This document shows, one piece after another, positions 1-41,794 of a DNA stretch of 41,794 nt (position 1 is the stretch's first letter; every line of letters starts with the position of its first letter). The notes under the pieces were generated by a model. That model was not told the origin of the DNA, searched no databases, and worked only from the letters and a program-made list of their open reading frames with translations. Source of the stretch: Methanoregula sp. (GTDB taxonomy: Archaea; Halobacteriota; Methanomicrobia; Methanomicrobiales; Methanospirillaceae). The stretch spans positions 1-41,794 of the forward strand of contig JAPKXX010000042.1 of assembly GCA_026394595.1 (NCBI GenBank). The letters are read 5' to 3'. A program made the translations under genes and the position numbers.

Positions 1-405
1 CCAGAGAAGTGCAAAGACGAGGTATGCGGAGAACTTAATACGCTCAGCAAAAGCCGATGTCACAATTGCCATCGTTACGGTTGCAAACACCAGCTGGAAA
101 ACCATGTATAACAGTCCGGGAATTGCCGGGCTGTACGACCCAGGTTCCATCCCGATGCCATTTAAGCCAAGGAAGTTAAGGTTACCGATGAAACCCCCGA
201 CATCCGGCCCAAAGGCAAGTGAATACCCAAGGATAACCCACTGTATGCTCACCAGTGCAAACGCTACGAACGAGAGCGTAATCATCGAGATGAAATTTTT
301 CTTACGCACGAGTCCGCCGTAGAAAAACCCGACACCCGGCGTCATCAGCATCACAAGGGCTGTTGATGCCAGGATCCAGGCTGTTGCTCCAGAATCTAAA
401 GCCAT
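1..405 (-). CDS. amt: Ammonium transporter (Amt family), 3' part beyond window edge
   Basis: Minus-strand translation from ATG at 405: MALDSGATAWILASTALVMLMTPGVGFFYGGLVRKKNFISMITLSFVAFALVSIQWVILGYSLAFGP..., the typical Amt N-terminus (FFYGGLVR, QWVLWGYSLAFG-like). Not in ORF track because it runs off the edge. Confidence 0.95.
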   Translation of the reverse strand, partial: MALDSGATAWILASTALVMLMTPGVGFFYGGLVRKKNFISMITLSFVAFALVSIQWVILGYSLAFGPDVGGFIGNLNFLGLNGIGMEPGSYSPAIPGLLYMVFQLVFATVTMAIVTSAFAERIKFSAYLVFALLW

Positions 406-547
406 TTGTTTTCACCTTAATCATTATGTTTGATTGCATGCAGCGGATCAGATGAACATATCATTCAGCGATCCATGCCGGATGAAAAGTCCGGTGGATT
501 ACCTCATCTGAGTCGCACGTACAGTTTCTTACGATAAACTGTTGGAA

Positions 548-561
548 GGAAGTTGTATTCC
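548..561. promoter_or_regulatory. Perfect GGAA-N6-TTCC palindrome (NrpR-type nitrogen operator) in amt promoter
   Basis: Sequence ggaagttgtattcc; sits directly downstream (minus-strand sense) of a TATA-like tttataaatat at about 563-575, upstream of amt. Confidence 0.75.
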
Positions 562-597
562 TATATTTATAAAACTATCTTTTGAACGAAAAAAAAA

Positions 598-1938
598 TTA
601 GTATGATGGGAAGTACCTCTCCAGTTCCCACGGGTGTACCACAAGCCGGAACGCGTCTGTCTCCTGCTCTGTGATACGGGTCAGGGTGTCCACGATGTGG
701 TTGCCGAGTGTGGCGCAGAGGACCTGATCTTTCATTAAATATTCATGGGATTCCGTAAGACTTCCTGGCAGCATGTCGATCTTGAGTTTTTTCCGTTCCC
801 GCGGACCAAGGTGGTAGATGTTAGTGTCGGTGCTTTCAGGGGGTAAAATTTTATTCTTAATGCCATCAAGACCGGCGGCGAGCATACAGGCAAAGGTAAG
901 GTACGGATTGCACATTGGATCTGGGCTGCGGAATTCCGCACGGGTACTATTGCCACGGGCTGCAGGAACGCGAATAAGGGCAGACCGGTTGGATGTGCTC
1001 CAAGAAATATAACACGGAGCTTCGTAACCAGGAACGAGACGCTTGTACGAATTAATCGTAGGATTTGCAACACGGGTGATAGCTTTTGCATGCTTGAGCA
1101 GCCCGCCTATATAGTAAAGTGCGACATCGCTTAGCCCCTTCGGCACATCCGGATCATAAAATGCATTTTTTCCGCCTTTAGCAAGTGATCCATGGGTGTG
1201 CATACCGCTCCCATTGATCCCTGCGATTGGTTTTGCCATAAATGAAGCATGGAGTCCATGTTTCAACGCGATTGCTTTTGTGGTAAACTTCTGTGTCATC
1301 ACACGGTCTGCGGTAGTGACGGCATCACCATATTTGAAATCGATCTCATGCTGGCTGGGTGCGACTTCGTGATGCGACATCTCAATCTCAAATCCCATCT
1401 CGATAAGTGCAAGCACAATCTCGCGCCGTACGTCCTCAGCTGAGTCATTGGGTGCAAGATCAAAATAACCGCCTTGGTCAGGAAACTGCGTTGTCGGTTT
1501 CCCATCAACCAGATTAAAGAGGAAAAACTCAAGCTCCGGACCGGTATTAAAGACATATCCCATCTTGGCGGCTTCTGCCATCGTCTTTTTCAAGATATAC
1601 CGCGGGTCACCTTCAAATGGTTTATTCCCGTACGTATAGACATCACAGACAAATCTCGCTACCTTCCCCTCAGCAGTTCGCCACGGCAATACTGTATATG
1701 ACTCAGGGTCTGCCTTGAGCAGCATATCGGACTCTTCAATGCGGGTAAACCCTTCGATAGAGGATCCATCAAACCAAGTCCCGTCCGTCAATGCTTTTTC
1801 TGCCTGTGCGACAGGGATCGCAGCATTTTTTGGCTGACCCATCACGTCATTAAACTGAAGCCGGATAAATTTTACATTATCCGCTTCAATTCTCTCCAAT
1901 GTTTTTCCGATGACATCTTTTGACATACTGGAAGACAT
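598..1938 (-). CDS. glnA: Glutamine synthetase, type I
   Basis: 446 aa; FNDVMGQPKN, DGSSIEGF, GPELEFFLF, NPTINSYKRLVPGYEAP, NRSALIRVP motifs. True start may be the second Met at 1926 (see finding). Confidence 0.98.
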   Translation of the reverse strand: MSSSMSKDVIGKTLERIEADNVKFIRLQFNDVMGQPKNAAIPVAQAEKALTDGTWFDGSSIEGFTRIEESDMLLKADPESYTVLPWRTAEGKVARFVCDVYTYGNKPFEGDPRYILKKTMAEAAKMGYVFNTGPELEFFLFNLVDGKPTTQFPDQGGYFDLAPNDSAEDVRREIVLALIEMGFEIEMSHHEVAPSQHEIDFKYGDAVTTADRVMTQKFTTKAIALKHGLHASFMAKPIAGINGSGMHTHGSLAKGGKNAFYDPDVPKGLSDVALYYIGGLLKHAKAITRVANPTINSYKRLVPGYEAPCYISWSTSNRSALIRVPAARGNSTRAEFRSPDPMCNPYLTFACMLAAGLDGIKNKILPPESTDTNIYHLGPRERKKLKIDMLPGSLTESHEYLMKDQVLCATLGNHIVDTLTRITEQETDAFRLVVHPWELERYFPSY

Positions 1939-1943
1939 GTTCC
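1930..1943. promoter_or_regulatory. Perfect GGAA-N6-TTCC palindrome (NrpR-type nitrogen operator) at glnA start
   Basis: Sequence ggaagacatgttcc; overlaps annotated glnA ATG and lies just downstream of minus-strand TATA-like tataaata at about 1952-1961. Confidence 0.75.
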
Positions 1944-2026
1944 ACCCAATTATATTTATACTTATTGAGCATACCTAATTCATCGGTTACTCAATACGTA
2001 CTGATAATTCGACTCCGTGATTTAAT

Positions 2027-3079
2027 ATGTGTGGCATTATAGGTGTAATTGACAGGCGCCGCCAGTGCATGGATGGCAGCAAGATCAAGGAGGCTCTCTC
2101 GATGATGAACGAACGGGGGAGTGGGGAGGGAGCCGGGTATGTCGCTTACGGTATTTACCCGGAATATAAGGACTATTATGCCCTGCATGTGTTTTTTGAC
2201 AATATAAGGGAGAACAAGGGGGCGCTTGATGCGGAGCTGGATAAATGGGGGACGATTGTACATGATGAGCAGATCAAAACATACGAGCAACCCAACATCA
2301 GGAAAGTTCACACACCCTGGCGGTATTTCTTCCGCCCCGACCGCAGTCTGATGCCCAAGAGTATTACGCCTGATGAAGACATTGTGACCCACCTTGTGAT
2401 GAAGGTGAACACGGCAAAAAATGGGACGCTTATTTTTTCATCAGGGAAAAATCTCGGGGTCTTCAAGGCAGCCGGCTGGCCAGACGATGTGGCGAACTTC
2501 TACCGAATAGAGGACTACAAGGGTTACCTGTGGCTTGCACACAACCGTTATCCCACAAATACCCCTGGCTGGTGGGGCGGGGCGCATCCGTTCAACCTCC
2601 TGAACTGGAGCGTTGTCCATAACGGGGAAATCACGTCGTATGGTACGAATCGCCGCTTTATCGAGAGCTACGGGTATCAGTGCACAATGTACACTGATAC
2701 CGAAGTTGTTGCGTATCTTTTTGACCTGCTAGTAAGAAAGCATGGGCTCTCTGAAAAGATGGCGGTGCGGGCACTTGCGCCGCCATTCTGGGAGGAGATC
2801 GATGCGATGCCGGAAAAGCAGCGGGAGCTTAATCGTGCCATCCGACTTGCGTATGGATCTGCACTCATGAACGGGCCGTTTGCGATCTGTGTGGCAAACG
2901 ATCACTCGCTGGTCGGGTTTACTGACCGTATCAAGCTGCGGCCGCTTGTCAGTGGCGAGCTCGGTGATCGCCTCTATATCTCCAGCGAGGAAGCGGCTAT
3001 TCGCCGAATCGAACCTGATGTACAGGATATCAGGATGCCCAAGGCGGGTGACCCGGTGGTCGGAAAGGTGTACGCATGA
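2027..3079 (+). CDS. Archaeal-type glutamate synthase, class II glutamine amidotransferase domain subunit
   Basis: MCGIIGVIDRR N-terminal Cys nucleophile, LAHNRYPTNTPGWWGGAHPFN, VVHNGEI motifs; followed by the other GltS domains. Confidence 0.93.
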   Translation: MCGIIGVIDRRRQCMDGSKIKEALSMMNERGSGEGAGYVAYGIYPEYKDYYALHVFFDNIRENKGALDAELDKWGTIVHDEQIKTYEQPNIRKVHTPWRYFFRPDRSLMPKSITPDEDIVTHLVMKVNTAKNGTLIFSSGKNLGVFKAAGWPDDVANFYRIEDYKGYLWLAHNRYPTNTPGWWGGAHPFNLLNWSVVHNGEITSYGTNRRFIESYGYQCTMYTDTEVVAYLFDLLVRKHGLSEKMAVRALAPPFWEEIDAMPEKQRELNRAIRLAYGSALMNGPFAICVANDHSLVGFTDRIKLRPLVSGELGDRLYISSEEAAIRRIEPDVQDIRMPKAGDPVVGKVYA

Positions 3080-4587
3080 CAATTGGCAGCATTCCAATGA
3101 GGTTCAAGGTAGATATTGACCGCGACCGGTGCATGCTCTGTGGCAGGTGTGAGGAGAATTGCTCCTATGGCGTATACCGGAAAGATGGCGACAGTATCCA
3201 CATAAATTCCCGCAACTGCGTCGCCTGTCACCGCTGCCTTGCTTTCTGCCCCCGTGATGCGATTGATATTACCGAAAAGCCGACCGATTACCGCAGCCAC
3301 CCGCTCTGGACCCGGGAGGTGCGTGAGGCGATCTTCAACCAGGCAAAAACCGGCAAGATCATCTTATCAGGCATGGGCAATGCGATGCCCTATCCTGTCA
3401 TTTTCGACCGGCTCGTGCTTGATGCCTGCCAAGTAACCAATCCATCCATCGACCCGCTGCGCGAACCAATGGAACTACGGACACATATCGGGAAAAAACC
3501 GGCACAGCTTTCGCTTAAAGAGTCCTCTTCCGGGGATGTTGAGCTCCTGACTAAACTGACTCCGAACCTCCAGATCGAGACTCCCATCATGGTCGCGCAT
3601 ATGAGCTACGGGGCGATCAGCCTGAACGCGCAGCTCTCGCTTGCAAAAGCAGTGAGCCGGATTGGGACATTCATGGGGACAGGGGAAGGAGGGCTCCACG
3701 AAGCACTCTACCCGTACCAGAAGCATATGATCGTGCAGGTGGCATCGGGCAGGTTCGGTGTAGATATAAATTATCTTGAACGAGGAGCGGCAATCGAGAT
3801 CAAGATCGGGCAGGGAGCAAAGCCGGGGATCGGCGGGCACCTGCCCGGAGAGAAGGTATGCGCCGATATCTCATGCACACGGATGATACCGGAGGGAAGC
3901 GATGCGATCAGCCCCGCACCACACCACGACATCTACAGCATTGAGGATCTCAAACAGCTTGTCAGGAGCCTGAAAGAAGCGACTGAATGGAAAAAACCGG
4001 TGTTTGTCAAGATTGCTGCGGTGCATAACTCCGCTGCGATTGCCGCGGGTATCGCCCGCTCTTCAGCGGATGCTGTCGTAATTGACGGGTTTCGTGGCGG
4101 TACCGGAGCGGCCCCCCGTGTGTTCCGCGACCATGTTGGCATCCCCATCGAAGCAGCGGTCGCAAGTGTGGATGCGAAACTCCGCCAGCAAGGGATCAGG
4201 AACGAGGTCTCGATTATTGCAAGCGGTGGTATCCGTCAGAGCGCCGATGTTGCAAAGGCGATTGCACTCGGTGCGGATGCGGTATATATCGGCACTTCCG
4301 CACTCGTTGCGATGGGTTGCAGGGTCTGCGGCACCTGTTACCGGGGCCTCTGCGCATGGGGAATTGCTACCCAGCGCCCTGACCTTGTAGCACGGCTCAA
4401 CCCTGATGAGGCGTCGGTTCAGGTTGAGAATCTTATCCAAGGCTGGACACTGGAACTGGCTGAGCTGATGGGCGCCGCCGGCATCAACAGCATAGAGAGC
4501 CTGCGGGGAAACCGTGACCGTCTCAGGGGTTACATGCTGGATGAAGCGCTGATGAATGTGCTTGATGTGAAATCTGTCGGGGCTTGA
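3076..4587 (+). CDS. Glutamate synthase FMN-binding domain subunit with N-terminal 2x[4Fe-4S] ferredoxin domain
   Basis: CMLCGRCEENCSYGVY / CVACHRCLAFCPRDAI clusters; ETPIMVAHMSYGAISLNAQLSLAKA, GTGEGGLHEA, KIGQGAKPGIGGHLPG, DGFRGGTGAAP, ASGGIR motifs; overlaps previous gene by 4 nt. Confidence 0.95.
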   Translation: MTIGSIPMRFKVDIDRDRCMLCGRCEENCSYGVYRKDGDSIHINSRNCVACHRCLAFCPRDAIDITEKPTDYRSHPLWTREVREAIFNQAKTGKIILSGMGNAMPYPVIFDRLVLDACQVTNPSIDPLREPMELRTHIGKKPAQLSLKESSSGDVELLTKLTPNLQIETPIMVAHMSYGAISLNAQLSLAKAVSRIGTFMGTGEGGLHEALYPYQKHMIVQVASGRFGVDINYLERGAAIEIKIGQGAKPGIGGHLPGEKVCADISCTRMIPEGSDAISPAPHHDIYSIEDLKQLVRSLKEATEWKKPVFVKIAAVHNSAAIAAGIARSSADAVVIDGFRGGTGAAPRVFRDHVGIPIEAAVASVDAKLRQQGIRNEVSIIASGGIRQSADVAKAIALGADAVYIGTSALVAMGCRVCGTCYRGLCAWGIATQRPDLVARLNPDEASVQVENLIQGWTLELAELMGAAGINSIESLRGNRDRLRGYMLDEALMNVLDVKSVGA

Positions 4588-4591
4588 TCTG

Positions 4592-5338
4592 ATGGCGAAA
4601 TCGGTGCGCATCGATGCAAGGGAGATCCACTATACCCCACTCAACCAGATGATCCGCAGAGCGGTCGCCGATGGTGTAACCGAGATTGTGATCGATAATG
4701 TGCTCGGTCAGCGGTTTATTGCCGATGGTTTGCGGGGAGATGCAGTTACCATCACGGTAAACGGCGTCCCCGGGGGAGACCTCGGTATGTTCATGAGTGG
4801 CCCCACGTTAATTGTCCATGGCAATGCAGATCACGCCCCGGGTAACACCATGGACCGGGGTTGCATTGTGATTCATGGAAGCGCAGGTGATGCTGTTGCC
4901 CACAGCATGCGGGGCGGGAGGGTGTATGTGCGGGATGATATCGGGTACCGCGGCGGTATCCACATGAAGCAATACATGGATAAACGCCCGGTCCTGGTTG
5001 TTGGAGGATCAGCCCGTGCATTTGTGGGGGAGTACATGGCGGGGGGACTCCTTGTTGTGCTTGGACTCAGTGGCATACCCCCCCTTTCGGAGCGCGGTGT
5101 CGGCAGTGGAATACATGGCGGAGAGATCTATGTGCGCGGAAACGTTCCTGACAACATATTGGGTGTTGGGGCAAAACAGAACCCGGCAACCGATGAAGAA
5201 AAGCATAAGATCGCACCGGTAATCAAAGACTTTGCATCTAAATTCACACTCGATCCCGCCCCCCTGTTGGCATCTGACTACACGCGGATCGTGCCTGCAA
5301 GCGCCCGCCCGTTTGCAAACAAGTATACCTGGGAGTGA
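4592..5338 (+). CDS. Glutamate synthase GXGXG (GltB C-terminal beta-helix) domain subunit
   Basis: Repeated Gly-rich beta-helix pattern (GNTMDRGCIVIHGSAGDAVAHSMRGGRVYVRDDIGYRGGIHMK); operon position. Confidence 0.92.
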   Translation: MAKSVRIDAREIHYTPLNQMIRRAVADGVTEIVIDNVLGQRFIADGLRGDAVTITVNGVPGGDLGMFMSGPTLIVHGNADHAPGNTMDRGCIVIHGSAGDAVAHSMRGGRVYVRDDIGYRGGIHMKQYMDKRPVLVVGGSARAFVGEYMAGGLLVVLGLSGIPPLSERGVGSGIHGGEIYVRGNVPDNILGVGAKQNPATDEEKHKIAPVIKDFASKFTLDPAPLLASDYTRIVPASARPFANKYTWE

Positions 5339-6384
5339 ATACCATGGCAGAAAAGAGTTACCTTGATCTGAAATCAGAAGTCTGGGATCCAGGACGGTGT
5401 TCCGGTTGTGGTGCGTGTATTGCGGTCTGCCCTGCCGACGCACTCTTTTTTGAAGAGGGTGAGATGGTCACAAGCCCGAAAAGCAACGGTTACTGCAAGC
5501 AGGTGACGGATGGCGTACTTTGCGGTGCATGCTATGAAGTCTGCCCGCGGGAGGGTGACCAACCCTCTGACACCCTTGGGGAGTACCTTAATCTTATCGC
5601 AGCAAAGGCGGCATTTGATGTACCGCGCCGTCAGACCGGGGGCGCAGTCACTGCGATTCTCACAAATGCCCTTGATGAGGGACTCATCGATGCCGTTGTA
5701 ACCGTGACCGAGGACCGATGGACGCAAAAACCCAGATCGGTTGTCATCACGAAATCTGAGGTGCTCATCCACGAAGCAGGGAGCCGGTACAGCTGGTGGG
5801 TGCCATTGCTTTCCTCCCTCAAAAATGCAGTTATCGATAAAAAGTACCGCAGGATAGCGATCGTTGGTGTGCCATGTGTTGTCCAGGCAATCGCCCGCAT
5901 GCGTGCTTCGAACAACGACCTGATCAAGCCCTATGCTACATCGATCCGTCTTATCATCGGGTTGTTCTGCACCGAGACTTTTGATTATGCTTCGCTTGTA
6001 CTGGGAAAACTAAAAAGCGAGAAGAAGATTGATCCCACACAGATCAAAAAAATGGATGTCAGGGGTAAGCTGGAGATCCTGATGCAAAACGGAGAAAAAG
6101 CATCTCTTTCTCTGAAGGAGCTAGAATCATGCGTGCGGAAAGGATGTCACCTATGTACCGATCTGACATCATTGCTTTCCGACATATCAGCAGGCTCAGT
6201 GGGAAGTCCCGCCGGATCCACTACGCTTATTATCCGCACTTCGACTGGTAGCAGCTTTGTCGATAATGCCGTGCAGAATAACAAACTCATAATTACCGGT
6301 GGGGTTGACAAAGGGGAGATCGAGAAGCTCGCAAGGACCAAGATCGAGAAAAATAGTAAGAACCAGTATAAGGTGATTAGGTAA
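5335..6384 (+). CDS. Coenzyme F420 hydrogenase/dehydrogenase beta-subunit (FrhB) family Fe-S flavoprotein, associated with glutamate synthase
   Basis: CSGCGACIAVCPADAL and CGACYEVCPR clusters; RQTGGAVTAILTNALDEGLIDAVVTV, VGVPCVVQAIARMR, LIIGLFCTETFDYASL are FrhB-family hallmarks; 4-nt overlap with GltS GXGXG gene. Confidence 0.92.
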   Translation: MNTMAEKSYLDLKSEVWDPGRCSGCGACIAVCPADALFFEEGEMVTSPKSNGYCKQVTDGVLCGACYEVCPREGDQPSDTLGEYLNLIAAKAAFDVPRRQTGGAVTAILTNALDEGLIDAVVTVTEDRWTQKPRSVVITKSEVLIHEAGSRYSWWVPLLSSLKNAVIDKKYRRIAIVGVPCVVQAIARMRASNNDLIKPYATSIRLIIGLFCTETFDYASLVLGKLKSEKKIDPTQIKKMDVRGKLEILMQNGEKASLSLKELESCVRKGCHLCTDLTSLLSDISAGSVGSPAGSTTLIIRTSTGSSFVDNAVQNNKLIITGGVDKGEIEKLARTKIEKNSKNQYKVIR

Positions 6385-6517
6385 AACCGGAACTCAATAT
6401 TAAGGAGAGGGGAATACCTGTCTTCAGCAAATATATTCTTTGGAAATCATCTGTACACCGTCCCTGTCTTCTGGTCAGGCATCGTTAAAATTGGTATAAT
6501 TCTCTCAATAACCTTCA

Positions 6518-7885
6518 TTATTTTCTCCGATGGACCCGCGTCAGCGGTGAGCAGCGCTCAAAGAACATCGCGATGAACTGGGCGAATTGTTCCTGCCAGC
6601 AGCCTGCCCCCTCCTCCACCCGCCAGCCATTAGTAAGCGACTGACGGATATGTTTGCCGAGGCTTACATTGAGGAGGGAGGGGGATGCGAGCAGACTTTT
6701 TGCCGTTGTAAACTCCCGTGAGACCTCCATCTCATACCGTCCGTTTTCAATATAGGGGCCGGGATATGTGGAACCGAGATGTTTTTCACGGAACTTCTCG
6801 GCGTTTGTACGATTCCAGAGTGGGGGTCCCATATGCCGGCGGATCCGCGGAAGTTCGGAAACGAGGAGTTCAAAAAGGAGCATACAACGATCGGGTTCCA
6901 TCCGGTAATGGGCGTGGTGCACCGTAAAACCATTTCGTTCGAGGTGCTCGCAGATCGAAACGACGCTCCGCTTCAGCTGGGGAACGACAATCTCCTCTAT
7001 ATAAGGCGGTGTTTCAAAGGTAACGGCAAACAGTGAGGCACATCGTTGTTCGAGAAGTGTTGCGAGTTCATCTTGTGTGATCAGCCGCGGTTCCGGCAAC
7101 ACAAAGAACATCTCGGATGGTTTTTCGAGGTATCCACGCGCCAGCTCGATAAACTCCACCATCCTGTCTAAAGATACCGCTGCCGCAACGTTACGTTTCG
7201 GGTCTACCGGATCGATCACGATCAGGCATTCGTTAAATGTTTTTGCCGCGTGGTGCTCAATATCTATAATTGTTCCCGGCCGCCACTCGGCAGCTGCTTT
7301 CAGTAAAGGAATAAAACCCCCGTAGTGCAGCACCAGAAGTTCGCACAGGTATCCGGAGAACCCCTCAGTCATTTGATCGGAACCATAGATCCCGCCTGTC
7401 TTTGCAAACTGTTTCAGGAGAAGGACATCATCAATGAACCCGTCAATCTTGTCGGTGATATACCGGGTATGGAACGGTGTTCGGTCAACAGCGCTCTGGA
7501 TTGTCGTAGCGCTCGCTACCTCATAACAGGGTACAATATCCACATCAATTCCGTCAATAGAGGCATAAATGTACGGGTGCTCGGCATACTTCTCAAAGAA
7601 CCTGTCAGTAAACTGCGCAGCGATACGGCGTGCCAGTGCCATTCCCTGCTCCTCCAGAGCTTCGCGGGAGAGAGATGGATGAAAGAGAAGAAAGATATCG
7701 ATATCATGTTCGCCGCTCACCCAGGTGTTGCGTGCTATGGAGCCCACCACCATTCCCTGTGCCTGTCCAATCGCTGCGATAGCATTGAGTATCAGCCGGG
7801 CAACACCGCAAATCTGATCCCGTTCCTTTCCCTTGGGACGGATGCGGGAAAGTATCTTGTTTTCAAGTGGGGTTCTTTTTACCAT
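6518..7885 (-). CDS. cca: Archaeal CCA-adding tRNA nucleotidyltransferase (class I)
   Basis: 455 aa; VVGSIARNTWVSGEHDIDIFLLF (GS...DxD nucleotidyltransferase motif), IDVDIVPCY, LLKQFAKTGGIYGSDQMTEGFSGYLCELLVLHYG. Confidence 0.96.
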   Translation of the reverse strand: MVKRTPLENKILSRIRPKGKERDQICGVARLILNAIAAIGQAQGMVVGSIARNTWVSGEHDIDIFLLFHPSLSREALEEQGMALARRIAAQFTDRFFEKYAEHPYIYASIDGIDVDIVPCYEVASATTIQSAVDRTPFHTRYITDKIDGFIDDVLLLKQFAKTGGIYGSDQMTEGFSGYLCELLVLHYGGFIPLLKAAAEWRPGTIIDIEHHAAKTFNECLIVIDPVDPKRNVAAAVSLDRMVEFIELARGYLEKPSEMFFVLPEPRLITQDELATLLEQRCASLFAVTFETPPYIEEIVVPQLKRSVVSICEHLERNGFTVHHAHYRMEPDRCMLLFELLVSELPRIRRHMGPPLWNRTNAEKFREKHLGSTYPGPYIENGRYEMEVSREFTTAKSLLASPSLLNVSLGKHIRQSLTNGWRVEEGAGCWQEQFAQFIAMFFERCSPLTRVHRRK

Positions 7886-8418
7886 GCGACCTCCAGCAGA
7901 TCTTCATAAACAGGCCCCTGTGGGGTAAGTGTACTCTCCTTCAGTTTCATGCCGGTTATTAAACAGTCCCCATAGGTACTGGTGCTGATAGCGTTTAATG
8001 CCTTAAAAAGCGAGGGATCGAACCGTTTTACTCGTGCGATAGTAGCATGAGGAGTAAACCTGCGCCCCTCCCGTGTAAATCCAAGGGGAGAGAGTGCGTC
8101 CTCCACAAGTCGAAGGAGTTGTGATCCCTGCCCCCCATCTTCCAACGCGCACCAGACCGTGAACGGACGGCGGGGGTTGTTGACGGTAATTGCGCCTGCT
8201 TTCACAGAAAATGGTTTGAATGCGATTGATGCGAGCGCGCTCTTCACGTGAGGGATTTTTTCATTATCGACTTCATCCAGAAATTTTACGGTGATATGGA
8301 TATTTTCTGGTTCAACCCATGTCATACGGGCGTTGCACTGCTTCAGCATTTCCTGGGCCGCGCCAAGTTGAGCCCTGATCTCATCGGAAAGCTCGAGTGC
8401 AACAAAAGCCCTGACCAT
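7879..8418 (-). CDS. thpR: RNA 2',3'-cyclic phosphodiesterase (2H family)
   Basis: MVRAFVALELSDEIRAQL; HITVKFLDEV and HATIARVKR (two HxT motifs). Start at internal Met chosen over ORF start 8454; overlaps cca by 7 nt. Confidence 0.94.
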   Translation of the reverse strand: MVRAFVALELSDEIRAQLGAAQEMLKQCNARMTWVEPENIHITVKFLDEVDNEKIPHVKSALASIAFKPFSVKAGAITVNNPRRPFTVWCALEDGGQGSQLLRLVEDALSPLGFTREGRRFTPHATIARVKRFDPSLFKALNAISTSTYGDCLITGMKLKESTLTPQGPVYEDLLEVAW

Positions 8419-8543
8419 CAGGGTACTATTATTCCATTCCCCTACAAATGGCATTCGATGATCGTGACTTACAGCAATTGTTAAAAACTAAGTTTTTCTA
8501 TTCGAAGAACCCATTATTTGATAACGAAGCAAGGGTGTTTTTT

Positions 8544-8813
8544 ATGCCGACCAATCCCATTCTGATCGTCTATACGCTCGAGCACTGTCCAAACTGCGAC
8601 GTGCTGAAGGCTTATTTAAAAACAAGCGGGAATCGATTTACCGAGAGAGATCTGTCCACGGCGGAATCCCTTACGGAACTGCGAGTCAACGGCATTTTTG
8701 TTTCCGAAGCACCGGTTCTCCAAAAGGGGGATGAGTTTTTCACAACCTCAGACCTCTTTGATAGCGGCAAAGTGGATGCAGAGCGGATCACCAGGTTTGT
8801 TTCAGGTGCATGA
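8544..8813 (+). CDS. Glutaredoxin/NrdH-like redoxin with CPNC active site
   Basis: MPTNPILIVYTLEHCPNCDVLKAYLKTSGNRFTERDL...; internal ATG of the 8448-8813 ORF; 4-nt overlap with nrdD. Confidence 0.88.
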   Translation: MPTNPILIVYTLEHCPNCDVLKAYLKTSGNRFTERDLSTAESLTELRVNGIFVSEAPVLQKGDEFFTTSDLFDSGKVDAERITRFVSGA

Positions 8814-10999
8814 TGGGACTACACGAGACCAAACAGAAAACTCTTGACGGCGTTTATATTCCTCTCCTCCCCCCCGTCCGGACAACTGACGGGCATATCA
8901 TCGACTATGATCGCAACCGGATCGTCCGGCAGATTGTGGATGAGACCCGGCTTGTCGAGACTTTCTATGGCTATGAAGGCGCAACCGAGGAACAGGCGCA
9001 GCAGATTGCCCGCGAGGTTGAGCAGCGGATTCAGGGACTAGGATTAAAATCCCTTTCCGGTCCCCTGATCCGCGAGATTGTAAACATGGCTCTGCTTGAG
9101 AAGGGGCTCGTGCAGTACCGGAATGTCTGTACCCGTGTGGGTACACCGGTATTTGATGCCCACCTGATCGATGTTGGGAGGGGTTTTGAGGCGCATGACA
9201 ATGCAAACCTCCAGGAGAATGCTGAAACTTCACATAAGAAAAAAGCTGACAAGATCAGCAAAGAACAATATCTCCTCCAACTCCCACCCGATCTTGCAGA
9301 TCACCACCTTTCCGGCGACTTGCACATCCATGATCTCGAGTACTTTGGCACCCGCCCGTTCTGCCAGGACTGGGACCTCCGATATTTCTTCTATTACGGT
9401 TTGATGCCCGATGGGAACGGGACGAAGGCATCCGTGGCAGGACCAGCCAAACGTGCAGAGGTGGCAATCCTCCACGCGGTCAAGGCGCTGGGATCCGCGC
9501 AGACGAACTTTGCCGGCGGACAGGGATACTATAACTTTCTCACATTCCTTGCGCCATTCTTTGAGGGACTCCCCTACGATGAGATCAAGCAGATGATGCA
9601 GATGTTTGTATATGAAATGACCCAGATGATGGTCGCCCGCGGAGGCCAGCTTGTCTTCTCATCGATCCAGCTCTCACCCGGTGTCCCGTCTCTCTGGCTT
9701 GACAAACCCTGCGTGTACAAAGGTAAGATATGGGACGGAAAATCAGCACCCCGCCACACGTATGGAGAATTCGAACGAGAGGTGCGCCTGCTCTTCAAGG
9801 CAATTATGGAAGTGATGCTTGAGGGAGATTACTGGGGTAAACCCTTCAGCTTCCCAAAACCGGAGATCTCGATAGAGCCGGACTTCATGAACGAGCGCGA
9901 AGAGTTCAACCGTGCACACCCCGATCTTCCCACATACCGAGAACTCTACCTGCTCACCTTTGAACTTGCAAGCAAATTCGGCACCCCTTACTACGACAAC
10001 CAGCTTCCTGAATACCGCGGTGCGGGAAAGGGTATCTCCTGTTATCAGTGCTGTGCGTACCAGTTCTCGGCTGTTGCGGACAAGGACTCCGACTTCGATA
10101 AAAAACTCTTCTTTGAAAACGGCAGACACTTCTCCATGGGGTCGTGGCAGGTAGTATCCGTGAACTGCCCTCGGGCAGCGTACAATGCGGAAGGTGATGA
10201 CACACGCCTGTTTGGTGAGCTCAAGGCACTCATGGATGAATCTATCGAGATATTTAAGATCAAACGGCGCTGGATGAACCTTATCCGCGCGCACAGCAGG
10301 ATGCCGTTTGCGATGCAGCGCCCCAAAGATCCCAATACCGGTGAGCGGGGTGCGGTTGCAGTAGATCTTGAAGGGCTCGTTTATACTATCGGGGTTGTCG
10401 GTGTGAATGAAATGGTGCAGCATCACACTGGCAAGCAGATCCATGAATCCAAAGAAGCATTTAAACTCGCTATCCGTGCAATGACCGAAATGGAGCTCTA
10501 TGCAAAGAAGCTTTCCCAGATAAACAATATGACGATAGCACTCGCACGCACCCCGGCGGAGACAACCGGGCAGCGCTTTGCTGTTGCTGACCTGCTCAAC
10601 AAGCGGTACCACGATTATGCAGTGAAAGTGATCAAGGGGGACCTTGATTATACGCTCGGGATGCTGGGAAAGACCTCCGACCTTCCAGTGTATTACACAA
10701 ATGGAACTCACGTGGCGCCAGGAGCAAATGTCCCGCTCACGAAGCGCATGGAAATCGAACATGTCTTCTTCCCAATCGTCGACGGCGGCAACATATTCCA
10801 TATCTGGCTGGGTGAGGCGCGCCCTGATCCACGGGGCTTGTATGACATGGCGATGAAGTTATGCAAGAATACCCAGATCGGATATTTTGCGTTCACCCGC
10901 GACCTTACTGTTTCGCTCCGTCAGTTTCATGAGTACCGATCTGAGAAGAAGACAATCCCCCAAGGGGTAGCGTCAAATACTCTGGTCGGGGCATCATAA
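8810..10999 (+). CDS. nrdD: Anaerobic (class III) ribonucleoside-triphosphate reductase large subunit, apparently lacking C-terminal Zn/glycyl-radical region
   Basis: 729 aa; N-terminal ATP-cone-like region, GDLHIHDLEYF, TNFAGGQGYYNFLTFLAPFF, GKGISCYQCCAYQF, GSWQVVSVNCPRAAY. Ends NTQIGYFAFTRDLTVSLRQFHEYRSEKKTIPQGVASNTLVGAS with no CxxC pairs. Confidence 0.93.
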   Translation: MMGLHETKQKTLDGVYIPLLPPVRTTDGHIIDYDRNRIVRQIVDETRLVETFYGYEGATEEQAQQIAREVEQRIQGLGLKSLSGPLIREIVNMALLEKGLVQYRNVCTRVGTPVFDAHLIDVGRGFEAHDNANLQENAETSHKKKADKISKEQYLLQLPPDLADHHLSGDLHIHDLEYFGTRPFCQDWDLRYFFYYGLMPDGNGTKASVAGPAKRAEVAILHAVKALGSAQTNFAGGQGYYNFLTFLAPFFEGLPYDEIKQMMQMFVYEMTQMMVARGGQLVFSSIQLSPGVPSLWLDKPCVYKGKIWDGKSAPRHTYGEFEREVRLLFKAIMEVMLEGDYWGKPFSFPKPEISIEPDFMNEREEFNRAHPDLPTYRELYLLTFELASKFGTPYYDNQLPEYRGAGKGISCYQCCAYQFSAVADKDSDFDKKLFFENGRHFSMGSWQVVSVNCPRAAYNAEGDDTRLFGELKALMDESIEIFKIKRRWMNLIRAHSRMPFAMQRPKDPNTGERGAVAVDLEGLVYTIGVVGVNEMVQHHTGKQIHESKEAFKLAIRAMTEMELYAKKLSQINNMTIALARTPAETTGQRFAVADLLNKRYHDYAVKVIKGDLDYTLGMLGKTSDLPVYYTNGTHVAPGANVPLTKRMEIEHVFFPIVDGGNIFHIWLGEARPDPRGLYDMAMKLCKNTQIGYFAFTRDLTVSLRQFHEYRSEKKTIPQGVASNTLVGAS

Positions 11000-11083
11000 C
11001 CGCACGGTTCGCACCATACAGTGACTTATAACCTAACATTCCCGACCATTACTTTTTTTACATTAAAAACGAGAGCATGAAGT

Positions 11084-11827
11084 ATGCAGCGACACTATGC
11101 CCCCTTTATCATTCTCATCATCGCCCTTGTTCTTACCTGCGGCTGCTTCGGTTTCCAAGCAAAATCCCAGAACGAACAGGCGGCTACGACGGTCCAGCAA
11201 ACGGTGACAACAATTGCCCCTGTAGTGCCAACCGTGATTACCGTTGAAACGACAGTAACTCCTCAACCGACACAGGATCCGTTCCCGAACGCGCTGAAAT
11301 TGAAACAGACGTTCAATTTCAGCAGTGGTAAGAGCGCAAGTGAGGGAACGGTATACCGGTACTGGATGAATGACACCTATCAGCTCTTTGATCCACGGGA
11401 AACACGCTATGTGACAAAATATCCTGCTTCGGGAAACAAATACCTGATAATCTTTGTTAATGTGGTGAACCGTGGCACCACCCGTACGTTCCCACCGAGG
11501 TCATCGAATATTATCCTCCATTATGATGGTCAAAACTATTATCCAGATTCTACTCATCTCCTCCCGATGACTGAGCGGAATAAAGACGCGCCACCTGAGA
11601 TTATTCGGATCGGCCAGATCGAGTTCTTCCATAAACTGTACGGTTCTGAATATGTGGAGGATTTTGGATATTCCCATGGAATGGAGCAGGCGTATCTGAA
11701 TCCAGGGGAAAGCAATGCTATAGATGGCTATATCGTCTATGAAGTTCCCGCTTCCCTGACCCCGGAAAAGACCTATGTTGAGATCGGTTTCAACTCCCAA
11801 GCAAGTGCAGTCTGGAAACTTGGATAA
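11084..11827 (+). CDS. Predicted surface lipoprotein, paralogous ectodomain to the adjacent gene
   Basis: Signal peptide FIILIIALVLTCGCFG with lipobox-like Cys, Thr/Pro-rich linker, then a domain shared with the 11900-12971 gene (NFSSGK, NKYLIIFVNVVNRG, YPGESNAIDGY-like). Confidence 0.8.
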   Translation: MQRHYAPFIILIIALVLTCGCFGFQAKSQNEQAATTVQQTVTTIAPVVPTVITVETTVTPQPTQDPFPNALKLKQTFNFSSGKSASEGTVYRYWMNDTYQLFDPRETRYVTKYPASGNKYLIIFVNVVNRGTTRTFPPRSSNIILHYDGQNYYPDSTHLLPMTERNKDAPPEIIRIGQIEFFHKLYGSEYVEDFGYSHGMEQAYLNPGESNAIDGYIVYEVPASLTPEKTYVEIGFNSQASAVWKLG

Positions 11828-11899
11828 TTCTTTTCCTTTTTTCGAATTAAAATCATAAAAAACAATCTTTTTAATTTTGATCAACTGAACTGACTATAT

Positions 11900-12971
11900 A
11901 TGCCGTTCTGTATATCCTGTGGGAAAGAGATCTCTAGCCGCGCAAAGTTCTGCGGACATTGCGGGACTCCAGTCGATCATGCAGGAACCCTGCCGCCTGT
12001 TCAGGTCCCCCCACAGGCTCCACCCTCACCACCTCCTCTCACCTCTCCACCACAAGCCCCGATAAATACCCCCGCCGCTCCCCCAATTCCTCCGCTTGTG
12101 CAGCCTGACTACGAGCCCGCCCCATTTATAGACACCCCGCGTTCACCTATACCTCAGTCTCTTGTTGTACCCCCACCCCCAACCCCGTCATCTAATGTTC
12201 CTGCAACGGTGCCAGTGTCATCTAAAAACAAAAAGGTTATTATCGCTATTTTCGCGATTCTTATTGTCATAGTCGGTGTATATGTGTTCGTCTTACCAAA
12301 AATTTCCAGCATTCAGGTCGCTGGTTCTGGAATATCTGGCTCTACGACCCCGTCTCCTTCTATAACAACTGCCCCTCCGGCAACAACAATTCCCACCCCG
12401 ACACCTGTCCCGACACCGATACCCGAATTATTCCCGGGTGCGCTCTCAATCAGGACATGGTATAACTTCAGTAGTGGTAAGACCGCAGGTCAGGCTACTG
12501 TCTACGACACATGGGTTAATGGTACATACCTTTGGCACAAACAGTGACAACAAATGGTATATCCAGAATCCACAAGAGGGGAACAAGTATCTCCTTGTTT
12601 TTATCAATATCGTGAACCGCGGGGATACCCGGGTATGGTACCCAAAGTCAAGTAGTATCGTCGTCCACTACAACAACCAGCTATACAACCCCGACCCCTT
12701 GCATTATATACCTGAAATATCTGGAGGCAATACCGAGGCAACCCCCCTTGAGATCGGTGAGGTGCAGTACCGCCATAACCTGTTCAATACAGAATATGTG
12801 CAGGATTACGGGCTTTCGCATGGGACGAAATCGGACTTCGTCTATCCGGGCGAAAGTAATGCGATTGACGGGTATCTTATTTATGAAGTGCCTGAATCAC
12901 TGACCTTGGATAAAACTTATGTTGATATTGTATTCAATGGTCAGGACCGTGCAGTCTGGAAAGTTGGATAA
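11900..12971 (+). pseudogene. Zinc-ribbon/TM/ectodomain membrane protein, interrupted by a frameshift near 12530-12547
   Basis: ORF 11900-12547 (zinc ribbon CISCGKEISSRAKFCGHCG, Pro-rich, TM, then NFSSGKTAGQATVYDTWVNGTYLW) continues in another frame in ORF 12438-12971 (DNKWYIQNPQEGNKYLLVFINIVNRG...). Together they align to the 11084 paralogue. Could be pseudogene, sequencing error or recoding. Confidence 0.82.
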
Positions 12972-12982
12972 CTCTCTCAATT

Positions 12983-12998
12983 CTTTTTTTAAAAAAAG
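12983..12998. terminator. Perfect T7/A7 palindrome between convergent genes (candidate bidirectional terminator)
   Basis: ctttttttaaaaaaag lies between stop codons at 12971 (+) and 12999 (-), giving a T-tract on each strand. Confidence 0.5.
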
Positions 12999-13421
12999 CT
13001 AGGCGTTTCGGATCTTCTGTAATGTGATATCGAGGACACCGCGGTGCACGCGGTAGTAACTGTGGATCACATCAATGGGATGATCCAGCACAATTGTCGT
13101 CTCACGGTTGTCAACGCAGATCCGGATAGTGTTTACCTGAATGTCAGCAAATGGTAGATTCTTTGGATCCGAAGGCATCTCGGCAGTGATGTAGATCATG
13201 GAGTCGGATTCAACCACTTCGTACGGGATCCCGTCATCATCATCATCATCACCGATCCGAAACACTGCAGGAGGTTCATTGGAACCGCGGGTGATGATTG
13301 TATAACCTACGATACGTGCATGCTGGTGCTCGGGCATGTTTTTTACAATCTCCTCCACGATCCGGGAGATGTTGGAGAAGATGTCATCATAGGGGTTGTT
13401 TGGGTTATTCTGCATGGACAC
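12999..13421 (-). CDS. Hsp20/alpha-crystallin-like (GvpH-like) small protein with poly-Asp tract
   Basis: 140 aa; YEVVESDSMIYITAEMPSD...VNTIRICVDNRETTIVLDHPIDVIHSYYRVHRGVLDITLQK resembles archaeal Hsp20/CS-fold proteins. Confidence 0.68.
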   Translation of the reverse strand: MSMQNNPNNPYDDIFSNISRIVEEIVKNMPEHQHARIVGYTIITRGSNEPPAVFRIGDDDDDDGIPYEVVESDSMIYITAEMPSDPKNLPFADIQVNTIRICVDNRETTIVLDHPIDVIHSYYRVHRGVLDITLQKIRNA

Positions 13422-14031
13422 CTCGGAGCATATAGCGCCCTTTTTCCCGCCTGATAATCCCGCGCCGTTCGAGCCTCCTTAAGAGCGGGGCGAGTTCGTC
13501 ACCTTCGGACCCGGTGACTCCCAAGATCTCCGCAATTGCAAGGCTGTCGTGCGAGAGCGCAATAATTACACTGAGCTCTCTCTCATTCCTGAATATATCT
13601 TTATGGTTGTGTGCAATGTCGGTGAGTTTTATCTCGATGTCATGGTTGATTTGCTCGAGATTATCGAGAAGCTTATCGTGAGAGCGGATCATGCGTGCTA
13701 GCATCATGATAGAATTTTGAAGCTGTTCATTTCCCGCTTCTTCTTCTATCTGCTCTGCAACATCACGCACGAGCCGTTTGAGGCTGACATCGATTGAAAT
13801 ATCGTTTGCAAGGTAGTAGTACTTGCGCCGCCGGTCATCAGTCTGATATGAAAGGATCGCCTCTCGCTCCATTAACTGGAGGTGCTCAATCACGGCTTTG
13901 GGCGAAAGCGTGAGTGTCTCGGAGATCTCGGTGACAAAACAGGGTTTCTGCCGGAGCAGGTCGATGATTCGCCGCCGGTTCCGGTTCCCCAGAATGTCAA
14001 GCAGTCGGGCAACCTCAACAGCGTCGTACAT
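13405..14031 (-). CDS. ArsR-family winged-helix transcriptional regulator
   Basis: LLDILGNRNRRRIIDLLRQKPCFVTEISETLTLSPKAVIEHLQLMEREAILSYQTDDRRRKYYYLA; 17-nt overlap with downstream Hsp20-like gene. Confidence 0.87.
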   Translation of the reverse strand: MYDAVEVARLLDILGNRNRRRIIDLLRQKPCFVTEISETLTLSPKAVIEHLQLMEREAILSYQTDDRRRKYYYLANDISIDVSLKRLVRDVAEQIEEEAGNEQLQNSIMMLARMIRSHDKLLDNLEQINHDIEIKLTDIAHNHKDIFRNERELSVIIALSHDSLAIAEILGVTGSEGDELAPLLRRLERRGIIRREKGRYMLRGVHAE

Positions 14032-14104
14032 TGTCTTTACATTAGGTTAGGGTGAGAGGATATTAAACTGATTGGTGGTTTTTGGTCTTTGAAATTTTTT
14101 TAGT

Positions 14105-14341
14105 TCATGACGTATATCCGGTCCTTTTCAGATGCTGCAGGATTAGTTTTTCAATCATCTCTTTCATCTCCCCAGATACATGCCCTTTTTTCCCGATTAC
14201 CGCCCCCCTCTTAATCGTCCGCACCGTATCGGTCTGTACATAACTTTCTGAAAAGAGATCAAGCCCCCCCTCGTCAAAGTCATCGATGGAGATAGGGATG
14301 CATGCCGGTACGATGCGCCCTGCCGGGCCATGCTTCCGCAT
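14105..14341 (-). CDS. Small conserved-looking hypothetical protein (78 aa)
   Basis: ORF downstream of guaB on the same strand; charged C-terminus; no family recognised. Confidence 0.5.
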   Translation of the reverse strand: MRKHGPAGRIVPACIPISIDDFDEGGLDLFSESYVQTDTVRTIKRGAVIGKKGHVSGEMKEMIEKLILQHLKRTGYTS

Positions 14342-14444
14342 GTTGACGCACCAGTAACAAACGGTTTCCGGTATTAATCCGGTTTCCTGCCGATTACCTT
14401 TTTTATGGAAGACCGGTTCTGGAATGTCGAGGCTGGTAAAAAAG

Positions 14445-15914
14445 TTATTCGAAGAGCCGGTAGTTCGGCGCTTCGTCCGTGATCAGGATGTTGTGCGGGT
14501 GACTCTCGGTCATTCCGGCATTTGTTATCCGTACGAAGCGGGCTCTTTTGTGCATTTCGGGAACAGTCCTCGAACCCGTGTAGCCCATTGCGGATTTCAG
14601 ACCTCCCACGAGCTGATAAATGACCTCGCCGACGTTTCCTACATAAGGTGTAACGCCCTCAACGCCTTCGGGGACAAATTTCGTGCTTCCTATATCCTTT
14701 CGCTGGAAGTAACGGTCGCTCGATTGCCCTCCGCTCATCACGCCCAGTGAGCCCATGCCCCGGTACTGTTTGTATCTCCTGCCCTTGATCGTAATGACCT
14801 TGCCCGGAGCTTCGTCTGTGCCTGCGAACATGCTGCCCATCATGACACTGTCGGCCCCTGCAGCGATTGCCTTCGCTACATCACCGGAGAAGCGCACCCC
14901 CCCATCGGCAATAATCGGTATGTCTGCTTTCCGTGCCACATCCGCCACCTGTGCAACCGCGGTGATCTGCGGGACCCCGACACCGGCGACAATGCGGGTG
15001 GTGCAGATCGACCCGGGTCCGATGCCGACCTTAAACCCGTCGACGTTTGTGTCCAGCAGTGCCTCCGCGGCAGCGACTGTTGCGATATTGCCCGCGACTA
15101 CTTCTGCTCGTGCGCTTGCCTTGATCTCCTTTACCCCCTTGATTACTTTCAGGTTGTGCCCGTGTGCACAGTCCACTACGAGAGCATCAACACCCTTATC
15201 ATCAAGGAGCATCGCACGGGAGAAATCAAACGGTCCAACCGCTGCGGCAACACGAAGGTTGCCTTTCGTGTCACGGGTTGCGAGAGGGTATTGCCGTTTC
15301 TCAAGGATATCCTGCATTGTGATAATACCGACCAGCTTCCCTTTATTGTCCACGACGGGAAGGCGCTCTATTTTGTTGGTATACATAATTTCAAGCGCTT
15401 TTTCCGATGTGATGTCTTCGGATGCCGTTATCGGCTTTTTTGTCATAATCGCAGTGATCTTCTCATTGCCCCGTTTTGAGATGATTGCCCGTACATCGCG
15501 TCTGCTCACAATCCCTATGATCTTATATTTATCCACTACAGGAACACCGCCAATGCTGTACCGGTTCATCAGCTGTTCGGCATCTGTAACCGTTGCTGTT
15601 CTCTCGACAAAAAGTACTTTGCGCTCGATCAACTCCTCGGCCTGCTTAACAGCGATTACTTCCTGCAGTTCACTCTCTGGTGTCATGTTCCGGTGGATCA
15701 CACCAATGCCACCCTCTCGTGCGAGTGCGATTGCCATTGTCGATTCCGTCACCGTGTCCATTGCAGCGCTGACAAGCGGAATATGGAGTGCAATCTTTTT
15801 GGAGAACCGGGATCTGACATCCACGTCTGCAGGTTCGAGTTCCGAGGCTGCCGGTTCCAGCAGCACGTCATCGAATGTGAGCGATAGGGGCATTTTTAGT
15901 TTTTCAGTAAACAT
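14445..15914 (-). CDS. guaB: Inosine-5'-monophosphate dehydrogenase
   Basis: 489 aa; LTFDDVLLEPA, tandem CBS region, KVGIGPGSICTTRIVAGVGVPQ, ADGGVRFSGDVAKAIAAGADSVMMGSMFAGTDEAPG, GMGSLGVM. Confidence 0.98.
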   Translation of the reverse strand: MFTEKLKMPLSLTFDDVLLEPAASELEPADVDVRSRFSKKIALHIPLVSAAMDTVTESTMAIALAREGGIGVIHRNMTPESELQEVIAVKQAEELIERKVLFVERTATVTDAEQLMNRYSIGGVPVVDKYKIIGIVSRRDVRAIISKRGNEKITAIMTKKPITASEDITSEKALEIMYTNKIERLPVVDNKGKLVGIITMQDILEKRQYPLATRDTKGNLRVAAAVGPFDFSRAMLLDDKGVDALVVDCAHGHNLKVIKGVKEIKASARAEVVAGNIATVAAAEALLDTNVDGFKVGIGPGSICTTRIVAGVGVPQITAVAQVADVARKADIPIIADGGVRFSGDVAKAIAAGADSVMMGSMFAGTDEAPGKVITIKGRRYKQYRGMGSLGVMSGGQSSDRYFQRKDIGSTKFVPEGVEGVTPYVGNVGEVIYQLVGGLKSAMGYTGSRTVPEMHKRARFVRITNAGMTESHPHNILITDEAPNYRLFE

Positions 15915-15917
15915 AAT

Positions 15918-16604
15918 TCACCTGATCATGGCGAGTGCGGTTGCGATAAGGTCTTCTTTTATCGTGGCGTTCCGGTCGCCGCCACAAACCATGCCCCGCA
16001 CTCCGATAATATCCGGATTTATCCTCTTTAACGTTCCAATGTCTTGGAACTTCAGCGACCCCGCGAGAGCTGTTTTTAAGCCGAGGTCGGTATTCCTTGC
16101 GATAAAGGCTGCAAGGTCGGACTCGTTCATAAATTCAAAGGTACTTTTGCTGTCCTTAATCCCCGTATCCACCATCGCAACATCAGCGCCAAGATCTGCG
16201 GCAATCGGTGCCATGTCATACGGAGAGATGGTTCCCATCCTCCTGTAGTCAGAATAGGCGGCAATCACGACATTTTTTTCCGGGAATTCCCCTTTGACTG
16301 CTTTTACTACCGCTGCGATCATGTCCCGTGCCCTTGTTTTGCCATCGAACGCTAGCCCGATCTTGACATAGTCAGCCCCGGCGCAGGCAGCACCATAAGC
16401 GGCAAGTGATGCGCCACCTGGTTTGAAGGTAAAGTCGCCGATTGCCGCACTCACCGGTTTTTTTGTAAATGATTTGATCTCCTTGATCACCCATGGATAG
16501 TTGGCACCAAGTGAACCTTCCGATGGTTTTTTAACATCGATGATATCAGCGGCAACAGAGCATCGTGCTTCATCGATGCTGCTTGGGCTGACCAACAATT
16601 GCAT
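15918..16604 (-). CDS. mfnB: (5-formylfuran-3-yl)methyl phosphate synthase, methanofuran biosynthesis
   Basis: 228 aa; MQLLVSPSSIDEARCSVAADIIDVKKPSEGSLGANYPWVI and AYSDYRRMGTISP typical of DUF556/MfnB. Confidence 0.93.
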   Translation of the reverse strand: MQLLVSPSSIDEARCSVAADIIDVKKPSEGSLGANYPWVIKEIKSFTKKPVSAAIGDFTFKPGGASLAAYGAACAGADYVKIGLAFDGKTRARDMIAAVVKAVKGEFPEKNVVIAAYSDYRRMGTISPYDMAPIAADLGADVAMVDTGIKDSKSTFEFMNESDLAAFIARNTDLGLKTALAGSLKFQDIGTLKRINPDIIGVRGMVCGGDRNATIKEDLIATALAMIR

Positions 16605-16645
16605 AAACTTTAATGATCGTTTTTGCTAATAGTGATTGCGTTGGC

Positions 16646-17317
16646 ATGGATCTGATTCTGGCCATGGATTTACAGCACGGGGTAGTCGTGCAGGGAAAAG
16701 CGGGCAACCGTGCCGGCTACCTGCCGCTTGACTGGGGGCTTTCCCACACCGCGGAACCTCTCCGTTATATTGCTGAAATTAATCCAAAATATCTCTATAT
16801 TGCCGACCTTGACCGGATTGAAAAGACGGGATCCCATGATGATATTATCAGAGCATGCGCACAGAGGGTTGCCTGCTGTTATGTAGACCGTGGGATTAGG
16901 ACACCGAATGAATATCTTAAAGGAGATCATATTGTCAACGTGATCGGGACAGAGACCTGTGGTGATGATCTGTCACGGTACCGTGATGGTTTTCTCTCCA
17001 TCGACATCAAGCATGGAAAGGTGATCCCGTCTGGTCGTATACCGATCGATGTGCTTGTGGAAGCGGAACGGCTGGGATTTGAAGGATGCATCATCCTGAA
17101 TCTTGGTGCAGTCGGCACCCGAAGCGGGATCGATGCAACCGGTCTATGCATCCTGCGATCTGCCTACACTGGAAAGCTTCTGTACGGGGGGGGCGTCTCA
17201 ACGATTGACGATCTCCAACAGCTTGCCCGTGCCGGATTCGATGGGGCCATCATCGCCACGGCAGTCCACAGTGGCACAGTCCCGCTGGCATTGTTACAGG
17301 AGGGATGCATGTGTTGA
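16646..17317 (+). CDS. HisA-like TIM-barrel protein (archaeal HisA paralogue)
   Basis: MDLILAMDLQHGVVVQGKAGNRAGYLPLDWGLS..., YIADLDRI, VDRGIRT, LLYGGGVSTIDDLQQLARAGFDGAIIATAVHSG; HisA-like fold but atypical. Internal start at 16646. Confidence 0.8.
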   Translation: MDLILAMDLQHGVVVQGKAGNRAGYLPLDWGLSHTAEPLRYIAEINPKYLYIADLDRIEKTGSHDDIIRACAQRVACCYVDRGIRTPNEYLKGDHIVNVIGTETCGDDLSRYRDGFLSIDIKHGKVIPSGRIPIDVLVEAERLGFEGCIILNLGAVGTRSGIDATGLCILRSAYTGKLLYGGGVSTIDDLQQLARAGFDGAIIATAVHSGTVPLALLQEGCMC

Positions 17318-17928
17318 TCACGCTCGAAGGGATCGATGGAACCGGGAAAAGCACACTCCATGCAGCGCTCGCAGGACTGCTTTCAGACCTCCATCCGGTC
17401 TTCACTCGGGAACCCGGCGCGACATGGGTGGGAGATTCGGTGAGGCGCGCAATCGCGGAGCAGACCGATCCGGTTACTGAGGCACTTCTTTTTGTTGCCG
17501 ACCATGCCGCACACCTCGCAACCGTTGTTCGACCTGCCCTTGATGAGGGAAGGATCGTAATCTCTGACCGGTACATTGACAGCCGTTATGCATACCAGTC
17601 CGTCACGCTGGAAGGCATCGTGCCCGAACCCCTTGGATGGCTTCAGTCGCTCCACAACGGATGGACGATTGTTCCGGACCACACGTTTCTTCTCGTTATG
17701 CCTGTCGATGAAGCGCTGTCACGGCTGAAGGAAAAGAACGGGAGGGAGCATTTCGAACGAAAGGAAATTCTCGAAAAGGTGCAGAAGAACTATCTGGCAC
17801 TTGCCAGAAAAGACCCCTCACGGTTTGTTATCATCGATGCATCATTAGAAAAAGAAGAAATTCTCCAGTTTGTCGCAAAGGCGATCAGGCAGTTTTCTGG
17901 ATCGTCACGATCACGTCGCCGACGCTAA
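17305..17928 (+). CDS. tmk: Thymidylate kinase
   Basis: [20 protein letters not shown]-loop, [29 protein letters not shown] motif. Confidence 0.95.
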
Positions 17929-20479
17929 TCACATCTACCTTCGCCCCTCCCTCCATGTATGAGAACTTCGGGGTGAATGCGTGGTCAGGCACCAAAACTT
18001 CGGTCCCTTCGAGAGTGATTAGTTTCGGCGGATTGACCAGTTCCTGCGGTGAAAGTACACGGATTGCGTTCATGAATGCTGGTGCCTTTTTGCGGAAGGC
18101 GGGACCCACAACTGAGCGGTTGAACTCGATATCAGTGACTATACGGTCAAGTTTTGCGGTGTCAGTACGCCAGAATACATCAGCGTTCAGGGTGCGGGCG
18201 GCATCTCCCGCATCCTCGATTGTATGTGGTGCATATATCGTCACCCTGCCAAGAGGTGCGTTGAGTGCAAGACCCGAATCGTGTTTGTATTTTCGCACAT
18301 CTCCAACGATTTTTACAAGGAGGTCACCTTCAACGTACGCCTGCGGGTCATCGTAGGTGAACGTGACCCAAGGCTGTTTATGGACACTTGTTTTGTTTAT
18401 ATAAAAATAACATTCTTCAGCAAAATAGGGGGTGAACGGGGCGAGCATGCGACATATTGCGTCATACGCAGTATAAAGCACAAGGCATGCACTCCTGCGT
18501 GATGCATCTTTTGTATACAGGCGTCCTTTTACCAGTTCGATGTAGTTGTCCGCAAGTATGTCCCACGCAAACTCTCTAATCGCCTTTAATGCCACATCGA
18601 ACTGGTACTGTTCCATCGCATCGGTGACCTTTCCGATTATGTTGGAGAGTCTGGTAAGCAGCCATCGGTCAGCGAGTGAGGTGACCGGAACGTTCTTTTC
18701 TATCCCTTCTTTATCCAGCTGTAATAAGACGAACCTTGCGATATTCCACATCTTTGTCTGGAACCGTGATGCCGCAACCACATCATTCCAGTTGAACATG
18801 ATGTCCGATCCCGTGGTGGCGCCCATTGCAGCCCACTGACGGAGTGAGTCGGCGCCGTACTTGCAAAGGATATCTTCGGGTACGATGATGTTGCCCCGGC
18901 TCTTGCTCATTTTAAATCCGTCCTGCCCTAGTACCATACCATTTATCAGGATCTGGTCCCAAGGGCGGTTGCCAGTGAGTGCAACCGACCGCAGGATTGT
19001 ATAGAACGCCCATGTCCGGATAATATCATGCCCTTGCGGGCGGATTTGTGCAGGGAAGATTTCAGGACTACTGTGGCCGTCCCAGCCGGTGACATAGAGC
19101 ACCGAGATCGACGAGTCCATCCATGTATCGAGGACATCCTTTTCTGCTGCAAACTCCTTGCCCCCGCACTTTGGGCACGCTTGTTCAGGTTTTGTAAGCG
19201 TCGGGTCCACAGGAAGATCGTTTTCATCCGGTACAACCATCTCATTGCACTTTTTGCAGAACCAGACCGGAATGGGGGTCGCAAAAATTCGCTGGCGCGA
19301 GATACACCAGTCCCACTCCATCTGTTCGACCCAGTTCTCCATACGGCGCAGCATATGTTCCGGGTACCACGTGATCTGGTGTGCCGCGTCAAGAATTTCA
19401 TCCGGCTTGATTTTGATGAACCACTGACGTTCGGAGAGGATCTCGATGGGGGTCTTGCAGCGCCAGCAGGTGCCAACCCTCTGTCCGAGGGCTTCCTGTT
19501 TTCGCAGGATCTTTTTTTCCTCCATGTCAGAAAGGATTGCCTTCCGGCAATTGGCAGCGGTCATTCCCTCATACTTCTGGGCGAGGGCGGTCATTTTCCC
19601 CTGGCGATCAATCGCCTTCCTGAGCGCGAGGTTGTGCTGTTTCCACCAGTGAACATCCTGTTTATCTCCGAACGTACAGATCATAACGGCACCGGAACCA
19701 AATGCGGGATCAACAGCCTCGTCCCGCACGACCGGCACCAGATGTCCGAAGATCGGTACCTTAAGCGTTTTTCCTTTCAGTTTCTGGTAGCGTGTGTCAT
19801 CGGGATGAACGGCAACGGCGACGCATGCAGCGAGGAGCTCGGGGCGTGTGGTCGCAATTTCTACACTATCGAAATCAAAATAATTGAGCCGGGTGTCCCG
19901 TTCATCATATGCGACCTCAGCAAATGCGATTGCAGTCTCGCACCGAGTACAGAAATTAACCGGGTGTTCGCTCTGGTAGATGTAGCCGGATTTCAGCATC
20001 CTCAAAAAAGAGAGCTGGGTCTTTTTAAAATACTCCGGTTGCATCGTGATATACTCGTTGCTCCAGTCAACCGAGAATGCCATCCTGCGCAATGTCTGGC
20101 GCATCTGCCCGATGTTTTTTATGGTCAGCTCGCGGCACATCCGCCGGAACTCCTCACGCGAAACGTCATTTTTTGTGATATTATTGATCTCTTCGACTTT
20201 GACTTCTGTCGGGAGTCCGTGGCAGTCCCAGCCCTGCGGGAACATCACGTTGAATCCCCGCATCCGTTTATAGCGGGCGAAAAAGTCGATATAGCACCAG
20301 TTCAGCGCATTTCCGACATGGAAGTTCCCCGTGGGATAGGGCGGTGGTGTATCAATGATGAAATGGGGTTTCTTGGAGTTACGGTCAAAATAAAAATCTT
20401 CGTCCCGCCATCGGTTTTGCCAGCGCTCCTCAACCTTTGCAAATTCATACGTTTTTGGCAGTTGATCAGAGAGTTCCAT
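17885..20479 (-). CDS. valS: Valyl-tRNA synthetase
   Basis: [63 protein letters not shown]; start assigned to [13 protein letters not shown] rather than ORF start 20506. Confidence 0.97.
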
Positions 20480-20611
20480 TCCGCAGGTCATTGGTCGTGA
20501 AATCACATATAGTAATCGAAAATTTTTCGGCTTTGGGGGGCACGCAGGGGCGAGCAGTCTTCCTCAAGTTTGGATACACAAACAAATTCTTTTCATCTGA
20601 ACACCCATACT

Positions 20612-21820
20612 ATGGCAATGGATAAGTATCCTGGATTGTTGCTTGCAGCGGTCCTTGCCCTATTTACTATCCTGCTTGCTCCGCTTGTTCATCCTGCATG
20701 GATCATGGGGCTTGTTGTTATCATCTCATCTCTTATGCTTTTCAGATTCTTTGACACCAAATACCTCACATATGCATTTGTTGTCCTGGCTGCGCTCTAT
20801 AGCATCGCGCTCCTTCCGCTATTCTATTTTTCCTGCACCCTTGCGATTCTTATTATGGGCGAGATCGTTTTTGGTTCAGGTGCCGACGACCTGAACACCT
20901 ATCTGTACTATATTATCTCAACAGCCTGGGCGGCAGTCCTTGTCATGGTGTATCTCAACCGTATGGTCCCGCTTACTATCATCTTCGGGCTTATTGCCGC
21001 AGTGCTCCTCAAGGTGATCCTGCTCAAATATGAGGATTCACTTGTCATCGAGGCGCTTGGTATCGCTATGACAATGTATCTGATTGATGAATTGAATTAC
21101 AAGGCAGACCTGCAGATAGTGGTCATAGCGGTAATAGTCGCGTTCACGTTTGGCTATTTTGCGTTCAGGTTCAAGACTGCTGATCTCTCCGGGCTTTTTT
21201 CTGTGGCGCTCGTCGGTATCATCCTTATCGTTTTTGCTGATGCCCGCTGGTTTTTGATTATGCTTATATTTTTTATCCTGGGCTCTGTCTCAACACGATA
21301 CAAATATGAATACAAGAAGAAAATTGGTGTCGAGCAGGGGCATGGCGGGGCACGGGGCTATCGCAATGTCTTTGCCAATGGTATCGCAGCTTCGGCCGCA
21401 GCGGTGCTGTACGGGGTCTTCGTTCGACCCGAATTCATTGTGCTTTATATTGGCTGTGTTGCCACAGCAGCGGCGGATACGATGGCGAGCGAGATCGGCG
21501 TTACCGGGGGGACACCGTATATGATCACTAACCTGAAAAAAGTTCCCATTGGCACGAACGGTGGCGTAACCTTGACCGGGGAACTTATTGCGGTGGTGGG
21601 GGGTTTTGTCATATCCATGGGTGCCCTGTTGCTTAACGTGATAACGCCCGAGATGGTTCTGATCTGCACAGTCGCTGGTTTTGTCGGTACAAACATTGAC
21701 AGCATTGTTGGCGCAACGCTTGAGAACCCTGGATATCTCGGAAATGCCGGGACAAACCTGGTTGCCACGATTGGCGGAGGGGTGTTTGCGGTTATGCTCT
21801 TTTTACTCTTAAAATTTTAA
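20612..21820 (+). CDS. DUF92/TIGR00297 family multi-pass membrane protein
   Basis: C-terminal KIGVEQGHGGARGYRNVFANGIAASAAAVLYG...AAADTMASEIGVTGGTPYMITNLKKVPIGTNGGVTLTGE...VGTNIDSIVGATLE is DUF92; N-terminal TM helices. Internal Met (about 20612-20618) preferred to ORF start 20570. Confidence 0.88.
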   Translation: MAMDKYPGLLLAAVLALFTILLAPLVHPAWIMGLVVIISSLMLFRFFDTKYLTYAFVVLAALYSIALLPLFYFSCTLAILIMGEIVFGSGADDLNTYLYYIISTAWAAVLVMVYLNRMVPLTIIFGLIAAVLLKVILLKYEDSLVIEALGIAMTMYLIDELNYKADLQIVVIAVIVAFTFGYFAFRFKTADLSGLFSVALVGIILIVFADARWFLIMLIFFILGSVSTRYKYEYKKKIGVEQGHGGARGYRNVFANGIAASAAAVLYGVFVRPEFIVLYIGCVATAAADTMASEIGVTGGTPYMITNLKKVPIGTNGGVTLTGELIAVVGGFVISMGALLLNVITPEMVLICTVAGFVGTNIDSIVGATLENPGYLGNAGTNLVATIGGGVFAVMLFLLLKF

Positions 21821-21842
21821 AAAAATTCCTTGAATCCGTTTT

Positions 21843-22682
21843 TCAATACTTATACCAGCGCCCTTTGCTGTCATATTCCCCCGTCTGCTGCTGGATTGGA
21901 GCGAGTTTCCCCGAAATCAATCGGTAGAAACACGCCTTGTACGTATAGAGGAGCGGGACAAGAAAGGCAATCCAGCAGAAAATAATGAAGGCAGTGATCC
22001 AGACACCATCCGCCCCAATCATCGTAGTAATCTGATCAGACGTAAATGACTGAATCTGTGTAGTATTATATTCTGTGATGGGTTCAAGCCGGTCAGCAAG
22101 AAATGCGGTCCAGATGACCAGCATAGCAAAACTTGTGGTAACAAAAATCAACAGACAACCTGCAAAAAAGAGGATAACTTCCATGAGGTTGGCAGTGACA
22201 ACCTCGATGCTGCGTTGCAGGGACTCAAATATCTTTTTCCCCTCAAATATAACGGCTGTGTCATAGAAGAAGGTGAGCATAACAGTTGGGAGCACGACAC
22301 CAAAGACCAGAAATGTGAGTAACCCGGCATCAGGTTTTGCACCGATCAGCGTGAGGGTGAGCACAACCATCACAAACACAAGGAGGATGCTGAATGCGAT
22401 CACGAGGGTGGGCACGAGTAATCTGAAAAAGTTAGAAGTGCCGTCCGAAATCATACCCCTGAGCGAGCCACTGTTCTTTTTCACGGCCACGAGCATGCCG
22501 GAAATAAAAAAGAGCGCCACCAGCGAGAATATGAGCAGCAGCCGGGCAGTAAAAAAGGTTCCGGACCGGTTTAATACCAGCCAGAGCATGGCAGCAAGCA
22601 TTCCGCAGGCAATCCCCGGTACCCAGAGAACTGGAAGTCTTGTGAGGAGATCGATGGTGTCTTTGAATGCGGCAAGCGACAT
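21843..22682 (-). CDS. Predicted multi-pass membrane protein, function unknown
   Basis: 279 aa with several hydrophobic helices (FFTARLLLIFSLVALFFISGML, LLVPTLVIAFSILLVFVMVVLTLTLI, AFIIFCWIAFLVPLLYTYKACFY). Confidence 0.75.
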   Translation of the reverse strand: MSLAAFKDTIDLLTRLPVLWVPGIACGMLAAMLWLVLNRSGTFFTARLLLIFSLVALFFISGMLVAVKKNSGSLRGMISDGTSNFFRLLVPTLVIAFSILLVFVMVVLTLTLIGAKPDAGLLTFLVFGVVLPTVMLTFFYDTAVIFEGKKIFESLQRSIEVVTANLMEVILFFAGCLLIFVTTSFAMLVIWTAFLADRLEPITEYNTTQIQSFTSDQITTMIGADGVWITAFIIFCWIAFLVPLLYTYKACFYRLISGKLAPIQQQTGEYDSKGRWYKY

Positions 22683-22684
22683 GA

Positions 22685-23275
22685 TCAGCGGACCCTCGGC
22701 ATCGCGACAATTTCGCGTACCTGCAGGTCGAAGAAGTTTGCCGTATGGGCCGGACGGATTACAGAGACGGTATCCGCACCGCTCATCGTGCCTCCGAGGG
22801 CAATGACTTCCTCATCAATCCTCACCACACCATTGTCTGCAGCGATCATTACACATTCCACCGCAACCTTGAGCCCGACTGCGACTACGCGGCGCAGTGC
22901 TTCTGCAATCGCCTCGGTGCGCGATCCCCCCCCGACTTTTGGAGAGCGTGAGAGCGCACGTTCAAGCCCGGACAGGGCGTGGGTGCCGGTGACGATTGTC
23001 ACGCCGCTCTTTCGTAGGGATTGTGCTGTCGCTGCATCAAACTCCCATTCGCCTGCTTTTGAAAATCCTACGACATGGGTTACTACGATAAGTTGTAGTC
23101 TTGTTCCTTTCATTGCCTCATAACACTTTTTTGCGGTCTCCCCCGATGTGCTCGCAATGACGATTTTTTTTATGTTGAGTTCTTTTGCCCGTTCGACAGC
23201 GAACCGGATCGCATCTCCGGTATTTGCCGGACCCGGCGCTTCAAAGTAATAGATATTTTTTCGAACAAACGCCAT
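22685..23275 (-). CDS. Pyruvate-kinase C-terminal-domain-like stand-alone protein
   Basis: GPANTGDAIRFAVERAKELNIKKIVIASTSGETAKKCYEAMKG...LIVVTHVVGF; Rossmann-like PK alpha/beta pattern. Confidence 0.75.
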   Translation of the reverse strand: MAFVRKNIYYFEAPGPANTGDAIRFAVERAKELNIKKIVIASTSGETAKKCYEAMKGTRLQLIVVTHVVGFSKAGEWEFDAATAQSLRKSGVTIVTGTHALSGLERALSRSPKVGGGSRTEAIAEALRRVVAVGLKVAVECVMIAADNGVVRIDEEVIALGGTMSGADTVSVIRPAHTANFFDLQVREIVAMPRVR

Positions 23276-23366
23276 ACTTACATTTTAATAAACAGGCAAG
23301 AAAAGCTTTGTCAGATGCCATTACTCTCATCCATCCTTGTATAGCATACACCAGTGTCAGGGAGAT

Positions 23367-24539
23367 ATGATGATTACACTTGCCCTTGCCGGAAAACCCA
23401 ACTGCGGGAAATCGACATTTTTTAAAGCCGCAACCATGGCGAATGCCGAGATTGCCAACTACCCGTTCACGACCATCAACCCGAACTTCGGGGTTGCATA
23501 CGTTCGCACCAGATGCCCCTGTAGAGAGCTCAACCTCACATGCGGGAAATGTGTGGACGGGAACCGGTTTGTACCGGTAAACCTGATCGATGTGGCCGGG
23601 CTCGTCCCGGATGCGCACAAAGGAAAAGGCCTTGGCAACCAGTTTCTTGACCATCTGAGGCAGGCGGATGCGATCCTGCATATCGTGGATGCAAGTGGTG
23701 GAACCGACAGTGAGGGCAACCCTGTAGGTGTGGGCAGCCACGATCCTGAAGGGGACATCACGTTCCTCGGATTTGAGATGACCATGTGGGTATATGGCAT
23801 CCTTGAAAAGCACTGGGCGAAGCTGAACCGCCAAGCTCAGGGAAAAGGCTTCTCTATCCAGCAGGGGGTTGCCGAAGTTTTTACCGGACTCGGTATCACC
23901 CTGGAAGATGTGCGTGATATTGAGATCGCACTCAGGATTGATCTGGTCCACGCAAAGATGGAAGATCTTGTCCCGTTCTGTGCAGAGATCGTGAAGATCT
24001 CAAAGCCGATGCTTGTCGTGGGGAACAAGGTCGATGAGGCACCGGAAGCGCTGCGCGCAAAACTGGCAGAAAAGAAGGTTGCGTTTGCCAGCGCGGCATC
24101 CGAGCTCGCGCTCCGTAATGCCGCAGCGGTAAATCTCGTGAAATATCTCCCCGGGGATCCTACCTTCAGCATCGCGAATGAAGCGGCGCTCTCAGTTGCG
24201 CAGAAAGCCGGCTTGGCAAAGATTGCATCGGTCATGAAACAGACCAGTGGCACCGGTGTCCAGCAGGCGATCAACCGTGCCGTCTTTGAGCTGCTGGAAA
24301 GGATCGTAGTGTACCCTGTAGAGGACGAGAACCACTACTGTAATAAGCAGGGCGAGGTGCTGCCGGACGCTTTCCTGATGAAGAAAGGATCAACGCCCCA
24401 CGACCTCGCGAACCAGGTCCACACAGATATCGGCAAGGGGTTCCTGTACGCAATCGATGCACGGACAAAGATGCGGATAAAAGAGAGCCATCAGCTCAAG
24501 GATGGCGACATCATCAAGATCGTAAGTGCTGCGAAGTGA
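23367..24539 (+). CDS. Archaeal YchF/Obg-family GTPase with C-terminal TGS domain
   Basis: LALAGKPNCGKSTFFKAATMANAEIANYPFTTINPNFG, DVAGLVPDAHKGKGLGNQFLDHLRQADAILHIVDASG, GNKVDEA; TGS-like tail (VHTDIGKGFLYAIDARTKMRIKESHQLKDGDIIKIVSA). Confidence 0.95.
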   Translation: MMITLALAGKPNCGKSTFFKAATMANAEIANYPFTTINPNFGVAYVRTRCPCRELNLTCGKCVDGNRFVPVNLIDVAGLVPDAHKGKGLGNQFLDHLRQADAILHIVDASGGTDSEGNPVGVGSHDPEGDITFLGFEMTMWVYGILEKHWAKLNRQAQGKGFSIQQGVAEVFTGLGITLEDVRDIEIALRIDLVHAKMEDLVPFCAEIVKISKPMLVVGNKVDEAPEALRAKLAEKKVAFASAASELALRNAAAVNLVKYLPGDPTFSIANEAALSVAQKAGLAKIASVMKQTSGTGVQQAINRAVFELLERIVVYPVEDENHYCNKQGEVLPDAFLMKKGSTPHDLANQVHTDIGKGFLYAIDARTKMRIKESHQLKDGDIIKIVSAAK

Positions 24540-24721
24540 GCGCGGGGGGTGCGGAACAGTATGACATTTGTCATCCATTTGTCAGACAAAAACGCCGCGT
24601 TTTGATGAAAAAGCCTGTTTTAACCTGTTATTTTCCCGCGATAAGCCCGGTTTTACCGGAAACTTTTTAAGCAGACGGTTAATAACAGAGAAATCACCCT
24701 CAACAAGGCAGGAGGTGGGTA

Positions 24722-25042
24722 ATGGCTGCAGAGATCTATCAGGCGCAGGTGATCAGGAATTTCTTTGACACTATTACCGGGACAGACAGGAACCTGACCC
24801 GGATCTACATGTGTGTCATGAGCCTTGCCAAGCTCCGGATGGAAAGCCCGGAGAAGATGGTACACCTGCTCGACCAGATCAAGAAGAGCAAGATTAAAAA
24901 GGAGCTCTCGGTCGATATCCTCGACTATGTCTGCGATGTGGCGGTTCAGCTGGAGATAAACGCCGTGCAGACTGCATTCGGGGTCAAAGATATCAGGGAA
25001 CTCGCACAGGACTTCTCGGGCATCAGCGTCGATTCGCTGTGA
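24722..25042 (+). CDS. Hypothetical alpha-helical protein (106 aa)
   Basis: MAAEIYQAQVIRNFFDTITGTDRNLTRIYMCVMSLAKLRMES...; upstream ggaggtgggta RBS-like; a degraded copy of part of it lies at 26022-26081. Confidence 0.75.
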   Translation: MAAEIYQAQVIRNFFDTITGTDRNLTRIYMCVMSLAKLRMESPEKMVHLLDQIKKSKIKKELSVDILDYVCDVAVQLEINAVQTAFGVKDIRELAQDFSGISVDSL

Positions 25043-25114
25043 GTGCTCTGAAAAACTCCTGCCCTCTCGATTTTTCTTTTAATATTCAAATCGATAAATT
25101 ACCTAAATATTTCA

Positions 25115-25339
25115 TTATCCGCGGAAGGTCTTTCGTGATCTCCCGCGCCCTGCCACCCGCTCAAGATATTCGCGGGACGATAGAGGCATGTTCCGGGCGT
25201 TTTCAAAGAAGCTGTCGATCAGCTCGGCTTGCTGTCGGCTCCACTCGGCATCCGGTGTCCGCTTCACCCATGCAGCATAGTTCCTGACAAACGCGAGACG
25301 TTCTTGCCGGTTCGCTTTTTTGTCAAATGCCAATTCCAT
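25115..25339 (-). CDS. Small protein encoded downstream of and overlapping a nucleotidyltransferase-like gene
   Basis: MELAFDKKANRQERLAFVRNYAAWVKRTPDAEWSRQQAELIDSFFENARNMPLSSREYLERVAGRG; same strand, 17-nt overlap with upstream ORF. Confidence 0.65.
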   Translation of the reverse strand: MELAFDKKANRQERLAFVRNYAAWVKRTPDAEWSRQQAELIDSFFENARNMPLSSREYLERVAGRGRSRKTFRG

Positions 25340-25922
25340 ACTCGTCCCCCCGGACATCGAATTTTTTCATCCACGCTTTGAGGTTTTGTTGATCTAGGTC
25401 TTTCTTGAATATTTCGAAGAGATAGAGCGCATCCTCGATATCCTTTTCGGAGCCAAGATACAGTTTGTACGCGATCTGGATCTCGATCGGTGAAATATAG
25501 ACCGTTGCATCCGAAAGGTTCACTTCCACCCTGTCGCGGAAGACACGCTGGTCAACATCGTCCTTGAGAAATTTCAGTTCGATGTTCGGGATAAACTGAT
25601 CTATTCTCGCTATCCGGATGCCCATCCGGTTCATGAGCATATCATACAGCCCGTCAGTACCTTCCGCGTTCAGGAATTCATACCCTCCGGCAAGGAGAGC
25701 CGCATGAAGGTTCCTGAAAGCTTCCTTTTTGACACGGGGGATAAGGATGTCGATAGCTTCCGTACCCCGGGACCGCCCGAACAGGATGGCGACGTATCCG
25801 CTCACGATGACATATGGGGTGTGCGGTTCCAGCACACGGATGAATCCGAGGACAAACTGATCCAACAGGGTGAGATGTTTTTCGCTGAATGTGATCGTGT
25901 CCTTCGAGTACCGGATATCCAT
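25323..25922 (-). CDS. Nucleotidyltransferase-fold protein (MNT/AbiEii-like)
   Basis: YVIVSGYVAILFGRSRGTEAIDILIPRV resembles the GG/S-x-R-x-T-x-DxD core of minimal nucleotidyltransferases; PIEIQIAYKLYLGSEKDIEDALYLFEIF is AbiEii-like. Confidence 0.72.
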   Translation of the reverse strand: MDIRYSKDTITFSEKHLTLLDQFVLGFIRVLEPHTPYVIVSGYVAILFGRSRGTEAIDILIPRVKKEAFRNLHAALLAGGYEFLNAEGTDGLYDMLMNRMGIRIARIDQFIPNIELKFLKDDVDQRVFRDRVEVNLSDATVYISPIEIQIAYKLYLGSEKDIEDALYLFEIFKKDLDQQNLKAWMKKFDVRGDEYGIGI

Positions 25923-26021
25923 ACGTATCCATGAATAGTGCTCGGGAAGAAAAGAGGGTATCGTTATCCGGGCAGATCCTGAAAATATCAGATGAACAGA
26001 ACAATCCCGGCCGGTATCCCA

Positions 26022-26081
26022 GACTCGGCCCGTGATGTCGCAGTTCAGCTGGAGATGAACGCCGTGCAGACTGCGTTCGGG
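26022..26081 (+). pseudogene. Remnant of a second copy of the 24722-25042 gene
   Basis: 60-nt ungapped alignment with 24923-24982, 51/60 identities by eye; translates VAVQLEMNAVQTAFG vs VAVQLEINAVQTAFG. Confidence 0.75.
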
Positions 26082-26266
26082 CTTTGTGAATCCAATAGTC
26101 TATAAAATGATGTATAAATAAAGGGTAAGGTGTCATTATATCCCCTGAATTCAACAATGATTTAAGAAGTGAAAAAATGAAAAATATAATTTACTCAATA
26201 CAAGACAGAAAAAGTGCTTCATTTTTTAACGAATGGATTTTCGGATTTTATTACGATTAATCGGTT

Positions 26267-26359
26267 CTATCGCATCTTGGGGATCGCCACAGCGGCAAGG
26301 GCGGAGGCAAATGCCGAAGCCCCCAGGAGCGTCATCAACTGGTATTTTTGATAAATCAT
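26267..26359 (-). CDS. Possible 30-aa hydrophobic microprotein
   Basis: Minus-strand ORF MIYQKYQLMTLLGASAFASALAAVAIPKMR*; single hydrophobic segment flanked by basic residues. Below ORF-track cutoff. Confidence 0.35.
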   Translation of the reverse strand: MIYQKYQLMTLLGASAFASALAAVAIPKMR

Positions 26360-26539
26360 ACAGAAAAGTTAGGGGCAGGAATGGTACCTTACCCAAATAA
26401 ACACACCCAATCAGAGATCACACATCATGGAAAGTAGCGACTTTGTACATGATCATTTTCGCATCACAGGATGATAGTTTAAAAGGCCGGGTTTCCGGTT
26501 TTAAATGAGCAAAAAAATACAAAATTTGATGAGTGAACG

Positions 26540-26956
26540 ATGAGTAACAATCTTGTTTTGGAACCTGTAGCCCGGTCGCAGATCCTCTTTTACCAGTCAG
26601 AAGACGGGAGTAGCCGCATCGAAGTTCGGCGGGAAAAGGGGACGGTCTGGCTCACGCAGGCACTCATCGCCGAACTCTACCAGACTTCAAAACAAAATGT
26701 AAGCTTCCATATCAGGAACATCTTCGATGACAGAGAACTGGCGGAAAGATCAGTAGTCAAGGAATACTTGACAACTGCCGCTGATGGCAAGAATTACAAC
26801 ACGAAATTTTACAATCTCGACATGATCCTCGCCATCGGCTACCGCGTTCGCTCGCACCGGGGAACCCAGTTCTAGAAGTGGGCCACCGAACGGCTAAGCG
26901 AATATCTGATCAAAGGTTTTGTCATAGACGACATCCGGCTCAAAGAGGGGCGCAAC
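26540..26956 (+). pseudogene. RhuM-family (virulence RhuM/DOC-associated) protein, interrupted by in-frame TAG and 3'-truncated
   Basis: ILFYQSEDGSSRIEVRREKGTVWLTQALIAELYQTSKQNVSFHIRNIFDDRELAERSVVKEYLTTAADGKNYNTKFYNLDMILAIGYRVRSHRGTQF-TAG-KWATERLSEYLIKGFVIDDIRLKEGRN, then homology stops. Confidence 0.88.
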
Positions 26957-27197
26957 ATGAGGATATCGAAAAATAATTGTCATGCTTTTTCGCGAATTAG
27001 TCCTAAAAATCCCAACCCGATCCTCCGGAATAGGTGAACCCATAATGGTGTCACCGTCGGAGAGATCATGGATGCCCGGGAATGGGATGATGCTCCGGTT
27101 CTTCAGCTGCCCCCGACTCTTCACAGGGTTGTCAACCCCAGTACCGGATCCTAATGGGATCATATAAGGGCGCAAATGTATATCTTGTATATCTGTG

Positions 27198-27211
27198 TAT
27201 ACATATGTATA
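27198..27211. promoter_or_regulatory. 14-bp perfect palindrome TATACATATGTATA at toxin-antitoxin promoter/start
   Basis: Self-complementary sequence between TATA-like catataag (about 27162-27170) and the antitoxin start (27205, 27211 or 27220). Confidence 0.55.
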
Positions 27212-27219
27212 TGTCCACC

Positions 27220-27444
27220 ATGACCACGATCAGGATCTCGCACCAGACCAAGGAACTCCTCGATGACCTGAAGCATCACAAAAAGGAGAGCTACGAGGAC
27301 GTGATCGGGCGACTGGCAACGATGGCGTATGACGACGAGCCGCTGTCCGATGAGGAGATCGAGGACATGAAGGCAAGCCTAGAAGATATCAGGGCCGGGC
27401 GGGTAAAGTCGCTGAAGGCTGTCAGGGACGAGCTGGGAATCTGA
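27220..27444 (+). CDS. VapB-like/ribbon-helix-helix-type antitoxin
   Basis: MTTIRISHQTKELLDDLKHHKKESYEDVIGRLATMAYDDEPLSDEEIEDMKASLEDIRAGRVKSLKAVRDELGI; stop overlaps next start; start among 27205/27211/27220 uncertain. Confidence 0.85.
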   Translation: MTTIRISHQTKELLDDLKHHKKESYEDVIGRLATMAYDDEPLSDEEIEDMKASLEDIRAGRVKSLKAVRDELGI

Positions 27445-27719
27445 TGCTGTACGAGATCTGGATCCCGCACCGCGTAGAGAAGCAGATCGCTGCTATCCCA
27501 AAAGAACTCATCGCCCGCGTTTTGGACGACCTTGAAGGGTTCGCAAAAAATCTTGACTACAAACGGTACGATGTCCGGAAAGTCAAAGATTCGCCAAAAG
27601 ACGTTCCGCGCTACCGGATGCGCTCCGGCAATTACCGGGTCACGTTCTTCATCCACCACAACCGGCTTATCATTGAAGTGATATCGATCCGGAGAAAAAA
27701 GACCGGTATGGATTATTGA
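27444..27719 (+). CDS. RelE/ParE-family toxin
   Basis: MLYEIWIPHRVEKQIAAIPKELIARVLDDLEGFAKNLDYKRYDVRKVKDSPKDVPRYRMRSGNYRVTFFIHHNRLIIEVISIRRKKTGMDY: RelE fold with RYRxxxGxYRV. Confidence 0.9.
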   Translation: MLYEIWIPHRVEKQIAAIPKELIARVLDDLEGFAKNLDYKRYDVRKVKDSPKDVPRYRMRSGNYRVTFFIHHNRLIIEVISIRRKKTGMDY

Positions 27720-27803
27720 TCTCTCCGGCTCATGGATACATAATTTGTAATAACTGCTCTTTTCTGAAAAAACCGGAATTCCGCGTTCTTATGTGCCGTC
27801 TTT

Positions 27804-28277
27804 TCATCCCAGCACAACCTTCTTCCATCCGCCAGCCCGGTACATCCACGCGAGCAGTCCTGCCTGCACGACAATGCCGATGATCGCGGCGAGCCAGACG
27901 CCCGTAATCCCGATGACGAGCAGGCCGGGCAGGAAATACGCGAGCGGGATCTGGAGGAGCACCATGGAAAAGAGCGTCGTGAACATCGGCTTTCGCGTGT
28001 CCCCTGCCCCATTGAGCGCGAACGAGAGCACAAGTGCAGAGCCCATGATGATGTAGAACAGCAGGACAGACCGGAAGAACGAGACGCCGGCCGCCTCGCT
28101 CTCCATGCTCGGGTCAAAAAAGCTGATCAGCTGCGGCGCGAACACAACGTAGATGCAGGAGATCACGAGCATCAGTGCGCCGTACAGGATCAGGTAGAGG
28201 AGCACGCCCCGGGCAGCCCGCTCAGGCTTGCCCGTCCCAAGTCCGTCAGTTCGTTTGGTTTTTCCAAGTGAAATCAA
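27804..28277 (-). pseudogene. MATE-family efflux transporter, C-terminal remnant
   Basis: Only about 150 aa: LGTGKPERAARGVLLYLILYG...LNGAGDTRKPMFTTLFSMVLLQIPLAYFL...GVWLAAIIGIVVQAGLLAWMYRAGGWKKVVLG; no N-terminal MATE half upstream. Confidence 0.82.
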
Positions 28278-28348
28278 CCGTCGTGTTAGTGGAACAGAGC
28301 ATGCGATAAAAATAAAAACCGGGTCCTGTTCACGCCCAGGTTCCGGAA

Positions 28349-29198
28349 TTATACAATGCCAAGGGCGGCTTTGTAGGATGTAAGGATCTTGAGTACGAAT
28401 TTCTGGTGCTCATCCAGAGCCTGCTCGTCATCCGATGAAGTGTTTTTTGCCACTGCATAGAGCAGGATGAGCGCGTTGTCCAGTTCCAGCGAAGCGGGGT
28501 CTTCGATTTTGTCTTGGGGAAGTTTTATTGCCACAAGGGTTCGCTCGCTATCTGAAAAGGCCATTCTGGTGTCTGCCGTTACCTGTGAGTTTTCCAGATC
28601 TTCGGCATTGAGCTGTACAATCCGCAGGGCTTTTTTAAGCGCAAGGGCAGTACCATCATCAGGGAGCATGGCAAGGGCAAGCCTGGACTCTTCTATTGTA
28701 TTTGTGTAGAGCCCAAACTTGAAGCTTAAGAAAGCAGATGCAATCTCATGGGCAGTCTTTTTTTGGACGTTTGTAAATTCCGATTTAATTCTCTCAATAT
28801 AATCGCGCAGAAATTGTTCCATGGGTTCAGATCCTCCTCTGGCATCCGCCGATGAACCAAATTTTTATTCAGCCGCACCAGAAGGACGGTGATGCTTGCA
28901 GTAAAGAGCAACTGCAACAGCAGGGTGGGGGTGTACTCCAGTGGCACCAGAAAGATGATAACTCCGTAGAGAGGTGCGCAAAGCGCAACCACATCCTTCC
29001 GGGGTTTGATATAAGCAAGATAGCCGAGCATGAAAGAACCCGCAAGACTCCCCCAGAAAAAGGTACCGGCATCAGTGATGACACCAGTCTGCTGGAGCAG
29101 GACAGCGGTAAGGATTCCTCCAAACGAAACCATTGGGATGGCATAGGTAAGCCAGCGTTCCAGAGATTGCGTGTCCTCCCGTTTTTTTCTTTGTTCAT
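28349..29198 (-). pseudogene. Membrane protein with cytosolic helical domain, split by two apparent frameshifts
   Basis: ATG at 29198 (MNKEK...), TM part in ORF 28726-29133 (MVSFGGILTAVLLQQTG...EEDLNPW) and C-terminal part in ORF 28349-28822 (MEQFLRDYIERIKSEF...); frames reconnect with +1 nt at an A7 run and +1 nt at ccatgg. Confidence 0.68.
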
Positions 29199-29348
29199 CG
29201 GGCGTTCCCGGAAAATATTGGCTCCGTTAAGCCAAGAACATATCCGTATTTCCACTATTTTTCATTGATATAATGGCAGGTACCTTTTGTCAGCTGGTCC
29301 AATCACGAGTGTATATGAGGATGCAATGCCAATCAGCTATCAACCGCT

Positions 29349-30098
29349 ATGGGCGCAGTAATATTTTCTGACGTGCACGCTGATGCTGCCGCACTTGCCG
29401 CGTTTTTATCCTGCATAAAAAAACCGGCGTTTGTCGATCAATTCGGTACCATTGATTTCATAGTGAACCTCGGGGACATGCTCCACCGGGGCAACCATCC
29501 GAAGGAAGTGCTCGAGCACGTCCTCTCGCTGGCAAAAGAATACCGGCTCGTCTCTATTATGGGTAACCACGACCATGCTTTTCTCAACAGTCTTACGGTG
29601 AGTGGCAGCGATGAGATGAGTATATACCGCCATGAACAGTTGCGGGGTTCACCGTTGCTCTCAATCTTTGATGGAATGCCCATGGAATGGGTGCATGATG
29701 ATATGCTCTTTGTACATGGCGGACCTCTGGAGCTGGGAAGATCGACGCTTCATCTCAAAAGCTGGCAGCGGCTGGGAAGAGAAGCAGGGGAGTTCTTCAC
29801 CGGATACCATTACACCCCCGAAATGGCGTTTGTTGCTCTGAGATCCCGCGGGCTCTCCCACCTGTGTTGCGGTCACCAGCACACCGCTGTCTGCTGCAGA
29901 AACACACCACAGGGTGTTAAAACCTTTGATCTGGATTATTCTCCAATTAAAATGGCGGGGGGAATGATCGGTTCGCTGGATATAGTACATGTACCGCTTG
30001 ATATGCCGACAATCATGCGTGTCGGTGCATGTTACGGTAAACATCCTGAATTTGCCTTCACGGACTTTAAAACATTCACCTTTATCAGGATGAGCTGA
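29349..30098 (+). CDS. Calcineurin-like metallophosphoesterase
   Basis: IFSDVHADAAAL, IVNLGDMLHRGNHP, SIMGNHDHAFL, LFVHGGPLE, LCCGHQHTAV: full phosphoesterase motif set. Confidence 0.92.
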   Translation: MGAVIFSDVHADAAALAAFLSCIKKPAFVDQFGTIDFIVNLGDMLHRGNHPKEVLEHVLSLAKEYRLVSIMGNHDHAFLNSLTVSGSDEMSIYRHEQLRGSPLLSIFDGMPMEWVHDDMLFVHGGPLELGRSTLHLKSWQRLGREAGEFFTGYHYTPEMAFVALRSRGLSHLCCGHQHTAVCCRNTPQGVKTFDLDYSPIKMAGGMIGSLDIVHVPLDMPTIMRVGACYGKHPEFAFTDFKTFTFIRMS

Positions 30099-30190
30099 AT
30101 AGCGGAGTGATGTTAATCTGGGGATAATCGGGATTATTTTTTTATCGGGTTGATTTTTCAGATATTTTGACAGAATGTTTATATGCCATA

Positions 30191-30203
30191 ACCACCCAGT
30201 GGT
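30191..30203. promoter_or_regulatory. Inverted repeat ACCAC-CCA-GTGGT between TATA-like box and antitoxin start
   Basis: Lies between tttatatg (about 30178-30185) and ATG at 30208; candidate autoregulatory operator. Confidence 0.4.
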
Positions 30204-30207
30204 AATC

Positions 30208-30393
30208 ATGCCTCGTACAGGTGAGGGGCGGTCGATCAAGATCGACCCCGAAGTGTATGAGGCGTTGCTCGCGCTGAAACACGGGCGGATGACCATAAGC
30301 GATGTCATTGCTCACATGCTGCATGACTGCTATGGCTGGCATTCGGAATTCCCCGACGATCAACGTGAGCTCGAAGATTTCACAGAGAAATAA
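30208..30393 (+). CDS. VapB-like antitoxin (orphan)
   Basis: MPRTGEGRSIKIDPEVYEALLALKHGRMTISDVIAHMLHDCYGWHSEFPDDQRELEDFTEK; no PIN or RelE toxin follows. Confidence 0.7.
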   Translation: MPRTGEGRSIKIDPEVYEALLALKHGRMTISDVIAHMLHDCYGWHSEFPDDQRELEDFTEK

Positions 30394-30412
30394 CGGGCAC
30401 GATATCCATATC

Positions 30413-30441
30413 CTGCGGTGGTGGGCACGGTTCCACCGCAG
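30413..30441. repeat. Perfect 9-bp stem hairpin (CTGCGGTGG - 11 nt - CCACCGCAG)
   Basis: Direct inspection; 20 nt downstream of the antitoxin stop codon. Confidence 0.65.
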
Positions 30442-30605
30442 CGCTGAGAACCGAACACAGGTGGTATATCATAACTCCGATGGTCTTTGAAGAAGATCTC
30501 ACACGTGATTCCCTGAACAGGTTGATCCAACGCATGGATGAGGAACTTACCATGTCGGATGAGCTTGGGAAGGAAGAGTATTCAAGCCAATTGCAGGTAT
30601 TACCC

Positions 30606-31901
30606 TCACTGTAATGGGCTGAAAAAATCGGAATATAGAATCTGCACGTCATTCCCTGATATCTCCCCCAACGTTTTCTTTAGTTTTTCCTGAAGTGAGG
30701 TGATGCTCTGCTGCAGGTCTTTTCTCCATGTGATAAGATCTTTAAGGGACTGGTGCTCTTTTTCGAGGATTACCTCAAGCTGGTTTTTTTCCCGTGCCAC
30801 GTTCTCGGTTCGGGCAACTACAGGGTGTGAGCGGAACGAATGTTCCGCTTCATCGCACATCTTTGCTAGGTCGGTATATTTTTCTGAGAGTTGCCTGATC
30901 TCGCTGATAAACTCGCCGGTATCGGAAAACAGTGTCCGTTCTTCCTTGTTTTTAAGGGAAACATCACCGCTTTGGATCATTGTAACGGTGATAGTGCATG
31001 CCGCAGTAAGTGTCTGCGCCAGATAAGCTGCATCCGGAACTGTATGGTCGGAAAGAATGTCCATTGCATGAATGAGCACCGCTTCATCAGATTTCCTGTG
31101 TTGTTTATGAGCCAGCTTTTCAGCTTTGCGAAGCACGTGGGATGCGGTCATCGACAAAGCGGCGTATCTCCTTATGACTCCGTCACGTTCTTCTATCATA
31201 CTACTGAGAGCACGATGTTTTTCTGCAAGTTGGCCTTGTGCTTCATCGCGTTCCAGTGATGCAAGTTCCTGTTCACATTCCCCGATTCGGGTTCTGGTAT
31301 CATGGATCCGCTGCTCGATCCTGCTCTCTTTCGTGTATGATTTTACGGTATCATTTTTAATATCAGAAAGCGCTTCGTGTATTTTTCTTGCTTCCGTTAT
31401 CTTTTCCATCTCTATTCGATAGGGAGCGAGGGCTTCGTTCATCGCGTTGATCTCACGCCCTATTGTATCAATGCCGGTCCGTACGGTTTTCATTTCCTTG
31501 GGGAAAACGGTCTGGAGGTATTTCCCCTGGCCTCGTGAACTGTTGATGCACCCTTTGAGTATCTCGGTTGCGGTCGAATAGAATCCCTCGACATCATCCG
31601 GCAAGGGTTTTGACAGTGCGGTCTCCATCGCTTTTGCAAACTGTGGCAGCGTATTTTTCGCGATGCTTTTTAGTTTCGGATGTATCTCTTCATTATATTC
31701 AGCAGCACGCAGTGTCTCGACAATCTCGCCAAGATTGTTTACTGCTTCACGTACAACACCTATCGGAGAAGCGGTATTACTTGAAAGCAAACGGTATTGC
31801 ATCCCCTCACGGTTTTCGAGCCATGCAGGTATAGCATCGTACATGAGGAGCAGAGGTGCCGGTTTTACCGATTTGATGAGATTTTTTAATAATTTAAACA
31901 T
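30606..31901 (-). CDS. Coiled-coil protein of unknown function (431 aa)
   Basis: Long Glu/Lys/Arg-rich heptad-like stretches (RIEQRIHDTRTRIGECEQELASLERDEAQGQLAEKHRALSSMIEER; KNQLEVILEKEHQSLKDLITWRKDLQQSITSLQEKLKKTLGEI). Confidence 0.8.
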   Translation of the reverse strand: MFKLLKNLIKSVKPAPLLLMYDAIPAWLENREGMQYRLLSSNTASPIGVVREAVNNLGEIVETLRAAEYNEEIHPKLKSIAKNTLPQFAKAMETALSKPLPDDVEGFYSTATEILKGCINSSRGQGKYLQTVFPKEMKTVRTGIDTIGREINAMNEALAPYRIEMEKITEARKIHEALSDIKNDTVKSYTKESRIEQRIHDTRTRIGECEQELASLERDEAQGQLAEKHRALSSMIEERDGVIRRYAALSMTASHVLRKAEKLAHKQHRKSDEAVLIHAMDILSDHTVPDAAYLAQTLTAACTITVTMIQSGDVSLKNKEERTLFSDTGEFISEIRQLSEKYTDLAKMCDEAEHSFRSHPVVARTENVAREKNQLEVILEKEHQSLKDLITWRKDLQQSITSLQEKLKKTLGEISGNDVQILYSDFFSPLQ

Positions 31902-31954
31902 ACGTGATCACAAATACGCCTGATGCATCACAATCGGTGATGTGGCAATCGGCT

Positions 31955-33234
<1,280 letters not shown>

Positions 33235-33285
33235 ATTAGTAATAATACAGATATGGAGTGGCGTATAATAAGTTAGTTCATTGCC

Positions 33286-33600
33286 ATGACGTATCTCGTC
33301 TATGTAGCCTTTTTCGGAGCCGCTGCAGTCATATTCCTCTGGTTGCGCGATGCAAGGATTTATTACCGGACCGGGCTTCCCGGATATCGGACGGCAGCAT
33401 ACCAGGGAGTTGTATATGGTGCGCTTGCGATGTTCGGGGTGGCGTGTGGGGTATTCATGCTGGAACTCCTTGGCTTGGGACTGATCCTTGCTGCGCTCTA
33501 CCTGCAGGGAAGAATCGAGCGCGAGAAGGTGTGGAGGGGTGAGACTTCATTCGAACGCGTCCTTGGCAGTGCCTCGATTCGGAGAGCGAATAAGAAATAA
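33286..33600 (+). CDS. Small membrane protein (104 aa)
   Basis: N-terminal TM (YLVYVAFFGAAAVIFLWL) and second TM pair (GVVYGALAMFGVACGVFMLELLGLGLILAALYL). Confidence 0.7.
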   Translation: MTYLVYVAFFGAAAVIFLWLRDARIYYRTGLPGYRTAAYQGVVYGALAMFGVACGVFMLELLGLGLILAALYLQGRIEREKVWRGETSFERVLGSASIRRANKK

Positions 33601-33624
33601 TGAAAAGCCTGTAGAGAGATAGGG

Positions 33625-34866
33625 ATGAATAGGATGCTCCAGAAACCCCGTGGGACACGGGATTTTTTGCCGGAAGAGATGGAAGCGCGCCGCAGTGTCG
33701 AGGCAAACCTGCGGGAGGTTGCGCGCCGCTGGGGGTACCGTGAGGTTTGTACCCCGGAATTCGAGGACCTTGAACTGTTTACTATGCGTTCGGGCGCGGG
33801 TATTATAGAGGAAATGTACGTCTTTGAGGACAAGGGCGGCAGGAAGCTCGCGTTGCGTCCGGAGGTCACCGCAGCTGTAATCCGGATGTACGTCAACGAG
33901 GCAAAGGTCGCTCCAAAGCCGATCCGTTGGTGCTACTTTGCCGACTGTTTCCGGTACGAGCGCCCTCAGAAGGGACGGTACCGGCAGTTCTGGCAGTTCG
34001 GAGTGGAGCTGATCGGCGCAGACACGGCGCCTGCCGATGCGGAAGCAGTCATGCTGGCAGCAGACATGCTGGACGCAATTGGCGTCTCCTATGAACTGAA
34101 GGTAGGGCACCTCTCGTTCATGAAGAACCTGCTCTCAGGACTTTCACCGGGAGTGCAGCGGAAGGTCATGGCCCACCTTGACAAGAAGGACTTCGAAGGG
34201 CTTGCAGTTACACTTGAGGAGCTGAAAAAACCTGATCTTGGTACAGCGCTCAAGGATCTTGTCGCCTGCCGGGACCTTGATGGAGCTTTTGCGATTGCCG
34301 GCAATATCCCTGACAAAGAACGGTTTGACCAAACGATCAGCCTATTGGATGCCGCTGGTGTGAAATACAGTTTCAACTTCGGGATCGCCCGGGGCCTTGA
34401 TTACTACACCGGTATGGTCTTTGAGGCCTTTGCGGCAAACCTCGGCGCTGAGAACCAAATTCTCGGCGGCGGCACCTACCGGCTCGCGCAGCTATTCGGT
34501 GGCGACGATGCGGCGTCCTGCGGGTTTGCGATCGGGTTTGACCGGGTCATCGTTTCACTCGGCGATATAGGGCGCAGGAAAGAGCCGGTTGTTGCCATCA
34601 TCTGCACAGAAGAGGGGCGCAGGCGCGCGCTTGCCGTTGCCCGGGCATTCCGGGACGCCGGCTACCGGGCTGAGACCGACCTGATGGAGCGCGGGATCGG
34701 TGCGCAGGTCACGCACGCATCGAAGACTGCGGATTTTGCCGTCATCATCGGAAAACGCGAGTCAGAGTCTGGAGAGGTTACGATTAAGAACTTACAATCC
34801 GGGGAGCAGAAGACCGTAACGCTCGATGCGGCGATCGCCGGGGTGGGATCGCATGGTGCTCGCTGA
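33625..34866 (+). CDS. hisS: Histidyl-tRNA synthetase
   Basis: PRGTRDFLPEEM, LRPEVTAAVIRMY, RYERPQKGRYRQFWQFGVELIG, GLDYYTGMVFE, CGFAIGFDRVI. Confidence 0.97.
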   Translation: MNRMLQKPRGTRDFLPEEMEARRSVEANLREVARRWGYREVCTPEFEDLELFTMRSGAGIIEEMYVFEDKGGRKLALRPEVTAAVIRMYVNEAKVAPKPIRWCYFADCFRYERPQKGRYRQFWQFGVELIGADTAPADAEAVMLAADMLDAIGVSYELKVGHLSFMKNLLSGLSPGVQRKVMAHLDKKDFEGLAVTLEELKKPDLGTALKDLVACRDLDGAFAIAGNIPDKERFDQTISLLDAAGVKYSFNFGIARGLDYYTGMVFEAFAANLGAENQILGGGTYRLAQLFGGDDAASCGFAIGFDRVIVSLGDIGRRKEPVVAIICTEEGRRRALAVARAFRDAGYRAETDLMERGIGAQVTHASKTADFAVIIGKRESESGEVTIKNLQSGEQKTVTLDAAIAGVGSHGAR

Positions 34867-36610
34867 CGAGCTTGCCAAACAGCAGCGCAGCATCAGCGTC
34901 GCGGAATTTTTCGAGAAGAACAAGCACCTCCTTGGCTTTGACTCTCCCACCCGGGGCGTGATCACAACTATCAAGGAGGCAGTGGACAACGCGCTGGATG
35001 CCTGCGAGGAGGCACAGGTTCTTCCTGACATCTACATCAGCATAAAAAAGACCGGAACTGACATCTTCCGCATCATCGTGGAGGACAACGGTCCCGGTAT
35101 TGTCCCGGCGCAGGTCCCGTTTGTTTTCGGAAAGCTCCTCTACGGTTCGCGGTTCCACCAGATCCGGCAGACGCGCGGGCAGCAGGGGATCGGGATCTCG
35201 GCAGCCGTCCTCTATGCCCAGCTGACAACCGGTCTTCCTTCCATCGTAATCTCCCGGACCGGCGCAAAGGAATCCGCCCACAGGTTTGAGATCCAGATAA
35301 AGATCGAGACAAACGAGCCCGACATAATCTCAGAGAAACCATTTGAGTGGGACCGGGTCCACGGGACGCGGGTACAGATCGAGTTCAAGAGCACGATGTC
35401 GGCAAAGAAGAAGCTGCTCGAGTACCTCAAGTACACATCAATCGTCAATCCGCATGCGAGGTTCCGGGTTGAACTCGATGATGAGGCATTCACGTTCGAA
35501 CGAGTCAGCCAGGAAGTGATCGCCTGCCCGGTAGCGATCCAGCCCCACCCGCATGGGATCGAGTTCGGGCAGTTAAAAAGAATGGCGGCGGCAAGCGAGC
35601 AGAAACTTGCAGATTTCCTTATCGAAGGCTTTTCCCGTGTCGGGAAGAAGACCGCGCAGGAGATGTGTGAAAAAGCCGGCCTGAAGGCCACGGCAAAAGT
35701 GTCGGGACTTTCCGCAGATCAGCTCAAGGCGCTCCTTGCTGCAATGCAGGAAGTTTCTGTGCCAGCCCCGCTCACCACCCAGTGTCTATCGCCCATTGGT
35801 GAGGAACTGATCCGGCGCGGGCCGGCTTCAGTCTTCTCCGGGCACTCGTTCGTAGTTGAAGCTGCAATCGGGTATGGGGGGAAGCTGCCCGCCGAAGGAA
35901 ATGCGATCATTCTCCGCTTTGCCAACCGCGTCCCGCTCATGTACCAGCAGGGCGCATGCGCGATCACCCAGTGTGTTGCAAATGTGAACTGGAAAATATA
36001 CAACCTCTCACAGCAGGGACTCCCGATGGGACCGGTCCTTATACTTGTCCATGTCGCATCCACAAACGTGCCCTTCACCAGCGAAAGTAAGGATGCGATT
36101 GCGAGTATCCCGGAGATAGAAAAGGAGATTGTTCTCGCTCTGCAGGATCTGGGACGGGATCTCAAACTCTTTGTCTCCCGGCGGGACAAGAACAAGGTAG
36201 CCGAGGACCGGGCGCGGGCAGTCTGCGCTATCATCCCCGAGCTTGCCCAGAAAGTATCCGAGATCGTTGAAAAACCGCTGGTCGATACATCTCCCATCGA
36301 AGGGAAGCTGATGCGTAAGCTGATCGCCAAGAAATGGACAAAAGACGGGAAGATCACAATCGAGATCAGCAACTATACCGGCTACGATGGCGAGATTTCG
36401 GTGTACGACATCTCCCAAGACAATGCAGCGGACGCGGTACCGAAAGCCGGTTTCGTCACAGAAGTGGAAGGCCAGTTCACCAAGGTCTGGAAAGTAGTTG
36501 TCGCACCGCAGAAGGTCTGGCGAGTCAGCTACTCCGGTAAGGGCGGGGGGATGCTCGACGTCCGGGGCATAGAGGACGGGAAGAAGATGGTGGTGGATCT
36601 CGATGTCTAA
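34853..36610 (+). CDS. top6B: DNA topoisomerase VI subunit B
   Basis: MVLADELAKQQRSISVAEFFEKNKHLLGFDSPTRG, TIKEAVDNALDACEEA, VEDNGPGI, FGKLLYGSRFHQIRQTRGQQGIGISAA (GHKL ATPase). Internal start, 14-nt overlap with hisS. Confidence 0.98.
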   Translation: MVLADELAKQQRSISVAEFFEKNKHLLGFDSPTRGVITTIKEAVDNALDACEEAQVLPDIYISIKKTGTDIFRIIVEDNGPGIVPAQVPFVFGKLLYGSRFHQIRQTRGQQGIGISAAVLYAQLTTGLPSIVISRTGAKESAHRFEIQIKIETNEPDIISEKPFEWDRVHGTRVQIEFKSTMSAKKKLLEYLKYTSIVNPHARFRVELDDEAFTFERVSQEVIACPVAIQPHPHGIEFGQLKRMAAASEQKLADFLIEGFSRVGKKTAQEMCEKAGLKATAKVSGLSADQLKALLAAMQEVSVPAPLTTQCLSPIGEELIRRGPASVFSGHSFVVEAAIGYGGKLPAEGNAIILRFANRVPLMYQQGACAITQCVANVNWKIYNLSQQGLPMGPVLILVHVASTNVPFTSESKDAIASIPEIEKEIVLALQDLGRDLKLFVSRRDKNKVAEDRARAVCAIIPELAQKVSEIVEKPLVDTSPIEGKLMRKLIAKKWTKDGKITIEISNYTGYDGEISVYDISQDNAADAVPKAGFVTEVEGQFTKVWKVVVAPQKVWRVSYSGKGGGMLDVRGIEDGKKMVVDLDV

Positions 36611-37691
36611 GGAAGAACTGGAACGGCAGACGATGTCTTCCCTGCTCTCAATTGCCAATGCATGGTATGACCAGATGAAGGCCGGGGATATCCCATCGAT
36701 CTCGCTTCCGACACGCACGAAGTATAACATCGAGTACGATGACACAAGCGAGGTCTGGAAGTACGGGGACAAGGAGAGCCTGCGCACCGCGGCAACGGCA
36801 AAGAGCGCAACCCATCTTTTGAAGATGGCGTACGTGATCGGGTTTGTCCGTCAGCAGCTGATCGAGAACCGTTCCTCCACACTGAGGGAAATGTACTATA
36901 TCTCAGAAGGCTGGAAGCGCGCCAAGTTCGGGGCGCAGGATGAGAGTAACTTCCTTGTCGAGGACCTCGAGATCTTAACCGAAGTCCCACGCGAAGGATT
37001 CCACCTGCGACCAGAGGAGGACGGGGCGAGCATCTACGGCCCGATGCGAATCAAGGAGATGACACGGCGTGGCTTGAAAACCATCCACTGCCAGGACGAT
37101 GTCGGCGCCGCGGGATACTCCATCCCCAACAACGTGGAGAACATCGAGTTTGTCGACCATGACGCGAAGTTTGTCATAGCCTTAGAAACCGGCGGTATGT
37201 ACGACCGGCTGATCGAGAACGGGTTTGACGAAGAATATGGCGCAATTTTGATACATTTGAAAGGGCAGCCGGCGCGCTCCACGAGGAGGATGCTGAATAA
37301 AATTAATTCTACCTGGGGTATTCCCGTCCTTGTCTTCACGGATGGCGACCCGTGGTCGTACCGGATCTTTGCATCCGTTGCCTACGGTGCGATCAAGAGC
37401 GCACACATGTCGGAGCTGCTCGCAACGCCCAAGGCACAGTTTTTAGGGTTGCAGCCCAGTGACATACGGGATTACAATCTTCCATCGGATAAACTGTCAG
37501 AAAAAGATGTAGAAGCTCTCAATGCAGAGCTTACTGATCCGAGATTTGCAACCGATTACTGGAAAAAGCAGATTAATTTGCAGCTTGAGATGGGACTGAA
37601 GTCAGAACAGCAGGCGTTTGCTGCGCGGGGGCTGGACTTTGTGACCAAGAAGTATTTGCCGGCGCGGCTGAGTGAGATGGGGATAATTTAG
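36603..37691 (+). CDS. top6A: DNA topoisomerase VI subunit A (Spo11-like)
   Basis: SSTLREMYYISEGW (catalytic Tyr region), VIALETGGMYDRLIENGF, FTDGDPWSYRIFASVAYGAIKSAHMSE (Toprim). Confidence 0.98.
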   Translation: MSKEELERQTMSSLLSIANAWYDQMKAGDIPSISLPTRTKYNIEYDDTSEVWKYGDKESLRTAATAKSATHLLKMAYVIGFVRQQLIENRSSTLREMYYISEGWKRAKFGAQDESNFLVEDLEILTEVPREGFHLRPEEDGASIYGPMRIKEMTRRGLKTIHCQDDVGAAGYSIPNNVENIEFVDHDAKFVIALETGGMYDRLIENGFDEEYGAILIHLKGQPARSTRRMLNKINSTWGIPVLVFTDGDPWSYRIFASVAYGAIKSAHMSELLATPKAQFLGLQPSDIRDYNLPSDKLSEKDVEALNAELTDPRFATDYWKKQINLQLEMGLKSEQQAFAARGLDFVTKKYLPARLSEMGII

Positions 37692-37712
37692 TAAAGATTT
37701 CAGGGAGGCAGA

Positions 37713-38414
37713 ATGAACATCGGTGACATGTACCTTGATGGTGAATATCAAAAACACAATCCCACGTGGGATGTGGAGGATGCCCCATGGAAGGCGGACC
37801 TGATCTTTGATATGATACAGAAGCACCGGTTCGAACCAAAGACCATCTGCGAAGTGGGGTGCGGCTCCGGGGAAATCCTTCACCAGCTACAGCAACGGAT
37901 GTCCCCGACATGCACGTTTGCTGGCTATGAAATATCTCCCCAGGCATATAAATTATGCATGCAGCGTGCGAATGAGCGGATGTGTTTCAAGCTGAAAAAT
38001 TTCATCGAAGAGAGCGATGCCACCTGCGATCTCATTCTGCTTATTGATCTTATTGAACATCTGGAGGATTATTTCCAGTTTCTCCGTGAAATTAAGGGTA
38101 AAAGTCAATATAAAATTCTGCACATTCCGATTGAGATGTTTGCACTATCGGCTCTTTATCCCCAATTTCTGCTCGGACAAAGAAAAAAAGTGGGGCATCT
38201 CCATTATTTCTCAAAAGAGACCGCACTCCAGATGCTGAGGGATTTGGGGTATGAAATCCTTGATTATTCCTACACTGCGGGATATTCACTACCGAGGAAC
38301 TATGGAGTGAAGGATCGGCTCCTGAAAATGCCGCGGCGACTTTTTTTCCGGCTTAGCAGGGATTTGACGGTGAGAGTATTTGGAGGATATTCACTCCTGG
38401 TACTGGTGAAGTGA
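37713..38414 (+). CDS. Class I SAM-dependent methyltransferase
   Basis: TICEVGCGSGEILHQL, FAGYEISPQAY, CDLILLIDLIEHLEDYFQFLREI. Confidence 0.88.
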   Translation: MNIGDMYLDGEYQKHNPTWDVEDAPWKADLIFDMIQKHRFEPKTICEVGCGSGEILHQLQQRMSPTCTFAGYEISPQAYKLCMQRANERMCFKLKNFIEESDATCDLILLIDLIEHLEDYFQFLREIKGKSQYKILHIPIEMFALSALYPQFLLGQRKKVGHLHYFSKETALQMLRDLGYEILDYSYTAGYSLPRNYGVKDRLLKMPRRLFFRLSRDLTVRVFGGYSLLVLVK

Positions 38415-38472
38415 AATGCGGACTTCATCTCTTCTGCAAGGGAACCACTCTGAAATTGTTGGGGGTGAATAG

Positions 38473-39516
38473 GTGGTCGATTATACTCTTGCGCTCTTTG
38501 CAAATATGTATCCGGCGTTTGATGGCGATTACCGTGCGAACTTTATCAGGCAGATGGTTAGAGATCTTGAATTGCGTGGTGTTGCGGTAAAAAAAGCGGT
38601 CAAGACATCGTCATCTATTTCCGGTTATTTCCCTTTCTACTACCAGTCGCTTCTTCTTTCCCGTGATCGGGATCTTGATCTCCTTCAGGCCGAATACATT
38701 CCCCACAGCAGCCTTATCCCCGCTTTTTTCAAGCGGTGGGATGTCCCGCTTATTATGAAATTCCACGGGGATGATGCTAGGATCTATCCTTTCAAAAACC
38801 GTTTTAACCTGATACTCACCCGTTCCATGCTAAAACGTGCGGATTATGTGATCACAACAAGCGAAGAGATGCGGCAGGTTTTGATGGGCATTGGCGCTAA
38901 TCCAGATCGGATCTCTGCTATCCATACTGGTGTTGATACAGTATTTCTCTCGCCGGCATCAAAAGAGGAATCGCGGAAAAAGCTGGGACTTACTTTTGAA
39001 TCAACACTTTTTTTGTTCGTGGGCAGGCTGCATATATGGAAGGGAATTGGGGAACTTCTTGAAGTCGCAAAGATGTGCCCAGATCTCGGGTTTGTTTTTG
39101 TCGGTCCCGGGCCTGTTCCGATACATACTGCGAACTGCATGTTTGTTGGTACAAAAACTCCACGTGAGGTAAGGGAATGGCTGAATGCATCTGATTGTCT
39201 CGTGCTGCCTACCCATACGGAAGCAGTTCCCACATCGGTGATGGAGGCCTTTGCATGCGGTCTTCCTGCAATCACAACGGATGTTGGGGGATGTCCGGAG
39301 ATTGTTGAACATCAGAAAAACGGACTTATTGTTCCCGTACGGGACGTCAAAGCTTTGAAGGATGCCGTTATGTGGATGCATCATAACCCGGATCAGCGCA
39401 GGGAGATGGGAAAACAAGGGCGGATGACTGTAATAGAAAGATTTGATCACAACAAAATGATCGAGAAATTGATTACCGTACATCGCATCCTTCTGCAACG
39501 AAAAAAAAATCCCTAA
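38473..39516 (+). CDS. GT4-family glycosyltransferase (GTG start)
   Basis: MKFHGDDARIYPFK, FLFVGRLHIWKGIGELLEVA, LVLPTHTEAVPTSVMEAFACGLPAITTDVGGCPEIV. Confidence 0.92.
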   Translation: MVDYTLALFANMYPAFDGDYRANFIRQMVRDLELRGVAVKKAVKTSSSISGYFPFYYQSLLLSRDRDLDLLQAEYIPHSSLIPAFFKRWDVPLIMKFHGDDARIYPFKNRFNLILTRSMLKRADYVITTSEEMRQVLMGIGANPDRISAIHTGVDTVFLSPASKEESRKKLGLTFESTLFLFVGRLHIWKGIGELLEVAKMCPDLGFVFVGPGPVPIHTANCMFVGTKTPREVREWLNASDCLVLPTHTEAVPTSVMEAFACGLPAITTDVGGCPEIVEHQKNGLIVPVRDVKALKDAVMWMHHNPDQRREMGKQGRMTVIERFDHNKMIEKLITVHRILLQRKKNP

Positions 39517-39533
39517 AAAAAAATTTCAGCGGG

Positions 39534-40727
39534 TTACTCTGGTTTAGTCTTGCATATTACTTCACCGAAAATCCGATACGCGTTTTCAACACTAAAATCG
39601 ACCTCAGCGCGTACATATGCATTATCTGCCAGTTTTTTCTGTAATTTTGTATCAGCTAGTAAATGTTCAATGCCCTGTGCCAGTTTTGTCGGATCGTTGT
39701 CATCTACTACCAGACCACACTGATGTTTTTTAAAATACCATGAAATAAATGAATTTTTTGGGGCATGAACAAGGATCGGTCGTTTTGATGCCAGATATTC
39801 ACCAATCTTTCCGGGTGCGGACGTTTTTATGATTTCTGGGAAGGGAGAATTGAAGGCAAGGGGTAAGAACAAGAGATCTGCATTTCGCTGGATATCAGGT
39901 ATTATATGTGCAGGTTGATGTTTGTGTATGATTACCGCACCGGAGATATCGTTCATCGATAATCGAATCGAGGATTGAGGTGTATAAATATGCAGTTTGA
40001 TGTCAGGTCTCTTCAGTAGGGTCAGTGCAAAAAGAAGGTTTTTAAATGCGGTGTAATGGGCATCGTAAATGGCACCTGTATAGATAATGTTTTTATTATC
40101 ATGAGTTGTTGCATCTGCGGTGATACACGACTCGTATTCGGCAAGGTCAACCGGGTTGTGGATTATGGTCGATGCAATGCCATATCTTGTACGATATTCT
40201 TCATACAAGCATTCGTTAGGAACAATAATTCCCGACGAGCTTTTTAATATAATTCTCTCGTATTTTTCAGCGAATGCCCGCTGGACGGGATGTGTCCATT
40301 GCCGGGAATAATAATCGAATATATAGAAAAAGAACGGCAGTCCCAGTGACTGGCTGGCAAGAAATGCAGCTGGTGGATCGAAAAGCTCACCTGTACAGAC
40401 AACAACGGCATCACACTTCTCTTTTTTAAGGATTTTTTTAAATTGGTAAACACGCAATGACAGTAACAAATTAAAAATAAAAGAAAGGTGGAGAACACAG
40501 GCACACCGGACAAGCCCACGGACGATTTGGTATTCCGGCTGAATGAAATAGGTAGGTGCTTTAAGGGCTGTGGAGCAGTTCCCCAGACTGCCATAGAGAT
40601 GGATATTTTTCAGGGTGATCAGGCAGTATTCCTTGGTATCCGTGTTCTTGAGCAGATGGTAAAGTACCATGGACTGTCCGGATTGTGACGGAGGCAGCCC
40701 CAGAGAAATGAGTGCAAATTTTTTCAT
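39534..40727 (-). CDS. GT4-like glycosyltransferase
   Basis: ISLGLPPSQSGQSMVLYHLL, GIIVPNECLYEEYRTRYGIASTIIHNPVDLAEYE, IIYTGAIYDAHYTAFKNLLFAL, KIGEYLASKRPILV. Confidence 0.85.
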   Translation of the reverse strand: MKKFALISLGLPPSQSGQSMVLYHLLKNTDTKEYCLITLKNIHLYGSLGNCSTALKAPTYFIQPEYQIVRGLVRCACVLHLSFIFNLLLSLRVYQFKKILKKEKCDAVVVCTGELFDPPAAFLASQSLGLPFFFYIFDYYSRQWTHPVQRAFAEKYERIILKSSSGIIVPNECLYEEYRTRYGIASTIIHNPVDLAEYESCITADATTHDNKNIIYTGAIYDAHYTAFKNLLFALTLLKRPDIKLHIYTPQSSIRLSMNDISGAVIIHKHQPAHIIPDIQRNADLLFLPLAFNSPFPEIIKTSAPGKIGEYLASKRPILVHAPKNSFISWYFKKHQCGLVVDDNDPTKLAQGIEHLLADTKLQKKLADNAYVRAEVDFSVENAYRIFGEVICKTKPE

Positions 40728-40751
40728 ATGTCATTGAGTAATGATAGCCTT

Positions 40752-41794
40752 TCATGTGGTATATGTCGGAAATCGATGGAATCCAAGGATAATCTTTACT
40801 ACCGTTATGCTTACCTGATCCATTAAATATTCCTGGGGGATTCTCCAGGTGGGTTTCTGTGACAGAACGAAATCAACGCACTGGAGGAGAGTATCTTTGT
40901 CTGCTCCCGAAAGGACATTGCTCCCGCATTCAATGGTCTCAGGTCGTTCGGTGACATCGCGGATAGTTACGTTGGGAATGTGGAAAATACAGCACTCCTC
41001 CTGTACGGTTCCGCTGTCACTCAATACACACCGTGCATTCTGTTCGAGTTTAATAAAGTCAAAGAACCCAAACGGGCTGTGGAATTGAATGTTTGACTCT
41101 TTCGTATCGATGTCGAACTGATCCAGCTTATCTTTTGTTCTGGGATGCAGACTGCAGATGACCGGGATTTGATATTTTTGTTGCAATGATTCCATCGAAT
41201 CGATCAACTGGCAGAACCTGTCGGGAGTGTCAACGTTTTCAGCCCGGTGCATGGTAACACAAAAATAGTTTTTCTGTTTCAATTTCAAACGCTGAAGAAT
41301 ATCTGATTTATTTATCTGCTTTTTATAATGTTCTATCACTTCAAAAATCGGGTTTCCGATGACATGGATACGTTCTCCCGGTATCCCTTCCCGTATCAGG
41401 TTTGCACGGCTGCGTTCAGTATAGGGAAGCAGCACATCGCTGCAGTGGTCAATGATCCGCCGGTTCACTTCCTCGGGAACACGGTCGTCATAACACCGGT
41501 TTCCAGCCTCCATATGATAGACCGGAATACCCCGTCTTTTTGCAACGATTGCCGAGAGGCTGCTGTTGGTATCTCCAAGAAGTAATATTTTGTCTGGATT
41601 TTCCGCAAGAATGACCTTTTCCGAAGCCTGTATGATCCGGGCAATCTGTTCACCAGTAGTTGTTCCCTTGACATGAAGATAATGATCGGGTTTGCGAACC
41701 CCCAGTTCCTGAAAAAAGATATCACTTAAATTTTTCTCGAAGTTCTGACCTGTGTGAACGATGACATGGTGACAGCAGCGATCGAGTTTTTCAA
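40752..41794 (-). CDS. wecB: UDP-N-acetylglucosamine 2-epimerase, 5' part beyond window edge
   Basis: Minus frame reads from the edge: IVHTGQNFEKNLSDIFFQELGVRKPDHYLHVKGTTTGEQIARIIQASEKVILAENPDKILLLGDTNSSLSAIVAKRRGIPVYHMEAGNRCYDDRVPEEVNRRIIDHCSD...; ORF track starts only at the internal Met at 41513. Confidence 0.93.
   Translation of the reverse strand, partial: EKLDRCCHHVIVHTGQNFEKNLSDIFFQELGVRKPDHYLHVKGTTTGEQIARIIQASEKVILAENPDKILLLGDTNSSLSAIVAKRRGIPVYHMEAGNRCYDDRVPEEVNRRIIDHCSDVLLPYTERSRANLIREGIPGERIHVIGNPIFEVIEHYKKQINKSDILQRLKLKQKNYFCVTMHRAENVDTPDRFCQLIDSMESLQQKYQIPVICSLHPRTKDKLDQFDIDTKESNIQFHSPFGFFDFIKLEQNARCVLSDSGTVQEECCIFHIPNVTIRDVTERPETIECGSNVLSGADKDTLLQCVDFVLSQKPTWRIPQEYLMDQVSITVVKIILGFHRFPTYTT

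Follow-up and report, generated by a model that had tools for sequence, protein, structure and literature searches.

Class III ribonucleotide reductases (RNRs) have been described with the radical glycine in the active-site chain (PMC9669993, PMC9531940). The 41,794-nucleotide stretch of Methanoregula sp. DNA analysed here (the window) encodes the class III catalytic protein NrdD, and an initial annotation of the sequence had noted that this protein appears to lack the C-terminal zinc site and glycyl-radical motif. The locus therefore poses the question of whether such an NrdD can work and, if so, where its zinc/glycyl-radical domain (GRD) is encoded. The features of the window that bear on this question are as follows.

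8448..8813, + strand: NrdH-like glutaredoxin (CPNC), 121 aa; Pfam Glutaredoxin 23.1 bits, just above the cut-off
8810..10999, + strand: class III RNR catalytic subunit without a GRD (NrdD core), 729 aa; complete NRDD core
9362..9364, + strand: C185, which lines up with the class III first active-site cysteine region; invariant among relatives of both kinds, split and fused
10040..10054, + strand: C411-Y-Q-C414-C415, the finger-loop cysteines; C411, C414 and C415 invariant
10166..10168, + strand: C453 (NCPR); invariant
10913..10915, + strand: S702, at the first zinc Cys position of fused NrdDs and would-be GRD start; from alignment with T. maritima C594 and fused archaeal homologues
10916..10999, + strand: short, variable C-terminus of 27 aa, then the stop codon, in place of the zinc/glycyl-radical domain

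The window protein possesses the NRDD catalytic core of class III RNRs and belongs to the NRDD family, not to class II NrdJ. It matches Pfam NRDD (PF13597) with 443 bits over residues 130-703 and TIGR02487 with 471 bits (cut-off 326), and an ATP-cone match is weak (23.8 bits, below the 25.8 cut-off). Both the Pfam and the NCBIfam profile end about 50 positions short, the matches reaching only position 512 of 562 and 530 of 581, respectively. Consistent with this, alignment to T. maritima NrdD runs no further than S702, opposite Tm C594, the first Zn-site cysteine, and the C-terminus, ...GYFAFTRDLTVSLRQFHEYRSEKKTIPQGVASNTLVGAS, contains neither a CxxC pair nor RVxGY. The same-chain C-terminal domain is thus absent, as the annotation had proposed, and a search of the window contig with a GRD profile gave no match, in line with its remark that the missing domain is not supplied nearby. 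Its suggestion that QIGYF might itself be the radical loop is excluded, since fused homologues share the GYFAFT segment and have a separate RVTGY further on.

The catalytic regions upstream, by contrast, had been judged intact, and indeed C185, C411, C414, C415 and C453 are all present and invariant in the alignment of split and fused relatives. From the class III literature, the catalytic thiyl radical would be expected on the finger-loop cysteines C411, C414 and C415 (PMC9669993), while C453 may be the third active-site cysteine, as in NrdD3 (definition in PMC4493059). Synonymous sites of NrdD were saturated, and dN/dS gave no estimate. The redoxin gene overlaps the start of nrdD by 4 bases, and its product is the likely electron donor of the window NrdD.

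The short NrdD is not confined to the window. It is present in 97 of 100 genomes of the window's family (the closest GRD loci carry the names Methanoregula and Methanoregulaceae in their GenBank titles) and in 109 of 119 genomes of the class, the ten without it all belonging to genus g26. Full-length relatives are 77-94% identical and conserved across the order. Every Methanomicrobiales tail that we read ends about 20-35 aa past GYFAFTRD, without CxxC and without RVxGY; an LRQFHE-like start of the tail is conserved and the remainder is variable. Homologues outside Methanomicrobiales run on as TVCMNDFHVASGLLDSCSNCSSDNVEHLSRVTGYVQAVGGWNAAKKQELKDR into the GRD. A tree built from 28 NrdD cores places all split copies, including the viral one described below, in one clade with support of 95/95, in which the viral branch is long; the topology is consistent with a single origin of the split. 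Of the options raised at the outset, a distinct NrdD subtype therefore fits, the short NrdD being one clade covering Methanomicrobiales, and a truncated copy was wrong.

The other option, a GRD encoded as a separate protein, was also borne out. A genome-wide search with the GRD profile returned a single match, on contig C110 of the window genome (G000).

G000:C110:23725-24084, - strand: stand-alone GRD protein, 120 aa, with zinc ribbons and SRVTGY

The best family matches of this protein are the C-terminal ends of NRDD (PF13597) and TIGR02487, and the PFL-type Gly_radical family PF01228 has no match in the window genome. In the solved NrdD of P. copri, the GRD profile matches at 697-737 only, and Gly95 of the GRD aligns with the G of RITGYL. 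If the deposited chain carries a 4-residue tag, as its length (743 versus 739) suggests, this glycine would be the published radical Gly711. Across 45 named GRD homologues, the zinc-ribbon cysteines and nearly the whole of a 23-residue block are invariant or nearly so. One candidate, a partial NrdD-like ORF in G001 (L031), was rejected as a stand-alone GRD, being a fragment of an NrdD C-terminus without the radical motif. AlphaFold2 gave a pLDDT of 66 for the GRD alone and 52 for the NrdD core (five-sequence alignment), too poor for docking. The cellular GRD gene is flanked by pyrF-like and cbiZ-like genes in a conserved arrangement; both families were confirmed in the window's genome. The ORFs that follow appear, as read by eye, to encode RPA-like ssDNA-binding and RPA-associated proteins. 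This neighbourhood fits nucleotide and DNA metabolism, which we take as supporting evidence only.

The distribution of the two genes was followed with two profiles. When 30 genomes were searched with the fused C-terminal domain (profile A2), every NrdD-bearing Methanomicrobiales genome yielded a hit of E 1e-17 to 1e-22 in a short ORF distinct from nrdD (frame length 121-237 aa); the two g26 genomes in the set gave no match or E = 0.6. With the stand-alone GRD as profile (A3), all 67 sampled NrdD-bearing Methanomicrobiales genomes gave a full-length match (200-250 bits), and none of 8 genomes of g26, the genus without NrdD, did so. Each of the 67 genomes has one GRD match, the stand-alone protein, except G107, where a second, weak match lies in a 569-aa frame; no GRD-bearing NrdD was found in these genomes by the GRD profile. 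Because the A3 search detects fused GRDs elsewhere in the phylum, its failure to find one in Methanomicrobiales NrdD frames is informative. The activase follows the same pattern. No nrdG adjoins the window nrdD, as had been noted, and NrdG2 is encoded on contig C98 of the same genome (146.8 bits, cut-off 131); it occurs in 107 of 108 non-g26 genomes versus 0 of 11 g26 genomes. The genes for NrdD, GRD and NrdG2 are retained jointly and lost jointly, although shared descent accounts for part of the co-occurrence inside a single order. Genus g26 (G115, G119, G124, G132 and others), which lacks all three, relies on class II NrdJ, and its loss was perhaps a single event.

Some genomes appear to depend on this set of proteins. 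By PF02867, no class I or II RNR was found in 19 genomes of at least 90% completeness, among them the single-contig G024, G058 and G060, and the stand-alone GRD is present in 9 of 9 tested genomes of this group. Because dNTP synthesis needs an RNR, the split enzyme would be the working RNR of these 19 genomes, and on gene content split class III appears to be the sole RNR of some Methanomicrobiales methanogens. A search for PFL-like glycyl-radical enzymes found none in 117 of 119 genomes, which leaves NrdD as the only likely barrel to host the GRD.

One viral contig brings the two genes together. On the 128-kb IMG/VR contig IMGVR_UViG_3300002220_006617 (L196), three genes follow one another, for the GRD, an NrdH-like redoxin and an NrdD that lacks a GRD; behind them lie genes for a methylase, a ThyA-like protein and MCM.

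4324-4728: stand-alone GRD, 45% identical to that of the window genome
4756-4998: NrdH-like redoxin, directly preceding NrdD
5001-7073: NrdD, 63% identical, ending GYFAFTRDITISKNEYRWRRS, without a GRD

Other viral NrdDs (L191-L193, L201) have their own fused GRD, with no separate GRD within the contig stretch examined. A further seven predicted viral contigs (L184-L190, of which two are near-identical over the examined stretch) encode a stand-alone GRD; a terminase gene lies within the examined stretch in four of these, and a non-exhaustive pattern scan revealed no NrdD on any of them. Phage and plasmid collections contained no stand-alone GRD, the single plasmid match being partial to the query and annotated nrdD. 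In G099 (contig C297), a 57%-identical NrdD fragment (L033) with the end GYFAFTRDLTIPLRRYRWYAEPA is followed by a redoxin gene; it is another GRD-less NrdD, perhaps of viral origin.

Taken together, we propose with high confidence (probability about 0.88) that the window NrdD is the catalytic half of an obligate two-subunit, or split, class III RNR, and that the stand-alone 120-aa GRD is its other half. This reading rests on anatomy, distribution and viral linkage; counting against it, NrdD, GRD and nrdG are unlinked in cellular genomes. By analogy with class III enzymes (PMC11226230, PMC9669993, PMC4493059), NrdG2 would abstract a hydrogen from the GRD subunit at Gly95, and the radical-bearing GRD loop would, as fused class III structures suggest, insert into the open NrdD barrel beside the finger-loop cysteines. 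The finger-loop thiyl radical would then initiate NTP reduction, and the NrdH-like redoxin may re-reduce the NrdD active site.

The chief alternative is that the small GRD acts purely as a repair part in the manner of YfiD, serving NrdD or some other glycyl-radical enzyme, and that the short NrdD starts its chemistry in some other way. YfiD and Y06I are such parts for PFL (PMC8683613), and a repair role would fit those genomes of family f8 that have a stand-alone GRD together with a fused NrdD. However, no intact GRD-bearing NrdD was found in Methanomicrobiales, a PFL-like enzyme is missing from nearly all genomes searched, and the viral GRD gene adjoins a GRD-less NrdD, so that we regard a pure repair role as improbable. 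The comparison with YfiD made in the initial annotation accordingly stands for the small radical-carrying protein itself but not for its role, since YfiD repairs an enzyme that bears a GRD and no GRD-bearing NrdD was found here.

It is very improbable that class II NrdJ makes the dNTPs, with the short NrdD an inactive or decaying paralogue and the small GRD a leftover. NrdJ is indeed encoded in the window genome (G000:C59, 593 bits) and in most of the class, but the order-wide identity of NrdD, the invariance of its catalytic cysteines, the 19 genomes without any class I/II RNR and the retention of the GRD in every sampled genome with NrdD all argue against decay. There is next to no chance that an assembly error, frameshift or recoding conceals a normal C-terminal domain. 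Although the window genome is a draft (83.5% complete, 121 contigs), full-length relatives show the same NrdD end in many independent genomes, several of them closed, no GRD is encoded close to the stop, and the genome's single GRD lies on another contig; by these comparative data the artefact is already refuted. Enzymes with alanine, serine or threonine radicals (PMC11528403) were set aside, as the partner protein has a normal RVTGY glycine.

How the split enzyme arose may be read from family f8, outside Methanomicrobiales, where several genomes (e.g. G192, G207, G305, G356) have an extra stand-alone GRD alongside a fused NrdD. In their extended zinc-ribbon layout these proteins resemble those of Methanomicrobiales and not the fused domains, and they are candidate spare parts for a class III RNR. 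The GRDs at L085, L086, L089 and L090 (G192, G305, G207 and G356, respectively), and also L087 and L088, are of about 118-131 aa with a different N-terminus; L088 is without the GWN...QELKDR block and looks degenerate. The split could plausibly have begun with a spare-part GRD that turned obligatory, although this history is unproven. Extending this, the GRD could be an exchangeable subunit, with viruses of these methanogens supplying, on infection, only a GRD that charges or takes over the host NrdD core, and the order-wide split descending from a spare part that became obligatory, a scenario that we advance tentatively and hold somewhat less probable than even.

The proposed enzyme resembles class III NrdD (NrdD3/NrdDa-like, with fused homologues in sister lineages, L048-L054) in its NRDD core, its conserved cysteines, the NrdH-like redoxin next door and the NrdG2 activase in the genome, but differs in that the C-terminal Zn/glycyl-radical domain is off-chain, as a separate protein. 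With the PFL spare parts YfiD/GrcA and T4 Y06I it shares a small stand-alone protein with a glycyl-radical motif, also found in viruses; in contrast to these, the GRD here matches the C-terminal end of the NRDD profile and has zinc ribbons, and a parent enzyme with its own GRD was not found in Methanomicrobiales. As of 2021, spare parts had been validated for PFL only (PMC8683613). A catalytic subunit combined with a small C-terminal subunit is also known from the split class II RNR NrdJa-NrdJb of Pseudomonas aeruginosa, which as of 2015 was the sole split RNR known outside viruses (PMC4520616). That enzyme, however, is class II and adenosylcobalamin-dependent, both its subunits are encoded in one operon, and the small subunit NrdJb functions in disulfide exchange and carries no radical (PMC4520616). 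We found no earlier report of a split class III RNR in the open-access literature; key subscription papers were outside the search, and a prior mention is possible.

In a natural two-part class III RNR, radical installation and nucleotide reduction would be separable, and each could be titrated or mutated independently. Two published questions would become directly testable with it, namely the movement of the GRD (PMC11226230) and the existence of spare parts beyond PFL (PMC8683613).

Several minor observations concern interrupted genes and the surroundings of nrdD. In many Methanomicrobiales, NrdD lies in frames of 1200-2000 aa (e.g. L036:642-4277) that are broken close to residues 185-188, 407-417 or both, in the vicinity of conserved cysteines; one of these interruptions was confirmed as intein-like by LAGLIDADG and Intein_splicing matches. 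Similarly, in G116, G130, G148 and others of genus g21, the NrdJ profile match is split at about position 282 within a single frame of about 1100 aa, probably by another intein. Downstream of nrdD in the window, two neighbouring genes (11084-11827 and 11900-12971) encode similar proteins, predicted to be membrane-bound or secreted, the former with a weak DUF4352 match and the latter with an N-terminal zinc ribbon. A frameshift may affect the second gene, which appears as a pair of overlapping frames (11900-12547 and 12438-12971).
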